A stretch of DNA of 64,000 nucleotides, taken from Herbidospora daliensis. Lineage in GTDB: Bacteria; Actinomycetota; Actinomycetes; Streptosporangiales; Streptosporangiaceae. Each line of letters begins with the position of its first letter. Position 1 is the first letter of the stretch. The stretch is taken from the NCBI RefSeq assembly GCF_001570585.1, contig NZ_BBXF01000002.1, positions 1-64,000 of the forward strand, in the 5' to 3' direction. Under the pieces are notes generated by a model that worked only from the letters and a program-made list of their open reading frames with translations, ran no database searches and had not been told where the DNA came from. The translations under genes and the position numbers were made by a program. Of the stretch, positions 1 through 64,000 are shown in pieces.

Positions 1-513
1 CCGGCTGGTCCGGCGGGTCCCGTTGGTGCGACCGGCGCGACGGGTGCGACCGGTGCGACCGGCCCGGCGGGTGCGACGGGTGCGGTTGGACCTGTCGGCC
101 CGGCGGGCCCCGAGGGCCCGGCGGGTCCGGCGGGGGTGCCGACGGCGGTCTCGCTGTCGCCGCTCCTGCTCGACACCCTCCAGGTGTCAGTCCGTCCTGA
201 CGGAACGACGTGGGTCCGCGACCCGCGTACCACGCCGTTCTGGCACAACCTGTCCACCCTGCCCGGTTACCCGGCTGGCGTGCAGGCGGTGTCGAGCGAG
301 ATGATCATCGATCTTCTCCTCAACATCCCGACCATGCACATCTCGGTTCAGACGACCTCCGGAAGCATCTTCCGGACGAGCTGCACCGTGGGTCTGCCCA
401 TCCCGGTCGTCGGGGGCTTCTTCGCCCCGGGCGCTCCGCTGGGCCCGCCGGCCTACCCGAACAACTGCACCGCGTGGACCAACCAGACGCCTCCGCTGCG
501 CGTGGCCACCTGA
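1..513 (+). CDS. Collagen-like repeat protein, 3' part (5' end outside window)
   Basis: The frame is open from base 1 to a TGA at 511-513. It starts with about 40 residues of Gly-X-Y triplets rich in Pro, Ala and Thr (GPA, GAT, GPV, GPE), the pattern of bacterial collagen-like proteins that form trimeric stalks. About 125 non-repetitive residues follow, containing two Cys (CTV and NNCTAW) and a Pro/Gly-rich end; these may be a C-terminal globular head. No transmembrane anchor or sortase motif is visible at the C-terminus. The N-terminus, and hence any signal peptide, lies outside the window. The gene ends just before a strong intrinsic terminator. Cell-surface or secreted location is inferred from the family only, and I do not recognise the C-terminal domain. 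Confidence 0.75.
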
Positions 514-557
514 GTCTCCGACTCGGGTGCCATGACAGCTGACGGCTGAAGGTCAGG

Positions 558-593
558 GGGCCGCGTATCCCTTCGGGGGTGCGCGGCCCTTCT
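558..593 (+). terminator. Intrinsic terminator with UUCG tetraloop after the collagen-like gene
   Basis: Bases 558-571 pair with 576-589. The outer 8 bp (GGGCCGCG/CGCGGCCC) are perfect, and six inner pairs, two of them G-U, close on a C(UUCG)G tetraloop at 571-576. The stem is followed by TTCT. It lies 45 nt past the stop codon and is the most stable hairpin I see in the window. Confidence 0.85.
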
Positions 594-652
594 GCGTACC
601 CGGAACCTTCCACTAACATCGGGTGATTTCTGTCGCCCTTGGGGGGTTTTGG

Positions 653-1846
653 GTGTCTTACACGGCTACGCGCTGGGCCTGCTACACCGGCTACGTCACC
701 CAGGCCATCGTCAACAACCTGGCCCCCCTGCTGTTCATCGTCTTCCAGACCGCCTACGGGCTGCCGCTGGAAATGCTCGGACGTCTGGTGCTGCTCAACT
801 TCGGCGCCCAGCTGCTGACCGACATCGTCGCCGTGCGCTACGTCGACCGGCTCGGCTACCGGGGGCCGCTGGTGCTGGCCCACGTGATGTCGGCGACCGG
901 ACTGGTGCTGCTTTCCGTGGCGCCGTTCGTCGCGCCGACGCCGTACATCGGGTTGTGCGTGGCGGTGGTCGTCTACGCCATCGGCGGCGGGCTGCTGGAG
1001 GTGCTGGTCAGCCCGGTCGTCGACGCGCTGCCCGCGCCGCAGGAGGGCAAGGCGGCGGCGATGAGCCTGCTGCACTCGTTCTACTGCTGGGGGCAGGTCG
1101 CGGTGGTCGCCGGGTCGACCCTGCTGCTGGCCTGGATCGGCCGCGACGCCTGGTACGTGCTGCCGCTGATCTGGGCGCTGGTGCCGCTGGCGAACCTGGT
1201 GGCGTTCCTGCGGGTGCCGATGCCCGAGACCGTGCCCGACGCCCACCGCACCTCGCTGGCGTCGTTGTTCCGGACCCCGGCGTTCATCCTGGCGATGGTG
1301 CTGATGCTGGCGGCGGGCGCGTCGGAGCTGACCATGTCGCAGTGGTCGTCGTTGTTCGCCGAGGAGGGGCTCGGGGCCTCGAAGGTCTGGGGCGACCTCG
1401 CCGGGCCGTGCCTCTTCGCGGTCCTGATGGGCATCGGGCGCATCGTCTACGGGTTGTTCGGGGAGAAGATCCCCCTGGTGCCCGCGATGGTCTTCTCGGG
1501 CGCGCTGGCGACGTTCTGCTACTTGCTCGCGAGCCTCTCGGACAACCCCGTGCTGGCCTTCGCGGGCTGCGCGTTGTGCGGGTTCGCGGTGAGCCTGCTC
1601 TGGCCCGGCACCTTCAGTCTGGCGTCGGCGCGTTTCCCGCTCGGCGGGGCGGCGATGTTCGGCGTGCTGGCCGTCTTCGGGGACCTCGGCGCGGCGGTCG
1701 GACCGTGGACGACGGGGGCCGTGGCCGACGCGAGCGGCGGGGGCCTGAGCACCGGACTCCTGGCCGGAATCGCCTTTCCCGTGCTGGTCGTCGTGGTGTC
1801 TCTCGCCTACGGCGCCACGGCTCACAAGACGGTTCGGCGCATGTGA
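653..1846 (+). CDS. MFS transporter
   Basis: Product of about 397 residues with some 12 hydrophobic segments, typical of the major facilitator superfamily. A conserved-looking cytoplasmic loop lies in the middle (after PMPETVPDAHRTS) between two six-helix halves. The GTG at 653 is preferred because it follows a G-rich stretch at 641-649 and begins close to helix 1. A GTG at 623 would add 10 residues and cannot be excluded. It stands directly upstream of the arabinose operon on the same strand, but the operon has its own operators downstream of this gene, so co-transcription is uncertain. Substrate is unknown; sugar or polyol uptake is a guess from position. Confidence 0.8.
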   Translation: MSYTATRWACYTGYVTQAIVNNLAPLLFIVFQTAYGLPLEMLGRLVLLNFGAQLLTDIVAVRYVDRLGYRGPLVLAHVMSATGLVLLSVAPFVAPTPYIGLCVAVVVYAIGGGLLEVLVSPVVDALPAPQEGKAAAMSLLHSFYCWGQVAVVAGSTLLLAWIGRDAWYVLPLIWALVPLANLVAFLRVPMPETVPDAHRTSLASLFRTPAFILAMVLMLAAGASELTMSQWSSLFAEEGLGASKVWGDLAGPCLFAVLMGIGRIVYGLFGEKIPLVPAMVFSGALATFCYLLASLSDNPVLAFAGCALCGFAVSLLWPGTFSLASARFPLGGAAMFGVLAVFGDLGAAVGPWTTGAVADASGGGLSTGLLAGIAFPVLVVVVSLAYGATAHKTVRRM

Positions 1847-1883
1847 CCGTACCGTGACGAGGCGGACTCTTGACGCTCGTCTA

Positions 1884-1897
1884 TGTTAACGCTCACA
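1884..1897. promoter_or_regulatory. LacI-family-type operator, upstream copy
   Basis: TGTTAACGCTCACA at 1884-1897 is an imperfect palindrome with the central CG typical of LacI-family sites. It is a near inverted copy of the site at 1947-1960; the centres are 63 bp apart. A TTGACG that could be a -35 element lies at 1870-1875. No LacI-type gene is in the window, so the regulator (an AraR-like protein is the natural candidate) must be encoded elsewhere. Confidence 0.7.
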
Positions 1898-1946
1898 GTC
1901 GACACGGCAGACCAAGCTTCACTCTGATTCCCGGCCGGGCAAATTG

Positions 1947-1960
1947 TGTGAGCGCTAACA
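1947..1960. promoter_or_regulatory. LacI-family-type operator, downstream copy
   Basis: TGTGAGCGCTAACA at 1947-1960 has a perfect central AGCGCT palindrome and near-symmetric flanks. It ends 20 bp before the TTG start of the sugar-binding gene. Together with the site at 1884 it could allow two-site repression or looping of the arabinose operon. Confidence 0.72.
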
Positions 1961-1980
1961 AATACGGAAGGGACTTGGCC

Positions 1981-2973
1981 TTGTTCAAGAAGATCATGGC
2001 TCTGGTGGCGGTCGGCGTGCTCGCGACCGCGTGCGGCAGTGGCGGCGACACCACGGCCGAAGGCGGCGCTCCCGCCACCTCCGGCGGCGGCGACTCGACG
2101 ATCACCATGGGCTTCGCCCAGGTGGGTGCCGAGAGTGGCTGGCGGACCGCCAACACCAAGTCGGTGCAGGAGTCGGCCAAGGCGGCCGGGATCGACCTCA
2201 AGTTCTCCGACGCGCAGCAGAAGCAGGAGAACCAGATCAAGGCGATCCGCTCGTACATCCAGCAGAAGGTCGACGTCATCGCCTTCTCGCCGGTGGTCGA
2301 GTCGGGTTGGGACACCGTTCTCCAGGAGGCCAAGGCCGCCAACATCCCGGTCATCCTGACCGACCGGGCGGTCGACTCCCCCGACAAGACGCTGTACAAG
2401 ACCTTCCTCGGGTCCGACTTCGTGGAAGAGGGCAAGAAGGCCGGCCAGTGGCTGGTCGAGCAGTACGCCTCCGAGACCGGCGACGTGAACATCGTCGAGC
2501 TCCAGGGCACCACCGGCTCCGCCCCCGCCAACGACCGCAAGTCGGGCTTCGCCGAGGTCATCGGCGCCGACCCCAAGTTCAAGGTGATCGCCTCCCAGAG
2601 CGGCGACTTCACCCGCGCCAAGGGCAAGGAGGTCATGGACGCCTTCCTGAAGGCCAACCCTGACATCGACGTGCTCTACGCGCACAACGACGACATGGGC
2701 CTGGGCGCGATCGAGGCGATCGAGGGCGCGGGCAAGGTGCCCGGCAAGGACATCAAGATCATCACGGTCGACGCCGTCAAGGACGGCATGCAGGCGCTCG
2801 CCGACGGAAAGATCAACTACATCGTCGAGTGTTCCCCGCTGCTCGGCCCGCAGCTGATGGACCTGGCCAAGAAGGTCCTCGCCGGTGAGACGGTGCCCGA
2901 GCGGGTCGTCACCGAGGAGACCACCTTCACCCAGGAGCAGGCCAAGCAGGCCCTGCCGTCCCGTCAGTACTAG
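1981..2973 (+). CDS. Sugar ABC transporter substrate-binding lipoprotein (arabinose operon)
   Basis: Type-I periplasmic-binding-protein fold of the ribose/galactofuranose (RbsB/YtfQ) class, 330 residues. The TTG at 1981 is chosen because GGAAGGGA at 1966-1973 is a good ribosome site and the resulting N-terminus (MFKK, then a hydrophobic run ending in LATAC) is a lipoprotein signal with Cys18 as the likely lipidated residue. A Gly/Ser/Thr-rich linker follows. Family features include QQKQENQIKAIRSYIQQKVD and the AHNDDMGLGAIEAI segment near the hinge. It is first in the arabinose operon, directly after two LacI-type operators, and is separated from the ATPase gene by a terminator-like hairpin. 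Binding of L-arabinose or an arabinoside is inferred from araBAD downstream. Confidence 0.9.
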   Translation: MFKKIMALVAVGVLATACGSGGDTTAEGGAPATSGGGDSTITMGFAQVGAESGWRTANTKSVQESAKAAGIDLKFSDAQQKQENQIKAIRSYIQQKVDVIAFSPVVESGWDTVLQEAKAANIPVILTDRAVDSPDKTLYKTFLGSDFVEEGKKAGQWLVEQYASETGDVNIVELQGTTGSAPANDRKSGFAEVIGADPKFKVIASQSGDFTRAKGKEVMDAFLKANPDIDVLYAHNDDMGLGAIEAIEGAGKVPGKDIKIITVDAVKDGMQALADGKINYIVECSPLLGPQLMDLAKKVLAGETVPERVVTEETTFTQEQAKQALPSRQY

Positions 2974-2979
2974 GAGCCG

Positions 2980-3016
2980 GGGGCCGTCCCGCCCTGAGAT
3001 CGGGGCGGCCCCTTTT
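2980..3016 (+). terminator. Intra-operon hairpin with U tract after the sugar-binding gene
   Basis: GGGGCCGTCCCG (2980-2991) pairs along all 12 positions (one G-U) with CGGGGCGGCCCC (3001-3012) around a 9-nt loop, followed by TTTT. It lies between the binding-protein gene and the ATPase gene. Such hairpins commonly attenuate read-through or protect the upstream mRNA so that binding protein is made in excess; this role is inferred. Confidence 0.8.
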
Positions 3017-3035
3017 CCAATCGAAGGAAATGCGC

Positions 3036-4535
3036 ATGGCTGAAGCGATCCTGCGGATGACCGGGATCGGCAAGGAGTTCCCGGGCGTCAAGGCCCTGGA
3101 CGGCGTGGACTTCCGGCTGCTGCCCGGAGAGGTGCACGCCCTCATGGGCGAGAACGGTGCCGGGAAGTCGACCCTGATCAAGGTGCTGACCGGGGTCTAC
3201 TCCATCGACAGTGGCGAGATCGAGCTGGCCGGCGGCCGGGTGGCCTTCGCCGGCCCCCTGGAGGCCCAGAAGGCCGGCATCAGCACGGTCTACCAAGAGG
3301 TCAACCTCTGCCGGAACCTGTCGGTCGCCGAGAACGTGTTCATCGGCCGCGAACCCCGGAAGTTCGGCCGCATCCGCTGGCGCGAGATGCGCCGCCGGAC
3401 CGCCGAACTGCTCCGCCAGCTCGACCTGCCGATCGACGTCTCCAAGCCGCTCAGCCACTACTCGCTGGCGATCCAGCAGATGGTGGCGATCGCCAGGGCC
3501 ATCGACATCGACGCCCGGGTGCTGATCCTCGACGAGCCGACGTCCTCCCTCGACGCCGGCGAGGTCGCGCAGCTCTTCCGGGTGATGCGCCGCCTGAAGG
3601 AACAGGGCATCGCGATCCTGTTCGTGTCGCACTTCCTCGACCAGATCTACGAGATCGCCGACCGCATGACGATCCTGCGCAACGGCCGTCTCGTCGGCGA
3701 GTACGTCACCGCCGAACTCCCCCAGGTCGAACTCGTGGGCAAGATGATCGGCCGCGAGCTGGCCGAGCTGGAGCGCCTCGACGAGCGCCCGCCGGCCCGC
3801 ACCTCCGACACCCTCGTCGAGGCGACCGAGCTCGGCGGCAAGGTGGCCCCCTTCTCGCTGACCATCCGCGAGGGCGAGGTGGTGGGCCTCGCCGGGCTGC
3901 TCGGCTCGGGCCGCACCGAGATCGCCCGGCTGCTGTTCGGCGCCGACCACGCCGGCACCGGCACCCTGCGCATCGGCGGCGACCAGGTCAACCTGCGCAC
4001 CCCGCGGGCCGCGATGGCCCGGGGCGTGGCGTTCTGCTCGGAGAACCGGCGCGAAGAGGGCCTGGTCCCGGAGCTGACCGTGCGGGAGAACCTCATCCTG
4101 GCCCTGCAGGCCCGCCGGGGCTGGAGCCGCCCGGTGCCGCGCAAGAAGCAGGACGAGCTGGTCGCCAAGTACATCAAGGCGCTGAACATCCGCCCGGACA
4201 ACCCGGAGATGCTCATCAGGAACCTGTCCGGCGGCAACCAGCAGAAGGTGCTGCTGGCCCGCTGGCTCATCCTCGAACCGCGCCTGCTCATCCTCGACGA
4301 GCCCACGCGGGGCATCGACGTCGGCGCCAAGGCCGAGATCCAGAAGCTCGTCGTCGAGCTCTCCGACGGCGGCATGGCGGTCCTGTTCATCTCCGCCGAG
4401 CTCGACGAGGTGCTGCGGCTCAGCCACAAGGTCGCCGTGCTGCGCGACCGGCGGCTGGTCGCCGAGTTGCCCAACGACGACACCCTGACGACGGACGTGC
4501 TCATGGAGACGATCGCGAGCGGGGGCGCACGATGA
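3036..4535 (+). CDS. Sugar ABC transporter dual ATPase (RbsA/AraG/YtfR type)
   Basis: Protein of 499 residues with two fused ABC ATPase domains, as in monosaccharide importers. The N-terminal half has Walker A GENGAGKST and Walker B VLILDEPTSSLD with a degenerate signature (SHYSLAIQQ), which is normal for this family. The C-terminal half lacks a good Walker A (GLLGSGRTE) but has a full LSGGNQQKV signature and LLILDEPTRGID. ATG 3036 is preferred over ATG 3030 because GAAGGA at 3023-3028 is then 7 nt away instead of 1. The stop overlaps the next permease start by 4 nt (ATGA), indicating translational coupling. It energises uptake of the sugar bound by the upstream lipoprotein. Confidence 0.93.
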   Translation: MAEAILRMTGIGKEFPGVKALDGVDFRLLPGEVHALMGENGAGKSTLIKVLTGVYSIDSGEIELAGGRVAFAGPLEAQKAGISTVYQEVNLCRNLSVAENVFIGREPRKFGRIRWREMRRRTAELLRQLDLPIDVSKPLSHYSLAIQQMVAIARAIDIDARVLILDEPTSSLDAGEVAQLFRVMRRLKEQGIAILFVSHFLDQIYEIADRMTILRNGRLVGEYVTAELPQVELVGKMIGRELAELERLDERPPARTSDTLVEATELGGKVAPFSLTIREGEVVGLAGLLGSGRTEIARLLFGADHAGTGTLRIGGDQVNLRTPRAAMARGVAFCSENRREEGLVPELTVRENLILALQARRGWSRPVPRKKQDELVAKYIKALNIRPDNPEMLIRNLSGGNQQKVLLARWLILEPRLLILDEPTRGIDVGAKAEIQKLVVELSDGGMAVLFISAELDEVLRLSHKVAVLRDRRLVAELPNDDTLTTDVLMETIASGGAR

Positions 4536-5563
4536 AGCGTCTCGCCTGGCCTGCGGGCATACTGGCCGCCCTCCTCCTGGTCAACCTGATCTTCACCGAC
4601 CACTTCTTCCAGATCGAGATCAAGGAGGGCCACCTCTACGGCTCCCTGATCGACATCTTCCGGTTCGGCGCGCCGCTCATCCTGGTGGCGCTGGGCATGA
4701 CGCTGGTCATCGCCACCAAGGGCATCGACCTGTCGGTCGGCTCGGTGGTGGCCATCTCGGGCGCGATGGCGTGCCTGCAGATCAGCACCCTGGAGGCGCA
4801 GGACTCGATCGGCGGCGTGCTGGGCGCGATCGGGGTCGCCCTCGCCCTGTCCATCGCGCTGGGCATCGGCAACGGCTTCCTCGTCGCCGTCATCGGCATC
4901 CAGCCGATCATCGCGACGCTGATCCTGATGGTCGCCGGGCGCGGCCTGGCCCAGCTCATCACCGACGGCCAGATCATCACGATCAACAGCGACCCCTACA
5001 AGCTCATCGGCGGCGGCTACTGGCTGACCCTGCCGTTCGGCATCATCATCGTGGCCGTCGTGCTCGCGCTGATCGCGTTCGTCACCCGCCGGCTGGCCCT
5101 CGGCCTGCTGATCGAGTCGGTCGGCGGCAACGCCGAGGCGAGCCGCCTGTCGGGCATCCGGTCCCACGGCCTGCTCATCGTCGTGTACGCCTTCTGCGCC
5201 CTCTGCGCCGGCATCGCCGGCCTGATGATCAGCTCCAACGTGTCCAGCGCCGACGGCAACAACGCCGGCCTGTGGATCGAGCTCGACGCCATCCTCGCCG
5301 TCGTCATCGGCGGCACCTCGCTGGCCGGCGGCCGGTTCTCCCTCGGCGGCACGGTCCTGGGCGCCCTCATCATCCAGACCCTGACCACGACGATCTACTC
5401 CATCGGCGTGCCGCCGGAGACGACGCTGCTGTTCAAGGCGCTCGTCGTGACGATCGTCTGCCTGCTCCAGTCGCCGGCGTTCCGGGCCAAGGTCTTCCGA
5501 TCCCGTAGAAAACCGGCCCCGCCGACGGTGCCCGCCGGGGAGAAAGTGACGGTCCGCACGTGA
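4532..5563 (+). CDS. Sugar ABC transporter permease 1
   Basis: Protein of 343 residues in the BPD_transp_2 (RbsC-like) family with about 8-10 membrane segments. It carries the family motif GMTLVIATKGIDLSVGSVVAISG after the second helix and GGTSLAGGRFSLGGTVLGALI near the C-terminus, which contact the ATPase and form the channel. It starts by a 4-nt overlap with the ATPase gene and ends by a 4-nt overlap with the second permease. Like YtfT/YjfF pairs, the two permeases are different proteins and probably form a heterodimer. Confidence 0.92.
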   Translation: MKRLAWPAGILAALLLVNLIFTDHFFQIEIKEGHLYGSLIDIFRFGAPLILVALGMTLVIATKGIDLSVGSVVAISGAMACLQISTLEAQDSIGGVLGAIGVALALSIALGIGNGFLVAVIGIQPIIATLILMVAGRGLAQLITDGQIITINSDPYKLIGGGYWLTLPFGIIIVAVVLALIAFVTRRLALGLLIESVGGNAEASRLSGIRSHGLLIVVYAFCALCAGIAGLMISSNVSSADGNNAGLWIELDAILAVVIGGTSLAGGRFSLGGTVLGALIIQTLTTTIYSIGVPPETTLLFKALVVTIVCLLQSPAFRAKVFRSRRKPAPPTVPAGEKVTVRT

Positions 5564-6564
5564 AAACTGTGGCACTCCCGCGCCGGCTGCCCGCCGGGCT
5601 GAACCGCATGCCGCGCAACTACCTGCCCGTCCTGGTCACCGGGGCGCTGTTCATCGCGATGTTCACCGCCGGCGGCATCCGCTACGAGGGCTTCGCGACC
5701 GGCCAGATCATCCTGAACGTCTTCATCGACAACGCGTTCCTGCTGGTCGTGGCCGTCGGCATGACCTTCGTCATCCTCACCGGGGGCATCGACCTGTCGG
5801 TCGGCTCGGTGGTGGCGCTGACCACCATGATCGCGGCCTCCCTGCTGCCGTCGACACCGTCGTTCCTGGTGATCCTGCTGGTCCTGGCGATCGGCGGGGT
5901 GCTCGGCGCGGCGATGGGCGCGATCATCCACTACTTCGAGATCCAGCCGTTCATCGTGACCCTGGCCGGCATGTTCCTGGCCCGAGGCCTGTGCTACACG
6001 ATCGGCACCGACTCGATCCCGATCAGCGACCCCACTTTCACGGCCATCGCGCAGACGCGCATCGACCTGGCCCCCGAGTTGTGGATCTCGCCCACGGTGC
6101 TCATCGCGCTCGCGGTGGTGCTGGTGGCGACGTACACGCTGCACTACACGCGGCTGGGGAGGAACGTCTACGCGGTCGGCGGCAACGAGCAGTCGGCCCT
6201 GCTCATGGGCCTTCCGGTCGCCCGCACCAAGATCGCCGTCTACACCATCAGCGGCCTGTGCTCCGCCCTCGGCGGCCTGCTGCTGTCGTTCTACATGCTC
6301 TCGGGCTACGGCCTGCACGCCGTCGGCATGGAGCTCGACGCCATCGCGGCGGTCGTCATCGGCGGCACCCTGCTGACCGGTGGTTCGGGCTACCTGCTCG
6401 GGACGGTTCTCGGTGTGCTCGTGCTGGGCCTGATCCAGACGGTCATCAGCTTCGAGGGCACCCTCAGCTCGTGGTGGACCAAGATCGTCATCGGTCTCCT
6501 GCTCCTGGTCTTCATCCTTCTCCAACGCCTCATTGTGACGACAGGAGTCTCGCGTGAACGATGA
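5560..6564 (+). CDS. Sugar ABC transporter permease 2
   Basis: Protein of 334 residues, same RbsC-like family as the preceding gene. It contains GMTFVILTGGIDLSVGSVVALTT and IGGTLLTGGSGYLLGTVLGVL at the equivalent places. Start GTG 5560 lies in the GTGA overlap with the first permease; the end overlaps the araB start by 11 nt. It presumably pairs with permease 1 in the importer. Confidence 0.92.
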   Translation: MKTVALPRRLPAGLNRMPRNYLPVLVTGALFIAMFTAGGIRYEGFATGQIILNVFIDNAFLLVVAVGMTFVILTGGIDLSVGSVVALTTMIAASLLPSTPSFLVILLVLAIGGVLGAAMGAIIHYFEIQPFIVTLAGMFLARGLCYTIGTDSIPISDPTFTAIAQTRIDLAPELWISPTVLIALAVVLVATYTLHYTRLGRNVYAVGGNEQSALLMGLPVARTKIAVYTISGLCSALGGLLLSFYMLSGYGLHAVGMELDAIAAVVIGGTLLTGGSGYLLGTVLGVLVLGLIQTVISFEGTLSSWWTKIVIGLLLLVFILLQRLIVTTGVSRER

Positions 6565-8173
6565 CCGTTATGTGGTGGGAGTCGACTACGGCACCCTTTC
6601 CGGCCGGGCCGTCGTGGTCCGGGTCCGGGACGGGGCCGAGCTCGGCTCCGCCGTCCATGAATACGCCCAGGGGGTGATCTCCGGACCCACCCCTGACTGG
6701 GCGCTCCAGTCGCCGGAAGACTGGCGCGACGTGCTGCGCATCGCGGTGCCCAAGGCGGTCGAGGCGGCGGGGGTGGCGCCGTCGGAGGTGATCGGCGTCG
6801 CCACCGACTTCACCGCCTGCACGATCCTGCCCGCCCTGGCCGACGGCACTCCGCTCAGCGACCGCTTCCCCGACCGGCCGCACGCGTGGCCCAAGTTGTG
6901 GAAGCACCACGCCGCCCAGTCGCACGCCGACCGGATCAACGAGCTGGCCGAGGCCAGGAACGAGGCGTGGCTGCCCCGCTACGGCGGCAAGATCTCCTCG
7001 GAGTGGGCCTTCGCCAAGGGCCTCCAGCTCCTCGAAGAGGACCCGGAGCTCTACGCGCTGGCCGACCGCTGGATCGAGGCGGCCGACTGGATCATCTGGG
7101 AGCTCAGCGGCGTCGAGACCCGCAACGTCTGCACCGCCGGGTACAAGGCCATCCACCAGGACGGCGCCTACCCCTCCGAGGAGTTCCTCACCGCGCTCAA
7201 CCCCGACTTCGCCGGGTTCACCGCCAAGCTCGGCGCCGAACTCGCGCCGCTCGGCGGGCGGGCCGGGTCGCTCTCGGCCAAGGGCGCCGAGTGGACCGGG
7301 CTGCCCGAGGGCATCGCGGTCGCCGTCGGCAACGTCGACGCCCACGTGACGGCCGCCGCGGCCGACGCCGTGCGGCCCGGCCAGATGGTCGCGATCATGG
7401 GCACCTCGACGTGCCTGGTCATGAACGGCGAGACCCTCGCCGAGGTGCCGGGCATGTGCGGGGTCGTACGCGACGGGATCGTTCCAGGACTGTGGGGTTA
7501 CGAGGCCGGGCAGTCGGCCGTCGGCGACATCTTCGCCTGGTTCGTCGACAACAACGTGCCCGCGTCCTACGTGGCCGACGCCGCCGAGGCGGGCGTGTCC
7601 GTCCACGAACATCTGACGTCATTGGCGGCCGGTCAGGCCGTCGGCGCGCACGGACTGGTCGCACTCGACTGGTTCGGCGGCAACCGGTCGGTTCTCGTCG
7701 ACCACGATCTTTCGGGAGTGGTCGTGGGCCAGACGTTGTCAACCAAGCCGGAGGACGTCTACCGGGCGCTGCTGGAGTCGACCGCGTTCGGCTGCCGGGT
7801 CATCGTGGAGACCTTCGAGGCGTCCGGCGTGCCGGTCGACGAGCTCGTGGTCGCCGGCGGCCTGCTGAAGAACGCGTTCCTCATGCAGACGTACGCCGAC
7901 GTGCTGCGCAAGCCCCTGTCGGTGATCGACTCCGACCAGGGCCCGGCGCTCGGCTCGGCCATCCACGCGGCGGTGGCGGCCGGGGCCTACCCGGACATCC
8001 CCGCGGCGGCGGCGGCGATGGGCAAGCGGATCGCGGGGGCGTACACCCCCGATCCCGAGCGCGCCGCGGCCTACGACCGGCTCTACGCCGAGTACCGCAA
8101 GCTGCACGACCACTTCGCCGACGGGGCCGTGCTCCACCGGCTGCGCGCGATCCGGAACGAGGCGTCCAAGTGA
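6554..8173 (+). CDS. araB: L-ribulokinase
   Basis: Protein of 539 residues in the FGGY carbohydrate kinase family, close to the usual AraB length. The N-terminal [16 protein letters not shown] is the phosphate-binding loop. Further FGGY features are the GTSTCLVMN segment in the middle and the [19 protein letters not shown] region near the C-terminus. The GTG start at 6554 follows ACAGGAG at 6541-6547. It phosphorylates L-ribulose to L-ribulose 5-phosphate in the cytoplasm, the second step of the arabinose pathway. It is coupled to araD by a 4-nt GTGA overlap. Confidence 0.95.
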
Positions 8174-8817
8174 AGAAGACCGTCTGCGCCCTGCATTCGG
8201 AGCTGGTCCGCTACGGCCTGGTCGCCTGGACGGCCGGCAACGTCTCGGGCCGGATCCCGGGCGAGGACCTGTTCGTCATCAAGCCCAGCGGCGTCTCCTA
8301 CGACGACCTGACCCCCGACTCGATGGTCGTCTGCGACCTCGACGGCAACCTGGTCGAGGGCGACTACGCGCCCTCCAGCGACACCGCCGCGCACGCCTAC
8401 GTCTACCGGCACATGCCCGAGGTGGGCGGCGTCGTGCACACCCACTCGACCTACGCCTCGGCGTGGGCGGCCCGCGGCGAGGCGATCCCCTGCGTGCTGA
8501 CGGCGATGGCCGACGAGTTCGGCGGGGAGATCCCCGTCGGCCCGTTCGCCCTGATCGGCGGCGACGACATCGGCCGCGGCCTGGTGGACACCCTCAAGGG
8601 CCACCGCTCCCCGGCGGTCCTGATGCAGAACCACGGCGTCTTCACCATCGGCGCCACCCCCAGGGCCGCCGTGAAGGCGGCCGTGATGTGCGAGGACGTC
8701 GCCCGGACCGTGCACGTCGCCCGCCAGCTCGGTTCCGTCATCCCCATCGAGCCGGATCACATCGACGCTCTGTACGACCGCTACCAGAACGTCTACGGAC
8801 AGAGGAGTTCCAAGTGA
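8170..8817 (+). CDS. araD: L-ribulose-5-phosphate 4-epimerase
   Basis: Protein of 215 residues, slightly shorter than the roughly 230 of enterobacterial AraD, in the class II aldolase/adducin family. The catalytic and metal-binding residues are present: Asp71 in SSDT, His90 and His92 in the HTHS motif, and His155 in QNHGVF. It converts L-ribulose 5-phosphate to D-xylulose 5-phosphate, linking arabinose to the pentose phosphate pathway. GTG 8170 overlaps the araB stop by 4 nt and the stop overlaps the araA start by 4 nt. The short N-terminus ([17 protein letters not shown]) aligns naturally with the family start. Confidence 0.94.
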
Positions 8818-10289
8818 AACTGTGGTTTCTGACCGGCAGCCAGTCCCTCTACGGAGACGAGACGCTCGCCCAGGTCGCCGACCAGTCGCGGGCGATCGCG
8901 GCCGAGTTGGGCCACGCCCTGCCGTTCGAACTGGAGTGGAAGCCGGTCCTCCTCGACGCGACGTCCATCCGCAACGTGATGCTCGCCGCGAACGCCGACG
9001 ACGAGTGCGGCGGCGTCATCGCCTGGATGCACACCTTCTCCCCCGCGAAGATGTGGATCGCCGGTCTGGACGCCCTGCGCAAGCCGCTGCTGCACCTGCA
9101 CACGCAGGCCAACCGCGAGCTGCCGTGGGCCACCATCGACATGGACTTCATGAACCTGAACCAGGCCGCCCACGGCGACCGTGAGTTCGGCTACGTGCAG
9201 TCGCGCCTGGGGGTGGCCCGCAAGACCGTCACCGGTCACGTCTCCGACCCGGCCGTGGCCGAGCGGATCTCGGCGTGGGCCCGCGCGGCGGCCGGCCGGG
9301 CCGAGGTCGGCTCGCTGAAGCTGGCCCGGTTCGGCGACAACATGCGCGACGTGGCGGTGACCGAGGGCGACAAGGTCGAGGCGCAGCTCCGTTTCGGCGT
9401 CTCGGTCAACACCTACGGCGTCAACGACCTGGTCGCGGTGGTCGACGCCCAGGCCGACGCCGACGTGACGGCCCTGGTGAAGGAGTACGAGGAGCTCTAC
9501 GACGTCGCCGCCGAGCTGCGCAGCGAGGGCGCCCGGCACGAGTCGCTGCGCTACGCCGCCCGGATCGAGCTCGGCCTGCGCACCTTCCTGACCGAGGGCG
9601 GCTTCAAGGCGTTCACCACCAACTTCGAGGACCTCGGCGGCCTGCGCCAGCTCCCCGGCCTGGCGGTGCAGCGCCTGATGGCCGACGGCTACGGCTTCGG
9701 CGGCGAGGGCGACTGGAAGACCTCGGTGCTGCTCCGGACGCTGAAGGCGATGGTGCCCGGGGGCGGCACCTCGTTCATGGAGGACTACACCTACCACCTG
9801 ACGCCGAACGAGGAGCTCATCCTCGGCGCGCACATGCTGGAGGTCTGCCCGAGCATCGCCGCCGGGAAGCCGTCGTGCGAGATCCACCCGCTCGGCATCG
9901 GCGGCCGCGAGGACCCGGTCCGCCTGGTCTTCGACGCGGCCCCCGGCCCCGCGGTCGTCATCGGCCTGGCCGACATGGGCGAGCGTTTCCGCCTGATCGC
10001 CAACGAGATCGACGTGGTCGAGCCGCTGGAGGCGCTGCCCAACCTCCCGGTCGCCCGCGCCGTCTGGAAGCCCCGCCCCGACCTGCGCACCTCCTCGGAG
10101 TCGTGGCTGACCGCCGGCGCCCCGCACCACACGGTGCTGTCGGCGGCGGTCGGCGCGGAGGAACTGCACGACTTCGCCGACATGCTCGGCGTGGAGCTCC
10201 TGCTGATCGACGCGAACACCACCACCCGCCAGTTCACCAAGGAACTGCGCTGGAACCAGGCGTACTACCGCCTGTCGCAGGGATTCTGA
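8814..10289 (+). CDS. araA: L-arabinose isomerase
   Basis: Protein of 491 residues, about the family length. The N-terminus [13 protein letters not shown] is the AraA hallmark, and the central [13 protein letters not shown] and C-terminal [11 protein letters not shown] segments are also characteristic. It converts L-arabinose to L-ribulose with a divalent metal (usually Mn), the first catabolic step, although it is the last gene of the operon. GAGG at 8803-8806 serves as ribosome site. The order araB-araD-araA with gene overlaps throughout implies one polycistronic message starting before the sugar-binding gene. A hairpin after the gene probably ends it. Confidence 0.95.
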
Positions 10290-10296
10290 CCCCGCC

Positions 10297-10332
10297 GCCG
10301 CCAGGCCGTCGAGTGATCGCCGGCCTGGCGGC
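10297..10332 (+). terminator. Hairpin closing the arabinose operon
   Basis: GCCGCCAGGCCG (10297-10308) and CGGCCTGGCGGC (10321-10332) form a perfect 12-bp stem with a 12-nt loop, 8 nt after the araA stop. There is no real U tract (TTAGGTT follows), as is common in actinomycetes. Confidence 0.7.
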
Positions 10333-10345
10333 TTAGGTTGGGGGC

Positions 10346-11266
10346 ATGCTGCTCCGCGAGCTGGAATACCTCGTCGCGCTGGCCCGCGAGCGCCACTTCG
10401 CCCGCGCCGCCGAGGCGTGCCACGTCTCCCAGCCGTCGTTGTCGGCGGGCATCCGCCGCCTGGAGACCGACCTCGACGTCACCCTGGTCAGGAGGGGCCG
10501 CCGGTTCACCGGCCTGACCGAAGAGGGCGAGCGGGTGCTCCTGTGGGCCCACCGCATCCTCGCCGACCTCGACGGCCTGCACGACGACCTGGCCCAGATG
10601 CGGGCCGGCGTCTCCGGCACGCTCCGCCTCGGCGCCATTCCCACCGCTCTCGCGGCCGCGTCACTGCTCACCACCCCCTTCTGTGTACGCCACCCGCACG
10701 CCCGCATCTCCCTCGACAGCCTGTCGTCGCGGGAGATCCACCGCCGGCTGACCGACTTCGAGATCGACGCCGCCCTCACCTACCTCGACGGCGAGGACGG
10801 CGAACGGGCCATCCCGCTCTACGAGGAGCGCTACCTGCTGCTCACCCCCGACGACGGCGACCTGGCCGACCGCCCGAGGGCCCGCTGGACGGAGGTGGCG
10901 GCGCTGCCCCTCTGCCTGCTCGGCCAGGAGATGCGCAACCGGCGCATCCTCGACGACCTGTTCCGCGAAGCCGGGGCGGCGGTCGTCCCGGCGATCGAGA
11001 CCGACAGCGTGTCGGCGCTGTTCGCGCACGTCGCCACCCACCGCTGGTCGAGCGTGATCGCCCACGCGTGGCTGCACATGATCGGCGTGCCCGACGGCAT
11101 GCGCATCATCCCGATGGAGACCCCGCCGCGCGCGCCCCAGATCGGGCTGGTCACCGCCGAGCGCTCACCCGAGCCGGTCGTGGTGCGGGCGCTGCTCGAC
11201 GTCGCCCGCGGGCTCGACCTGCGCGACACCCTCGACTCCACCCTGCGCGGCCACCTCGCTCGATAG
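10346..11266 (+). CDS. LysR-family transcriptional regulator, probable regulator of the adjacent formate dehydrogenase
   Basis: Protein of 306 residues. A winged helix-turn-helix occupies residues 1-60 (LEYLVALARERHFARAAEACHVSQPSLSAGIRRLE), followed by a two-lobed LysR effector domain (about 90-295). It starts 14 nt after the arabinose terminator and is followed by the NAD formate dehydrogenase gene on the same strand. The only strong palindrome nearby overlaps its own stop codon and lies about 90-105 bp before the dehydrogenase start, the typical distance for a LysR activation site. Effector could be formate or a related C1 acid; that is inference from the neighbour. Confidence 0.88.
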   Translation: MLLRELEYLVALARERHFARAAEACHVSQPSLSAGIRRLETDLDVTLVRRGRRFTGLTEEGERVLLWAHRILADLDGLHDDLAQMRAGVSGTLRLGAIPTALAAASLLTTPFCVRHPHARISLDSLSSREIHRRLTDFEIDAALTYLDGEDGERAIPLYEERYLLLTPDDGDLADRPRARWTEVAALPLCLLGQEMRNRRILDDLFREAGAAVVPAIETDSVSALFAHVATHRWSSVIAHAWLHMIGVPDGMRIIPMETPPRAPQIGLVTAERSPEPVVVRALLDVARGLDLRDTLDSTLRGHLAR

Positions 11267-11278
11267 GCGACGCCTATC
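11262..11278. promoter_or_regulatory. Palindrome with T-N11-A, likely LysR binding site before formate dehydrogenase
   Basis: GATAGGCG-A-CGCCTATC is a perfect 8-bp inverted repeat around one base. Inside it is the ATAG/CTAT T-N11-A arrangement used by LysR proteins. It overlaps the TAG stop of the regulator gene. A half-site GATAGGG follows at 11282 and a possible -35 TTGACC lies at 11298-11303. Confidence 0.75.
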
Positions 11279-11366
11279 AACGATAGGGACATACGCTTTG
11301 ACCTGGTATGGAGCCGCCTAAAGGCTGGTCTTAGACCACCCCCCTGACGGACGAGAGGCGATTTCC

Positions 11367-12527
11367 ATGGCCAAGGTCCTGTGTGTGCTCTACGACGACC
11401 CCGTCGACGGCTATCCGAAGGAGTACGCCCGCGACGGGTTGCCGGAACTGACCGGATATCCCGGCGGGCAGACCCTGCCCACCCCCTCGGCGGTCGACTT
11501 CGCCCCCGGCGTGCTGCTCGGCAGCGTCTCGGGCGAGCTCGGCCTGCGCAAGTACCTGGAGGACAACGGCCACACGCTGGTCGTCACCTCCGACAAGGAC
11601 GGCGCCGACTCGACGTTCGACCGCGAGCTGCCCGACGCCGACGTGGTGATCTCGCAGCCGTTCTGGCCGGCGTACATGACCTCGGAGCGGTTCGAGAAGG
11701 CGCGCAACCTCAAGCTGGTCGTCACGGCGGGCATCGGCTCCGACCACACCGACCTCGACGCCGCCGTGGAGAAGGGCGTCACGGTCGCCGAGGTCACCTA
11801 CTCCAACAGCATCAGCGTCGCCGAGCACGTGGTGATGATGATCCTGTCGCTGGTCCGCGACTACCTGCCCGCGTGGGAGGTCGTCAAGGAGGGCGGCTGG
11901 AACATCGCCGACGTCGTCAAGCGGTCGTACGACCTCGAAGGCATGCACGTCGGCACGGTCGCGGCGGGCCGCATCGGGACCGCCGTGCTGAAGCGGCTGG
12001 CGCCCTTCGACGTCCACCTCCACTACACCGACCGCCACCGGCTGCCCCGCGAGGTCGAGGAGAGCCTCAACCTGACGTGGCACGAGAGCGCCGCCGACAT
12101 GGTGCCGGTGTGCGACGTCGTCACGATCAACGCCCCGCTCCACCCCGAGACCGAGGGCCTGTTCGGCGACGAGCTGCTGTCGACCATGAAGCGCGGCGCC
12201 TACCTGATCGACACCGCCCGCGCCCGCATCACCGACCGCGACGCGATCGTGCGCGCCCTCCAGAGCGGGCAGCTGGCGGGCTACGCGGGCGACGTGTGGT
12301 TCCCGCAGCCGGCCCCGCCCGACCACCCGTGGCGCACCATGCCCCACCACGGCATGACGCCGCACATGTCGGGCTCCTCCCTGTCGGCCCAGGCCCGTTA
12401 CTCGGCGGGCACCCGCGAGATCCTGGAGTGCTTCTTCGAGGGACGGCCGATCCGCGAGGAGTACCTGATCGTCGAAGGAGGCCACCTGGCGGGGGCGGGC
12501 GCCCACGCGTACTCGACGAAGAAGTAA
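11367..12527 (+). CDS. fdh: NAD-dependent (metal-independent) formate dehydrogenase
   Basis: Protein of 386 residues of the D-2-hydroxyacid dehydrogenase superfamily. It closely follows the pseudomonad NAD-FDH sequence: the dinucleotide loop GTVAAGRIG, then HLHYTDRHR, whose Asp selects NAD over NADP. The substrate-site Arg lies in [12 protein letters not shown] and the catalytic His in [17 protein letters not shown]. The C-terminal [14 protein letters not shown] also matches. It oxidises formate to CO2 and reduces NAD+ in the cytoplasm. GAGAGGCGA at 11350-11358 precedes the ATG. Regulation by the upstream LysR protein is likely. The window also encodes an unrelated molybdenum formate dehydrogenase about 32 kb away. 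Confidence 0.95.
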
Positions 12528-12541
12528 TTACAGTCACCGGG

Positions 12542-12874
12542 GTGACGATCATCCGTTCCCTGGTGCTGTTCGCCGTCGCCGCCGTGGCCGAGATCGGCGG
12601 CGCGTGGCTGGTCTGGCAGGGGGTCCGCGAAGACCGCGGGCTCGTCTGGGCCGGGGCCGGAGTGATCGCGCTGGGCGTCTACGGGTTCGTCGCGACACTC
12701 CAGCCCTCGGCCGAGTTCGGCCGGATCCTGGCCGCCTACGGCGGGGTGTTCGTGGCCGGGTCGCTGGTCTGGGGCATCGTCTTCGACGGCTTCCGCCCCG
12801 ATCGGTGGGACGTGATCGGGGCCGCGATCTGCCTGATCGGGGTGCTGGTCATCATGTATGCGCCACGAGGATGA
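12542..12874 (+). CDS. YnfA/UPF0060 family small membrane protein
   Basis: Protein of 110 residues with four hydrophobic segments. The family features [15 protein letters not shown] in helix 1, [13 protein letters not shown] in helix 3 and [14 protein letters not shown] before helix 4 are all present, and the length equals that of YnfA (about 108). The start GTG 12542 lies 14 nt after the formate dehydrogenase stop; no strong ribosome site is visible, so it may be read through coupling. YnfA proteins resemble small multidrug resistance transporters, but the role here is unknown. Its 3' end overlaps the opposite-strand transporter gene by 23 nt. Confidence 0.85.
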
Positions 12875-13403
12875 AGAGCCCGATCCCGATGAGCACGACC
12901 GGGAAGAGCACGTGCCCCCATCTCGCCAGCGCCTTCGCGACCACGGGCCGGGTGGCCAGGAACCGGCCGGCCAGGCAGAGCACGCCCACCATGACCAGGA
13001 AGACGACCACGTAGACGACGACGCCCTGGGTGGCGAAGACCGGGACGTACACGCCGATGTTGTCGCCGCCGTTGGCGAAGGTGATGCCGGCGATGGCGAG
13101 CACGCCGGTCGGCGCTCTGTCCGTCTCCTCATCTGAATTGCTGAACAGCGCTTTGAGCCCGAGGGCGAGCGGGATCAGCCCGAGCCATCGGACGAGGTCG
13201 CCGGGCAGCGCGGCCGCGCCGATCGAGACCACCACCGACACCGCGAGAATTGCCGCGAATCCGAGGTATTGCCCCAGAACGATGCGCATCGTGGTGGTCT
13301 GGGTGAAGAAGAGGGCGATCAGCACGAGATCGTCCACATTCGTAATGGCGAACAGGCCGATGGCCTGGCCGACGGTGCCCGCGTTCACCCGGCTATCCTG
13401 CAC
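12852..13403 (-). CDS. CadD-like cadmium-resistance/LysE-type transporter
   Basis: Protein of 183 residues with five or six membrane segments. The [14 protein letters not shown] segment in helix 1 and the repeated [17 protein letters not shown] segment, each with an acidic NxDD or GDN pattern, match the CadD/LysE transporter fold; CadD members export cadmium and related ions. The gene is convergent with and overlaps the YnfA gene by 23 nt. The start ATG 13403 leaves only 22 nt to the divergent Nudix gene, so one or both transcripts probably have very short leaders. The substrate is inferred from family resemblance only. Confidence 0.75.
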
Positions 13404-13425
13404 CTTTTCCGGATACGCTCAGCAC

Positions 13426-13914
13426 GTGGCGATCCGGAATTCACACTGCTCCTTCTGCGGCGCCTCCTACGCGCTCGACCAGCCCTGGCCCCGCCTCTGC
13501 GCCGGCTGCGGCAACACCTCCTACCAGAACCCGCTGCCGGTGGCCGTCATGGTCCTCCCGGTCGACGAGGGCCTGCTCGTCATCCGGCGGGCGATCGAGC
13601 CCCGGCTCGGGCAGCTCGCCCTCCCGGGCGGTTTCATCGACCTCGGCGAGTCGTGGCAGCAGGCCGCGGCCCGTGAACTCTTCGAGGAGACCGGCATCAC
13701 GGTCTCCGCCGCCGACGTGACGCTGTTCGACGTGCGCAGCGCCCCCGACGGCACGGTCCTCGTCTTCGGCCGGGGCCCGGCCCTGTCGAGCCCCGACCTC
13801 CCCGTGTTCGCCCCCACTCCGGAGACCTCCGAGTGGCTGGTCGTGAAGGAGCCACAAGAGCTGGCGTTCCCCCTGCACTCGCAGGTCATGGCCGCCTACT
13901 TCGCCGCGACATAG
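13426..13914 (+). CDS. Nudix hydrolase with N-terminal zinc ribbon
   Basis: Protein of 162 residues. The N-terminus has CSFCG and CAGCG, a four-Cys zinc ribbon as in NudC-like proteins. The complete Nudix box GGFIDLGESWQQ...REL.EETGI follows at about residues 65-88. It presumably hydrolyses a nucleoside-diphosphate-linked compound with Mg2+; NAD(H) or NUDIX-regulator ligands are possible but undetermined. GTG 13426 is chosen because it gives the zinc ribbon at the very N-terminus; the upstream region belongs to the divergent transporter gene. The next gene begins one base after the stop. Confidence 0.88.
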   Translation: MAIRNSHCSFCGASYALDQPWPRLCAGCGNTSYQNPLPVAVMVLPVDEGLLVIRRAIEPRLGQLALPGGFIDLGESWQQAAARELFEETGITVSAADVTLFDVRSAPDGTVLVFGRGPALSSPDLPVFAPTPETSEWLVVKEPQELAFPLHSQVMAAYFAAT

Positions 13915-13915
13915 C

Positions 13916-15049
13916 GTGTTCGCCGCCGACGACGTCGTCCGGGACTTCGGCACCTCGGGCGACGAACCTGGCACCGCGAGCGCCGCCGGTCTGCGCTGGC
14001 TCGCCGACGAGGTCGACGCGTCACCCTCCGGGGGATGGCCCGAACGGCTGGCCGCCGTGACCCACGACGTGCCCCGGCTGCTCGCCCTGCTCGACCACCC
14101 GTCACCCGGGCTGCGCCGGGTGGTGGCCTTCGTGCTCTCGTACGTCCCCGACCCCGCCCTCGGCCCGGTGCTGCGCGGCCACATGGAGGTCGAGCCCGAC
14201 ACCGCCGCCGGGATCGCCACCCTGGTCGCGTTGTCACGGCACCCCGCGCAGGTCCCGTTCGTCCGGGGCTACCTGCGCTCCGAACATCCCGAGTTGCGCT
14301 TCGGCGCGGCGTTCGGCCTGCTGATCCGGGCCGGCGAGACCGACGACGCGTCGGTCGCCGCCCTCTCCCTGTGCGCCGAGAACGGCGTCGCCAACTGCGC
14401 CGAACGCCTGCCGTGGATGGACCCCGAATGGGACACGGTGACCGGCGTCGTGTGCGAGCGGCTGCGCTGCCGCCCCGAGGCGCTCGGCCGCCTGCTGACC
14501 ATCCTGCTCAGCCGCAAGCGCCCGCCGGCGGCCTGCTGCTGGGAGGCGGCCGGGCTGGCCGCGCAGAGCGACCACGGCCGCCCGCTGGGCCCGCTGGTGC
14601 TGGCGCTGACCGACCACCCCGACTTCAGCGTGCGGCAGGCGGCGCTGCGCAACATCGTGGCCTGGATCGACGAACCGGGCTACCTCGACCGGGTGGCCGA
14701 GCTCGCCGACGACCCCGACCTGGGCGAGATCGCGATGTGCGTGCTGGTGAAGCAGGGCGACCCGCGCTGCGTGCCCGCGTTGCAGCGCATGATCGCCGGC
14801 CCGCTGGGCGGCTTCGTGAACGCGCCCCCCGACTGGGTCGAGCAGAACGTCAGCCGCGACCTGGTGCTCCGCACGGCGGCCCCGTTCGCCGACGACCTGC
14901 TCCCGGCGGTGGAGGAACGCCTGGAGGGCGACCTCATGCCCCACGAGGAGAAGGTGCTGATCGAGGGGTTCGGCGAGAAGGTGCTGACCCGCTGGTTGTC
15001 ACGGCTGCACGGCCCGGCGAGAGAACGGCTGCGCAGGATCCTCGGCTGA
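13916..15049 (+). CDS. HEAT-repeat-like protein of unknown function
   Basis: Protein of 377 residues made of repeated alpha-helical pairs with a LLALLDHPSPGLRRVVAFVLSYVPDPAL-type pattern at intervals of about 35-40 residues. This resembles HEAT or PBS-lyase repeats and suggests a protein-binding solenoid. No catalytic motif, signal peptide or membrane segment is seen. GTG 13916 starts one base after the Nudix stop, implying translational coupling. It ends head-to-head with the PadR gene with no spacer. Function is unknown. Confidence 0.75.
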   Translation: MFAADDVVRDFGTSGDEPGTASAAGLRWLADEVDASPSGGWPERLAAVTHDVPRLLALLDHPSPGLRRVVAFVLSYVPDPALGPVLRGHMEVEPDTAAGIATLVALSRHPAQVPFVRGYLRSEHPELRFGAAFGLLIRAGETDDASVAALSLCAENGVANCAERLPWMDPEWDTVTGVVCERLRCRPEALGRLLTILLSRKRPPAACCWEAAGLAAQSDHGRPLGPLVLALTDHPDFSVRQAALRNIVAWIDEPGYLDRVAELADDPDLGEIAMCVLVKQGDPRCVPALQRMIAGPLGGFVNAPPDWVEQNVSRDLVLRTAAPFADDLLPAVEERLEGDLMPHEEKVLIEGFGEKVLTRWLSRLHGPARERLRRILG

Positions 15050-15595
15050 TCAGCAGGGATCGGTGTTCGCCGTCGGGTCGTGGGCCCGCACCTCGGCGAT
15101 GGCCCACTCGGCCCATTCCTGGTGCAGGCGGCTGGAGCGCAGCCCCCATTCCAGGGCCAGCCGTCCGTAGACCGTGAAGTTGTCGTGGTGGGGCTCGATC
15201 ATCTTGGCCAGCTCGGCCAGCCGGTCGCCCTCCTCCGCCGCCGCCTGTTGCTGTTCGCGCAGGTAGGCGACGGCGTCGTCGGTGGAGATCTGACCGAAGA
15301 AGAAGACCCGCAGCAGCATCTCGTAGCGCCGGATCGGCGCCGGCGGCACGTCGAGCAGCCAGTGGCGCAGTTCCGCACGCCCGGCGTCGGTGACCGCGTA
15401 CTCCTTGCGCCCCCGGGCCCCCTCCGACCGCACCGTGATCAGCCCGGCGTCGGTGAGGCGGCCGAGCTCGCCGTAGAGCTGGCTCTGCGTCGCCGGCCAC
15501 ACGTTGTTGAGCGAGTTCTCGAAGAGCTTCAGCAGGTCGTAGCCGCTCGCGGGGTCCTCTGACAGGAGCCCGAGCAGGGCGTGGCGCAGGCTCAT
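15050..15595 (-). CDS. PadR-family transcriptional regulator
   Basis: Protein of 181 residues. The N-terminal PadR winged helix has the hallmark MSLRHALLGLLSEDPASGYDLLK and WPATQSQLYGELGRLTDAGLI; a longer C-terminal helical dimerisation segment follows (class PadR-s1/AphA). ATG 15595 is preferred because it starts at the conserved SLRHALLGLL and AAGG lies upstream; ATG 15625 would place the start inside a palindromic operator. It is divergent from the carotenoid oxygenase gene, with twin GACATGTC palindromes between them. Local repression of that gene and itself is likely. Confidence 0.9.
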   Translation of the reverse strand: MSLRHALLGLLSEDPASGYDLLKLFENSLNNVWPATQSQLYGELGRLTDAGLITVRSEGARGRKEYAVTDAGRAELRHWLLDVPPAPIRRYEMLLRVFFFGQISTDDAVAYLREQQQAAAEEGDRLAELAKMIEPHHDNFTVYGRLALEWGLRSSRLHQEWAEWAIAEVRAHDPTANTDPC

Positions 15596-15620
15596 GCGTC
15601 GAACCTTACCTTCCCTCGTT

Positions 15621-15657
15621 GACATGTCTCCAATGGAACGTCTACCTTCGACATGTC
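15621..15657. promoter_or_regulatory. Twin GACATGTC palindromes in the padR/oxygenase intergenic region
   Basis: Perfect 8-bp palindromes GACATGTC occur at 15621-15628 and 15650-15657, 29 bp apart (close to three helical turns). The first overlaps TTGACA (15619-15624), which with TACCTT at 15643-15648 (18-bp spacer) makes a plausible promoter for the oxygenase gene. A PadR dimer pair bound here would cover it. Confidence 0.65.
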
Positions 15658-15684
15658 ATCATAGGAATGTCAGAGGAGCGCGAC

Positions 15685-16959
15685 ATGGCGAAGACGTACC
15701 TGGAAGGACAACTCGCACCGGTCCCCGACGAGATCGAGGCGTTCGACCTGCCGATCACCGGCACCCTGCCGCCCGAGCTGACCGGCCGCTACTTCCGCAA
15801 CGGCCCCAACCCGCTGCCGGGCCAGGACCCCGGCCACTGGTTCACCGGGCCGGGCATGATCCACGGCGTCCGGCTCCGCGACGGCCGGGCCGAGTGGTAC
15901 CGCAACCGGTGGGTCAAGACCAAAGAGGGCGTCTACGTCGACGACCAGGGCACATTCGACCTGGCGGTCGTCCCGGCCAACACCAACGTGATCCGGCACG
16001 ACGACCGGATCTACGCCCTGGTCGAGGCCGGCCTGCCCTACGAGATGAGCCCCGAGCTCGACACGATCGGCCCGGTCGACTTCGGCGGCCGGCTGACCAC
16101 GGCCATGACGGCCCACCCGAAGGAGGACCCGGTCACCGGCGACCTCCACTTCTTCGGCTACGGCTTCTTCGCGCCCTTCCTGACCTACCACCGCCTGTCG
16201 AAGGACGGCGTCCTGGTCGAGAGCCGCGAGATCCCCGTTCCCGGGCCGACCATGATGCACGACTTCGCGATCACCGAGAACCACGTCGTCTGGCTCGACC
16301 TGCCGGTCGTGTTCGACCTCGACCTGGCGTTCCAGGCCCAGGGCATGCCCTACCGCTGGGACGACCACTACGGCGCCCGCATCGGCTACATGCGCAAGAC
16401 CGGCGGCCCGGTGACCTGGGTCGACGTCGACCCCTGCTACGTCTTCCACGTCGGCAACGCCCGCGAGGACGCCGCCGGGAACATCGTCCTGGACGCCGTC
16501 CGCTACTCCCCCGGCACCTTCACCGGCATGTGGGGCCACATCAGCGGCAGCCCCAACCCCGCCCACGAGGTGATCGGCTCACGCCTCCACCGCTGGACCA
16601 TCTCCGGCACCACCGCCAGGGAGGAACAGCTCGACGACCGCACCATCGAGTTCCCGACCATCAACGACGCCCACACGGGCCTCCCGGGGCGTTACGTCTA
16701 CGCGGCGGGCGGCGACGAGATCGTCAAGTACGACCTGACCTCCGGCGCCGTCCAGACCCACGAGGCGACCGGCCCGGGAGAGGCCGTCTTCGTGCCCAGG
16801 GGCGGCGCGGAGGACGACGGCTGGCTGGTCTCCCTCGTCTTCACCGACCACGGCTCCGACCTGCTCGTCCTCGACGCGCAGGACCTCACCCACGTCGCCT
16901 CGGTCCACCTGCCCCGCAGGGTGCCGCGCGGCTTCCACGGCCACTGGCTCGCCGACTGA
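15685..16959 (+). CDS. Carotenoid/stilbene cleavage oxygenase (RPE65 family)
   Basis: Protein of 424 residues forming the seven-bladed propeller of carotenoid cleavage oxygenases. The four iron-binding His regions can be placed: AHPKEDP, the MMHDFAIT motif, FHVGNA and the terminal FHGHWLAD. The N-terminal LPPELTGRYFRNGPNPLP is the family signature. The start ATG 15685 follows GAGGAG at 15673-15678; ATG 15667 is an alternative. The family cleaves C=C bonds of carotenoids, apocarotenoids or stilbenes with Fe(II) and O2, and the substrate cannot be chosen from sequence. No other carotenoid genes are in the window. Regulation by the divergent PadR is likely, so the substrate might be a phenolic such as lignostilbene. 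Confidence 0.88.
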   Translation: MAKTYLEGQLAPVPDEIEAFDLPITGTLPPELTGRYFRNGPNPLPGQDPGHWFTGPGMIHGVRLRDGRAEWYRNRWVKTKEGVYVDDQGTFDLAVVPANTNVIRHDDRIYALVEAGLPYEMSPELDTIGPVDFGGRLTTAMTAHPKEDPVTGDLHFFGYGFFAPFLTYHRLSKDGVLVESREIPVPGPTMMHDFAITENHVVWLDLPVVFDLDLAFQAQGMPYRWDDHYGARIGYMRKTGGPVTWVDVDPCYVFHVGNAREDAAGNIVLDAVRYSPGTFTGMWGHISGSPNPAHEVIGSRLHRWTISGTTAREEQLDDRTIEFPTINDAHTGLPGRYVYAAGGDEIVKYDLTSGAVQTHEATGPGEAVFVPRGGAEDDGWLVSLVFTDHGSDLLVLDAQDLTHVASVHLPRRVPRGFHGHWLAD

Positions 16960-17094
16960 GACCGCGACCCGGCCGGGAGCGCGCTCGCCCTGATGACGCG
17001 CGGCGACGCTCCGCCGCCGGCCTTCGGTGCGGGTTCGCCCTCGTGCCTGACCTGAACCCGGGCCGGCGGGTCGCCGGCGGATGGGCCCGGGCCG

Positions 17095-18039
17095 CTAGCT
17101 CTCTCGGCGGGCCTTGGCGCGGCGTTTGCCCTCGTGCATGGCCTGGACCCGGGCCACCGGGATCGTGTGGCCGTGTTCGATGAGGTCGGCGGGCAGGGTC
17201 TGAGGTTCGGGCATCAGGGACGCCCAGAGGTCCTCGTCCGGGAGCGGGGTTTTGATCGTGAAGTCGGCCGGGGTGACCGACTCCAGGTCGTCCCAGGCCA
17301 CGGGGTGGGAGACCGGCACCTCCGGTCTGATGCGGGGCGAGTAGGCCGCGACGACGGTCGCGCCGCCGGCGCGGGTCGAGTCGAGGAAGACCTTGCCCTC
17401 GCGGTCTTCGCGGATGAACGCGGTCGTCGCGATCTCGGGCCCCAGCTTCTCGGCCCGGACCGCCAGGGCGCGGGTCGCGGCGGCGACGTCCTCGAACGAC
17501 GGGGCGCCGGCCAGCGGCACCAGGATGTGCACGCCCTTCGAGCCGCTCGTCTTCACCGCCGCGTCGAGGCCGGTCTCGGCGAGCGCCTGGCGGACCAGCG
17601 CGGCGGCCTTCACCACCACGTCGAAGCCCGCGCCCTCGGGCGGGTCGAGGTCGAGCACCAGGTGGGTCTGGTGCGGCTCGCCCGACGACCGGTAGAGCTG
17701 CGCGTGGTATTCGACCGCACGCTGGTTGCCGAACCAGAACAGGGTGCGCCGGTCGTCGCAGACCGGATAGTGCACCTCCCGCTTGGACGCCTCGGCCCAG
17801 ATCTCCTCGGTGCGGATCCAATCGGGGGCGTACTTGGGCAGGTTCTTCTGCATGAAGGGCGGCTGGCCGGGCCTGACCCGCATGACCGACAGCGGCCGGT
17901 CGCGCAGGCCCGGCAACATCCGCGCCGAGACGGCGTCGAGGTAGTCGATCAGGTCGCGCTTCGTCGCGTTCGCGCCGTCGAAGAGCTGCACGTCGAGGTT
18001 GGTCAGCTCGACGCCGTCACGTTCTTCACCCTTGGCCAT
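17095..18039 (-). CDS. LigD-type DNA polymerase/primase domain protein (NHEJ)
   Basis: Protein of 314 residues corresponding to a stand-alone LigD polymerase domain (AEP superfamily). The catalytic Asp pair lies in LDLDPP (Asp130 and Asp132) and the nucleotide-binding SGSKGVH motif at 165-171. The family extends and fills ends in Ku/LigD non-homologous end joining. No ligase, nuclease domain or Ku gene is present in the window. It is the last gene of a three-gene run; its start lies 14 nt inside the end of the upstream glycosyltransferase gene. That pairing with glycosyltransferases is probably only positional. The C-terminus is Arg/Lys-rich (KRRAKARRES). Confidence 0.92.
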   Translation of the reverse strand: MAKGEERDGVELTNLDVQLFDGANATKRDLIDYLDAVSARMLPGLRDRPLSVMRVRPGQPPFMQKNLPKYAPDWIRTEEIWAEASKREVHYPVCDDRRTLFWFGNQRAVEYHAQLYRSSGEPHQTHLVLDLDPPEGAGFDVVVKAAALVRQALAETGLDAAVKTSGSKGVHILVPLAGAPSFEDVAAATRALAVRAEKLGPEIATTAFIREDREGKVFLDSTRAGGATVVAAYSPRIRPEVPVSHPVAWDDLESVTPADFTIKTPLPDEDLWASLMPEPQTLPADLIEHGHTIPVARVQAMHEGKRRAKARRES

Positions 18040-19165
18040 CCGTCAACACTAGGTCGTCGCGCACGCCCGTTTCGAGCAGCACCTCCCGGTAGTGCGTGAG
18101 AAGTTCCGCGCAGACGGCGTTCCAGGTCCGGTCTTCGACCGACGCCCGCGCCGCCTCGCCCATCCGCCGCCGCAGGTCGGCGTCGGCGACCAGCCGTTCG
18201 ACCGCGCCGCGCATCGCCGCGGGCTCGTCGGCTTTGTAAAGCAGTCCTGTACGGCCGTCGCGAACCAGGTCGAGCGGTCCGCCCGCGGCGGCGGCCACCA
18301 CCGGCACCCCGGAGGCGAGCGCCTCCTGCACCGCCTGCGAGAAGGTCTCGTTGCCGCCCGGATGCACGAACACGTCGAACGAGGCGACCAGTTCGTGCAG
18401 CGCCGCCCCGGTCTTGAGCCCGGTGAAGACGGCACGCGGGATGAGCTTCCCGAGCGCCTCCCTGGCCGGCCCGTCGCCGACGACCACGAGTTTCACGCCC
18501 GGGATGTCGGCGACCCCCGCCAGCAGGTGCACCCGCTTGTCGGCGGCGACGCGGCCGACGTACCCGACGACGACCTCGCCGTCGGCGGCCAGCTCCGCAC
18601 GCAGGACCTCGGAACGACGATCGGGGTGGAACCCGGTCAGATCGACGCCGCGCCCCCAGCGGGCCAGCCGGGGGATGCCGTTGGCGCGCAGCTCGTTCAG
18701 CGTCGCGCTCGACGGCGCCAGCGTGCGGGCGGCCGCGCCGTGGATGGCCCGCAGGCGCCGCCAGATGAACGGCCCGGCGACGCGCAGCCCGTATTGGCGG
18801 GCGAAGCCCACCAGATCGGTCTGGAACACCGCGACGACGGGGATGCCGAGGCGGCTCGCGGCCCGGATCCCCGACGCGCCGAGCACCGCCGGGGAGGCGA
18901 GATGGATGATGTCCGGCCGGAAACGCTGCAACGTGCGCAGCACCAGGCGGCTCGGCAACCCGGCGCGGAAGTCGCGGTAGAAGGGCAGGGCGAGGGCCGG
19001 CGTCGCCACGACGGGGAACCCCGCGTAGCTGGCCGGCCCAGGGTCGGGTGCCATGACGAGCGCCTCGTGGCCGTTGGCGGCGAGGTGGTCGAGCAGGCGG
19101 CAGACGGAGTTCGTCACCCCGTTGACCTGGGGGAGGAACGATTCGGAGATGACGGCGACCCTCAT
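18026..19165 (-). CDS. Glycosyltransferase family 4/1 (MgtA/PimB-like)
   Basis: Protein of 379 residues with a GT-B fold. The N-terminus MRVAVISESFLPQVNGVTNSV is typical of mannosyltransferases such as MgtA and of SqdX-like enzymes. The C-terminal domain shows the GYVGRVAADKRVHLL donor-site segment and HPGGNETFSQAVQEALASGVPVVA, whose E-x7-E motif binds the nucleotide sugar. ATG 19165 overlaps the preceding gene by 4 nt (ATGA). GDP-mannose as donor and a glycolipid as acceptor are plausible but not shown. It acts on the cytoplasmic side of the membrane in characterised relatives. Confidence 0.88.
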   Translation of the reverse strand: MRVAVISESFLPQVNGVTNSVCRLLDHLAANGHEALVMAPDPGPASYAGFPVVATPALALPFYRDFRAGLPSRLVLRTLQRFRPDIIHLASPAVLGASGIRAASRLGIPVVAVFQTDLVGFARQYGLRVAGPFIWRRLRAIHGAAARTLAPSSATLNELRANGIPRLARWGRGVDLTGFHPDRRSEVLRAELAADGEVVVGYVGRVAADKRVHLLAGVADIPGVKLVVVGDGPAREALGKLIPRAVFTGLKTGAALHELVASFDVFVHPGGNETFSQAVQEALASGVPVVAAAAGGPLDLVRDGRTGLLYKADEPAAMRGAVERLVADADLRRRMGEAARASVEDRTWNAVCAELLTHYREVLLETGVRDDLVLTDGQG

Positions 19166-20229
19166 GTCGAGTGCACCTTCAAGAATCCGGCCACGGAGGC
19201 GGCCCAGCTGAAGCGTTCGGCGCGTCGCCGCGCCAGATCCCGGCGGTCGTCGTGGCCGAGCAGCTCCTGCACGGCGTCGGCGTAGGCACCGGGATGACCG
19301 AAGACGCATCTCCCCGCCAGGCCGACGACCTCCCCGAGGGCGCTGCGCCGATCGGCCACCACCGGGGTGCCGGAGGCGAGCGCCTCCAGCGCGGCCAGCC
19401 CGAACGTCTCGGCGGGCCCCGGGGCGATGGCGACGTCGGCGGTCGCCAGCAGAGCGGCAAGACCGGCCCGGTCGGTGAGATGTCCGAGGAACCTGACCGG
19501 CAGTCCCGCGGCCCGGCGTTCCAGCCGGCCCCGCAGCGGCCCCTCGCCCGCCACCGCGAGCACCGCGTTCACCCCGCGTCGCCGCAGCTCCGCGAGGGCG
19601 TCCACGGCCCGGTGGGGTTTCTTCTCGATCGACAACCGGGAGCAGACGACCAGCAGCACCTCATCGCGGCGCGCCAGCCGGTCGCGGGTAGCCTGATCGA
19701 AGTTGTCGGGCGTGAACCGATCGAGGTCCACGCCAAGCGGAACATGGACGACGTTCGGCGCGCCGATGCGGCGAAACTCAGCCGCCGCCCAGTTGGTCGT
19801 GCAGACGACGGTGTCATAAGCCCGCGCGGTGGCCCGGTTCAGCGGATCGGCGAGCGGCGGCACCAGCGCGGCCAGGCTCTCGTGCGAGACCATGACCGAC
19901 CCGATCCCGCGCTCCCGCGCCCAGCGCCCCGTCCACCGCAGCGTCGACCGGTCGGAGACCTCGATGCGGTCGGGCTTGATCTGTTCGAGCACCCGCCGGA
20001 CCGCGCCGCGCGCCGTGATGACCTGATAGCCGCCGGCCCCCGGCACGATCCGCCCGGGAAGGGTGACGACCAGCCCCGACTCCGACTCCCGCACCGACGC
20101 GATCGATCCCGGGACGATCAGGAACGGCTCATGCCCGGCGGCGGCGTACCCCGCCCCGAGCTCGGCCAGTGCGGTGCGCAGCCCACCAGAGGTCGCGGTG
20201 ACGAAGTTGGCGAGCCGCACGATCTTCAC
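19162..20229 (-). CDS. Glycosyltransferase family 4/1, partner of the downstream enzyme
   Basis: Protein of 355 residues with a GT-B fold; N-terminus MKIVRLANFVTATSGGLRTAL with the GG loop, donor-site segment VVCSRLSIEKKPHRAVDAL and PGPAETFGLAALEALASGTPVVA, including the E-x7-E motif. The start ATG 20229 has a promoter region of only 59 nt before the next gene on the same strand. The two adjacent glycosyltransferases probably act successively on one acceptor. The acceptor is unknown. Confidence 0.87.
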   Translation of the reverse strand: MKIVRLANFVTATSGGLRTALAELGAGYAAAGHEPFLIVPGSIASVRESESGLVVTLPGRIVPGAGGYQVITARGAVRRVLEQIKPDRIEVSDRSTLRWTGRWARERGIGSVMVSHESLAALVPPLADPLNRATARAYDTVVCTTNWAAAEFRRIGAPNVVHVPLGVDLDRFTPDNFDQATRDRLARRDEVLLVVCSRLSIEKKPHRAVDALAELRRRGVNAVLAVAGEGPLRGRLERRAAGLPVRFLGHLTDRAGLAALLATADVAIAPGPAETFGLAALEALASGTPVVADRRSALGEVVGLAGRCVFGHPGAYADAVQELLGHDDRRDLARRRAERFSWAASVAGFLKVHST

Positions 20230-20288
20230 GGCTGGAGTGTCGCAAGGGCGAGTAAATCACCCGAAAAGCCCGAATGACCGCAGCGAGG

Positions 20289-20543
20289 CTAAACGCCGGG
20301 TTTCTGGGCGATCTGATCGAGCGCGGCGGCCATGTGCTTGACGTGGTCGTCGGTGAGCTGGTCGGGGGTCATGCCGCCGGCGTCGAGCTTGTCGACGAGG
20401 GTCTGCTTCGTGACCACGACGGCGGCGTGGTGAGCATGCTCCTCGCTGACGATGCGCACCCGGCCGTCGTCGACGACCAGGGCGGCGTCGGGGATCTCGG
20501 AGGCGAGCAGGGACCGGATGTCGTGGGGCTCAACCATGGCCAT
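20289..20543 (-). CDS. Small protein of unknown function
   Basis: Protein of 84 residues (start ATG 20543; ATG 20537 is two codons later). It begins MAMVEPHDIRSLLASEIPDAALVVDDGRVRIV, then a His-containing HAHHAAVVVTKQTLV strand and an acidic Asp/Thr-rich C-terminal helix. No signal peptide or membrane segment is seen. A weak resemblance to the BolA fold (PDA..V.D followed by HH.A.VVV) is visible but not convincing. Codon use is normal for the window (third-position G/C), which supports it as a real gene. It runs in the same direction as the glycosyltransferase genes, 59 nt upstream of them. Confidence 0.6.
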   Translation of the reverse strand: MAMVEPHDIRSLLASEIPDAALVVDDGRVRIVSEEHAHHAAVVVTKQTLVDKLDAGGMTPDQLTDDHVKHMAAALDQIAQKPGV

Positions 20544-20619
20544 GATCCGATTTCTGCCCGCCGGACGGATGGGTGAACACCCGAAGACACCGGCGTTCTC
20601 TCCGAACACTCTTTTTTCC

Positions 20620-20650
20620 TTGACAAGAAAAGTTGTCGGTGAGAGGCTAC
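20620..20650 (+). promoter_or_regulatory. Possible promoter with inverted repeat before the DHFR-like gene
   Basis: TTGACA at 20620-20625 is a consensus -35. GGCTAC at 20645-20650 may be the -10, although the 19-bp spacing is long. The -35 is embedded in GACAA-N6-TTGTC (20622-20637), which could be an operator. The local sequence is AT-rich compared with the surroundings. Confidence 0.45.
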
Positions 20651-20695
20651 GGATACCGGCCCCCCAGGGGGGCTGATCACCCCAAAGGAGCAGAC

Positions 20696-21265
20696 ATGCG
20701 GAAGATCATCTCGGGCCTCTTCATCTCCCTCGACGGCGTCGTGGAGGCACCCGACCAGTGGCACTTCCCCTACTTCAACGACGAGATGGGCGAAGCGGTC
20801 AGCGGCACCGTCGCCAACGCCGACACGGTCCTGTTCGGCCGCCGCACCTTCACCGACTTCCAGAGCTACTGGCCCTCCCAGGGCCCCGAGGTGCCGTTCT
20901 CCAGCTTCATCAACAACGTCCGCAAGTACGTCGTCTCCGACACCCTGACCGAGACGACCTGGGCCGACTCGTCGATCATCTCCGGCGACGTCGCCGCGAA
21001 GATCCGCGAGCTCAAGGCCGGCGAGGGCAAGGACATCTCGATCACCGGCAGCGGGACCCTGGTGATGTGGCTGCTGCGGCAGGGCCTGCTCGACGAACTG
21101 CGGCTGCTGGTCCACCCGATCATCGTGGGCGAGGGCAAGAAGCGGCTCTTCGACGACGGGGAGCGGCTCGGGCTGGAACTGGTGGACCTGACGGTCTTCA
21201 AGAACGGCGTGACCCACCAGATCTACGCCAAGGCCGACATCCCGGAGAACCCGATGTTCGGCTGA
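20696..21265 (+). CDS. Dihydrofolate-reductase/RibD C-terminal domain family protein
   Basis: Protein of 189 residues of the RibD_C superfamily: N-terminus RKIISGLFISLDGVVEAPDQW, NADPH-site region DTVLFGRRTFTDF, then ITGSGTLVMWLLRQGLLDELRLLVHPIIVGEGKKRLF. These are the standard signature of actinobacterial dihydrofolate-reductase-like proteins of unknown substrate. The start ATG 20696 follows AAAGGAG at 20684-20690. An in-frame ATG further upstream would lie in the promoter region and is rejected. It probably reduces a small pteridine or flavin-precursor-like compound with NADPH, but no partner gene nearby tells which. Confidence 0.85.
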   Translation: MRKIISGLFISLDGVVEAPDQWHFPYFNDEMGEAVSGTVANADTVLFGRRTFTDFQSYWPSQGPEVPFSSFINNVRKYVVSDTLTETTWADSSIISGDVAAKIRELKAGEGKDISITGSGTLVMWLLRQGLLDELRLLVHPIIVGEGKKRLFDDGERLGLELVDLTVFKNGVTHQIYAKADIPENPMFG

Positions 21266-21313
21266 ACGGGATGCAGGCTTACGGGAGCTGCCGCCTGAGG
21301 TCAGGTAGCCGAT

Positions 21314-21330
21314 CCTGCCGTTCTGGCAGG
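21314..21330 (+). terminator. Small hairpin downstream of the DHFR-like gene
   Basis: CCTGCC (21314-21319) and GGCAGG (21325-21330) form a 6-bp stem with a 5-nt loop, 48 nt after the stop. No U tract follows, so termination is only possible. Confidence 0.4.
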
Positions 21331-21382
21331 GCACCTGCCCGCAAGGCTCGTGGCTACGCGGCCTGAGGCGGGCTCACGCACC

Positions 21383-21469
21383 GCACCCCGAAACGACGCA
21401 CCCCGAAACGACGCACCCCGAAACGACGCACCCCGAAACGACGCACCCCGAAACGCACCCCGAAACGAC
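21383..21469. repeat. Tandem repeat of GCACCCCGAAACGAC
   Basis: Four perfect 15-bp units (21383, 21398, 21413, 21428) are followed by a 12-bp truncated unit (21443-21454) and one more perfect unit (21455-21469). There are no spacers, so it is a satellite-like repeat, not CRISPR. Since 15 is a multiple of 3 all frames stay open through it, which explains the repetitive open frames on the minus strand; I see no other sign of coding. Confidence 0.9.
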
Positions 21470-21848
21470 GCGCCTTAGAACGCACAGCCTGGACACAAGG
21501 CGAAACGGCGCGGCTTGGAGCGGCCGGTTGCCGCCGCTCACCGGCCGGCACCCTGAACGGCGGGCGGTGCCGACCAGGCGGAGCCGTAACGGAAAAGCAT
21601 TGTGCCCGCACAAGGAGATCAGCGACGGACCGCGTGAGCACGACCAGCAGAGTCGGGCCTGACTGCGGCGAGGAGGTGGCATGAAATGAGCGAACGCCAA
21701 GTGAGAAGCTGTTCGCCGGCCCTATCAGCGGAAACGTTTCGGGAAGCGGCGTTCGGCCTGGCGCGGCTTCGCTGTCGCGACGACCCTCGGCGAGTGGCCT
21801 GGCGGCGGGGTCGGCCCCGAGCTGAACTCCGCCGCCAGGCCACGCCCG

Positions 21849-23387
21849 CTACGCCGGTAACAGCGTCTGGTTGCCGAAGTTGCCCGGCAACCGCTCATCG
21901 GCGGGCCCCTGCGTCACCGCACGGACCAGCAGTTCGCCCCCCACGAACGCCCCCCGCCACGACCCGCCGAACCCGCCGAACAGTTCCTCCCGGTCTCCCC
22001 GCGACCGGGGTGTGTTGTGGCCGACCTTGAAGGCCCGCACCTCCGAGGCGAGGCGTGAGGCGGTGCGGGTGTCGTCGCAGGAGATGGTCGCCACCAGAGC
22101 GCCGTTGCTGGCGTTCATCGCCGCGAGCAGTTCGGCTTCGGTGTCGACGAGCACCACCGTGTCGACCGGGCCGAACGGTTCGGCGTGGAACAGCGGCGAC
22201 GAACGGGGCGGCGCGAGGATCGCCACCGGCGCCAGATAGGCCGAGATGTCCTGCCCCGGCAGGAACCGCCCGTCATCCAGCGCCCCCCGGAACAGTGGCA
22301 CCCCGCCCTTCGAGACGGCCTCGTCGATCTGATCGGTGAGGTCTTTCACCTTGGCGTTGTTGATCAGCGGCCCGAAGTCGAGTTCGGGCAGCGGGTCGTC
22401 GGCCGACTCCACGGCGAGCGGGTGCCCGAACCGCACCCCCCGCACCGCCGGCAGATAGGCGGCCAGGAACTCGCTGAACGCCGACCGCTGCACCACGAAA
22501 CGCGGGTAGGCCGTGCACCGCTGCTTCGCGTAGTCATACGTCTTGCGGATCTGACCGGTCAGCGTGGTCCAGTCGCTGTACTCCCACACCCCCCAGGTGT
22601 TGAGGCCCTCCTGTTCGAGGATGTGCCGTCGCCCGAGGTCGGCCAGCGACGTGGCGACCTGGCCGCCGGTGTCGCGGCCGCCGACGAAGGACACGCAGCC
22701 GATCTCCTGGCCGCGCACCAGCACCCGCGACAACTCCGACCCGCTGCCCGACACGAGGGTCAGCGGCAGGCCCTCGCGGACCGCGAGTGCGGTCGCCAGG
22801 GTCAGGCACGACAGGCCGCCGTCGGTGGGGGTCTTGGCGATGGCCGCGTTGCCGGCCAGGACCTGGACCAGCATGGCGTGCATCAGCACGCTCATCGGGT
22901 AGTTCCAGCTGGCGATGTTGGAGACCGGGCCGCTCAAGGGGACGCGGCCGTCGGTCATGCGGGCGATCTCGCCGACGTACCAGCGGACGCCCTCGATGCA
23001 GCGGTCGACGTCGGCGGTCGCGAGCTTCCACGGTTTGCCGATCTCCCAGACCAGCAGCAGCGACAGCAGGTCGCGGTGGGCCTCCATCGCGTCGAGCGCG
23101 GCCGACACCCGGGCGGCGCGTTCGGCGACGGGGGTGTGCCGCCAGCGGCGGTGTTCGTCGACGGACGCGTGCACGGCCCGCGCCGCCGCCGACCGGTCGA
23201 GGCGGGGCGGGCCGGCGATGGAGGTGCCGTCGACGGGGGTGACGGAGGGGGTGGTGCGGCCGTCGCGGTGCCAGATGCCTCCCCAGTGGTTGAGCACGCG
23301 GTCGTCGTTGAACGCCTCGGGGGCCAGGTCGACGCAGCGGCCGTAGGCGTCGGACCAGGCCGTGCCCGGCTTGAGCATGAGCGGCAT
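21849..23387 (-). CDS. Aldehyde dehydrogenase family protein in the glyoxylate operon
   Basis: Protein of 512 residues. ALDH features in order: SNIASWNYPMSV (cofactor-site Asn162 region), VSGSGSELS, SFVGGRDTGGQVA, the general-base Glu in RHILEQEGLN (about 258), and catalytic Cys291 in AKQRCTAYPR. The nucleophile motif is good but the substrate loops are divergent, so the aldehyde cannot be named. ATG 23387 follows AGGGA. It is the last gene of a six-gene minus-strand operon with glyoxylate carboligase-like, tartronate-semialdehyde reductase and hydroxypyruvate isomerase genes. Glyoxylate, tartronate semialdehyde or glycolaldehyde are candidate substrates; CoA-acylating activity is possible but unproven. 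Confidence 0.85.
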   Translation of the reverse strand: MPLMLKPGTAWSDAYGRCVDLAPEAFNDDRVLNHWGGIWHRDGRTTPSVTPVDGTSIAGPPRLDRSAAARAVHASVDEHRRWRHTPVAERAARVSAALDAMEAHRDLLSLLLVWEIGKPWKLATADVDRCIEGVRWYVGEIARMTDGRVPLSGPVSNIASWNYPMSVLMHAMLVQVLAGNAAIAKTPTDGGLSCLTLATALAVREGLPLTLVSGSGSELSRVLVRGQEIGCVSFVGGRDTGGQVATSLADLGRRHILEQEGLNTWGVWEYSDWTTLTGQIRKTYDYAKQRCTAYPRFVVQRSAFSEFLAAYLPAVRGVRFGHPLAVESADDPLPELDFGPLINNAKVKDLTDQIDEAVSKGGVPLFRGALDDGRFLPGQDISAYLAPVAILAPPRSSPLFHAEPFGPVDTVVLVDTEAELLAAMNASNGALVATISCDDTRTASRLASEVRAFKVGHNTPRSRGDREELFGGFGGSWRGAFVGGELLVRAVTQGPADERLPGNFGNQTLLPA

Positions 23388-23401
23388 GGCTGTCGTCCCT
23401 C

Positions 23402-25126
23402 TCAGTCGGACCAGTCGATGTCTTCGGCCAGCACGGGCAGCGGCTCGAACTCCTTGATGGCGTCGAGCGACGGGCCCATCGCGGCGTTGGCCTCGCGTTC
23501 GACCATGACCTCGACCAGCACCGGGAGCCGTGACCGGTGGGCTTCGGCGGTGGCCCATTCGAGGGCGGACCGGATGTCGCCGGGCTCCTCGACGCGGCGG
23601 GCCGGGCAGCCGAACGCCTCCATGGCCTTCACGTGGTCGATGCCGCCCTCGCCGTAGTGGAGGTCGACGGCGAAGTTCATGTCGTAGGGCAGCTCGGCCT
23701 GCCGGATCAGCCCCAGGTACTCGTTGTTGATCATGACGATGACGAACGGGATCTGGTACTGCGCGGCGACCGCGACCTCTTCCATCAGGAACTGGAAGGA
23801 GTAGTCGCCGACGACCACGACGACCTCGCGGTCGGGGTGGGCGCACTTCACCCCCATCGCGGCCGGCACCTCCCAGCCCAGCGGCCCGGCCTGGCCGCAG
23901 ACGAGGTAGCGGCGCGGCAGGTAGGTCTTCTGGAACTGGCCCGACCAGATCTGGTAGAGCCCGATGGCGGTCACGAAGGTGGTGTCGGGGCCGTAGAACT
24001 CGTTGAGCTCGCGGAACACCCGCGGCGGCTTGATCGGCACCTCGTCGAAGTCGTCGCGGCGGGGCAGCGTGCGGCGCAGTTCGCCGACCCGGTGGGCCCA
24101 CGCCGACGGGCGCCTGGCCTTGCCGCGGGCGCGCGCCACGGTGGCCATCGCCGCCAGCGTCGGCCGGGCGTGCCCGACAACCCCGAGGTCGGGCTCGAAG
24201 ACCCGGCCGATCTGGGTCGGCTCGATGTCGACGTGGATGAACTGGCGGCCCTTGCGGTAGACGTCGAGGTCGCCGGTGTGCCGGTCGCCGAAGCGGGCGC
24301 CGACCGCCAGCACCAGGTCGCTCTCGAGGAACGCCGCGTTGCCCCACCGGGTCTGGGTCTGGATGCCGGCCATGCCGGCGAACAGCGGGTGGTCTTCCGG
24401 GAAAGCGCCCTTGCCCATCAGGGTGACCTGCACCGGCACCTGCAGGTGCTCGGCCAGCTCACGCAGCTCGGTCGAGGCGTCGGCGATGACGACGCCGCCG
24501 CCCGCGAGGATCAGCGGGCGCTCGGCGGCCGACAGCAGGTCGATCGCCGCCGCGATGGCCTTCGGTAACGGCTGCGGCACGTCGACGGGCAGCGGCGCGT
24601 CGAGCTCGGGGTCGTAGAGGCAGGTGCCGCGCTGGACGTCGATCGGCAGGTCGATCAGGACCGGCCCCGGCCGCCCCGACCGGGCGATGCGGAACGCCTC
24701 ACGGAACACCCACGCCGCCTGCGCCGGCTCCTTGAGCTGCACCGCCCACTTGGTCACCGGCTTGGCGATCTCGACGATGTCGACGGCCTGGAACGACTCC
24801 TGGTGGAGTTTGCTCTTCTGCGCCTGACCGGTGATGCAGATCATCGGGATCGAGTCGGCCATCGCCGTGTAGAGGCCGGTGATCATGTTGGTGCCGGCCG
24901 GGCCGGAGGTGCCGATGCAGACGCCGACGTTGCCCGTGACCCGCGCCCAGCCGTCGGCGGCGTGGGTGCCGCCCTCTTCGTGGCGGACCGTGATGTGCTT
25001 GATCGAGCTGTGCTGCAGGGCCGCGTAGAGCGGCAGGATGGCCGCGCCCGGGATGCCGAAGACGGTGTCGACGCCTTCGCTCTCCATCACCGCGACGGCC
25101 GCCTCCATGCAGGGGATCCGCTTCAC
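23402..25126 (-). CDS. Glyoxylate carboligase-like ThDP enzyme
   Basis: Protein of 574 residues of the acetolactate-synthase superfamily. Gcl-type segments are conserved: GTSGPAGTNMITGLY, FQAVDIVEIAKPV, RHTGDLDVYRKGRQFIHVDIEPTQIGRV, CGQAGPLGW, and the ThDP motif GDYSFQFLMEE...NNEYLGLIRQ. Gcl condenses two glyoxylates to tartronate semialdehyde and CO2. A notable deviation is RHEEGG: Glu50 stands where E. coli Gcl has Val51, so this protein keeps the canonical ThDP-activating Glu. It may be a Gcl of a different mechanistic type or a relative with another 2-oxoacid preference. It overlaps the upstream reductase gene by 4 nt and is 14 nt from the ALDH gene. Confidence 0.8.
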   Translation of the reverse strand: MKRIPCMEAAVAVMESEGVDTVFGIPGAAILPLYAALQHSSIKHITVRHEEGGTHAADGWARVTGNVGVCIGTSGPAGTNMITGLYTAMADSIPMICITGQAQKSKLHQESFQAVDIVEIAKPVTKWAVQLKEPAQAAWVFREAFRIARSGRPGPVLIDLPIDVQRGTCLYDPELDAPLPVDVPQPLPKAIAAAIDLLSAAERPLILAGGGVVIADASTELRELAEHLQVPVQVTLMGKGAFPEDHPLFAGMAGIQTQTRWGNAAFLESDLVLAVGARFGDRHTGDLDVYRKGRQFIHVDIEPTQIGRVFEPDLGVVGHARPTLAAMATVARARGKARRPSAWAHRVGELRRTLPRRDDFDEVPIKPPRVFRELNEFYGPDTTFVTAIGLYQIWSGQFQKTYLPRRYLVCGQAGPLGWEVPAAMGVKCAHPDREVVVVVGDYSFQFLMEEVAVAAQYQIPFVIVMINNEYLGLIRQAELPYDMNFAVDLHYGEGGIDHVKAMEAFGCPARRVEEPGDIRSALEWATAEAHRSRLPVLVEVMVEREANAAMGPSLDAIKEFEPLPVLAEDIDWSD

Positions 25127-25992
25127 GAATTGATCCTTTCGATCACTTTCAGCAGGGCGGAGTGGTCGAGCGCGCCGTGGCCCTGGGCCCTGGCCGCCCC
25201 GATGAGCTGGGCGACCAGTGCGGTCATCGGCAGCGCGACCCCGGCCTCACGGGCGGCGGCGGTGGCGATGCCCATGTCCTTGTGGTGGAGGTCGATGCGG
25301 AAGCCCGGATTGAAGCTGCGCTCGATCATGGAGTGGCGCTTGAGCTCCAGGATCCGCGACCCGGCCAGGCCGCCGGCGAGCACGTCCATGCCCGCCTTCG
25401 GGTCGACGCCCGACGCCTCCAGCAGCACGATCGCCTCGGCGACCAGCGCGTAGGTGCCGCCGACGACGAGCTGGTTGGCGGCCTTGACGGTCTGCCCGGC
25501 CCCGGCGGCTCCGACGTGCACGATCGTGGTGCCGAGCACCCGCAGGATCTCCCGGGCCGACTCGACGTCTTCGGCCCGGCCCCCGATCATGATCGACAGG
25601 GTGCCGTCGACCGCCCCCTTCTCACCCCCGCTGACGGGCGCGTCGATGGCGTGTACGCCCTTCACCGCCGCCGCCTGCGCGACCCGGCGCGAGGTCTCGG
25701 GCCGGATGGTGCTCATGTCGATCAGGAGCAGCCCGGCGGGCGCGTGGTCGAGCACGCCGCCCTCGCCGAAGACGACCTCCTCGACCTGCGGGGAGTCGGG
25801 CAGCATCGTGATCACCACGTGGGCCTGCGCGACCGCCTCGCCGATGCTCGCCGCGGCCTTGCCGCCGAGCTCGGCCAGTTCGTCGAGCCGGGCGGTGCTG
25901 ACGTCGTAGCCGATCACGGTGTGCCCGGCCCGGACGAGGTTGGCGGCCATGGGCGTGCCCATGATGCCGAGGCCGATGAAGCCGACGTTCAT
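25123..25992 (-). CDS. 2-hydroxy-3-oxopropionate (tartronate semialdehyde) reductase
   Basis: Protein of 289 residues in the beta-hydroxyacid dehydrogenase family. N-terminal dinucleotide motif GFIGLGIMGTPMAANL, substrate motif DAPVSGGEKGAVDGTLSIM, and the catalytic Lys in GAGQTVKAANQL. The family reduces tartronate semialdehyde to D-glycerate with NAD(P)H, and the adjacent carboligase- and isomerase-like genes support that substrate; 3-hydroxyisobutyrate-type activity is the alternative. Both ends overlap neighbouring genes by 4 nt, so translation is coupled. Confidence 0.88.
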   Translation of the reverse strand: MNVGFIGLGIMGTPMAANLVRAGHTVIGYDVSTARLDELAELGGKAAASIGEAVAQAHVVITMLPDSPQVEEVVFGEGGVLDHAPAGLLLIDMSTIRPETSRRVAQAAAVKGVHAIDAPVSGGEKGAVDGTLSIMIGGRAEDVESAREILRVLGTTIVHVGAAGAGQTVKAANQLVVGGTYALVAEAIVLLEASGVDPKAGMDVLAGGLAGSRILELKRHSMIERSFNPGFRIDLHHKDMGIATAAAREAGVALPMTALVAQLIGAARAQGHGALDHSALLKVIERINS

Positions 25993-26783
25993 CCGTTCCT
26001 CCAGGCGAAGCTGTCGGCGCTCGGGCCGACCGGACGGTATTCGAGGCCCACGTGGCCGTCGTAGTCGGTGGCGGCCAGCCGCGCGAAGATGCGGTCGTAG
26101 GGCATGGCGCCGGTGCCGGGCTGACCCCGCCCGGGGTCGTCGGCGATCTGCACGTGACCGAACCGCTCCCACTGGCGGCCGATCAGGTCGAGCACGTCTT
26201 CTCCCATGCGGTGCAGGTGGTAGAGGTCGGCCAGGAAGCCGACGTTGGCCACGCCGACCTGGTCGAGCAGCCCGAACGCCTCTTCGGACGAGACGATCGG
26301 ATAGTCGGGGCTCTCGTAGGAGTTGAGCGCCTCGACCAGCACCATCGCGCCCGCCTGGTCGGCCACCTCGGCGGCGTAGAGCAGGTTCTCGACCGCGATC
26401 GCCCGGTGGACCTCGACCGACACGTCGGGTTCGGCGTTGCCGTAGAGCGCGTTGAGCCGCCGGCAGCCGAGCGACTCGGCCAGCCCGCACGCGACCTCGA
26501 CGTTGGCCCGGAACCGGGCCGACCCACCCGGCGAGGAGACCAGCCCGCGGTCGCCCCCGGCCATGTTCCCGGCGTCGAAGTTGAGCCCGACGAGCCGCAC
26601 CCCGGCGTCGTCGATCGCCGTTCGCAACCGGTCGAGTTCGGGCTCCGACGGCTGCGGGCCGTCGAAGGGCCACCACAACTCGACGGCGTCGAACCCGGCC
26701 TTCGCGGCGGCCTCGAAGCGTTCGAGCAGCGGCAGCTCGGTGAACAGGATCGACAGGTTGACGCTGAACCGGAGCGCGCTCAT
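25989..26783 (-). CDS. hyi: Hydroxypyruvate isomerase family protein
   Basis: Protein of 264 residues with a TIM-barrel (AP endonuclease family 2) fold. The start [35 protein letters not shown] and the later LVEALN, DLYHLHR, HVQIAD and GLEYRP segments match Hyi, including the metal-binding Glu, Asp, His and Glu residues. It interconverts hydroxypyruvate and tartronate semialdehyde, so it sits naturally between carboligase and reductase. It overlaps sucD-like upstream and the reductase downstream by 4 nt each. Confidence 0.87.
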
Positions 26784-27649
26784 GCGGCCTCCAGCAGCGC
26801 GCGCATGAGCCGGGCGGTCTCGCTGGGGGTGCGGCCGACGCTGACGCCGACCTTCTCCAGGGCTTCCTTCTTGGCCTGGGCGGTGCCGGCGGAACCGGAG
26901 ATGATCGCGCCCGCGTGGCCCATCGTCTTGCCCTCGGGCGCGGTGAACCCGGCGACGTAGGCGACGACCGGCTTGGTGACGTGTTGCTCGATGTAGGCGG
27001 CGGCGCGTTCTTCGGCGTCGCCGCCGATCTCGCCGATCATGACGATGGCGTCGGTGTCGGGATCGTCCTGGAACGCCTGGAGACAGTCGATGTGGGTGGT
27101 GCCGATGACCGGGTCGCCGCCGATTCCCACAGCTGTGGAAAACCCGATGTCGCGCAGCTCGTACATCAGCTGGTAGGTGAGGGTGCCCGACTTGGACACC
27201 AGGCCGATGCGCCCGGGAGCGGTGATGTCGGCGGGGATGATGCCGGCGTTGGAGGCGCCGGGCGAGATCAGGCCGGGGCAGTTGGGCCCGATGATCCGGG
27301 TCCTGCTCTGCCTGGCCAGGGTCAGGAACTCGAGACTGTCGTGGACGGGCACCCCTTCGGTGATCACCACGCACAGCCCGATCCCGGCGTCGACCGCCTC
27401 CAGGACCGCGCCCTTGGTGAACCTCGGCGGCACGAACACCACCGACACGTCGGCGCCGGTCGAATCCATCGCCTCGGCGACCGACGAGAACACCGGGATG
27501 CCCTGGTGGACCTGCCCGCCCTTGCCCGGCGTCACCCCGGCCACGACGTTGGTGCCCGCCGTGACCATGCGGGCGGTGTGCCTGCCGCCTTCGGCGCCGG
27601 TCATGCCCTGCACGACGACGCGGCTGTCCTTGCTCAGGAAGATCGACAT
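26780..27649 (-). CDS. Succinyl-CoA ligase alpha-subunit paralogue (SucD-like)
   Basis: Protein of 289 residues: CoA-binding Rossmann domain ([18 protein letters not shown]), [11 protein letters not shown], and the phospho-His site [13 protein letters not shown]. It is full length and looks active. The ribosome site GAGGAG lies 9 nt before ATG 27649. Location inside a glyoxylate-type operon rather than with TCA genes suggests a dedicated acid substrate; malate-CoA ligase and oxalate-CoA ligase are candidates, and ordinary succinyl-CoA synthetase cannot be excluded. It forms an alpha/beta pair with the adjacent sucC-like gene, 13 nt upstream. Confidence 0.85.
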
Positions 27650-27662
27650 TCTGGGGGTCTCC

Positions 27663-28814
27663 TCACGCGGCCGCGTTGGCCAGCCTGGCCGCCTCTTCGG
27701 CGGCGCCGTCCATGGTCGGGACCTGCCGGACGGCGGGGTGTGCGGCCTGATCGAGGATCCGGCGGCCCGCCTCGGCGTTGTTGCCGTCGAGCCGCACCAC
27801 GATCGGGTGGGTCGCACCCTGCTCGCCGAGCGTGGCGAGGGCGGCCACGATGCCGTCGGCCACCGCGTCGCAGGCGGTGATGCCGCCGAACACGTTGACC
27901 AGCACCGATTTCACGTCGGGGTCGGACAGGATGACGCCGAGGCCGTCGGCCATGACCTGGGCGGAGGCGCCGCCGCCGATGTCGAGGAAGTTGGCCGGCT
28001 TGGCCCCGGCCTGGGCGACGACGTCGAGGGTGCTCATGACGAGCCCCGCGCCGTTGCCGATCACGCCGACGGAGCCGTCGAGCTTGACGTAGTTGAGCCC
28101 CTTGGCCTTGGCGCGGCTCTCGAGGTCGTCGCCGCCCTCGGTGTCGTCGGCGGGGCGATTGTGCCGGTAGTCGGCGTTCTCGTCGAGCGTGACCTTGCCG
28201 TCGAGGGCGAGCACGCGGCCGTCGGCGGTGCGGGCCAGCGGGTTGACCTCGACGAGCACGGCGTCTTCGCCCGCCATGACCTTCCATAACCCGACGAGGA
28301 TCTCGGCCGCCTCGCCCGCGACGTCGGCGGGCAGCCCCGCCTCGGTGACGATGAAGGTCGCCGTCTCGTGGTCGACGCCGCGCAGCGGATCGATCGGCAC
28401 CTTGACCAGCGCGCCGGGGTCGGTGGCCGCCAGTTCCTCGATCTCCATGCCGCCCGAGGCCGAGCACATTGCCAGGAACGACCCGGCCGCGCGATCGACC
28501 AGGAAGGCCGCGTAATACTCCTCTGCGGGCACGTTCGCCACCTCGACGAGGACCCGCCGGGTCAGGTGACCCTTGATGTCCATGCCGAGGATCGCTCGCG
28601 CGGCGTCTTCCGCCGCGGCCGGGCCGGGAGCGGGCTTGATGCCGCCGGCCTTGCCGCGACCGCCCGTCTTCACCTGGGCCTTGACCACGACCGGCCCGGC
28701 CAGCTCGGCGGCTATGGCGCGCGCCTCCTCGGGCGTCGCCGCCACCGCCCCCTCGGGGACGGGAACGCCGTAGCGCGCGAACAGCTCCTTCGCCTGGTGC
28801 TCGAACAGGTCCAT
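27663..28814 (-). CDS. Succinyl-CoA ligase beta-subunit paralogue (SucC-like)
   Basis: Protein of 383 residues: N-terminal ATP-grasp domain ([40 protein letters not shown]) and C-terminal ligase domain ([28 protein letters not shown]). GGAGGC precedes the ATG, which is the first codon of the six-gene operon. Two palindromic operators lie 27 and 92 nt upstream, the second abutting the divergent MFS gene. With the SucD-like protein it should activate a dicarboxylate or hydroxyacid to its CoA ester using ATP or GTP. The operon context points to oxalate, malate or glycerate-related acids. Confidence 0.86.
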
Positions 28815-28840
28815 GGGGCCTCCTTCAACGCATCTTGTAG

Positions 28841-28855
28841 ACGGTATACCGTATG
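28841..28855. promoter_or_regulatory. Island operator site 1 (sucC side)
   Basis: ACGGTATACCGT (28841-28852) is a perfect 12-bp palindrome. It overlaps TATAC-C-GTATG (28845-28855), which has one mismatch from the CATAC-N-GTATG consensus seen at the other island promoters. It stands 27 bp before the SucC-like start, where bound protein would block transcription. Confidence 0.75.
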
Positions 28856-28905
28856 GAAGTGAGGTCGTAAACCCCTCTCGACAAGAGGCGTTGCTTGGGA
28901 TATTC

Positions 28906-28916
28906 CATACGGTATG
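28906..28916. promoter_or_regulatory. Island operator site 2 (MFS side)
   Basis: CATAC-G-GTATG is a perfect inverted repeat around one base. It overlaps the ATG at 28914 of the divergent MFS gene. With site 1 it brackets the shared promoter region. Confidence 0.78.
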
Positions 28917-30194
28917 CAGGATACATTGGAAGTCAGAGACTGGCGCGGACGCCTCTACAAGGTGGGCCCGACCGCCCCGCAGATCACCGGCCGTCCCAGA
29001 TCAGCGATGGTGTGGCCCGCCATGGCGGCCATGGCGGCGGTCGGCCCGATGCAATACGGCTACGCCGCCCTCTCTCCGTCGATCGCCCGCGCCCACGGCG
29101 TCTCCCCTGCCGAGGTCCTGCTTCCCCTGGCGGTCTGGCTCACCTGCCAGGCCGCCGTCGCGCTGCCCGCGACCCGCCTGCTCTCGCGCGGGGTCGTCGG
29201 CGTCCGCGTCGCCCTCTGGCTCGGCGCGCTCCTGTGCGCGCTGGCGATCCCGTCGCTGACCGCTCCGGGCATTCCGCTGCTGGTGGGTTACGGCCTGCTC
29301 GGCGGCACCGGGGCAGGGCTCGTGTACGCCGCCTGCACCGAGACCATCGCCCGCTGGTATCCCGAACGACCGGGCGTGCGGGTCGCCTTCGTGACCGGCG
29401 CCTATTCGTGCAGCGCGCTACCGCTGGCGCTCGACCTGCGCTTATGGCCCGTCATGGCGGGCTTCGGCCTCGCCGCGATCGCCTGGGCGGCGGCCGTGCT
29501 GCGCACCCCGCCCGCCAGCTGGTGGCCTCCGGAGATCGACCCCCGCGCGTGGGCCCTCGACCGGCGGGTTCTGCACCGCCAGCCCCGCGCCGCGCGCCAG
29601 TTCTCGCTGGGCGAGGCGGTCCGCACCCCCACGCTGGTCGTGCTCACGACGATCCTCGTCGGGGCGGGCGCGGTCGCGATCTTCGACGTCATCGCCCTGG
29701 CCTTCCTCACGCCGCCGTGGCTGGCCTTGGCCGTCCTGCTGGCCCTGACCGGAGCGGGCCGGGCGGCGGCGGTCCCCCTGGCCGAACGTTTCGGCCGGGT
29801 GCGGGTGCTGGCCTCGGCGCTGGCGCTGCTGGCACTGGCGCAGGGCATGCTGGCCATCGCCGCCGCTGCGGCCGCCGCTCCAATGATCGCCGTGGCGGCC
29901 GCGATCCCGGCGGGCCTGGGCGGCGGGGCGATCTACCCACTCATCGCGGCGCTCGTGCGGGAGTACTTCGGCGAAGACCGCGTCCACGGCATCCACGGGC
30001 TGGTCTACACCGCCAAGGCCGTCGCGGGCCCGGCCGGGGTGGGGCTCGCGATCATCGCCCTGCCCGGTCTGGCGGCCGGCGCAGGGGCGCCCGTCTTCGT
30101 GGCGGCCACCCTCGTCGCCACCACGACCGCCCTGCTCTGCGCCACTCTGCGACGGCCGGGAGTGCCGGCCACTCTTCCCGCGCCGTCTCTGTAA
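28914..30194 (+). CDS. MFS transporter of the oxalate/formate antiporter (OFA) type
   Basis: Protein of up to 426 residues with 12 hydrophobic segments. Resemblance to the OFA family is seen in the first helix ([32 protein letters not shown]) and in the post-helix-6 segment with [12 protein letters not shown]. Substrate is probably oxalate, formate or a similar small carboxylate, which suits the divergent and neighbouring operons. The start is unsettled: ATG 28914 lies inside an operator and has no ribosome site, so it would need a leaderless mRNA; TTG 28926 has AGGA 5 nt upstream. Several later GTG/ATG codons also precede helix 1. Confidence 0.8.
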
Positions 30195-30321
30195 AGACGA
30201 TTACGAATTACGGCAGGCCGATGTGAGCGATGTCACGGCCAGCGATAATGTCAGGAATGTATGCTGTAGGCAGTCGACGACAAACATTTTGAGTGGTCGT
30301 TTCCAGGAGTTGAGAAACCCG

Positions 30322-31050
30322 ATGCTCGCCAACCAGGGCTCCACCGCGAAGATCGTTCGTCCCACAACCCTGCGGGAGAGCGTTTTGGAGAGGATCCTCG
30401 AGCTCATCATCATCGGCAGCTTGAAGCCGGGTCAGCACCTGGTCGAAAACGAACTTGCCGACAACCTCGGCGTCTCCCGCCAGCCGGTCCGAGAGGCCCT
30501 TCAGTTGCTGAGCGGTGAGGGCTGGGTCGATCTGCGGCCCGGTCACGGCGCCTATGTCCACTCACCGACGGTCGAAGAAGCCGACCAGCTTCTGGCCGTC
30601 CGCACGCTGCTGGAGACGGAGTCGGCCCGCCTGGCCGCCCGTAACCCCGACAAGACCGACATCTCTGACCTGCGCGACATCTGCAACCGCGGCTTGGCCG
30701 CGTGCGTGGCCGACGACGTCGACGCCGCGGTCGCCGCCAACAGCGAGCTCCACACCGCCGTGGTGAACATGTCGGACAACCGCGTCCTGGCCGATCTGAC
30801 CTCCCAGGTCGCCCGCCGGGTGCGCTGGTATCACACCCCCGTGGCCCGCCACCGCGGCCGGGCCTCGTGGGAGGAGCACGCCGCCCTGATCGACGCGATC
30901 GAGACAGGCGACGAGGACGTCGCCGCCGACATCATGCGCCGCCACACCGAACACACGCGCCAGTCCTACCTGGAGTCCCGCGCCGCCAACCCGGTGGAGG
31001 AGCCCCCGGCCCCCATCCGCCGCCGCCGGCCGCGCGCGGTATCCGGCTGA
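30322..31050 (+). CDS. GntR-family (FCD) transcriptional regulator, candidate island regulator
   Basis: Protein of 242 residues. Winged helix about residues 15-80 (LRESVLERILELIIIGSLKPGQHLVENELADNLGVSRQPVREALQLL) and an all-helical FCD effector domain (90-220) with the conserved Asp and His residues (ELHTAVV, EEHAALIDAIETGD) that usually bind a metal and a carboxylic acid. ATG 30322 follows AGGAG at 30305-30309. Such regulators bind short palindromes of the type found at all island promoters and are released by small organic acids. It is the only GntR/FCD gene in the island, so control of those sites is a reasonable inference; the ligand may be oxalate, glyoxylate or oxalyl-CoA. Confidence 0.9.
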   Translation: MLANQGSTAKIVRPTTLRESVLERILELIIIGSLKPGQHLVENELADNLGVSRQPVREALQLLSGEGWVDLRPGHGAYVHSPTVEEADQLLAVRTLLETESARLAARNPDKTDISDLRDICNRGLAACVADDVDAAVAANSELHTAVVNMSDNRVLADLTSQVARRVRWYHTPVARHRGRASWEEHAALIDAIETGDEDVAADIMRRHTEHTRQSYLESRAANPVEEPPAPIRRRRPRAVSG

Positions 31051-32325
31051 ACCGGCGCCGGGCCAACCGGCCCAAGGGGAGGAAAGAACGACCAGGCTGT
31101 AAAAGCGCCGCTCGCGGGTCCCAGCTGCCGGAACAACGTGGTGAGGGAACCTGCACCCGGGACTTGCCGGAGGAACCTACACAGAGAACTGATGAAGGGA
31201 CCTACGCACGGAACCCGCCTGCTGGGATATCTCCTGGGGCCCGCTGCGGGAACGTCTCAGACGGACGTCCTGCGGGGCCTCCTCGAGGAACCTCTCGAGG
31301 GACCCTTTCGGGGAACCTGCGGAAGGAAGTCTGTGGGGCATGTTGTCCTAGGAGAGCCTTATCGAGGTACCTCCTCGGGTTACCTGCTGAGGGCAACCTC
31401 CTGGGGCCCTGTTACGGGACGTCCTAGGGGAAACCTCCTTAGGGAACCTCCTCGGGGTACCTGTTAAGGGCAACCTCCCGGGGAACCTGTTACGGGAACG
31501 CCCCAGGGCAATCTCCTCGGGGAACCGCCTCGGGGTACCTGCTGAGGGCAACCTCCCGGGGAACCCGTTACGGGACGTCCCAAAGGAATCTCCTCGGGGA
31601 ACCGCCTCGGGGTATCAGCTTAGGAGACCCTTCTGGAGTACCTGTTAGGGAACTTTCCAGAGGGAACCTGCTGGGAACCTTCTCGAGGAGCCTCCTGAGC
31701 GGACCCTCTTCGGAGAACCTCTTGGTGGAGCCTCCTTGGAACACCTGTTGAGGGAAATCTGCCGAGGTGAAGCGGGCACGCAAGCGAATGCCCCGGTGAC
31801 CCCGGGTAAGCGGGCCCAATCGCCCCGTCCGAAGCGTGATCGTGCGACGGAACCCCCGGGCAACCCGGCGCCTGACTCGCTTATGAACCGCCCGACGCCT
31901 ACCGCTTAGCAGCCGAATCGGCCGCTTCCCGAACGAAACTGACGCGGGAAATCGTCATGTGAATTCCAGGCGGTGAATTCATCGGCACGGAGTGATCGGC
32001 TGCTGTTAGCCGGTTCCTTTCGTGCTGCGTCCGATCCCGACAACCAGTCCCCTGTTCGGGGGCCGATCCTGGCAAAACGCCGCTTTTGTCGTCCGGTCCC
32101 GGCACTGAGAACACCCGTGTTTCCACCCGTGAAACGCGGCCCTGATGCCCTGATGAGAAACTCATAAGTGCTTCCGGATACGGAAAGCCACGCACGATGT
32201 CGCCGCCCACACCGGGCCGCGGCCCCAAGACCCGCCGGCAAGACCCGCACCTGCGGCAGCCGGCGCACCCGGTATCCGGGACCTTCCCGGGTAGTGGAGA
32301 ACAGTCCCGAAGGAGGTGTATTCGC
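31051..32325. other. 1.27-kb stretch without a supported gene, containing degenerate repeats
   Basis: From about 31140 to 31760 it is a string of GGGAACCT/CCTCGGGG-like motifs with many small palindromes such as TCCTCGAGGA. The core at 31374-31606 is a clear tandem repeat, listed separately. From 31760 to 32325 I see no repeat, RNA gene or credible frame apart from the ribosome site of the small gene that follows. Open frames here change character from unit to unit and lack ribosome sites. Confidence 0.7.
31374..31606. repeat. Tandem repeat of about 77-78 bp, three units
   Basis: Units begin with CTCGGG(G/T)TACCTG at 31374, 31451 and 31529, and a fourth decayed copy starts at 31606. The inner parts share GAGGGCAACCTCC, then GTTACGGGA, then AGGNAANCTCCT. 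Units are 77, 78 and 77 bp, so the frame shifts every copy, which argues against coding. Flanks on both sides are more diverged copies of the same motifs. Confidence 0.85.
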
Positions 32326-32502
32326 ATGAAGTCGTTCTTCGAGAAGCTGCGCGCCTTCGAGGGCCCGCTGGGCGCCTCGGCCGACGGCCGCCCCATCGGG
32401 CTGGGCCTCGCCGCCGCGTTGCGGAAGGCGCGTTCCGCCGATGGCGTCGAGAGCCACGTCCGCCAGTGGGCCACCGAGCCCGTCAAGGCCGAGCAGCGCT
32501 GA
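32326..32502 (+). CDS. 58-residue small protein of unknown function
   Basis: ATG 32326 is preceded by AAGGAGGT at 32310-32317, one of the best ribosome sites in the window, and codon use is normal. The product starts MKSFFEKLRAFEGPLGASADGRPIGL, contains an amphipathic helix (LGLAAALRKARSA) and ends HVRQWATEPVKAEQR. No Cys, signal peptide or membrane segment is present. I do not recognise the family. It lies alone between the repeat tract and a convergent hairpin. Confidence 0.75.
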   Translation: MKSFFEKLRAFEGPLGASADGRPIGLGLAAALRKARSADGVESHVRQWATEPVKAEQR

Positions 32503-32599
32503 CCCGCCCCTTGCCTCCGGCGTCGGACTGACGCGTGTGATCCACGCCGAGGTCCGGCGTCTTCCGGGGGCCGGCTAATCCAACACTGATGGCCGAAGC

Positions 32600-32630
32600 G
32601 GCCCCCGTGGGAGCGGAACCCACGGAGGCC
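32600..32630. terminator. Probable bidirectional terminator between the small gene and terC
   Basis: CCGTGGG (32605-32611) pairs with CCCACGG (32619-32625). After one mismatch GGCC pairs with GGCC at the base (32600-32603 and 32627-32630). It lies between convergent gene ends; no U tract on either strand. Confidence 0.6.
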
Positions 32631-32643
32631 GGGTGAAGCCGGG

Positions 32644-33663
32644 TCAGCCGTCGACGTCGGCCTTCTGGCGGTCCTCCTCGCCCGCGTCGTCTTTGGGGGC
32701 GGGGGGCGCGGCCGCGGCGCGGCGGTCGTCCATGCGGGTTTTGATCAGGCTCGCGATGGTGGTCACGATCAGGGTTCCGATGATGACGCCGAGGCTGACC
32801 GCGATCGGGACCTCGGGCGCCCACGAGACGCCGTCGTGGTGCAGGGCTTCCATGATCAGCTTCACGCCGATGAAGGCGAGCACGACCGACAGGCCCTTGC
32901 TCAGGTAGACGAGCCGGTCGAGCAGGCCGCCGATCAGGAAGAACAGTTGGCGCAGGCCCATCAGCGCGAACGCGTTGGCGGTGAACACGATGTAGGGCTC
33001 GCGGGTGAGCCCGAAGATGGCCGGGATCGAGTCGAGGGCGAACAGCAGGTCGGTGGTGCCGATGGCCACCATGACGATCAGCATCGGGGTCACCACGCGG
33101 CGGCCGTCGATGCGGGCCGTCATCGCGGCGCCCTGGTACTTGTCGGTCGAGGGCAGGACCCGGCGGACGGTGCGCAGGGCGATGTTCTCGGAGAACTCGG
33201 CCTCTTCCTCCTCGTGGCCGATCAGCTTCCACGCCGTGTAGATCAGGAAGGCGCCGAAGATGTAGAACAGCCAGTCGAACCGCGAGATCGCCCCTGCGCC
33301 GGCGGCGATGAAGCCGCCCCGCATGACCAGCGCGATGATGATGCCGATGAGCAGGACCTTCTGGCGATACTGCCGCGGCACCTGGAACCGGCTCATGATT
33401 ATGAGGAAGACGAACAGGTTGTCGACGCTCAGTGAGTATTCGGTGATCCACCCGGCGAAGAACTCTCCGCCGTGGTCGCCGCCCCACAGGATCCAGAGGC
33501 CGATGCCGAACACGACGGCCAGGCCCACGTAGAACAGGACCCAGCTGACGCACTCGCGGAATGTCGGTTCATGCGGGTTGCGTGCGACCAGCCAGAAGTC
33601 GAACGCGAGCACGAGGGCGAATCCCGCGACCGTGGCCACCCAGACCCAGGCGGGAAGGTTCAT
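32644..33663 (-). CDS. TerC/Alx-family membrane protein
   Basis: Protein of 339 residues with about nine membrane segments. The two acidic family motifs are present: YSLSVDNLFVF in the first half and GTTDLLFALDSIPA in the second. TerC/Alx proteins are linked to manganese efflux and metal loading of secreted enzymes in other bacteria. The start overlaps the preceding membrane-protein gene by 4 nt, so it is translated with the transporter operon upstream. It ends in a hydrophilic Lys/Asp-rich tail. Its metal-related role next to an Nramp-like gene is of interest. Confidence 0.9.
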   Translation of the reverse strand: MNLPAWVWVATVAGFALVLAFDFWLVARNPHEPTFRECVSWVLFYVGLAVVFGIGLWILWGGDHGGEFFAGWITEYSLSVDNLFVFLIIMSRFQVPRQYRQKVLLIGIIIALVMRGGFIAAGAGAISRFDWLFYIFGAFLIYTAWKLIGHEEEEAEFSENIALRTVRRVLPSTDKYQGAAMTARIDGRRVVTPMLIVMVAIGTTDLLFALDSIPAIFGLTREPYIVFTANAFALMGLRQLFFLIGGLLDRLVYLSKGLSVVLAFIGVKLIMEALHHDGVSWAPEVPIAVSLGVIIGTLIVTTIASLIKTRMDDRRAAAAPPAPKDDAGEEDRQKADVDG

Positions 33664-34217
33664 CGGACTCCTTTCGTCTGGCCCTTTCCACGTGCCTTCC
33701 GGTTACGGCGTTGGTGGTCGAGGGCCTCGGCGTGCTCGATATAGCGCTGAAGCAGGGTACGCGCCACGGGGTTGCGTCCTGCCAACCGGATCAGCCAATG
33801 GGGCATGAGCCGTTCGTGCAGCCAGACGAAACCGATCGCGAAACCCAGGCTGACCAGCGCCTGATAGGCGAGGAAGCCCGCCACGCCGCCCGCGAGGACG
33901 ACCTGGCCGTCGAGGATGAGTCCGGTGCTGACCTCCTGGGTCAGCCGTGAGAGCGGGAAGGCCAGCAGCCAGAACAGCCCGGCCGGGGCGAACACGCCCG
34001 GGCGGAACGGGCCGCCGAGCCCGCACAGCGTGCTGAACAGGCCGCCGAGCAGGCCCAGCGGGAGGGCGAGCGTGAGCGCCGAGACGGCGGCCCAACCGAC
34101 GGGCTGCCCTGCGATGAGGGTCAGCCCGCCGGCCATGGCGCCGCCGACGGCTCCGATCGCGAGGCCGGGGAGGGCGAGCTCCGCGGCCTGCCGGATGGAG
34201 GGTCGGTCGGGCGCCAT
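33660..34217 (-). CDS. Hypothetical four-helix membrane protein
   Basis: Protein of 185 residues with four hydrophobic stretches between about residues 12 and 130, followed by a basic C-terminal tail (HQRRNRKARGKGQ). A Gly-rich loop GGLFSTLCGLGGPFRPG separates helices 2 and 3. It sits between the Nramp-like transporter (1-nt gap) and terC (4-nt overlap), so it is probably co-translated with them. I do not recognise the family. A subunit or accessory of either neighbour is possible. Confidence 0.75.
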   Translation of the reverse strand: MAPDRPSIRQAAELALPGLAIGAVGGAMAGGLTLIAGQPVGWAAVSALTLALPLGLLGGLFSTLCGLGGPFRPGVFAPAGLFWLLAFPLSRLTQEVSTGLILDGQVVLAGGVAGFLAYQALVSLGFAIGFVWLHERLMPHWLIRLAGRNPVARTLLQRYIEHAEALDHQRRNRKARGKGQTKGVR

Positions 34218-34218
34218 G

Positions 34219-35715
34219 TCAGCCGACCACGACGCCGTAGGCGAAGAGGCTGTAGAGGAGCATGCCGAGGTAGAACACGGCGCCGAAGCCGATGATCAGG
34301 TTCGACCACCACTTGGGGCGGATCGGTTTCGGCAGCATGCGGTTGTTGACCAGGAGGAGTGTCACGCAGTAGGCGCCCATGGCGAAGGTCGACAGGAACG
34401 CCAGCGTGTCGAGGATGCCGCTCGGTCCGTCGGCCGGGCCGAACAGCAGGATCAGGATGCCGAACGCGATGACGCCCCACAGGAAGGCCGCGTAGAGGTG
34501 CGACATGCGCATCTTCTTGGCGCCCTTGACGAAGTGGTAGGTCATGTCGGCCTGGCCGCGCGAGAACGAGTCGAACAGGCCGAGGGTCGCGTTGAGACCG
34601 ATGAGCGAGATGAAGCCGAGGAAGATGACGCCGAGGACGGAACTGCCCGCCGAGGCGAACGAGTCGGCCATGGCCGAGAGGGCGGCCTCGCGCTCGCCGT
34701 TGGCGATGATCTCCTTGATGCCCGGCGTCTGCCGGGTCGCCGCCTGCGCGATCACCGTGAAGGAGATGGTGACCAGCATGGTGACGCCCCAGAAGAGCAG
34801 TAACGCGTCGAAGGTGACCCAGCGGCGCCAGCCGCGCCACTTCTTCATCTCCTCGGGGTTGTCCGTGTCGAACATGAAGCCCCGCGAGGGCATCTGCTCT
34901 TCTTCGCCGGCGTGCCGCAGGCCGCGGATCTGCGGGATGTGCGCGCCCATGCCGGCGCCGGAGTCACGCAGGTGCAGGGTGTACCACATCTGCTGCATTC
35001 CGGACGGACCGGCGAAGGCGATCGATCCCACGATCACCGGGAACCACGCGGCCGACAGCGCCTGCTCGGGGATGTAGCCGATGGCGAACATGCCCGTGAC
35101 GGTGCTGACGACGTCGCCCCACGTGCCGACCATGGCGGCGACGATGGCGGTGCCGATCACCAGCGCCCCGATCAGGATCGACAGCAGGCTTTCGAGCAGG
35201 CTGTAGATGACCTTGGCGAGGCTGAACACCACCCCGACCAGGAGCAGGCCGCATACCGCGGTCACTGTCCATGGGATGCCGGTTATCTCCTCGAACGCCG
35301 CCGCGCCCGCCGACAGGTGGCCCGGCCAGATGTAGACGGCTATGGCGACGACGAAGAAGAACCACATCAGCGGCTTGAAGACACGCGCCGCGCCGAAGAA
35401 GATGCTCTCGCCGGTCGCCATGGCGTAGCGGGCCATCTCCAGCATGACGACGGCCTGCAGCGTCACGCCGACGAGGAACAGCCAGCGGATCTCCGGCCCG
35501 AACAGCAGCACCAACCGGGGCCACATGTACGACTCGCCCATGCCCACGCCGAGGGCGACGAGGAACACGGTGGGCCCGAGGATGTGCACCGACGGAGGCG
35601 CGTCGGGCAGGGTGCGGATGGGCATCGGCTCCAGCTTGCCCGCCCGCCACACTTTCTCTTCTTGTCCTGCGGTGGCAGCCGTGGGTTCGGTCGCCGGTGT
35701 ACTTGACGTGTCCAC
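34219..35715 (-). CDS. Nramp-related transporter lacking the DPGN metal motif
   Basis: Protein of 498 residues with 11-12 membrane segments and an Nramp/APC-like arrangement. Where true Nramp metal transporters carry DPGN in helix 1, this has LGVGMGESYMWPRL, and the metal-binding Met of helix 6 lies in an altered context (SIAFAGPSGMQQMW). It is therefore unlikely to be an ordinary Mn/Fe importer. A long cytoplasmic loop is present around residues 250-300. It is 147 nt downstream of the CoA-ligase gene and in the same direction as the oxalate genes, suggesting organic-acid uptake, but coupling to TerC also leaves a metal role open. Confidence 0.8.
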   Translation of the reverse strand: MDTSSTPATEPTAATAGQEEKVWRAGKLEPMPIRTLPDAPPSVHILGPTVFLVALGVGMGESYMWPRLVLLFGPEIRWLFLVGVTLQAVVMLEMARYAMATGESIFFGAARVFKPLMWFFFVVAIAVYIWPGHLSAGAAAFEEITGIPWTVTAVCGLLLVGVVFSLAKVIYSLLESLLSILIGALVIGTAIVAAMVGTWGDVVSTVTGMFAIGYIPEQALSAAWFPVIVGSIAFAGPSGMQQMWYTLHLRDSGAGMGAHIPQIRGLRHAGEEEQMPSRGFMFDTDNPEEMKKWRGWRRWVTFDALLLFWGVTMLVTISFTVIAQAATRQTPGIKEIIANGEREAALSAMADSFASAGSSVLGVIFLGFISLIGLNATLGLFDSFSRGQADMTYHFVKGAKKMRMSHLYAAFLWGVIAFGILILLFGPADGPSGILDTLAFLSTFAMGAYCVTLLLVNNRMLPKPIRPKWWSNLIIGFGAVFYLGMLLYSLFAYGVVVG

Positions 35716-35862
35716 GTATGGACCTCCTCGGGAGTTGATTGGTCCCGCCTGTCCCCGATTCGCCCCCCTCTTGGGTCTCCGGCCCTGGTCACCGGAGCGT
35801 CGTGCGCCGGCCCGCCGTGCTCAGGTGCGGCGGGCCGCCGCGGTGTGTGTGCGGGTGGTGCG

Positions 35863-37989
35863 TCAGCCGGGCATGAGCCCTGCCGCCCTGGCCCAGCGGT
35901 ATTTCGCGCCGAGCACGGCCACGGGCTTCTCCGTGGTGTAGGGGTAGGCGACCACGCCGTGGTCGAAGAGGTATTCGCAGGCCTCTTCGACCTCGGTGTC
36001 ACCGGCCAGTGAGGCGACGACCGGCTTGTGGTTGCCCTTGGCCCTTTCCTCGGCCACGACGCGCGCGACCAGTTCGGCGAAGACCATCGGGGGGGTGACG
36101 ATGGTGTGCCAGTAACCGAGCACGAGCGCGTGGATCCGGGGGTCGGTGAGGCCCAGCCTGAGGGTGTTCTCGTAGGTCGAGGGCGGCTCGCCGCCCGTGA
36201 TGTCGATCGGGTTGCCCGCCGCTCCGAACGGCGGGATGTAGGCGCGGAACGCCTCGTCGAGGTCGGGCGGGATCTCCATGAGAGTCAGCCCGTTGTCGAC
36301 GCAGGCGTCGGAGAGGAGGACGCCGGAGCCGCCCGCTCCGGTGATGATGACGACGTTCTCCCCCTGCGGAGTCGGCATGATCGGCAGGGATCGGGCGTAT
36401 TCCAGCATGTCGTTGAGCCCGGGGGCACGGACCACACCGGCGTGCCGGAGGATGTCGTCGTAGACCTTGTCGTCGCCGGCGAGCGCGCCGGTGTGGGAGC
36501 CGGCGGCCTTCGCGCCCGCGGAGGTGCGCCCCGCCTTGAGCACGATGACCGGCTTCTCCTTGACGACCCGCTGCACGGCCTCGACGAAGCCGCGGCCGTC
36601 TTTGAGGTCTTCGAGGTGCATGGCGACGCACTTGGTGTTGTCGTCCTGCTCGAAGAAGGTGAGGAGGTCGTCTTCGTCGACGTCGGCCTTGTTGCCGACT
36701 CCGACGATCGCGGAGACGCCCATCCGGGTGGTGCGGCTGAAGCCCAGGATCGCCATCCCGATGCCGCCGCTCTGTGACGTCAGCGCGACGTTCCCCCGCA
36801 CGTCGTAGGGGGTGCAGAAGGTCGCGCAGAGGTTCTCGGGGGTGTAGTAGTAGCCGTAGATGTTCGGGCCCAGCATGCGTACGCCGTGCTTGCGGGCGAT
36901 CTCGACGACCTCCTGCTGGCCCTCGACGTTGCCGGTCTCGGCGAAGCCCGAGGGGATCATGATCGCGCCGGCGACGCCCTTCTCCCCCGCGGCCTCCAAG
37001 GCGGCCGGCACGAACGCGGCCGGGATGGCGAAGACCGCGACGTCGATCTCGCCGGGCACGTCGGCGATGCTCGGGTAGGCGGGTAACCCGAGGATCTCGG
37101 AGGACTTCGGGTTGATCGGGTAGATGTTGCCCCGGAAGCCGCCGTTGATCAGGTTGCGCATGACCGAGTTCCCGATCTTCCCGGTCTCGCCGGAGGCGCC
37201 GATGACGGCGACGGCCCGCGGGTGGAAGATGCGGTTCATCTTGGCGAGGATCTCCTCGCGGGGGATGCGCGGGGTCTCCACCGGCGGTTCGGCCGACAGG
37301 ATGATGCGCACGTCGGCGGCCACGGCGCCGTTCGCGGAGGCGAAGACGGGGTTGAGGTCGACCTCGGCGATGTCGGGGAAGTCGGCGACCAGCGCGCCGA
37401 CGCGTTCGATCATGGTCGACAGAGCCGCCCGGTCGGCCGGTGCGGCTCCGCGGGCCCCACGCAGCACCTCGGCCGCCTTGATGTCGTCCAGCATCGCCAG
37501 GGAATCATGCACTGTTAGGGGGGCGAGCCGGAAGGTCACATCCTTTAACACTTCGACCAACGTTCCGCCGAGGCCGAACGCGACCACCTTGCCGAAGGTC
37601 GGGTCGGTCACCGCGCCGATGATCACTTCGTGCCCGCCGCCGACCATCTGCTGCACCTGGACGCCGTCGATGACGGCCCCGGCATCATAGGCCTGGGCGT
37701 TGGCGATGATCTGGTCGTAGCCTGCGCGGACGGCCTCGGCCGAGCCCACGCCCACCAGGACGCCGCCGGCCTCGGTCTTGTGCAGGATGTCCGGGGAGAC
37801 GATCTTCAGCACGACCGGGAACCCGATGGAGGCGGCCAGCTCGACGGCCTGGTCGGCCGAGGTCGCCAGGCCCTCACCGGGGGTGGCGATTCCGTAGGCG
37901 TCGCAGACGAGCTTGCCCTCGGGAGCGGTGAGCGCGGTGCGCCCCTCGGCCCGTGCCTTGTCCAGGATCTCCCGGACTTCTGCCGACAT
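35863..37989 (-). CDS. ADP-forming acyl-CoA ligase with inverted domain order
   Basis: Protein of 708 residues. An ATP-grasp (beta-like) domain comes first (about 10-235; VVLKIVSPDILHKTEAGGVLVGV), then the CoA-binding domain (about 250-380; AVAVIGASGETGKIGNSV) and the ligase domain with phospho-His motif GSHTGALAG (about 500). Most single-chain ADP-forming acetyl-CoA ligases have CoA-binding first and ATP-grasp last, so the order is inverted. It lies 1 nt after the formyl-CoA transferase gene. Likely role: activating oxalate, formate or another acid to the CoA ester to prime the transferase cycle. Confidence 0.85.
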   Translation of the reverse strand: MSAEVREILDKARAEGRTALTAPEGKLVCDAYGIATPGEGLATSADQAVELAASIGFPVVLKIVSPDILHKTEAGGVLVGVGSAEAVRAGYDQIIANAQAYDAGAVIDGVQVQQMVGGGHEVIIGAVTDPTFGKVVAFGLGGTLVEVLKDVTFRLAPLTVHDSLAMLDDIKAAEVLRGARGAAPADRAALSTMIERVGALVADFPDIAEVDLNPVFASANGAVAADVRIILSAEPPVETPRIPREEILAKMNRIFHPRAVAVIGASGETGKIGNSVMRNLINGGFRGNIYPINPKSSEILGLPAYPSIADVPGEIDVAVFAIPAAFVPAALEAAGEKGVAGAIMIPSGFAETGNVEGQQEVVEIARKHGVRMLGPNIYGYYYTPENLCATFCTPYDVRGNVALTSQSGGIGMAILGFSRTTRMGVSAIVGVGNKADVDEDDLLTFFEQDDNTKCVAMHLEDLKDGRGFVEAVQRVVKEKPVIVLKAGRTSAGAKAAGSHTGALAGDDKVYDDILRHAGVVRAPGLNDMLEYARSLPIMPTPQGENVVIITGAGGSGVLLSDACVDNGLTLMEIPPDLDEAFRAYIPPFGAAGNPIDITGGEPPSTYENTLRLGLTDPRIHALVLGYWHTIVTPPMVFAELVARVVAEERAKGNHKPVVASLAGDTEVEEACEYLFDHGVVAYPYTTEKPVAVLGAKYRWARAAGLMPG

Positions 37990-37990
37990 C

Positions 37991-39217
37991 TCAGATCACT
38001 CCGTTCGTCTTCAGCTCGGCCAGCTCCTCGGCCGTGACCCCGAGCCGCGTGTAGATCTCGTGGTTGTGCTCTCCGAGCAGCGGCGGCGTCGTGATGTCGA
38101 CCGGGGAGGCGGAGAGCTGGAGGGGGCTGCCGACCGTCGAGAACTCCCCGCGCTCGGGGTGGGGGACGGTGACGACCGCGCCCTCGGCGCGCAGCGACTC
38201 GTCGTCGATGAGCTCGGCGGTGGACAGGATCGGCCCGCAGGGCACGTTGGCCGCGTTGAGCCGGTCGAGGACGGTCCATTTGTCGTGCTGGCTCGACCAC
38301 TCTTCGATCAGCTGGAACATCTTGTCGAGCTTGTTGAGCCGCGCCTCGGGGGTGGCCCACTCGGGGTCGTCGGCCAGCTCGGGGCGGCCGATGATCTCGG
38401 AGACGGGCTTCCAGCCGACGGGCTGCACGATGACGTAGATGTAGTCGTTGGGCCCGCCGGGCGCGCACCTGACCGCCCAGCCGGGCTGGCCGCCGCCGGA
38501 GGCGTTGCCCGACCGGGGCACCTCGGTGCCGAAGGTCCGGTTCGGGTATTCCTTGAGCGCGCCGTGGGCCAGCCGCTGCTGGTCGCGCAGCTTGACCCGG
38601 CACAGGTTCAGCACGGCGTGTTGCATGGCGACCTGCACCCGCTGCCCCCGGCCGGTGGACTCGCGCTGGTAGAGCGCGGCCAGGATGCCGGCGACGGCGT
38701 GGACGCCGGTGCCGGAGTCGCCGATCTGCGCGCCGGTGGCCAGCGGCGGGCCGTCTTCGAAGCCGGTGGTGGCCATCGAGCCGCCCATCGCCTGGGCGAT
38801 CACCTCGTAGGCCTTGAACTTGGCGTACTTCCCGCCGCCGAAGCCCTTGATGGACGCGTAGATGAGGCGGGGGTTGAGCTCCTGGAGCCGCTCCCAGGGG
38901 AAGCCCATGCGGTCGACCGCGCCGGGGCCGAAGTTCTCGACCAGGACGTCGGACTCCTGCACGAGCTTGACGAACAGCTCCTTGCCGCGCTCGCTCTTCA
39001 TGTTCAGCGTGATGGAGCGCTTGTTGCAGTTGAGCATCGTGAAGTAGAGGCTGTCGACGCCGGGCACGTCACGCAGTTGGCTCCGGGTGATGTCGCCGGT
39101 CGGGGCCTCCAGCTTGACGACGTCGGCGCCGAGCCACGCGAGCAGCTGCGTCGCGGACGGGCCCGACTGCACATGGGTCATGTCGAGGACGCGCACGCCC
39201 TCCAAGGCCTTGGGCAT
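37991..39217 (-). CDS. frc: Formyl-CoA:oxalate CoA-transferase (CaiB/BaiF family)
   Basis: Protein of 408 residues, family length 428. Comparison with Oxalobacter Frc from memory shows the functional residues: Gln17 in THVQSGP, Glu138 in KAYEVIAQ, nucleophile Asp167 in IGDSGTG, the glycine loop SGGGQPGW, and strong matches in SLYFTMLNCNKRSI, NFGPGAVDRMGF, NLCRVKLRDQQRL and PLLGEHN. It moves CoA from formyl-CoA to oxalate, giving oxalyl-CoA and formate. ATG 39217 begins at the family start (MPKALEGVRVLDMTHV). It is 8 nt from the decarboxylase gene and 1 nt from the ligase gene. Confidence 0.93.
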   Translation of the reverse strand: MPKALEGVRVLDMTHVQSGPSATQLLAWLGADVVKLEAPTGDITRSQLRDVPGVDSLYFTMLNCNKRSITLNMKSERGKELFVKLVQESDVLVENFGPGAVDRMGFPWERLQELNPRLIYASIKGFGGGKYAKFKAYEVIAQAMGGSMATTGFEDGPPLATGAQIGDSGTGVHAVAGILAALYQRESTGRGQRVQVAMQHAVLNLCRVKLRDQQRLAHGALKEYPNRTFGTEVPRSGNASGGGQPGWAVRCAPGGPNDYIYVIVQPVGWKPVSEIIGRPELADDPEWATPEARLNKLDKMFQLIEEWSSQHDKWTVLDRLNAANVPCGPILSTAELIDDESLRAEGAVVTVPHPERGEFSTVGSPLQLSASPVDITTPPLLGEHNHEIYTRLGVTAEELAELKTNGVI

Positions 39218-39225
39218 GCCGCTCC

Positions 39226-40908
39226 CTACTTGTACATCGTCTGGTTCATGGTCCCGGGGGCGTAGACGTCCGGGTCGACCCACACGTTGATCAGCGCGGG
39301 CTTGCCCGACTCGCGGGCGCGCTCGAGCGCCGGCCGGATGTCGGCGGGGTCACGGACCTCTTCGCCGTAGCCGCCGAGCATGCGGGCGAACTCGTCGTAG
39401 CGCACGTCGCCGAGGGTGTTGCCGACGCGGCCGCGGTCTTGGCCGTATTTGGCGGCCTGGCCGTAGCGGATCTGGTTCATCGACGAGTTGTTGCCGATGA
39501 CGCCGATGAACGGCAGGTCGAAGCGGACCATCGTCTCGAAGTCCCACCCGGTGAGGGAGAAGGCGCCGTCGCCGAACAGGCACAGCACCTCCTTGTCGGG
39601 CTCGGCGTACTTGGCGGCCATCGCGAAGGCGACGCCGACGCCGAGGGTGCCGAGGGGGCCCGGGTCCATCCAGTGGCCGGGCGACTTCGGCTGGACGACC
39701 TGGCCGGAGAAGGTGACGATGTCGCCGCCGTCGCCGATGTAGATGGTGTCTTCGGTGATGAACTCGTTGATCTCGTGGACCAGCCGGTAGGGGTCGATCG
39801 GCGCGGCCGTCGAGAGCTGGCGCGGGAGCCGCTTCTCGAACGCCTGGGTCTCGACCGCGCGCAGCTCCTCGATCCACTCCTTGCGCTTGGCGGCGCCGTT
39901 GTCTACCCGGCCGGAGGCGGCCTGCGCGGCGGCGGCCAGGATGAGCCCCGCGTCGCCGACGATGCCGAGGTCGATGTCGCGGTTCTTGCCGACGGTGCGG
40001 TAGTCGAGGTCGATCTGCACGACGTTGGCGGTGCTGGACAGCCGCTTGCCGTAGCCCATGCGGAAGTCGAACGGGGTGCCGACGATGATGATGAGGTCGG
40101 CCTCGTTGAACGCGTAGCGCCGCGAGAGCTGGAAGTGGTGGGGGTCGCCGGGCGGGAGGGTGCCGCGGCCGCTGCCGTTCATGTAGGCGGGCACGTTGAG
40201 GGCACGGACGAAGTCGATGGCGGCGTCGGTGCCGCGGGTCGTCCAGACCTGGCTGCCGAGGAGCACGCAGGGCTTCTCGGAGTGGACGAGCAGGTCGGCC
40301 AGGCGCTCGATCGCCTCGGGGTCGCCGGCCTGGCGGGTGGAGGCGCGGTAGCGGCCGGCCTGGGGGATGCGGGCCTTGGCGAGCGGGACGCTGGCGTCGA
40401 GCACGTCGCGCGGGATCTCGAGGAACGACGGGCCGGGAGCGCCGTTGTAGCACTCGCGGAACGCCATCGACACGATGTCGGCCACCCGCTCGGTCGAGGG
40501 CACCGTCGCGGCGAACTTGGTGATCGGGGTCATCATGTCGACGTGTGGCAGGTCTTGCAGTGAGCCCATCTTGTGCTGGCTCAGGGCGCCCTGGCCGCCG
40601 ATCAGCAACATCGGGCTCTCCGCGCGGAAGGCGTTGGCCACTCCCGTCACGGCGTCGGTGGTGCCGGGGCCCGCGGTGACCACGGCGCAACCGGGCTTGC
40701 CGGTGATGCGCGCGTAGCCGTCGGCCGCGTGGGCGGCGACCTGCTCGTGACGCACGTCGATCACTTCGATGCCCTCGTCGACACAGCCGTCGTAGATGTC
40801 GATGATGTGGCCGCCGCAGAGGGTGAAGATCACGTCGATCCCCTCCGCCTTGAGCGCCTTAGCGACCAGGTGACCACCGGAGATCTGTTCCGGGGCTTCT
40901 TCCGTCAT
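39226..40908 (-). CDS. ThDP-dependent decarboxylase, probable oxalyl-CoA decarboxylase of atypical subtype
   Basis: Protein of 560 residues of the acetolactate synthase/oxalyl-CoA decarboxylase superfamily: catalytic Glu55 in RHEQ, GPGTTDAVTGVANAF, and the ThDP motif GDGAFSLTGWDFETM...NNSS. Position next to frc and shared operator point to oxalyl-CoA to formyl-CoA plus CO2. However, the N-terminal IFTLCGGHIIDIYDGC resembles the ILVBL/HACL2-type 2-hydroxyacyl-CoA lyases, and the Tyr-Glu pair seen in classical Oxc (YEELDQ) is replaced by LQDLPH. It could be a distinct oxalyl-CoA decarboxylase clade or a 2-hydroxyacyl-CoA lyase using formyl-CoA. It is the first gene of the operon. Confidence 0.72.
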   Translation of the reverse strand: MTEEAPEQISGGHLVAKALKAEGIDVIFTLCGGHIIDIYDGCVDEGIEVIDVRHEQVAAHAADGYARITGKPGCAVVTAGPGTTDAVTGVANAFRAESPMLLIGGQGALSQHKMGSLQDLPHVDMMTPITKFAATVPSTERVADIVSMAFRECYNGAPGPSFLEIPRDVLDASVPLAKARIPQAGRYRASTRQAGDPEAIERLADLLVHSEKPCVLLGSQVWTTRGTDAAIDFVRALNVPAYMNGSGRGTLPPGDPHHFQLSRRYAFNEADLIIIVGTPFDFRMGYGKRLSSTANVVQIDLDYRTVGKNRDIDLGIVGDAGLILAAAAQAASGRVDNGAAKRKEWIEELRAVETQAFEKRLPRQLSTAAPIDPYRLVHEINEFITEDTIYIGDGGDIVTFSGQVVQPKSPGHWMDPGPLGTLGVGVAFAMAAKYAEPDKEVLCLFGDGAFSLTGWDFETMVRFDLPFIGVIGNNSSMNQIRYGQAAKYGQDRGRVGNTLGDVRYDEFARMLGGYGEEVRDPADIRPALERARESGKPALINVWVDPDVYAPGTMNQTMYK

Positions 40909-40957
40909 CAGGGCCGTCCTCTCAAAGACGTTTCTGCTTTGCGTCTACGCCATACTG

Positions 40958-40968
40958 CATACCGTATG
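40958..40968. promoter_or_regulatory. Island operator site 3 (decarboxylase-frc operon)
   Basis: CATAC-C-GTATG is a perfect inverted repeat around one base, 50 bp upstream of the decarboxylase start. A further CATAC half-site lies just before it at 40951-40955. Confidence 0.78.
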
Positions 40969-41038
40969 AGGAACATGGTTACCCCCGGCCTCCGAGGATG
41001 TCCATACCTTTCCGGCGGGTTACAAGATTTCGAACCGG

Positions 41039-42232
41039 TTACCGCGCGGGCAGCGCGAGGAGCTCCACCGGGCCGCCCTCCCACCCGGGCGGGATCACGG
41101 CCAGGGCGTCGGCCATCGCCGCGCCGCGCAGCGACCCGGGCTGGTCGTGGCCCACGGCGATGGCGCCGCGCGCCGATCTCCAGACGGGCACCAGGCGGGT
41201 GTCGCGCGGATGGGCGCGCACCGGCCCGGTGATCGCGCTGAGTTCGCCCTCGGGTTCGGGCCGCCCGTCGAGCGCGCGCAGCACCGGCGCCAGCAGCGTC
41301 AGCGCCGCCGCCAGGGCGGCGAACGGATTGCCGGGCAGCCCGACCACCAGCCGCCCGCCCGGGAGCCGGGCGAGCGCCTGCGGGTGGCCGGGCCGCACCG
41401 CGACGCCGTCGACCAGGACCGCCGCGCCGAGCCGGCCGAGCACCCCGCGCAGGTGATCGGCCGGGCCCTTCGACGACGCGCCGCAGACCACGACGACGTC
41501 GGCCCCCGGTTCCCCCAGCGCGGCCTCCAGCACCTCGGCGCCGTCGGGCAGGTGACGCGGCGGCAGCGCCTCGCCGTCGGCCCAGGCGATCAGCGGAGCC
41601 AGCATCGGCCCGACCGCGTCGCGCACCAGCCCGGCCCCGGGAACGCCCGAACTGATCACCTCGTCGCCGGTGACCAGCACCGACACGACCGGCCTCGGCC
41701 GCACCCACAGGGTGTCGTGGCCGAGCCCGGCGGCCAGCCCGAGCACGGCCGGCGTCACCAACGCCCCCGAGGTCAGCACGACCTCGCCCTCGGACACGTT
41801 CTCCCCCCGCCGCCTGATGTGGCGGCCCGGCTCACAGCGCCCGTCGATCGACAGCCCGGCCTGTTTCGTCTTCTCGTACGGCACCACGCAGACGGCCCCC
41901 AACGGCACGGGCGCCCCCGTGGCGATCTCCACGGCCTCGCCCGGCCCCAGTTCCCGCGGGAACGGGACGCCCCCGGCGAGCACGTCGCCGACCACGTGCC
42001 ACGGGCCGGGGCCGGCGACCGCGTAACCGTCCATCGCCGCGACGTCGGCGCCCGGCAGGGCGACGAGCGCACGCAGCGCGGCGGCCAGCCGGCGGCCGTG
42101 GGCTGCCCGCAGCGGGACCTCGGCGGCGACCAGCGGCAACGTCGCCGCGGCGGCCATCCGGCGGGCTCGATCCCAGGGCAGGTCGGCTGGCCCGGCGGCG
42201 GATTCGGGCCGGGTATGCGACAGCACGGTCAT
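41039..42232 (-). CDS. moeA: Molybdopterin molybdenumtransferase
   Basis: Protein of 397 residues. MoeA features: AAMDGYAV, GEAVEIATGAPVP, RRRGENV, VLVTGDE and CGASSKGPADHL, then GLPGNPFAALAA. It inserts molybdate into adenylylated molybdopterin. AAGGAGGT precedes ATG 42232. It is divergent from the panE-like gene with an operator between them, and the molybdenum formate dehydrogenase lies just beyond, so this copy is probably dedicated to supplying cofactor when that enzyme is induced. Other cofactor genes are not in the window. Confidence 0.92.
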   Translation of the reverse strand: MTVLSHTRPESAAGPADLPWDRARRMAAAATLPLVAAEVPLRAAHGRRLAAALRALVALPGADVAAMDGYAVAGPGPWHVVGDVLAGGVPFPRELGPGEAVEIATGAPVPLGAVCVVPYEKTKQAGLSIDGRCEPGRHIRRRGENVSEGEVVLTSGALVTPAVLGLAAGLGHDTLWVRPRPVVSVLVTGDEVISSGVPGAGLVRDAVGPMLAPLIAWADGEALPPRHLPDGAEVLEAALGEPGADVVVVCGASSKGPADHLRGVLGRLGAAVLVDGVAVRPGHPQALARLPGGRLVVGLPGNPFAALAAALTLLAPVLRALDGRPEPEGELSAITGPVRAHPRDTRLVPVWRSARGAIAVGHDQPGSLRGAAMADALAVIPPGWEGGPVELLALPAR

Positions 42233-42260
42233 CGGTCGACCTCCTTGACGACACCGTTGC

Positions 42261-42278
42261 CATACCGTATACCGAATG
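42261..42278. promoter_or_regulatory. Island operator site 4 (moeA/panE-like divergent promoters)
   Basis: CATAC-C-GTATA (42261-42271) has one mismatch from consensus and runs into an overlapping TATAC-C-GAATG (42268-42278), a degenerate second copy. It lies midway between two divergent starts. Confidence 0.72.
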
Positions 42279-42305
42279 CACTGTCGACGCGAGAACGGAG
42301 CTAGT

Positions 42306-43289
42306 GTGAAGGTCGCTGTTCTTGGCGCCGGCGCCATCGGCGCGTATGTGGGGGCCGCCCTACATCGCGCCGGCGTCGAGGTGCATCTGATAGCCCGCGG
42401 GGAGCATCTCGCGGCCATGCGGAAGTCAGGCGTGCGTGTGCTCAGCCCGCGCGGCGACTTCACCGCCCACCCGCACACCACCGACGATCCCGGCGAGGTC
42501 GGCCCCGTCGACCACGTCTTCCTCGGCCTGAAGGCCAACTCCTACGCCGCGGCCGGTCGGATGATCGCGCCGATGCTCCACGAGTCCACGACTCTCATCG
42601 CCGCCCAGAACGGCATCCCGTGGTGGTACTTCCACCGCCTCGGCGGCCCTTACGACGGCTACCGCATCGAGAGCGTCGACCCCGGCGGCTCGGTGACCGA
42701 GGCGCTCCCCCTGGAGCGCGCCATCGGCTGCGTCGTCTACGCCGCCACCGAGATCGAGGCCCCCGGCGTGATCCGCCACCTCGAAGGAACCCGCTTCTCC
42801 ATCGGCGAGCCCAGCGGCGAGTTGTCGCCCAGGTGCGCCGAGTTCAGCGACGCCATGGTCGCCGGCGACCTCAAATGCCCGGTCGAGGCCGATCTGCGCC
42901 AGGACATCTGGGTCAAGCTGATGGGCAACGTCGCGTTCAACCCGATCAGCGCGCTCGCCCGCGCGACCATGGCGGGCATCTGCCGCCACACCGGCGCCCG
43001 TGAGCTGGTCAGAACCATGATGGAAGAGACGGTCGCGGTCGCCCGTGCGGTCGGCTGCGACCCCCACATCTCGATCGAGCGGCGGCTCGCCGGGGCCGAG
43101 AAGGCCGGCGAGCACAAGACGTCCACGCTCCAGGACCTGGAAAAGGGCAAGCCGCTCGAACTCGACGTGCTGCTCTCGGCGGTGGTCGAGCTGGCCGGCC
43201 TGACCGAGACCCCGGTGCCCACGCTCCGGGCCATCTACGCCGTCACCGATCTCCTCGACACCCAGACCCGGCTTGTTGGCGCCGCATGA
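42306..43289 (+). CDS. PanE/ApbA-family reductase, candidate oxalyl-CoA reductase
   Basis: Protein of 327 residues. N-terminal NADP-binding domain (KVAVLGAGAIGAYVGAALHRAG), then VFLGLKANSY and a C-terminal helical domain with WVKLMGNVAFNPISALARATMAGI, whose Lys and Asn are the ketopantoate reductase catalytic residues. GTG 42306 follows GGAG. Ordinary PanE makes pantoate, but in Methylobacterium a PanE paralogue (PanE2) was identified as the NADPH-dependent oxalyl-CoA reductase giving glyoxylate. Location in an oxalate/formate island, under the island operator, makes that role attractive here. It stands just before the formate dehydrogenase operon. Confidence 0.85.
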   Translation: MKVAVLGAGAIGAYVGAALHRAGVEVHLIARGEHLAAMRKSGVRVLSPRGDFTAHPHTTDDPGEVGPVDHVFLGLKANSYAAAGRMIAPMLHESTTLIAAQNGIPWWYFHRLGGPYDGYRIESVDPGGSVTEALPLERAIGCVVYAATEIEAPGVIRHLEGTRFSIGEPSGELSPRCAEFSDAMVAGDLKCPVEADLRQDIWVKLMGNVAFNPISALARATMAGICRHTGARELVRTMMEETVAVARAVGCDPHISIERRLAGAEKAGEHKTSTLQDLEKGKPLELDVLLSAVVELAGLTETPVPTLRAIYAVTDLLDTQTRLVGAA

Positions 43290-43294
43290 CCCGG

Positions 43295-43319
43295 CATACC
43301 GTAGGCTGCATACAGAATG
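43295..43319. promoter_or_regulatory. Island operator site 5 (formate dehydrogenase operon)
   Basis: Two degenerate copies in tandem: CATAC-C-GTAGG (43295-43305) and CATAC-A-GAATG (43309-43319), 14 bp apart, lying 17-41 bp before the dehydrogenase start and 6 bp after the panE-like stop. The degenerate half AATG is shared with site 4. Confidence 0.62.
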
Positions 43320-43335
43320 CGAAAGGATGAGGTCG

Positions 43336-45261
43336 ATGAAGAGGAAGAAGGCCGAGCACTACGACCGGCTGACCCATCCCCTGGTGCGCGAGAACGGTGT
43401 GCTGCGGCGGGCCACCTGGGATGAGGCGCTCGACCGGGCGGCCGAGGGTTTCCGGCGCAACGTCGCGGCCCACGGGCCCGACGCGTTCGCCATGTTGTCG
43501 TGCGCCCGGTCGACCAACGAGATGAACTACATCGGGCAGAAGTTCACCCGCGTGGTCATCGGCACCAACAACGTCGACTCGTGCAACCGCACCTGCCACG
43601 CCCCGAGCGTGGCCGGCCTGTCGGCCGTCTTCGGCAGCGGCGGCGGCACCTCCTCCTACCAGGAGGTCGAAGAGGCCGACGTGATCCTGATGTGGGGCTC
43701 GGCGGCCCGCAACGCCCACCCCATCTTCTTCCAGCACGTCCTCAAGGGCATCCGCAAGGGCGCCAAGATGTTCGCCGTCGACCCCCGCCGGACCGGCACC
43801 GCCCAGTGGGCCGACCGCTGGCTGGGCCTCAACGTCGGCACCGACATCCCACTCGCCCACGCCGTGGCGCGCGAGATCATCCACGCGGGGCTCCACAACA
43901 CCACCTTCATCGAGCGCGCCACCGAGGGCTTCGCCGAATACGCCGCCAGCGTCGAACCGTGGACGTTGTCGGCGGCCGAGCAGGTCACCGGCGTGCCCGC
44001 CGAGGCGATCCGCGAGATGGCCCACGCCTACGCCCGCGCCGACCGCGCGCAGCTGGTCTGGACCCTCGGCATCACCGAGCACCACAACGCCACCGACAAC
44101 GTGCGCGCCCTCATCAACCTGTCCCTGCTGACCGGCCACGTCGGCCGCTACGGCTCGGGCCTGTCGCCGCTGCGCGGCCAGAACAACGTGCAGGGCGGCG
44201 GCGACATGGGCGCCATCCCCAACCGGCTCCCCGGTTTCCAAGACATCCTCGACCCCGCGATCCGGGCCCGCTTCGAGGCGGCGTGGCAGGTGCCCATCCA
44301 GCCCCGCTACGGCCTCAACCTGACCGAGATGCTCGAGGCCATGGCCGAGGGCGAGGTCACCACCTGCTACCTGATCGGCGAGAACCCGGTCCAGTCCGAG
44401 GCCGACTCGCTGAGCTGCATCAAACGGCTCAGCATGCTCGACCACCTCGTCGTCCAGGACATCTTCCTGACCAAGACGGCCCAGATGGCCGACGTGGTGC
44501 TGCCCGCCGGGGCGGCCTGGTGCGAGTCCGACGGCACCTTCACCAACAGCGAGCGCCGCGTCCAGCGGGTGCGTGCCGCGCTGGTGCCGCCGGGCGAGGC
44601 CCGCGACGACATCTGGATCCTGTGTGAGCTGGCCCGCCGGCTCGGCCACGAATGGAAGTACGACGGCTCGGAAGAGGTCTGGGACGAACTGCGTTCGGTC
44701 TCGCCCGCCCACTACGGCATGACCTACGAGCGGCTGGCCGAACACCAGGGCATCCAGTGGCCGTGCCCCTCGACCGAGGAGCTCGAACCGCCGTTCCTCC
44801 ACGGCCGGTTGTGGGAGACCGACCCGGAGAAACGCGGCCGCCTGGCGCCGTTCGCGATCCTGCGCCACTCACCACCGGTCGACCTGCTCGACGACGAATA
44901 CCCGCTCCGGCTCACCACCGGCCGCCGCCTCGACTCCTACAACACAGGGGTGCAGAGCTCCGGCTTCGCCTCCCCGCTGCGGCGCGGCGAGAACATCGAG
45001 TTGTCCCCCGAAGACGCCGCGAGCCTGGGCGTCTCCGCGGGCGAGGAGGTCCGCATCTCCTCACGGCGGGGCACCGTCGTGGCCCCCGTCTACATCGACC
45101 CGGCGCTGCGTCCCGGCCTTGTCTTCATGACGATGCACTTCCCCGACGAGGTCGACACCAACGCCCTGACGATCGAGGCGACCTGCCCGATCGCCGGGAC
45201 CGCGGAGTTCAAGGCCGCGGCGGTGCGCATCGACCGTCTTGTTCCCGCGAAGGCCGGGTGA
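43336..45261 (+). CDS. Formate dehydrogenase molybdopterin subunit, catalytic part lacking the N-terminal [4Fe-4S] domain
   Basis: Protein of 641 residues matching the bis-MGD-binding part of FdhF/FdsA. It begins at RLTHPLVRENGVLRRATWDEAL, which normally follows about 50 residues of [4Fe-4S] domain plus, in NAD-linked enzymes, further Fe-S domains. Cys87 in NRTCHAPSVAGL replaces the Sec/Cys that binds Mo; MGD-binding segments VDPRRTGTAQWADRWLGL and LRGQNNVQGGGDMG and the C-terminal MTMHFPD...TNALT are present. The missing domain is found at the end of the protein at 47128-47994. ATG 43336 follows GGATGAGG. It oxidises formate to CO2. Confidence 0.9.
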   Translation: MKRKKAEHYDRLTHPLVRENGVLRRATWDEALDRAAEGFRRNVAAHGPDAFAMLSCARSTNEMNYIGQKFTRVVIGTNNVDSCNRTCHAPSVAGLSAVFGSGGGTSSYQEVEEADVILMWGSAARNAHPIFFQHVLKGIRKGAKMFAVDPRRTGTAQWADRWLGLNVGTDIPLAHAVAREIIHAGLHNTTFIERATEGFAEYAASVEPWTLSAAEQVTGVPAEAIREMAHAYARADRAQLVWTLGITEHHNATDNVRALINLSLLTGHVGRYGSGLSPLRGQNNVQGGGDMGAIPNRLPGFQDILDPAIRARFEAAWQVPIQPRYGLNLTEMLEAMAEGEVTTCYLIGENPVQSEADSLSCIKRLSMLDHLVVQDIFLTKTAQMADVVLPAGAAWCESDGTFTNSERRVQRVRAALVPPGEARDDIWILCELARRLGHEWKYDGSEEVWDELRSVSPAHYGMTYERLAEHQGIQWPCPSTEELEPPFLHGRLWETDPEKRGRLAPFAILRHSPPVDLLDDEYPLRLTTGRRLDSYNTGVQSSGFASPLRRGENIELSPEDAASLGVSAGEEVRISSRRGTVVAPVYIDPALRPGLVFMTMHFPDEVDTNALTIEATCPIAGTAEFKAAAVRIDRLVPAKAG

Positions 45262-45268
45262 CCGACGC

Positions 45269-47131
45269 ATGGATCTTCGGTTCCGCGACGCCGAACCGAC
45301 CGCCGAGGAGCGCGCCGCAGTCGACGCGCTCCTCGGAGCGCCGTCGTCCGCCTGGGACGGCGGCGACCGCACCGAGTTCGACCTGCGGTTCGCCACGCAG
45401 GCCCCCCGGGTCGCCCGCGACCGCCGCGACCTGCTGCTGCCCGCCCTCCACGCGGTCAACGACCGGGTGGGCTGGATCAGCGAGGGCACGCTCGACTACA
45501 TCTGCCGCCGCCTGACCATCCCGCCCGCCGAGGCCTATTCGGTGGCGACCTTCTACTCGCTGTTCTCCGTCAAGCCCCGCCAGGCCCGGGTGCTCCACGT
45601 CTGCACCGACCTCGCGTGCGCCGCCAAGGGCGCCGAGGCGGTCCGCCGCGACGTCGAGGAGCGCTTCGGCCCTCCCGGGGTGTCGTGGCAGCCGAGCCCG
45701 TGCCTGGGCCTGTGCGAACGCGCCCCGGCCGCCCTGGCGATCGAGGCGGGCGATCCCCCGGTCAACGCGGTCTACGGGCCGTGCTCCGTCGGGCAAGACT
45801 GGCCGGCCACGACCGAGGAGCCTCCGGTCGAGGCCGCGGTGCCGCAGACCCGGCCGCGCCGCGACGAAGCATCGGTCTCGGATGACGGCGGCGGGTCCGG
45901 GCCCGACGGTCTGGTCCTGCTCCGGCGCATCGGCGTCGTCGATCCCCTGAGCCTCGACGACTACCGGGCCACCGGCGGCTACACCGGCTTACGCCGGGCC
46001 TTCGAGCTCGGCCCCACCGGGGTCATCCGCGAGGTCCTGGAGTCGGGGCTGGTCGGGCGCGGCGGCGCGGCCTTTCCCACCGGCCGCAAGTGGGAGGCGA
46101 CCGCCCGCCAGCTCGACCGTCCCCACTACCTCGTCTGCAACGCCGACGAGAGCGAGCCGGGCACCTTCAAAGACCGGGTCCTGATGGAGGGCGACCCGTT
46201 CGCCCTGATCGAGGCCATGACCATCGCGGGCTACGCCAACGGCTGCGCCCTCGGCTACCTCTATCTCCGGGGCGAATACCCGCGTGCGCTTCGGCGGCTG
46301 GAGAACGCGATCACCGTCGCGCGGTCGCGGGGGCTGCTCGGCGACGACATCCTCGGCCAGGGATTCTCGTTCGACATCGAGATCCGGCGCGGCGCCGGGG
46401 CCTACATCTGCGGCGAGGAGACCGCGATCTTCAACTCGATCGAGGGGTTCCGGGGCGAGCCGCGCACCAAGCCCCCGTTCCCGGTGGAGAAGGGCCTGTT
46501 CGGCAAGCCCACGGTCGTCAACAACGTCGAGACCCTGGTCAACGTGCCCCACATCCTCGAGATGGGCGCCGCCGCCTACGCGGCCGTCGGCACCTCGTCG
46601 TCGACCGGCACCAAGTTGTTCTGCGTCTCGGGCACGGTCGAGCGGCCGGGCATCTACGAGGTCCCGTTCGGCGCCACCCTGCGCGACCTGCTCGACCTCG
46701 CCGGCGGCGCGACCGGTGAGCTCCGGGCGGTCCTGCTCGGCGGCGCGGCCGGGGCGTTCGTCAGGGCCGACGAGCTCGACATCCCGCTGACGTTCGAGGG
46801 CACCCGCGCCGCCGGGGCCACCCTCGGTTCCGGGGTGGTGCTGGTGCTGAACGACACCGTCGAGCTGCCCGGCGTGCTGCTGCGCATCGCCGAGTTCTTC
46901 CGCGACGAGTCGTGCGGCCAGTGTGTGCCCTGCCGGGTCGGCACGGTCCGCCAGGAGGAGGCCCTCCACCGGCTCTCCAAGCGGCGTGACGAGGGTGATC
47001 TGGTGCTGCTGCGCGAGGTGGGCCAGGCCATGCGCGACGCCTCGATCTGCGGCCTGGGCCAGACCGCCTGGAACGCCGTCGAATCGGCCATCGACCGGCT
47101 TGGTGTGTTCACCGCTAAGGAGAGCTCATGA
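45269..47131 (+). CDS. Formate dehydrogenase NAD-reducing diaphorase subunit (NuoE-NuoF fusion)
   Basis: Protein of 620 residues. The first 160 form a NuoE-like thioredoxin fold with [2Fe-2S] ligands Cys112, Cys117, Cys145 and Cys149. After an acidic linker (about 185-215) comes NuoF: FMN/NAD loop GRGGAAFPTGRKW, ESEPGTFKDR, GAYICGEETA, and the [4Fe-4S] motif SCGQCVPCR with a last Cys in SICGLG. The FdsG and FdsB roles are thus fused, as in HoxF. It receives electrons from the Fe-S subunit and reduces NAD+. It lies between the two halves of the catalytic subunit and overlaps the next gene by 4 nt. Confidence 0.92.
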   Translation: MDLRFRDAEPTAEERAAVDALLGAPSSAWDGGDRTEFDLRFATQAPRVARDRRDLLLPALHAVNDRVGWISEGTLDYICRRLTIPPAEAYSVATFYSLFSVKPRQARVLHVCTDLACAAKGAEAVRRDVEERFGPPGVSWQPSPCLGLCERAPAALAIEAGDPPVNAVYGPCSVGQDWPATTEEPPVEAAVPQTRPRRDEASVSDDGGGSGPDGLVLLRRIGVVDPLSLDDYRATGGYTGLRRAFELGPTGVIREVLESGLVGRGGAAFPTGRKWEATARQLDRPHYLVCNADESEPGTFKDRVLMEGDPFALIEAMTIAGYANGCALGYLYLRGEYPRALRRLENAITVARSRGLLGDDILGQGFSFDIEIRRGAGAYICGEETAIFNSIEGFRGEPRTKPPFPVEKGLFGKPTVVNNVETLVNVPHILEMGAAAYAAVGTSSSTGTKLFCVSGTVERPGIYEVPFGATLRDLLDLAGGATGELRAVLLGGAAGAFVRADELDIPLTFEGTRAAGATLGSGVVLVLNDTVELPGVLLRIAEFFRDESCGQCVPCRVGTVRQEEALHRLSKRRDEGDLVLLREVGQAMRDASICGLGQTAWNAVESAIDRLGVFTAKESS

Positions 47132-47994
47132 GCGTCCCCCTGCGTCCGCCACGGCGGCTCATCGAGATCACCGTCGACGGCGAGGCGATGCGCGTCCCCG
47201 AAGGCGACACCCTGCTCGACGCCTGCCAGACGGCCGGGAAGGACATCCCGACCCTCTGTTACGGCGACACCCTCAACCCGAAGAACGCCTGCCGGGTCTG
47301 CGTCGTCGAGGTCGAGGGCGCCCGCACCCTCGCCCCGGCGTGCTCCCGCAAGGCCGAGCCCGGCATGGTGGTGAAGACCGATTCCGACCGGGCCCGCCAC
47401 AGCCGCAAGGTGGTGCTGGAGCTGCTCGGCTCCTCGGTCGACCTGTCGACCACGCCGAACGCCAAGGAGTGGATGGCCGAATACGGCGCCGACCCGGCCC
47501 GCTTCGGCGAAGACGCCGCGACCGTCGCCGAGCCCCCGAAGGTCGACAACGACCTCTACGTGCGCGACTACGCGAAGTGCATCCTGTGCTACAAGTGCGT
47601 CGACGCGTGCGGCGAGCAGTGGCAGAACTCCTTCGCCATCTCGGTCGCCGGGCGCGGCTTCGACGCCACGATCTCGACCGAGTTCGACGCCCCGCTGACC
47701 GACTCGGCCTGCGTGTTCTGCGGCAACTGCGTCGAGGTCTGCCCGACGGGGGCCCTGTCGTTCAAGAACGAGTTCGACATGCGCGAGGCCGGCACCTGGG
47801 CCGAAGACCGCCAGACCCAGACCACCACGATCTGCAGCTACTGCGGCGTGGGCTGCAACCTGACCCTCCACGTGCAGGACAACACGATCGTGAAGGTCAC
47901 CTCACCCCACGACAACCCGGTGACCCACGGCAACCTGTGCATCAAGGGGCGGTTCGGCTTCCAGCACGTCCAGAACGTGGCCTCCGATGGCTGA
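47128..47994 (+). CDS. Formate dehydrogenase Fe-S subunit carrying the missing N-terminal domain of the catalytic subunit
   Basis: Protein of 288 residues. Residues 10-90 are a [2Fe-2S] ferredoxin domain (Cys44, 55, 58, 72); 140-210 hold two [4Fe-4S] clusters (Cys151, 154, 157, 161 and Cys195, 198, 201, 205); 230-285 are the [4Fe-4S] domain that normally opens the molybdopterin subunit (CSYCGVGC, Cys236, 239, 243, then NLCIKGRFGF with Cys271). It stops just where the catalytic subunit at 43336 begins in homologous full-length FdsA proteins. AAGGAGA precedes ATG 47128. The electron path from Mo to FMN must therefore cross a polypeptide boundary. Confidence 0.92.
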   Translation: MSVPLRPPRRLIEITVDGEAMRVPEGDTLLDACQTAGKDIPTLCYGDTLNPKNACRVCVVEVEGARTLAPACSRKAEPGMVVKTDSDRARHSRKVVLELLGSSVDLSTTPNAKEWMAEYGADPARFGEDAATVAEPPKVDNDLYVRDYAKCILCYKCVDACGEQWQNSFAISVAGRGFDATISTEFDAPLTDSACVFCGNCVEVCPTGALSFKNEFDMREAGTWAEDRQTQTTTICSYCGVGCNLTLHVQDNTIVKVTSPHDNPVTHGNLCIKGRFGFQHVQNVASDG

Positions 47995-48020
47995 GCCGCC
48001 GACCCCCTCCGCCGACAGGA

Positions 48021-48037
48021 AGGCGGCCAAGCCGCCT
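48021..48037 (+). other. Short hairpin between the Fe-S subunit gene and fdhD
   Basis: AGGCGGC and GCCGCCT form a 7-bp stem with a 3-nt loop. It lies in the 86-nt gap before fdhD without a U tract; it may stabilise the upstream mRNA end or attenuate fdhD. Confidence 0.45.
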
Positions 48038-48080
48038 GACGGCACCTGGCTCGCGTCACGGGTCCCGGCGGGGTGGCGGC

Positions 48081-48911
48081 GTGGGTAGGGTCACCGTGCA
48101 GCGGCGCATATTGCGGATCCGGGAGGCCGGGCCGAGTCACCGGGTCGACTCGCTGGCCGCCGAGGAGCCGCTGGAGATCCGGCTCAACGGCAAGCCGCTC
48201 ACCATCACGATGCGCACCCCCGGCGACGACTTCGACCTGGCGGCCGGGTTCCTCGTCAGCGAGGGCGTCATCGGCGAGGCGGGCGACATCGAGGCCATCC
48301 GCTACTGCGCGGGGGCCCTGGAGAACGGCCTGAACACCTACAACGTGCTCGACGTGCGGCTCACGACGGGCGTGAACCCGCCGGCCACCTCGCTGGAGCG
48401 CAACTTCTACACGACCTCGTCGTGCGGGGTCTGCGGGAAGGCCTCGCTCGACGCGGTCCGGACCGTCGCGCGGTGGGAGGTGGCCCCCGACGACGTCACC
48501 TTCTCCGAGGAGGTCATCGCCGAGTTGCCCGAGAGGCTGCGTACCGCCCAGAAGGTGTTCGACCGGACCGGCGGCCTGCACGCCGCCGGGCTGTTCACGC
48601 CGAGCGGGCGGGCGCTGGCGGTCAGGGAGGACGTCGGGCGGCACAACGCGGTCGACAAGCTCGTCGGGTGGGCGCTGCGCGACGGCCGGCTGCCCCTTCG
48701 GCAAACGGCGCTCATGGTGTCGGGCAGGGCCTCGTTCGAACTCGTCCAGAAGGCCGTCATGGCGGGCGTTCCGGTGCTGGCAGCGGTGTCGGCGCCGTCA
48801 AGCTTGGCGGTGGAACTGGCCGCCGAGTCCGGGTTGACCCTGCTCGGGTTCGTGCGTGGCCGGTCCATGAACGTCTACTCCGGAGAGGAGCGGATCAGCG
48901 CGTCATCATGA
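48081..48911 (+). CDS. fdhD: Formate dehydrogenase accessory sulfurtransferase
   Basis: Protein of 276 residues. The active-site motif SSCGVCGKASLD holds the two Cys used to pass sulfur from a desulfurase to the molybdenum cofactor; PLEIRLNGKP, TPGDDFDLAAGFLVSEG and VREDVGRHNAVDKL are further FdhD features. The sulfo ligand on Mo is essential for formate dehydrogenase activity. GTG 48081 gives the usual N-terminus; no strong ribosome site is seen. It is the last gene of the formate dehydrogenase operon. Confidence 0.93.
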   Translation: MGRVTVQRRILRIREAGPSHRVDSLAAEEPLEIRLNGKPLTITMRTPGDDFDLAAGFLVSEGVIGEAGDIEAIRYCAGALENGLNTYNVLDVRLTTGVNPPATSLERNFYTTSSCGVCGKASLDAVRTVARWEVAPDDVTFSEEVIAELPERLRTAQKVFDRTGGLHAAGLFTPSGRALAVREDVGRHNAVDKLVGWALRDGRLPLRQTALMVSGRASFELVQKAVMAGVPVLAAVSAPSSLAVELAAESGLTLLGFVRGRSMNVYSGEERISASS

Positions 48912-48963
48912 GATCGCCGCCCGAGGCCAGGGGCATGGCCGGTGGCGTCTTCACGATGGCGGA

Positions 48964-49010
48964 CGGGATGCCGGCCGGCGACACTTCGCCCCCTCGCCAC
49001 CGGCATCCCG
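48964..49010 (+). terminator. Hairpin after fdhD
   Basis: CGGGATGCCGG (48964-48974) and CCGGCATCCCG (49000-49010) form a perfect 11-bp stem with a 25-nt loop, 53 nt after the stop codon. No U tract follows. It probably ends the formate dehydrogenase transcript. Confidence 0.6.
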
Positions 49011-49123
49011 AATGCCACATTTCGCCCTGTACGTGAACTTTAAAATCTCTTAGCCGTCTTCGCCCTCACCTAAGGGGATCACTCTCCGTGTCAATGACAT
49101 GACTTATCGGAGGGGCACCAGAG

Positions 49124-50143
49124 ATGAGAGCCGCGGCGACTGTCGGATTGATCGTGCTGGCCGGGTGTGTGGCATGTGGCGCCAACCAAGGTCAGAAGCC
49201 CGCTTCGGCGGTCGAGGTCAAACCGGCCGCCATCAAGCCGGTGAGCGCGGCCAACGCGAAGGCGGTCAAGGCCAACGAACTGGGTCAGATCCCGGTGCTG
49301 ATGTACCACCGCATCATCGAGAACCCGACCACCCAGGACGACCGCACGCCCAAGCAGTTCCGCACCGAACTCGACCGGCTGGCCAAGGAAGGCTACGTGC
49401 CGATCACCGCCGCCGAGTACGTGACCGGGAAGATCGACATTCCGGCCGGGAAGCACCCGGTCGTGCTGACCTTCGACGACTCGTCGCCGTCGCAGGTCAC
49501 CCTCGACGGGACCGGCACCCCCGCCAAGGACACGGCGGTGGCGATCCTGCTCGAAGCGGGCGCGAAGCACCCGGGCTTCCGCCCGGTGGCGACCTTCTAC
49601 GTGACGCGCGACATGTTCGGCAAGAGCAGCCCGTCGGAGCAGGCGCAGATCGTCGCCTGGCTGAAGCAGCACGGCATGGAACTCGGCAACCACACGAAGG
49701 ACCACACGAACCTGATGGGCAAGCCCAAGCAGGTCGTGCTCGACGAGGTCACCGCCGGGCACAAGCTGATCACCGACCTCAACGGCGGCGAGGTCGTCAC
49801 CTTCGCGCTCCCCTACGGCAACCAGCCGAAGACCAAGGAGTGGGCGCTCAAGGGCTCCGACAAGGGGGTGAAGTACAACTACTCCGGCGTGTTCCTGGCG
49901 GGCTACATGCCGGCCCAGTCGCCGTTCAGCGGCGCGTTCGACCCGCTGGGCATCCCGCGCATCCGGTCGATGGACAAGAAGGGCGACTGCGCGAAGTTCT
50001 GCTCGACGGGGTGGCTCGACTGGCTGAAGGACAACCCGGGCGAGCGCTACACCAGTGACGGCGACGCGCGCACGGTCGCGTTCCCGAAGTTCCAGGAGAC
50101 GATGCTGGCGCCGAGCGCCAAGACAAAGGCACTCGCCTATTAA
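49124..50143 (+). CDS. Secreted polysaccharide deacetylase lipoprotein (NodB family)
   Basis: Protein of 339 residues. Signal sequence ending VLAGC gives a lipidated Cys15. A NodB homology domain spans about 55-250: catalytic TFDDSSP (Asp118, Asp119) and the metal-binding His pair in GNHTKDHTN, later FALPYGNQP. The family removes acetyl or acyl groups from peptidoglycan or other glycans outside the membrane. GGAGGGG lies upstream of ATG 49124. It is followed by another envelope gene, an L,D-transpeptidase, in the same direction 69 nt later. Confidence 0.88.
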   Translation: MRAAATVGLIVLAGCVACGANQGQKPASAVEVKPAAIKPVSAANAKAVKANELGQIPVLMYHRIIENPTTQDDRTPKQFRTELDRLAKEGYVPITAAEYVTGKIDIPAGKHPVVLTFDDSSPSQVTLDGTGTPAKDTAVAILLEAGAKHPGFRPVATFYVTRDMFGKSSPSEQAQIVAWLKQHGMELGNHTKDHTNLMGKPKQVVLDEVTAGHKLITDLNGGEVVTFALPYGNQPKTKEWALKGSDKGVKYNYSGVFLAGYMPAQSPFSGAFDPLGIPRIRSMDKKGDCAKFCSTGWLDWLKDNPGERYTSDGDARTVAFPKFQETMLAPSAKTKALAY

Positions 50144-50212
50144 AAGATCATCTTTCCATCAAGATCGCCTAAGTCCGGTCTGTCCGGGGATCGTCGTGGG
50201 AATTTCGCCCCC

Positions 50213-52018
50213 ATGCGGACATATATGGTCGTCGGCCTCGGATTCGGGCTGGCGCTGATCACCGGGTCGGCGGCCTTCGCCGACTCGGCGGATAGAGAGC
50301 ACGGCCACCAAGCCGTGAAGGACCGGCACCACAAGCACGTACAGGAGAACAAGCAGCACGGGCGCCCGACCGTGCACCGTGACCACACACGGGACCGGCG
50401 CCCGGTTGCCACCCGCGCCCACGGCACGGCCGAACGACGCTCGACCGCGACCCTCGGCACCGCCGCCACGACGAACCGGCAGGCGGCCCGCACGGGCGCC
50501 CAGCGCCGCGCGCTCCACGACGCGACGGCCAACCGCGCGGCCCTGCTCGCCGCGCACCAACGGGCGAACCAGGCCGCCATGCACCAGCGCCAACGCGCGA
50601 CTTCGGCCGCCGGGCACCAGCACGCCGCCCTGAACGCGGCCACCGCCCGCGCCTTCACCCGCCTGGCCGGCCAGCAGACGACGACACAACGACGCGCGGC
50701 CCCGAACACGACGACGGGCCGCACCATCAGCGGCGCGGCCGTCCAGCGCGCCGCCTACGGGCGCGCGGTCCACGCCCAGGCGAACCACCGGCGCTCGGCG
50801 GACATCCGCAGACACCCCGACGGCCGCCGGCACATGCGCTTCCACTACGCCGACCGCCCGGAGATGCGCGCCCGCCACCATGAAGGGGACCGCGAGCGAC
50901 ATCACGACGGCGACCGCCCACACGACCACGCCCGCCACCACGACATGCAGAACAGGCACCACGACGGCCACGACGGGCAAGGCCGGCATCACGAAGGGCA
51001 GCGCGACGCTTTCGGCAGGCACCACGACTCACACGACAGGCGCCACGACCTGCCCAACGGCCATCACCACGACCACGGCCGCCAGCACGACATGCGCGGC
51101 GACCACGACGGGCACCGCGGCCACCACGACGGGCCACGCAACACGCCCGGCAGGCACCACGACTCACACGACAGACAGCACGACCTGCGCAACGGCCACC
51201 ACGACGCAGACGGCCGTCGCAACGGCCACCATGAAGCACACGGCCGCCACCACGACGCACACGGCCGTCACCACGACCACCCCGTCGCCCATCACGGTCA
51301 CGCCAACGCGCACGCCCACCACGCCGCTCATCACGCCGTCCACCACGGCACGCACCACGCCCGCCCGGCCGCCCACCAGCGCCACCAGCGCCCCCGCCGT
51401 CCCGAGGTCATGAAGTTCGGGGACAAGAGTCACCAGATCCGCGCCATGAAACAGCGCCTGCGGCAGCTCGGTTTCGACTCCGGCGTCGACGACGGCCGTT
51501 ACGGCGAGACGACCCGTTACGCCGTCTGGGCCTTCCAGAAGGTCAACGGCCTCCGGATGACCAACCGCATCGACCGGGACACCATGTGGGCGCTGCACCA
51601 CCCGCGCCGCGTCAAGCCGCTGGTCCGGCCGAAGCTCACCAACCGGGTCGAGATCGACGTCCGGCGGCAGCTGATGACCATCTGGCGTGACGGCAAGCCC
51701 GATCTCACGACCCACATCTCCACGGGCGCGAACCGGTCGTACTGCGACAACGGGCACTGCGGTTTCGCCCGCACCCCCGCGGGCGACTTCCGGGCGGGGA
51801 CGCGGGCGCCGGGCTGGACGACGAGTCCGCTTGGCACGATGTTCAACTCGATCTACTTCAACGGCGGCATCGCCATGCACGGATCCTCGGAGGTACCGAA
51901 ATATCCGGCCTCACACGGATGCATCCGGATTCCGATCCACACCTCGAAGATCATCTACGCCATGGTCACCGCGGGCGAACCGGTGCACGTCCGTGGCGCG
52001 CAGAGCAAGTACACCTAA
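50213..52018 (+). CDS. L,D-transpeptidase with a long His-rich region
   Basis: Protein of 601 residues: signal peptide (1-24, AFA-D), an Ala/Thr/Arg/His region (25-210), an extremely His-rich region (about 210-395) built on HHD, HDG, RHH and DSHDR motifs, a peptidoglycan-binding domain (400-465; GDKSHQIRAMKQRLRQLGF), and a YkuD transpeptidase domain (480-595) with HGSSEVPKYPASHGC, catalytic Cys570. The transpeptidase forms 3-3 crosslinks in peptidoglycan. The His tract could bind Zn, Ni or Cu or form a pH-sensitive linker. No strong ribosome site precedes ATG 50213. Confidence 0.88.
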   Translation: MRTYMVVGLGFGLALITGSAAFADSADREHGHQAVKDRHHKHVQENKQHGRPTVHRDHTRDRRPVATRAHGTAERRSTATLGTAATTNRQAARTGAQRRALHDATANRAALLAAHQRANQAAMHQRQRATSAAGHQHAALNAATARAFTRLAGQQTTTQRRAAPNTTTGRTISGAAVQRAAYGRAVHAQANHRRSADIRRHPDGRRHMRFHYADRPEMRARHHEGDRERHHDGDRPHDHARHHDMQNRHHDGHDGQGRHHEGQRDAFGRHHDSHDRRHDLPNGHHHDHGRQHDMRGDHDGHRGHHDGPRNTPGRHHDSHDRQHDLRNGHHDADGRRNGHHEAHGRHHDAHGRHHDHPVAHHGHANAHAHHAAHHAVHHGTHHARPAAHQRHQRPRRPEVMKFGDKSHQIRAMKQRLRQLGFDSGVDDGRYGETTRYAVWAFQKVNGLRMTNRIDRDTMWALHHPRRVKPLVRPKLTNRVEIDVRRQLMTIWRDGKPDLTTHISTGANRSYCDNGHCGFARTPAGDFRAGTRAPGWTTSPLGTMFNSIYFNGGIAMHGSSEVPKYPASHGCIRIPIHTSKIIYAMVTAGEPVHVRGAQSKYT

Positions 52019-52023
52019 GGCGG

Positions 52024-52305
52024 TCAGTTCTGATAGGGATCGTGCTCGGCGAGGAGCCGGTCGAGTCTCGCCTGGTCGACCCGGGCCACCACGGCCGACT
52101 CCTCCTGCCGGTCGCGCACCACCTTGGCCAGCGTGAACGTCGCGGTCACCAGGTAGAAGACCCCGACGGCGAAGAACGACCTGATCCAGGGGTCGACGGG
52201 CAGGTAGGCGACCCCCAGTGTGAGGGCGCCGAGCGCCAGCCCGAACGAGATGACGGACTGCGCGAAATAGGCGGATGTGGTCTTGTTTGGCACGGGCTTG
52301 TTCAT
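52024..52305 (-). CDS. YiaA/YiaB-family two-helix inner membrane protein
   Basis: Protein of 93 residues starting MNKPVPNKTTSAYFAQSVISFG, with two hydrophobic helices (15-35 and 45-65) joined by LPVDPWIRSFF, then a charged amphipathic tail (RDRQEESAVVARVDQARLDRLL). This matches the small YiaA/YiaB domain, whose function is unknown. The start at 52305 is chosen over upstream in-frame ATG codons, which fall in the divergent gene. It is convergent with the transpeptidase gene, 5 nt away. Confidence 0.82.
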   Translation of the reverse strand: MNKPVPNKTTSAYFAQSVISFGLALGALTLGVAYLPVDPWIRSFFAVGVFYLVTATFTLAKVVRDRQEESAVVARVDQARLDRLLAEHDPYQN

Positions 52306-52375
52306 GGGGCAATGCTGGAGGCCCAGCCCGGGGCCGGACCTGAGCCCGCCATCCCAAGTTACCGGTGAGTAGCAC

Positions 52376-52714
52376 ATGAGTACACGGACCGATCTGCGCG
52401 CCTTCGCCCTCACCCTCCCCGAGGCGTTCGAGGACTTCCCCTGGGAGGACGACGCCGTCGTCAAGGTGAACAAGAAGATCTTCCTGTTCCTCGGCTCGGC
52501 CGAGCGGGCCACCGGCTTCGGCGTGAAGCTGGTCGTCGCCCACGGGCACGCGCTGAGCGTGCCGGGCGCCATCCCGAGCCGCTACGGCCTGGGCCGTTCG
52601 GGCTGGGTGACCGTTCCCTACGACGCCGATCTGCCCGAGTTCGACGTGCTCCAGGACTGGGTGGAGGAGAGCTACCGGCTCGTCGCGCCGAAACGGCTCA
52701 GCAAGTTGCTCTGA
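52376..52714 (+). CDS. MmcQ/YjbR-family protein
   Basis: Protein of 112 residues. Features: LTLPEAFEDFPWEDDAVVKVNKKIFLFLG, a central FGVKLVV strand, GLGRSGWVTV and the C-terminal EESYRLVAPKRLSK helix. This is the full CyaY-like fold of the MmcQ/YjbR family, often annotated as DNA-binding, with no proven activity. It starts 70 nt from the divergent small membrane protein gene, so they share a promoter region. Confidence 0.87.
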   Translation: MSTRTDLRAFALTLPEAFEDFPWEDDAVVKVNKKIFLFLGSAERATGFGVKLVVAHGHALSVPGAIPSRYGLGRSGWVTVPYDADLPEFDVLQDWVEESYRLVAPKRLSKLL

Positions 52715-52741
52715 CCCAGATGACAACCTAATGTTGTCGAT

Positions 52742-53143
52742 ATGGAGCCATCAGAGTTACTCGCCCGCGCACGCAAACGCGCGGCCAACCCCTCTGACCC
52801 GCTGGACACCCTGGCCGCAGCCAACGAGCTGAGCCAGGAGATGACCCGCGACGCCGACGCCCTGATCGATCTGGCGGTCCGCGACGCCCGCGCCGCGGGC
52901 ACCTCCTGGACGGCCATCGGCGACCGCCTCGGCGTGTCGAAGCAGGCCGCCCGTAAGCGCTTCACCCGCAACTTCACCCACCCGTTCTCGGCCCGCAAGA
53001 CGCGGCGCGCGGCGGCCTGTTCGTTCTGCCGCAAGCCGCCGAACCCGCACCTGCACATGGTCTACGGCGAGGGCGGCCGGATCTGCGCCGAATGCGTCGC
53101 CCTGGCCGCCGAGATCGTCGCCGACAAGGCCAAGACGCGTTAG
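52742..53143 (+). CDS. Helix-turn-helix plus ClpX-type zinc-finger protein
   Basis: Protein of 133 residues. Residues 40-75 (LIDLAVRDARAAGTSWTAIGDRLGVSKQAARKRF) form a helix-turn-helix like that of sigma-70 region 4. A ClpX-type C4 zinc finger follows (CSFCRKPPNP...GGRICAECV, four Cys). Such proteins are common in actinobacteria, and the zinc finger may bind a protease adaptor or a peptide; the role is unknown. Its stop codon overlaps the end of the convergent kynureninase gene by 4 nt. Confidence 0.83.
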   Translation: MEPSELLARARKRAANPSDPLDTLAAANELSQEMTRDADALIDLAVRDARAAGTSWTAIGDRLGVSKQAARKRFTRNFTHPFSARKTRRAAACSFCRKPPNPHLHMVYGEGGRICAECVALAAEIVADKAKTR

Positions 53144-54357
53144 GTGACCGTCACCCGGCGCTGGTAGCGCTCGTCCCGCCAGATGCCCTTGCCGATGATC
53201 TCGGCGAGGGTGTCGGCGGCGTCGTACACGTCGACATAGCGCAGGTAGAGCGGGGTGAACCCGAACCGCATGATGTCAGGGGCGCGGAAGTCGCCGTGCA
53301 CCCCGTGGTCGAGCAGCGCCCGCATGATCGGGTAGCCGTGCTCGTGCCGGAAGCTGATCTGGCTGCCGCGCCCGGCGGGGTCGCGCGGGGTGGCCAGGTC
53401 GAGCCCGAGGGGCTCGGTCAGCGCGATGAACAACTCGGTCAGCGCGACGCTCTTGGCCCGCACCGACCTGATGTCGACCTTCCCCCACAGGTCGAGCGAC
53501 GCGTTGAGCGCGCTCATCGACAGGATCGGCGGGGTGCCGGCGCCGAAACGGCGCACGCCGTCGGCGGGCCGGTAATCGGCCTCGAAGGCGAACGGCGCGG
53601 CGTGCCCGTGCCAGCCGCGCAACGCCGGCTCGGCCTCCGCCAGGTGCGCGGGCGCGCAGTAGAGATAGGCCGGCGCTCCGGGCCCGCCGTTCAGATATTT
53701 GTACGTGCACCCCACGGCGAAGTCGGCCGCGCCCACGTCGACGGGCAGCGCCCCCGCGCTGTGGCACAGATCCCAGATCACCAGCGCCCCGGCGGCATGG
53801 GCGGTCGCGGTGTCGGCGGCCAGGTCGCGCAGCGCGCCGGTCCGGTAGTCGACGTGCGACAGCAGCACCACGGCGACGTCGTCGTCGAGACAGTCGGCGA
53901 GCGCGCCGTCCGGACCGAAATCTCGCACGTTCAGGTCGAAGCCGGCCGCGAGCCCCTGGACGGCGTACCGATCGGTCGGAAAGCCGTCGGATTCCACGAC
54001 AACGGTCCGGCGGCCCGGACGCAGCCGGATGGCCGCCGACATCAATTTGAAGATCGAGACGGAGGTCGACTCCCCGGTGAGCACCGTGCCGGGCCCGGCG
54101 CCGATCAGATTCGCGATCCGGTCGCCGATCACCTCGGGCAGGTCCCACCATCCGGCGGTGTTCCAGCTCTGTCCCAGGTCACGCCCCCATTCGGCGGTGA
54201 CGGTGTGGGAGACCGCCTCGATCGTGCGCCGGGGCAGCGCGCCGAGGGAGTTGCCGAGCATGTAGACCACGTTCTCCGGCAGGACGAACTCCGCGCGGAA
54301 ACCACGAAGGGGATCGGCGGAGTCGAGCGCGGCACAGCCGGCGCGGGTGATGCTCAT
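53140..54357 (-). CDS. kynU: Kynureninase
   Basis: Protein of 405 residues, typical length. PLP-fold type I features: YMLGNSLGALP near the N-terminus, TGESTSVSIFKL, LSHVDYRTGAL, the IWDLCHSAGALPVDVG region with the PLP-binding Asp, and the PLP Lys in VGCTYKYLNGGPGAPAY. It cleaves kynurenine to anthranilate and alanine in tryptophan degradation. No other kyn gene is near, so anthranilate may feed another pathway elsewhere. Start ATG 54357 begins at the family N-terminus; ATG 54366 has GGAG closer and is an alternative. Confidence 0.93.
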   Translation of the reverse strand: MSITRAGCAALDSADPLRGFRAEFVLPENVVYMLGNSLGALPRRTIEAVSHTVTAEWGRDLGQSWNTAGWWDLPEVIGDRIANLIGAGPGTVLTGESTSVSIFKLMSAAIRLRPGRRTVVVESDGFPTDRYAVQGLAAGFDLNVRDFGPDGALADCLDDDVAVVLLSHVDYRTGALRDLAADTATAHAAGALVIWDLCHSAGALPVDVGAADFAVGCTYKYLNGGPGAPAYLYCAPAHLAEAEPALRGWHGHAAPFAFEADYRPADGVRRFGAGTPPILSMSALNASLDLWGKVDIRSVRAKSVALTELFIALTEPLGLDLATPRDPAGRGSQISFRHEHGYPIMRALLDHGVHGDFRAPDIMRFGFTPLYLRYVDVYDAADTLAEIIGKGIWRDERYQRRVTVT

Positions 54358-54542
54358 GCCAGACATCATCTCCAGAAATATCCTGACTCGGCAGCCCAAT
54401 GCGTCACCAAGGGTCGGCTTCCCAAGGGGCCACCTTCTGGTGACCGTTTCCGGCTACGTTTTTGCCTGCTTTTATCCCTGACCGAAAGTGCCATGGGGCG
54501 TCCGGAACGACGGGCCTAATGGATGCCAAAAAGGACACAGTC

Positions 54543-55067
54543 ATGTTGCTGGCGTGGGATCTATGGGGACATGTCGTCATCGCCACCCTCTTGACCATTC
54601 CGGCCGGATGGGGTGTCGCCCACCTGCTCACTCGGCTCCGGGAGCGTTCCAACCACCCGGAACCTGCGCGGACGGCCTACGCCGACGTCTTCATCGTGAT
54701 CGGCACGGCGCCCTGGCTCTGGATGATCCTCACTCCCGGTGACCCCTCGGCTCCTGACCGGGCGGTCGGTCTGCTCCCGTTTCACGATCTTGCACAGGTA
54801 GTGACGGGACCCGCCGGAACGGCGTTCGTGCAGGTCGGAGGCAACCTCCTGGTGTTCGCCGCACTGGGCGCGCTTTTGCCCCTCAGGTCTCAAAAGTTGG
54901 CTCGTTTGAAGATCGTCGCGGCCGTCGCGGCGGCCGGATCTCTTACCGTCGAGTTACTTCAATACGGCCTGGAGCTCCACCGTGTGTCGTCGGTCGATGA
55001 CATTCTGCTGAACACAATAGGGGCGGTCCTGGCTGCGGTCATGACGCAGCGTTGGTGGGCACGGTGA
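54543..55067 (+). CDS. VanZ-family membrane protein
   Basis: Protein of 174 residues with four or five membrane segments. The VanZ signature is in NLLVFAALGALLPL and ELLQYGLELHRVSSVDDILLNTIGAVL. VanZ-like proteins reduce teicoplanin sensitivity in enterococci and have no defined activity elsewhere. ATG 54543 is chosen because AAGGAC lies 8 nt upstream; ATG 54519 is possible. Confidence 0.85.
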   Translation: MLLAWDLWGHVVIATLLTIPAGWGVAHLLTRLRERSNHPEPARTAYADVFIVIGTAPWLWMILTPGDPSAPDRAVGLLPFHDLAQVVTGPAGTAFVQVGGNLLVFAALGALLPLRSQKLARLKIVAAVAAAGSLTVELLQYGLELHRVSSVDDILLNTIGAVLAAVMTQRWWAR

Positions 55068-55245
55068 ATAGCGGCTAGGACCGTTCCAGGGTAACGGGCT
55101 GCACTAACCGCTGAAGATCGCCACAGGGGCCCGATCCGCCCAAATTCGGCTCGGGACCAACCATTCTCTCTGTGCGATCGTGGACAAGACGGGGCAAGTT
55201 CTCTGGAGACGCTAACCCCCCGTTGGTGACAGAGGGTGATCAAAC

Positions 55246-55998
55246 GTGACCGAGTCCCCGGTGCATCACGAGCCCCCCATTTACCGGCGTATCGCCGACC
55301 GGCTGCGCACGCAGATCCTGTCCGGCGAACTCCGTGATGGGGAGCGGCTACCGGGCGAAAACGCCCTCATGACCGAGTACGGCATCGCCCGCGCCACCGC
55401 GCGGCAGGCGCTGGCCGTACTCATCAATGAGGGCCTGGCTGTTCCGCGGCGAGGTTCGGGGGTATACGTGAGGCTGTTTCGACCCATCAGACGGCATGGG
55501 TCACGACGTCTGTCCCGTGAACAGTGGGGGCAGGGGCGGGCGATCTGGGATTCCGACACCCGAGGTCGTGCTTACACCGTCGACGAGGTGCACATCGAAC
55601 GCTTGCCGGCGAGCGAGGACATCGGGCGCGTCCTCGACGTCGACGAGGTGTGGATCCGCCGAAGGCGCTACAACGTCGACGGCAGGCCCGTCCAGCTGGC
55701 CGTCTCCCACTTCCCCGCCGACCTGGTGGAGGGCACCGCCATCACCCTGCCCGACACCGGCCCCGGCGGCGTGTACGCCCGCCTGGGCGACCTCGGCTAC
55801 CTCCCGGCCCACTTCACCGAGGAGTTACGCGCCCGCATGCCCCAGCCCCAGGAGGCCGAGCTCCTCCATCTGCCTCCGGGCAACCCGATCATCGTCGTCG
55901 TGCGCACGGCGTACACGTCGGGAGGCATACCAGTTGAGCTCAACGAGATGACACTCGACGCCGCGTCGTATGTACTCCAGTACGACTTCGACGCGTAG
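55246..55998 (+). CDS. GntR-family (UTRA) transcriptional regulator
   Basis: Protein of 250 residues. GntR winged helix about 10-80 (YRRIADRLRTQILSGELRDGERLPGENALMTEYGIARATARQALAVL) and a UTRA ligand domain (95-245) ending LNEMTLDAASYVLQYDF. The GTG start at 55246 follows a weak GAGGG. It stands upstream of a 72-residue protein gene on the same strand, followed by a strong terminator, so the two probably form a unit. The ligand is unknown. Confidence 0.9.
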   Translation: MTESPVHHEPPIYRRIADRLRTQILSGELRDGERLPGENALMTEYGIARATARQALAVLINEGLAVPRRGSGVYVRLFRPIRRHGSRRLSREQWGQGRAIWDSDTRGRAYTVDEVHIERLPASEDIGRVLDVDEVWIRRRRYNVDGRPVQLAVSHFPADLVEGTAITLPDTGPGGVYARLGDLGYLPAHFTEELRARMPQPQEAELLHLPPGNPIIVVVRTAYTSGGIPVELNEMTLDAASYVLQYDFDA

Positions 55999-56138
55999 TT
56001 CAACTTGAAAAATCGGACGATAGGTGGACCTGTCCTCCCAGGATCTTGTCTTCTCTAGAGATGTCCCGCACCTTGATAGTGAGACGTCAAGGAGAACGGG
56101 GCACACCCGGGGCGGCTCGGCGAGGGAAAGGTGGGCAG

Positions 56139-56357
56139 ATGTCCTTTGACCGGCATCTTGCCGAAATTGCCCGCGAGTATCCGGAATGGACTATCTGGCG
56201 GAGCGATGCGGGACGGTGGTGGGCAACCCGCCACCATCCCCTGAGCTCCGCCCAGCGGGAGGCCGGCTGCGCGATGACCATCGACGCGGACGAGCCGGAC
56301 GGATTACGCCAATTGTTACGCGACCAGGAGGAACGTGCCAATACGGCGGATCCGTGA
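56139..56357 (+). CDS. 72-residue actinobacterial small protein
   Basis: ATG 56139 is preceded by AAAGGTGG. The product, MSFDRHLAEIAREYPEWTIW then RSDAGRWWATRHHPLSSAQR, is Trp/Arg-rich at its centre and acidic at the end. Small proteins of this type, with a WxIWRSDxGRWWATR core, are frequent beside GntR or helix-turn-helix regulators in actinomycetes; I recall the pattern but no function. No signal or membrane segment. Confidence 0.75.
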   Translation: MSFDRHLAEIAREYPEWTIWRSDAGRWWATRHHPLSSAQREAGCAMTIDADEPDGLRQLLRDQEERANTADP

Positions 56358-56374
56358 GATGTCCCCACCGAAGC

Positions 56375-56418
56375 GCGGAAGCCTCCGACCCTATCGGGGG
56401 CGGAGGCTTCCGCTTTCT
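56375..56418 (+). terminator. Strong intrinsic terminator after the GntR/small-protein pair
   Basis: GCGGAAGCCTCCG (56375-56387) pairs perfectly over 13 bp with CGGAGGCTTCCGC (56401-56413) around a 13-nt loop and is followed by TTTCT. Confidence 0.85.
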
Positions 56419-56614
56419 CATCCATGAATAACCACAGACCCCCGTGGGGGCGCTTTCCACTGGTGCCAGCCAACGACGAGGCGCTCTCACGGGGCACCAC
56501 ACCGGCCGCCGACGAAGCCGGCCGGAGTCGAACAGCGGGTACGACCGGCAGCCGCCCCCGCTCACGAACGGCGATGGGCCCGCCGCCACCCCATTGGCGG
56601 GCCCATCTCCACAC

Positions 56615-57682
56615 TCACGCGCCGCGGGCATCCATCGGAGGCAGCCCGCGTCGCAGGTCAACCGGCGCGGCCACGACGGCCGGGTCGTGATCGACGATCA
56701 CATGCCCGTCATCGGAGTCATCCTCCTCGGCGGCCTGATCGGCCAGCACGGCGGGACCGGCGGCGGCCGGGGAAGGCGCGGCTGCCGGCTGCGCGGCCGG
56801 CGCCGGAACCTCGTCTTCTTCGACCTCTTCGACCAGCTCGGCCCGCTCGACCGGGAGCTCCTCGTCGATCGACGGAGCCGGCGGCAGCACCGACGCCTCG
56901 TCGATCAGCGGACCGGCGGCCTGCTCGCGGTGCAGCAGATCGCCCAGCACGGCGCCGATCTCGTTGAGGCGGCGCATCACCTCGGTGTGGGTGTCGGTCA
57001 GATAGACCACACGCCGGCCGGTGTGCTCGTCAAGGTATCCCGCACGGTGCTTGGCCGAAGTCAAGGTCTGCTCCGACACCGCGTTGGCGTCGGTGACCAG
57101 CTTCTCGGCCTCCAGCGTCGCGGCGGTCACCCGCCGGTCGGCCTCGGCCCGCGCGTCCCGCAACGTCTCCTCGGCCTCGGCGTTGGCCGTCGCCACCTTC
57201 TCCTCCGCCTCGGCCCCGGCCTGCGACAGCAGCCGCTCGGCCGACGCCGTCGCGTCGTGGATGCGCCGCTCGGCCTCGTCCTGCGCCGCCGCCCGGATGG
57301 AGTCGGCCTGCTCCCGCGCCGTCGACACCACACGGTCGGCCTCGGTCGCCGCCTGGTCGCGCATCTGCGACGCCGCGCTCTCCGAGGCCTCCTTGTTGGC
57401 ACGGGCCTCTTCGTGGGCCAGCTTGAGGATTTGGCTCAGCCGCTCACCCAGCTCATCGGGGCTCTGCGGAGCCTCGGTCAGCTTCCGGCGAGCCTCGGCG
57501 AGCTCCAGCCGGCTCTGCTCGGCCTGGTCGATGGTACGTGCCAGACGCTCCTCGAGATCACGGATCTGGTTCCGGGTGCGGATCATGTAGTCGTGCACCT
57601 GACGGCGGCTGTATCCACGCATGACGACTTCGAAGGAGTCGTCGCTCATGAGGTCGGGGAAACTGTCAGTCTGGTTCGTCAT
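56615..57682 (-). CDS. DivIVA-like coiled-coil protein
   Basis: Protein of 355 residues. The N-terminal FEVVMRGYSRRQVHDYM is the DivIVA-type membrane-targeting motif. A long Ala/Glu/Arg-rich coiled coil follows (about 35-235, with repeated EAERxxxDATA-type heptads), then an acidic, Pro/Ala-rich tail. It resembles the cytoskeletal or cellulose-binding-annotated coiled-coil proteins (FilP/Scy type) that organise polar growth in filamentous actinomycetes. AAGG lies before ATG 57682. Likely cytoplasmic, at the hyphal tip; the exact role is inferred. Confidence 0.85.
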   Translation of the reverse strand: MTNQTDSFPDLMSDDSFEVVMRGYSRRQVHDYMIRTRNQIRDLEERLARTIDQAEQSRLELAEARRKLTEAPQSPDELGERLSQILKLAHEEARANKEASESAASQMRDQAATEADRVVSTAREQADSIRAAAQDEAERRIHDATASAERLLSQAGAEAEEKVATANAEAEETLRDARAEADRRVTAATLEAEKLVTDANAVSEQTLTSAKHRAGYLDEHTGRRVVYLTDTHTEVMRRLNEIGAVLGDLLHREQAAGPLIDEASVLPPAPSIDEELPVERAELVEEVEEDEVPAPAAQPAAAPSPAAAGPAVLADQAAEEDDSDDGHVIVDHDPAVVAAPVDLRRGLPPMDARGA

Positions 57683-57779
57683 GAAGAGCCTTGGGGGAGA
57701 TGGCGGGAAGACGTATCAAGACACGACTTTCCTGCTATCAGCGTCAACCTGCAACCCGAACCTGGTTATTGCCCGCGCC

Positions 57780-60494
57780 TCAGTCTGACCCGCGCAATGC
57801 CGCGGCCAGCGCCGACCGCGAGGTGATCTCCAGCTTGGGGAAGATCCGGTAGAGGTGCGAACCCACGGTCCGGTGGGACATGTAGAGCTTCTCGCCGATC
57901 TCCCGGTTGGTCATGCCGTCGGCCGCCATCTGGGCGATCTGGAGCTCCTGGGCGGTGAGGACGTCCCGGGCGTCGCCGGTGCGGCGGCGGCCGCTCTCGC
58001 CGGAGGCGCGCAGTTCCTGCCAGGCCCGCTCGCTCCACGGGATGACGCCGAGCGCGTCGAAGGTCTCCCTGGCCGTCCGCAGCGGCGTGCGCGACTCGGC
58101 CAGGCGCCGCTGGCGGCGCAGCCATTCGCCGTGGGCCAGCTGCACCCGCGCGCGGGCGAACGGCATCCGGCGCAGGTCGGCGTCGAGCGCGGCGGTGAAG
58201 AGGGCCTCGGCGGCCTCGTCGTCGGCCAGCACGGCCCTGGCGTAGCGCAGGTCGGCGTGCAGGGCGGGTGACGGGGTGCGGAGGGCGACCTCCTCCAGCT
58301 CCGCCACGATCCCGGTGATCGCGTCGCCCTGGCCGCAGTGCGTCGCGGCGTCGGCGAGCTCGGCCAGGCTGTAGCAGCGCAGGGCCTCGTGGTAGACGGG
58401 GTCGGCGGGGTCGAAGATCCGGCGCAGGTGGTCGTACGCGTCGCCGTAGCGCCGCTCGCCGAGGGCGGCGAGGCCGCGTGCGTGCTGCACGGTGGCCAGC
58501 ACCGGACGCGCCCCCATCGGCAGGGCCGCCTGTTCGGCCACCGCCGCGAGGTTCTCCATCCGGTCGGGGTTGCCGCGCAGCGCGGCGACCACGGCGCCCG
58601 AGGCGTGGGCCATGGCGTGCATCAGCGGCAGGGACGTCTCCTGGGCCAGCCGCCCGGCCTCCTCGGCGGCCGACATCGCCACGCCGAGATCGGCCAGCCG
58701 GGCCGCGCTGAACGCCTGTGCCCCCAGGTCGCGGCACATATGGCTGAGCCGGCCCTGGACGCGCAGCCGGGGCAGCGACAGGGCGCAGAAGTCCTCCGAC
58801 AGGTCGAAGGCCCCCACCGTCAGCGCCGAGCTGCCGAGCAGCCGGGCCGCCCGCCAGCCGTCGGGCCGGTCGGCGGCCAGCCGGCGGAGCCGCTCGATCA
58901 CCACCCGGCCGCGCTCGATCGGGGCGGCGTACGCCAGGATCGAGAGCAGCCAGCCGTCGTGCTCGTCGACGGGCAGGCTCTCGGCCGCGGCGACGACGAG
59001 TTCGCGCGATTCGGCGTCGGTGTGGGCCCAGAAGCACCGCAGGGACGCGCTCGACAGCAGCTTCATCGCCAGTTCGAGCTCGCCCTCCTTCGCCACGGTC
59101 TCGGCGAGCTCGACCAGGGAGCGCACCGCCGCGGCGTCGTCGCGGACGTCCTCCTCGAAGCTCTCGCGGATCCACACGACGCGGGCGCGCTGGCGGAGCG
59201 ACAACGTCCAGGGCTCGGCCTCGGTCACCAGCCGGGTGGCCAGGTCGCGGCGGCCCGCCTCGGCGCCCCACTCGGCCGCGTGGACCAGCCGTTCGCGCCG
59301 CAGGGCGGGGTCGACGCTGAGCCGGGCGGCGCGTTCGAGGCCCTCGACGGCCGACAGCAGGTCGCCGCGCCGCCGGGCCCGGCGGGCCGAGGTCTCCAGC
59401 TCGGCCGCCATCTCCTCGTCGGGACGGTTGGTGGAGGCCGCCCGGTGCCAGCGGTTGCGGTCGGGGTGGTCGATCAGGACCTCGGCCAGGGCGGCGTGCG
59501 CCGCGTGCCGCCGGGACCGGCTCGCCTCCTGCTGGATGGCCGCGCGCATGAGCGGGTGGCGGAACCAGACCACGGTCTCGTGGAGGTCGACCAGCCGGAC
59601 GGCCACCGCCGGGGCGAGGTCGTCGGCGGTCACCTCCGTGCCGAGGATCAGCGTGGCGGCGTCCATCGCCTCGCACAACGCGGTCGAGTCGTTGACCGCG
59701 ACCACCAGCAGCAGGGTGCGGGTGACCGAGGGCAGCCCCGACAGGCGGGCGGTGAAGGTCTGTTCCAGCCGGGAGGTCAGCGGGAGCCGGCCGGGCTCCG
59801 GCCGCAGCGTCTCCACGGCGATCGGCAGCTCGACCAGGGCCAGCGGGTGGCCCGCCGCCTCCCTGAGCACCCGGGCGCGCGCCTCCGGCGTCAGGGTGGG
59901 GCTGCGGGCGTCGAGCAGGGCGGTGGCGTCGTCGTCGTCGAGCCGGTCGAGCACCAGTTCCGGCAGCCCCGCGACCTCCAGAGGGCTCTGCGACCCGTCG
60001 CGGAGCGCGGCCACCACCAGGATCGGCGCGGATTCCAGCCGCCGCACGACGAACGCGAGCACCTCGGCGCTGGGCCGGTCGAGCCAGTGCACGTCGTCGG
60101 CCAGCAGGAGCACGGGCGTGCGCGCGGCCGCCTCACGAAGGAGGTTCAGCGTGCCCAGGGCCACCAGGAAGAGCTCGGGCGTCCCGGCCGCGATCAGCCC
60201 GAACGCCGCCCCCAGGGCGTCGCGCTGGGGCGCGGGCAGCTCCGCGATCTCGGCCGTGAACGGCAGCAGCAGCTGGTGCAGACCGGCGAACGGCATGTCC
60301 GTCTCGGCCTGCGCCCCGGCCGTCCGCAGGATCCGCATGCCCCGGTCGGCGGCCGTGGCGGCCGTGTCGAGCAGCAGGGCCGACTTGCCGATCCCGGCGT
60401 CGCCCCGGATCAGGATCGCCGCACCGCCGTCGCGAACCCCGTCGACGAGGTCGGTGAGACGTGCCCGCTCAAGCTCACGCCCGAAAAGTGCCAT
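57780..60494 (-). CDS. Large LuxR-family ATPase regulator (LAL type)
   Basis: Protein of 904 residues. N-terminal AAA/STAND ATPase with Walker A GDAGIGKSAL (31-40) and Walker B VLLLADDVHWLD (about 127-138), a long helical TPR-like middle (350-820), and a C-terminal LuxR helix-turn-helix (840-904; LTAQELQIAQMAADGMTNREIGEKLYMSHRTVGSHLYRIF). LAL regulators switch on pathway genes in response to a small ligand, often in secondary metabolism, and use ATP binding to control DNA binding. It has no cluster neighbours here and is divergent from the secreted hydrolase gene with a 137-bp gap. Confidence 0.92.
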   Translation of the reverse strand: MALFGRELERARLTDLVDGVRDGGAAILIRGDAGIGKSALLLDTAATAADRGMRILRTAGAQAETDMPFAGLHQLLLPFTAEIAELPAPQRDALGAAFGLIAAGTPELFLVALGTLNLLREAAARTPVLLLADDVHWLDRPSAEVLAFVVRRLESAPILVVAALRDGSQSPLEVAGLPELVLDRLDDDDATALLDARSPTLTPEARARVLREAAGHPLALVELPIAVETLRPEPGRLPLTSRLEQTFTARLSGLPSVTRTLLLVVAVNDSTALCEAMDAATLILGTEVTADDLAPAVAVRLVDLHETVVWFRHPLMRAAIQQEASRSRRHAAHAALAEVLIDHPDRNRWHRAASTNRPDEEMAAELETSARRARRRGDLLSAVEGLERAARLSVDPALRRERLVHAAEWGAEAGRRDLATRLVTEAEPWTLSLRQRARVVWIRESFEEDVRDDAAAVRSLVELAETVAKEGELELAMKLLSSASLRCFWAHTDAESRELVVAAAESLPVDEHDGWLLSILAYAAPIERGRVVIERLRRLAADRPDGWRAARLLGSSALTVGAFDLSEDFCALSLPRLRVQGRLSHMCRDLGAQAFSAARLADLGVAMSAAEEAGRLAQETSLPLMHAMAHASGAVVAALRGNPDRMENLAAVAEQAALPMGARPVLATVQHARGLAALGERRYGDAYDHLRRIFDPADPVYHEALRCYSLAELADAATHCGQGDAITGIVAELEEVALRTPSPALHADLRYARAVLADDEAAEALFTAALDADLRRMPFARARVQLAHGEWLRRQRRLAESRTPLRTARETFDALGVIPWSERAWQELRASGESGRRRTGDARDVLTAQELQIAQMAADGMTNREIGEKLYMSHRTVGSHLYRIFPKLEITSRSALAAALRGSD

Positions 60495-60631
60495 ATGTGA
60501 CTATTTTCGCCTCGGATCAGGGTCCTGTCCAACAGGCCTCAGTCGGTGACGCAGTCAGGTGACGCATGCCCCGCCGAACCCGCCGTTTCTAGCTTAGGGC
60601 GCAGAAAGCCGTCCATTTCCTGGAGAACGCC

Positions 60632-61426
60632 ATGCCCAAAAAGCTCCTGCTGGCCGTCGCGCTCGCCGCGCTGGTCCCCGCCATGACCACGCCCGCGTTC
60701 GCCTCGACCGGCCACCACCAGCATGAGGCCAAGCCGACCGTCATCCTGGTCCACGGCGCGTTCGCCGACGCGTCGAGCTGGACCAAGGTCGTCGCCAAGC
60801 TGCAGCACGCCGGCTACCCGGTGATCGCGCCCGCCAACCCCCTCCGGGACCTCAAGGGCGACTCCGACTACGTGTCCAGCGTGATCTCCACCGTCCCGGG
60901 GCCGGTGATCCTGGTCGGCCACTCCTACGGCGGCTCGGTCATCAGCGCCGCAGCCGGCGGCCACACCAACGTCAAGGCGCTGGTGTACGTCGCGGGCTAC
61001 GCCCCCGAGGTGGGCGAGTCGGCCCTCGACCTCACCGGCAAGTTCCCGGGCAGCCAACTGCCCACCAGCCTCCTCACCCGCGACTACCCGGGCGGCACCG
61101 ACGTCTACGTCGACCCGGCCAAGTTCCGCGCCGCCGTGGGCGCCGACCTGCCCGCCCGCGACACCGCCCTGGCCGCCGCGACCCAGCGGCCGGTCTCCTA
61201 CGCCGCGCTCGACGCCAAGGCCACAACGGCGGCGTGGAAGAAGATCCCGTCGTGGTACCTCGTCTCGGGCGCCGACCAGGCGATCCCGACCGCGGCCCAG
61301 AAGTTCATGGCCAAGCGCGCCGGGTCGCACACCACCGAGGTCAAGGGCGCCTCGCACCTGGTGTTGATCTCCCACGCGGACGCCGCCGCCGACCTGGTCG
61401 CCGCGGCCGACCGCGCCACCCGGTAG
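60632..61426 (+). CDS. Secreted alpha/beta hydrolase
   Basis: Protein of 264 residues. Signal peptide 1-25 (PAFA-S), then a His-rich stub and the hydrolase core: PTVILVHGAFADASSW, the nucleophile motif GHSYGG (Ser98) and the C-terminal catalytic His in GASHLVLISH. The closest known group is the salicylic-acid-binding/RutD-like esterases, but substrate is unknown. It is divergent from the LuxR-type regulator and could be its target. It ends 5 nt from the opposite-strand carbonic anhydrase gene. Confidence 0.87.
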   Translation: MPKKLLLAVALAALVPAMTTPAFASTGHHQHEAKPTVILVHGAFADASSWTKVVAKLQHAGYPVIAPANPLRDLKGDSDYVSSVISTVPGPVILVGHSYGGSVISAAAGGHTNVKALVYVAGYAPEVGESALDLTGKFPGSQLPTSLLTRDYPGGTDVYVDPAKFRAAVGADLPARDTALAAATQRPVSYAALDAKATTAAWKKIPSWYLVSGADQAIPTAAQKFMAKRAGSHTTEVKGASHLVLISHADAAADLVAAADRATR

Positions 61427-61431
61427 TCAGT

Positions 61432-61953
61432 TCACCAGCGACGGGCCCGCGCGTGCCGGCGGGCCTTGTCCATGTAGCGATCGGGGGTCTCGGCGAAGGT
61501 CGCGACGTCGTCTTCGTCGAGATCTCGGATGATCTTCGCCGGGCTGCCCGCCAGCAGCACCCCGCCGGGGAACTTCTTGCCCGGCGTGACCAGCGCGCCG
61601 GCCGCCACCAGGGTGCCCGCGCCGATGTAGGCGCCGTTGAGCAGGATCGCGCCGATGCCGATCAGGGCGCCGGTCTCCACGTAGGCGCCGTGGACGACCG
61701 CCCGGTGGCCGACGCTGACCCTCGGTTCGAGGACGGCGGGGAAGCCCGGATCGGCGTGCAGGCAGCACAGGTCCTGGACGTTGCACTGCGCGCCGACCTC
61801 GATCGACTCGTCGTCTCCCCGCAGCACGCTGCCGTACCAGACGTTCGCGTGCGTGCCGACGCGGACGCGGCCGGCCACGACCGCGCCCGGCGCGATCCAC
61901 GCCGTCGGGTCGATCGACGGCAGGTCGTCGTCGAGAGCGAACACCTCAGCCAA
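61432..61953 (-). CDS. Gamma carbonic anhydrase-family protein
   Basis: Protein of 173 residues, left-handed beta-helix made of hexapeptide repeats (SIDPTAWIAPGAVVAGRVRVG and onward). The three metal His are present: His66 in CLHADPG, His83 in VGHRAV and His88 in VHGAYV. Activity may be carbonic anhydrase or unknown, since many family members (PaaY, YrdA) lack it. The start is a TTG at 61953 (GGGGG 5 nt upstream), overlapping the end of the mannosyltransferase gene by 8 nt; GTG 61944 is the alternative. Confidence 0.88.
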   Translation of the reverse strand: MAEVFALDDDLPSIDPTAWIAPGAVVAGRVRVGTHANVWYGSVLRGDDESIEVGAQCNVQDLCCLHADPGFPAVLEPRVSVGHRAVVHGAYVETGALIGIGAILLNGAYIGAGTLVAAGALVTPGKKFPGGVLLAGSPAKIIRDLDEDDVATFAETPDRYMDKARRHARARRW

Positions 61954-63115
61954 CCCAGGCCCCCGTGGTGAAGTTTCCTACGTTGATCGCCATGACCGGC
62001 GCCGCCACCGCGACATACGCCATGAACGCCCATCTGTTGCGCGCCGCGGCGATGCCGATCCCGATGTAGAGCGGCCACCACAACAACGATGCCCGCCCGA
62101 CCGACATGTAGAACGAGGACATCGCCAGCAGTGCGACCGCCTGGGGCGCCAGGTAGGCGAGCTCCGCCCATCTGCGCCGCACCAGCTGCCACACGATCAG
62201 GGCGACCAGCACGAAAGCCGCCAGGATCTCTTCACGATACGACGTCTGGAGGACCGGCTCCTCCAGCGACCTGTTCCAGGTGTTCGTCAGCACCTCGATC
62301 GGGTCGACGGGAAAGCGCCCCCAGTACTGCGCCTGGGCGTCGTTCCAGGCCATCCAGTCGCCGACGCGGATCTTCAGGAAGATCATGTACGCCAGCACCG
62401 GCAACCCCGGCACCACGAGCCAGAAGATCTTCCGCCAGTCGGCCCGCAGCCCCTTCTCGGAGACCAGGAACATCACCGCGAGGCCCAGCGCCAGGAACAA
62501 CCCGGTGATCCTGATCGAGGCCGCGAACGCCGCGAGGACCGCCGCCCACTCCCAGCGCCCCTGACGCGCCAGCAGCCAGGCCGGGATCGCCAGCGCCAGG
62601 AACGGCGCCTCGGAATAGCCCGCCCACATGAACACCGCGAACGGCGACAGGAAGAACGCCAGCACCGTCCAGGTGCCGGTCCCTTCCTTGTACGACTCGC
62701 TCAGCCGCGACAGGAACACGGCGACCACCGCGCTGCCCACGACCGACACCAGCACGATCAGCAGGTCGTAGTTGGGCACCAGCCAGTTGAGGTCGCGCAG
62801 CAGCAGCGGCAGCCCGGGGAAGAACGCCACCAGCTTGGGCGCGTCGGTCATGCCGGGAGAGCCGTCGTAGCCGAACTGGGCGATCGTGATGAAGTTCTCG
62901 GCGTCCCACGGCGTCAGCCGGTCGAGCAGGGGCGCCTCGGTTCGGCCGGGGGCGGCCAGCACCATGTAGACGTAGGTCGCGACGTGCCAGAAGAACCAGA
63001 TGCCCAGCGCCGTCAGGTCGCCGGGCTGCCCGAGCCATCTCCGCCTCGCGGTGGGAGCGTCTTCCGGCTGGTCCGCGTCGGTCTTGGCCTGCTGGGTCTC
63101 CGTCACGAAGACCAT
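61946..63115 (-). CDS. GT-C family mannosyltransferase-like membrane protein (PIG-V type)
   Basis: Protein of 389 residues with about nine membrane segments. After a hydrophilic 30-residue head it has LTPWDAENFITIAQFGYDG in the first extracytoplasmic loop, with the conserved WDAxxF Asp, and FFPGLPLLLRDL, both features of the PIG-V-like GT-C fold that uses lipid-linked mannose. SVGRASLLWWPLYIGIG lies near the end. It probably glycosylates a cell-wall lipid or protein on the outer face. ATG 63115 has no good ribosome site. The start could be several codons later. Confidence 0.85.
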   Translation of the reverse strand: MVFVTETQQAKTDADQPEDAPTARRRWLGQPGDLTALGIWFFWHVATYVYMVLAAPGRTEAPLLDRLTPWDAENFITIAQFGYDGSPGMTDAPKLVAFFPGLPLLLRDLNWLVPNYDLLIVLVSVVGSAVVAVFLSRLSESYKEGTGTWTVLAFFLSPFAVFMWAGYSEAPFLALAIPAWLLARQGRWEWAAVLAAFAASIRITGLFLALGLAVMFLVSEKGLRADWRKIFWLVVPGLPVLAYMIFLKIRVGDWMAWNDAQAQYWGRFPVDPIEVLTNTWNRSLEEPVLQTSYREEILAAFVLVALIVWQLVRRRWAELAYLAPQAVALLAMSSFYMSVGRASLLWWPLYIGIGIAAARNRWAFMAYVAVAAPVMAINVGNFTTGAWVG

Positions 63116-63218
63116 CGAAGTGGAACAACAGCGGACATGCCAAGAGGGTGGGCCGCGAGTCCCCCAGCTCATCGCCATTTATCCAGCTCAGGCGGGTGAA
63201 AGTTTCACATGTTCTAGC

Positions 63219-64000
63219 ATGAGGCTCGTGCAGTTTGACGGTTTCGCGGCCGTGGAGCAGGACGTCCGGGCGATGGTGGCCGACCCTCAGTGGTCGCTGC
63301 GCCGGATGGAGTCACGCGCCGAGGCGCTCGCCCGCCGGGGCCTGTCGGCCCGCGACGGCTCGTGCTGGATCTTCGGGCTGGGCGCGCGCTGGTACCGGCG
63401 CGACGCCGACGGCCAGTGGATGCTGGCCCCGCCCCCCGCAGAACCCGGGGTGCGCAACACCTGTGTACGCGTCAATCCCGCCATCCCCTGGTGGCTGGTG
63501 CCGCAGGGGCCCGACTTCGCGGCCGACCGGGGGTCGACTCAGGGCTTCGTGGGGCCCGACGTGCTGCCCGAGGTCGCCGAGCGGATCCGGGCGATCCTGG
63601 CCGCCCATCGGGGGCTGAGCCAGGACGACTTCCCGCTCGTCGCGGGCCCGCTGAAAGACCTGTTCGCCCCCGAGGTGACCTCACCGGTCGCGACGGTGTG
63701 GGGCGTGGTCATGTGGTGCGCCTACGCGCCGGCCTTCGACGGCAACGAGCAGCTGCTGACCATGTTCGGCGAGTTCCTCGGCCGGCCGCTGCCGGGCGAC
63801 GACTGGGTCAGGTGGCTGCCGGGGATACGGCTTGAGAGCGTGCTGGAGCCGTACAGGGAACGGCTGGCCGCCGGAGCGCCCGAGACGGCGCTGCGCCTGG
63901 CCGGGCTGGCGGCGGAGGTCGCGACCGTGCTGAGCGACGACCCGCGTTTCCGGCCGCGCGCCCAGGCCCTCACGGTGATGATCGAGCCCCTGCTGCGGCA
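63219..64000 (+). CDS. Hypothetical actinobacterial protein, 5' part (cut by window edge)
   Basis: The frame is open from ATG 63219 through base 64000 without a stop, giving at least 260 residues. It begins MRLVQFDGFAAVEQDVRAMV and contains LSARDGSCWIFGLGARWYRRDADGQWMLAPPPA, PAIPWWLVPQGPDF and HRGLSQDDFPLVAGPLKDLF. Third positions are strongly G/C, supporting coding. The Trp-rich early part resembles a beta-sheet module. No signal peptide, membrane segment or catalytic motif is visible. Family is not recognised. Confidence 0.8.
   Translation, partial: MRLVQFDGFAAVEQDVRAMVADPQWSLRRMESRAEALARRGLSARDGSCWIFGLGARWYRRDADGQWMLAPPPAEPGVRNTCVRVNPAIPWWLVPQGPDFAADRGSTQGFVGPDVLPEVAERIRAILAAHRGLSQDDFPLVAGPLKDLFAPEVTSPVATVWGVVMWCAYAPAFDGNEQLLTMFGEFLGRPLPGDDWVRWLPGIRLESVLEPYRERLAAGAPETALRLAGLAAEVATVLSDDPRFRPRAQALTVMIEPLLR

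Follow-up and report, generated by a model that had tools for sequence, protein, structure and literature searches.

A predicted molybdenum formate dehydrogenase in Herbidospora daliensis with its catalytic subunit divided at the [4Fe-4S]/Mo domain boundary and its genes permuted

Introduction

The alpha subunit of M. extorquens FDH1 (7vw6, 8j83) is one chain of ~990 aa, and its beta subunit is a NuoE-NuoF fusion. In the FDH1-type operons of Methylobacterium and Azospirillum (L204 and L205), one 1.7-kb 'subunit E' gene stands before fdhF, giving the order NuoEF then FdhA. Because both halves of the catalytic subunit lie on one chain in FDH1 (7vw6) and in R. capsulatus FdsA (6tg9), the Mo site and the first cluster meet there in one folding unit. 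A Mo/W-bisPGD catalytic subunit spread over two chains is also found in formylmethanofuran dehydrogenase (FwdB/FwdD), where the separate chain is the C-terminal dinucleotide-binding domain and not the Fe4S4 domain. FdsA, from the FdsABGD enzymes of R. capsulatus and Cupriavidus, is described in the accessible text of PMC13397495 as a single chain carrying one [2Fe-2S] cluster and four [4Fe-4S] clusters. For the NADP-FDH of Moorella thermoacetica, the accessible part of PMC13040438 describes two genes for one alpha subunit; since that of PMC5736913 calls the enzyme selenocysteine-containing, these are probably one gene divided by its Sec codon.

Here we describe a locus of H. daliensis, a soil actinobacterium whose assembly is a draft of 18 contigs, within a window of 64,000 nucleotides (the whole stretch of DNA analysed). 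Judged from sequence comparison and predicted structure, it very probably encodes an NAD+-dependent Mo formate dehydrogenase in which the catalytic alpha subunit is permanently divided into two chains. Unlike the Moorella case, this would be a true split, with rotated gene order. We found no description of a split catalytic subunit of this kind in the literature searched, which had subscription papers outside its reach.

Domain content of the two chains

The features of the locus are as follows.

37994..39214, minus strand: frc, formyl-CoA:oxalate CoA-transferase (TIGR03253)
41042..42238, minus strand: MoeA-like molybdopterin molybdotransferase (scores below curated cut-offs)
42276..43289, plus strand: ketopantoate-reductase-like gene adjoining the operon (PF02558/PF08546)
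43336..45261, plus strand: MoCo chain (alpha-C), 641 aa, with bis-MGD domains and without an Fe4S4 domain (PF00384, PF01568, TIGR01591, AF2 model)
43594..43596, plus strand: Cys87 codon (predicted Mo ligand, within DSCNRT-C-HAPS)
45269..47131, plus strand: NuoE-NuoF fusion (diaphorase subunit), 620 aa (PF01257, PF01512, PF10531, PF10589)
47128..47994, plus strand: FeS chain (alpha-N), 288 aa, with [2Fe-2S], two ferredoxin-type [4Fe-4S] and the Mo-proximal Fe4S4 domain (PF13510, Fer4 models, PF04879, AF2 model)
47821..47976, plus strand: Fe4S4 domain, FeS-chain residues 232-283, with Cys236/239/243/271 and Lys273 (PF04879), on a chain other than that of the Mo site
48081..48911, plus strand: fdhD, sulfurtransferase for formate dehydrogenases (NF001943; the GTG start is our reading)

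The coordinates, domain content and gene order given in a preliminary description of this DNA are confirmed, including the NuoE-NuoF fusion gene between the two halves, which PF01257, PF01512 and PF10589 all match. The NuoEF and FeS genes overlap in the sequence ATGA, which holds the stop of the former and the start codon of the latter. The MoCo chain has a second in-frame ATG at 43327.

As had been proposed, the protein at 43336 begins at its bis-MGD domain and has no [4Fe-4S] motif. It starts 10 residues before RLT and matches PF00384 at residues 11-434 and PF01568 at 524-628; a profile search for PF04879 in this chain was negative, and in 109 of 109 loci the in-frame sequence before the MoCo chain has no Fe4S4-like motif. 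Its AF2 model (pLDDT 84) is closest in fold to the FDH1 alpha subunit (7vw6_A, TMq 0.88), and its best solved sequence relatives, ahead of FdsA, are short FdhF proteins: T. kivui HDCR FdhF (7qv7), methanogen FdhA (7bkb) and E. coli FDH-H (1aa6). The matches start at residue 58-63 of these chains, which carry an Fe4S4 domain of their own; they differ from the H. daliensis enzyme in having no NuoG-like ferredoxin part.

The protein at 47128 likewise proved to end with the [4Fe-4S] motif after ferredoxin domains: PF13510 matches residues 10-86, Fer4 models match around 145-210, and PF04879 covers the C-terminal 232-283 (model positions 4-55 of 55). Cys236, 239, 243 and 271 are invariant in a 69-row alignment, and Lys273 is conserved in at least 90%. 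The AF2 model of this chain (pLDDT 90) also has the FDH1 alpha subunit as first fold match, at 31-37% sequence identity between FDH1 and the halves, followed by a NiFe-hydrogenase HydA; similarity extends to the N-termini of HydA, HoxU and NuoG. We read one [2Fe-2S] and three [4Fe-4S] clusters from the chain, including the Mo-proximal one, which is one [4Fe-4S] fewer than FdsA has in the account cited above. The HxxxCxxC motif of a fourth [4Fe-4S] cluster in the N-terminal part is present in 22 of the 69 rows (19 intact sequences from the phylum and three of Fds type) and absent from all 44 split rows and all three FDH1-type rows; the L204 and L205 rows resemble the split rows in this.

Position of the split

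Aligned to R. capsulatus FdsA (6tg9_A), as the preliminary description had suggested, the FeS chain corresponds to residues 24-302 and the MoCo chain to residues 303-931, in series and without a gap. The 672 positions of the NCBIfam model TIGR01591 (Fdh-alpha) are similarly shared out, 1-50 to the FeS chain and 49-672 to the MoCo chain. Across the junction, the intact protein of L109 has 21 continuous residues; in H. daliensis, the FeS chain ends in KGRFGFQHVQNVASDG (stop) and the MoCo chain contributes MKRKKAEHYDRLTHPLVR. Each half is predicted by AF2 to fold alone. Neither reaches the TIGR01591 cut-off of 666.25 bits by itself, the MoCo chain scoring just below it (641.8 bits) and the FeS chain 50.5 bits, which calls for caution in annotation.

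These comparisons support the proposal that the catalytic subunit is split between its [4Fe-4S] and Mo domains and that the genes are permuted, and the placement of the Mo-adjacent [4Fe-4S] cluster on a separate chain holds. Two parts of the first account need qualification. The joined halves had been called one ordinary FdsA of about 930 residues; the coverage agrees, but the absence of HxxxCxxC, the fusion of NuoE and NuoF (which the FdsA-like operons L202 and L203 encode separately) and the closeness of the MoCo chain to short FdhF proteins make the joined protein not quite ordinary. Circular permutation, in turn, describes the gene order and not any permuted polypeptide.

Occurrence of the split form

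The order MoCo, NuoEF, FeS is kept in 108 of 121 loci; twelve of the others are cut by contig ends and one has a deletion or an assembly collapse. Locus L170 is truncated. Among the 149 loci with an FeS chain >55% identical (124 distinct sequences), the chain always terminates 4-45 residues past KGR[FY]G, and in 120 of them 4-12 residues past it. All three genes are under purifying selection (omega 0.05-0.28 in 18 of 18 values).

By our count, both chains occur in the same set of at least 53 of 150 genomes of the host's order, a lower bound obtained by scoring the best candidates per genome, and they are jointly present or jointly absent in 149 of the 150; the remaining genome has a decayed FeS relic. 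In the phylum sample, genomes of at least 14 family groups have the split form, which exists in Sec and Cys versions; Streptomyces supplies 45 of the best 80 of 553 named relatives. The split, whose distribution in actinobacteria had been flagged as worth surveying, is shared with H. daliensis by many relatives. A search of a viral collection for relatives found none. In a plasmid collection, 341 records had a match, all <60% identical, and the four loci read were intact.

An intact alpha subunit elsewhere in the genome, which had been seen as a possible replacement, does exist in H. daliensis (991-aa frame, C2:259510-261765), but it is distant, its parts being 34-38% identical to the window proteins.

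Two candidates for further splitting were rejected. What looked like FeS-chain fission in genus g7 ('one TAG/TAA inside') is the normal gene end in the plus-strand loci L019, L023, L027 and L028, the four that were read. Phylum hits with 350-400-aa frames also resembled additional splits, but they encode intact FdhA whose Sec position is an in-frame TGA.

Active site and proposed mechanism

All 108 MoCo chains contain DSCNRT[C/TGA]H, with Cys-His in 88 and TGA-His in 20, and RG[QH]NN (104 by pattern, four read individually). They therefore carry the active-site signature of formate dehydrogenases, given as CH plus RGQ/H in the accessible text of PMC8808070. In 18 of the 37 split loci compared, the predicted Mo ligand is encoded by TGA (selenocysteine) instead of a Cys codon. 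SelB scores above its cut-off in nine of nine Sec-split genomes tested, and in one of five Cys-form genomes, that of H. daliensis itself.

In the mechanism we propose, the MoCo chain would bind bis-MGD and oxidise formate at Mo-Cys87, and the FeS chain would hand the electrons to the NuoE-NuoF fusion for the reduction of NAD+. Since the Mo-proximal [4Fe-4S] cluster is on the FeS chain and the Mo site on the MoCo chain, the first electron-transfer step, from the pterin to Lys273 and [4Fe-4S], would cross a non-covalent interface within the assembled complex. Such an enzyme would offer a natural system for making, mixing and exchanging the Mo domain separately from its first electron acceptor, with bearing on cofactor insertion as well as on electron transfer, and its split point would be a cut site tolerated by nature and of use in engineering. 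It is conceivable, though doubtful, that the split has a function and is more than a neutral relic: the MoCo chain, free of clusters, would be made, Mo-loaded and sulfurated alone and would then dock reversibly on the FeS-NuoEF module. If so, pterin-to-cluster transfer would be a controllable inter-protein step in formate dehydrogenase.

Alternative explanations

The draft state of the genome might suggest that sequencing, assembly or annotation broke and rearranged one normal FdhA gene. A local assembly rearrangement, a danger recognised at the outset, is ruled out because 108 loci share this gene order and split site, among them loci of one- or two-contig genomes (G090, G084 and G110; L031, L032 and L048), and with purifying selection on all three genes the chance of any such artefact is negligible. 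That a single alpha polypeptide is made after all, by read-through, frameshift or protein trans-splicing, is highly improbable. An in-frame Sec TGA does make one gene look like two in related intact enzymes, and the Moorella description has been mentioned. Yet in this operon NuoEF separates the two halves and the gene for the downstream half comes first, an arrangement from which no ribosomal event can produce a chain in FdhA order. The FeS tail of 4-45 residues and the 10-residue lead of the H. daliensis MoCo chain are, by the known sizes of inteins, too short for split-intein halves.

Two other readings accept the separate chains and assign them other roles. Given its resemblance to HydA, HoxU and NuoG and its second-best fold match, the FeS chain might form with NuoEF a general NADH-linked electron module serving several catalytic partners, with the MoCo chain as one of them; separate chains would permit such exchange. 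The single operon, the almost strict joint presence or absence of the two chains and the C-terminal Fe4S4 domain, which is of the Mo-bisPGD kind, make this unlikely. Less likely again is a Mo enzyme of the same architecture acting on a substrate other than formate: the sub-threshold Fdh-alpha score and a ketopantoate-reductase-like neighbour that lacks an explanation would fit it, but the conserved CH/RGQ motif, the Sec variants, the adjoining fdhD gene and the formyl-CoA transferase gene nearby speak for formate. We thus retain the two-chain formate dehydrogenase as the preferred reading.

Phylogeny and origin

The split rows (30 of 54 in one tree, 25 of 44 in another) form one side of a branch with SH-aLRT 100, and the branch leading to them is long (1.24 changes per site). 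A quick tree joins them to the FDH1-type rows with support of 17; the AU test does not reject grouping them with the Fds-type rows (p 0.79) or the phylum-intact rows (p 0.72). The phylum-level survey found no direct intact ancestor or nearest intact relative of the split clade. The Sec FdhA operons NuoE-NuoF-FdhA of other Actinomycetota (L098 and L100-L105) are 39-45% identical in both halves with Sec at the same place, but their FdhA is intact, with an in-frame TGA, and follows the NuoEF-like genes.

The split probably arose once among the compared sequences, at the loop after the Fe4S4 domain. The gene order is a rotation of the usual NuoEF-FdhA order, as would result if the operon was duplicated in tandem and both ends were then lost. 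Because the best solved relatives of the MoCo chain have no ferredoxin part, the two chains may also have come about otherwise than by fission of an FdsA-like gene.

Genes around the operon

The frc product scores 656 bits with TIGR03253 (cut-off 504) and is a possible source of formate. The ThDP enzyme adjoining it scores 244 bits, far under the oxalyl-CoA decarboxylase cut-off of 739, so the link from oxalate to formate is weaker than first thought. Our tallies of frc and oxc neighbours are undercounts, as many loci end before reaching them. The fdhD product scores 397 bits with NF001943 (cut-off 269), and all 20 loci of the host's order have a homologous gene downstream of FeS. Homologs of the ketopantoate-reductase-like gene are absent from 18 split loci outside the class; they occur near the operon in 17 of the 20 order loci and in 66 of the best 80 of 553 named loci.

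Gene organization and the split site

Three plus-strand genes of the window, lying between a ketopantoate-reductase-like gene and fdhD, encode the predicted enzyme.

Features of the operon, its upstream neighbor, and the FeS chain cysteine sets
42276–43289: ketopantoate-reductase-like gene; homolog near the split operon in 17/20 order loci and 66/80 best named loci
43336–45261, +: MoCo chain (bis-PGD part of the catalytic subunit), 641 aa; two bis-PGD domains, PF00384 and PF01568
45269–47131, +: NuoE-NuoF fusion (NuoEF), 620 aa
47128–47994, +: FeS chain (part with Fe-S clusters), 288 aa; FdsA- or NuoG-like in its N-terminal part
FeS chain Cys 44, 55, 58, 72: [2Fe-2S] set
FeS chain Cys 151, 154, 157, 161, 195, 198, 201, 205: two ferredoxin-type [4Fe-4S] sets
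FeS chain Cys 236, 239, 243, 271: Mo-proximal [4Fe-4S] set

The Pfam search of the MoCo chain returned nothing beyond its two bis-PGD domains, while a complete Molybdop_Fe4S4 domain forms the C-terminal end of the FeS chain (residues 232–283), whose start overlaps the NuoEF stop codon (ATGA). The preliminary description had placed the Mo-proximal motif on a separate chain, with the fusion gene between the halves, and both points stand. The CxxCxxxC...CxKG pattern is present in 149/149 FeS chains (loci with an FeS chain >55% identical; 124 distinct sequences, some loci being one gene fetched twice) and absent in frame upstream of the MoCo chain in all 109 loci with a covered start. A 33-codon ORF (MAEPPTPS..., 47987–48088) overlaps the FeS gene end and the fdhD start.

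The halves are complementary: the TIGR01591 Fdh-alpha model is shared out between the FeS chain (positions 1–50) and the MoCo chain (49–672), and alignment to Rhodobacter capsulatus FdsA (6tg9_A) gives serial coverage of residues 24–302 by the former and 303–931 by the latter. That the joined halves cover one FdsA chain is thereby upheld, but the joined protein is not quite an "ordinary" FdsA: the HxxxCxxC motif, found in 22 of 69 aligned rows (19 intact rows from the phylum, 3 Fds-type), occurs in none of the 44 split (two-chain) rows, which differ in this from the Fds-type rows and resemble the FDH1-type rows (0 of 3; FDH1 is the Methylorubrum extorquens enzyme). On this sequence evidence, we judge the divided catalytic subunit with rotated gene order to be real and its interpretation to hold.

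Against the intact relative L109, which is continuous across the junction, the window FeS chain ends KGRFGFQHVQNVASDG and the MoCo chain begins MKRKKAEHYDRLTHPLVR; judged by this alignment, therefore, few or no residues are missing at the split, and both ends have some residues of their own. FeS chains end 4–45 residues past KGR[FY]G in 149/149 loci, and 4–12 residues past it in 120 of these. An intact FdhA (one-chain) paralog in the window's own genome (L198, 6923–9766, on contig C2) has ∼60 extra residues in the loop directly past the other enzyme's split place, so this loop tolerates large changes.

Cofactors, fold, and active site

The cluster cysteines, whose allocation to clusters we take from family knowledge, are invariant in the 69-row alignment save Cys161 (at least 90%). 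Single-chain structure predictions were confident (mean pLDDT 90 for the FeS chain, 84 for the MoCo chain), with M. extorquens FDH1 alpha chains as top PDB fold matches (8j83_A and 7vw6_A, respectively). The second-ranked matches are NiFe-hydrogenase HydA (FeS chain) and E. coli FDH-H (MoCo chain). The simplest mechanism would follow FDH1 and FdsABG, except that the pterin-Lys273-[4Fe-4S] step would run between two proteins. Formate is the predicted substrate, on the basis of family, motifs, fdhD, and a nearby formyl-CoA transferase.

Cys87, in DSCNRT-C-HAPS, is the predicted Mo ligand. Its codon is TGC in 19 and TGA in 18 of the 37 split loci compared, so split enzymes exist with either Sec or Cys; TGA was read in 17 phylum loci outside the class and in L039 (Allonocardiopsis). 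SelB scored over the cut-off in 9/9 tested TGA-form genomes and in 1/5 Cys-form genomes, the window's own (G000:C5:329535–330542), although its split enzyme is the Cys form. The G080 locus L039/L201 (record L180, Allonocardiopsis opalescens) places a TGA-form split enzyme inside the window's own family group; the remaining 17 order loci compared have Cys, and the G080 genome has SelB over the cut-off. Cys/Sec-His and RG[QH]NN occur in 108/108 MoCo chains and match the CH RGQ/H motif of formate dehydrogenases given in PMC8808070.

Distribution and conservation

The split formate dehydrogenase is widespread in Actinomycetota, as a survey proposed in the preliminary description now shows. An FeS chain of split type is found in at least 41 of 396 phylum genomes, in 14 family groups, and a species-genome scan confirmed at least 553 relatives, the best 80 all being Actinomycetota (45 Streptomyces, 18 Nonomuraea). 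In the order sample, the MoCo chain occurs in 53 of 150 genomes (a lower bound, the best candidates per genome being scored) and the FeS chain in precisely these 53; the window's own genome is one of them. Identities are 71–100% for the MoCo chain and 69–100% among the listed pieces of the FeS chain. Neither chain was found by the order-sample search in G029 and G097, which belong to the window's genus. Among the matches listed, the nearest named records for the window FeS chain are Herbidospora (93–99% identity). All 18 dN/dS values (three genes versus six relatives, some over part of NuoEF) fall at 0.05–0.28.

Among 121 loci of >4000 bases with an FeS chain >55% identical, 108 have the order MoCo>NuoEF>FeS and 12 have NuoEF>FeS alone, every one broken by a contig end; in G012 and G040, the MoCo gene was found on another contig. 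The remaining locus, L170 (Streptomyces sp. B-S-A6, 6054–7846), joins 306 N-terminal MoCo residues to the last NuoEF residues, followed by the FeS gene, and reflects either a deletion within the operon or a collapse during assembly. The split order also holds in 19 of 20 loci compared from the phylum genomes with an FeS chain of split type; L083 stops inside NuoEF at a contig end. G066 retains a decayed operon relic (L206, 7641–8015) of the last NuoEF residues and ∼75 FeS-chain codons; it has lost one cluster Cys, and the FeS end is all that remains of the split-alpha chains. A ∼24-residue insertion between the [2Fe-2S] and ferredoxin parts of the FeS chain was seen in L037, L039–L042, L045–L047, and many phylum loci.

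Origin of the split and relation to known enzymes

In a tree of both halves together (30 split and 24 intact rows; rows of this tree and the next were hand-chosen from the loci compared), split rows fall on one side of a long branch (1.24) with SH-aLRT 100; a second tree (25 split and 19 intact rows) again placed them on one side (SH-aLRT 100) and did not fix the sister lineage of the split clade. By sequence, the closest solved-structure relatives of the MoCo chain are short FdhF proteins (7qv7, 7bkb, 9t1s, 1aa6), then FDH1 and FdsA, and FDH1 is closest to the FeS chain; the split enzyme may accordingly descend from something other than a strictly defined FdsA.

The order NuoEF>FdhA is found in 20/20 phylum loci of the distant class (L099 and L106 cut by contig ends, L107 without the Cys/Sec) and in four plasmid operons, and FdhA>NuoEF in intact paralogs of the window's genome and one relative (L198, L200). 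With FeS, MoCo, and NuoEF placed on a circle, these two orders and the split order are mutual rotations; the mirror order was absent among the loci compared. Tandem duplication of NuoEF-FdhA with trimming at both ends would yield MoCo>NuoEF>FeS, an origin that we infer; no intermediate was found among these loci.

We found no formate dehydrogenase split at this place in the titles and abstract openings of the open-access papers searched. PMC13040438 has the Moorella alpha subunit encoded by two genes, which we would read as one gene divided by a Sec codon because the intact Sec relatives compared here give that same picture; the window instead has separate chains around NuoEF. The split enzyme appears to be a variant of a known formate dehydrogenase kind, undescribed in the portions of open-access literature searched.

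Neighboring genes

The ketopantoate-reductase-like homolog is near the operon in 0/18 split loci outside the class. A ThDP enzyme (39229–40908, −) adjoins formyl-CoA:oxalate transferase. Against the oxalyl-CoA decarboxylase model it reaches 244 bits, far under the cut-off of 739, and both acetolactate synthase-like models and 2-hydroxyacyl-CoA lyase models fit it better; it may be a lyase or oxalyl-CoA decarboxylase that has no name yet. At 50213–52018 lies a His-rich protein with weak NCBIfam matches, whose C-terminus we read as peptidoglycan-binding and L,D-transpeptidase-like.
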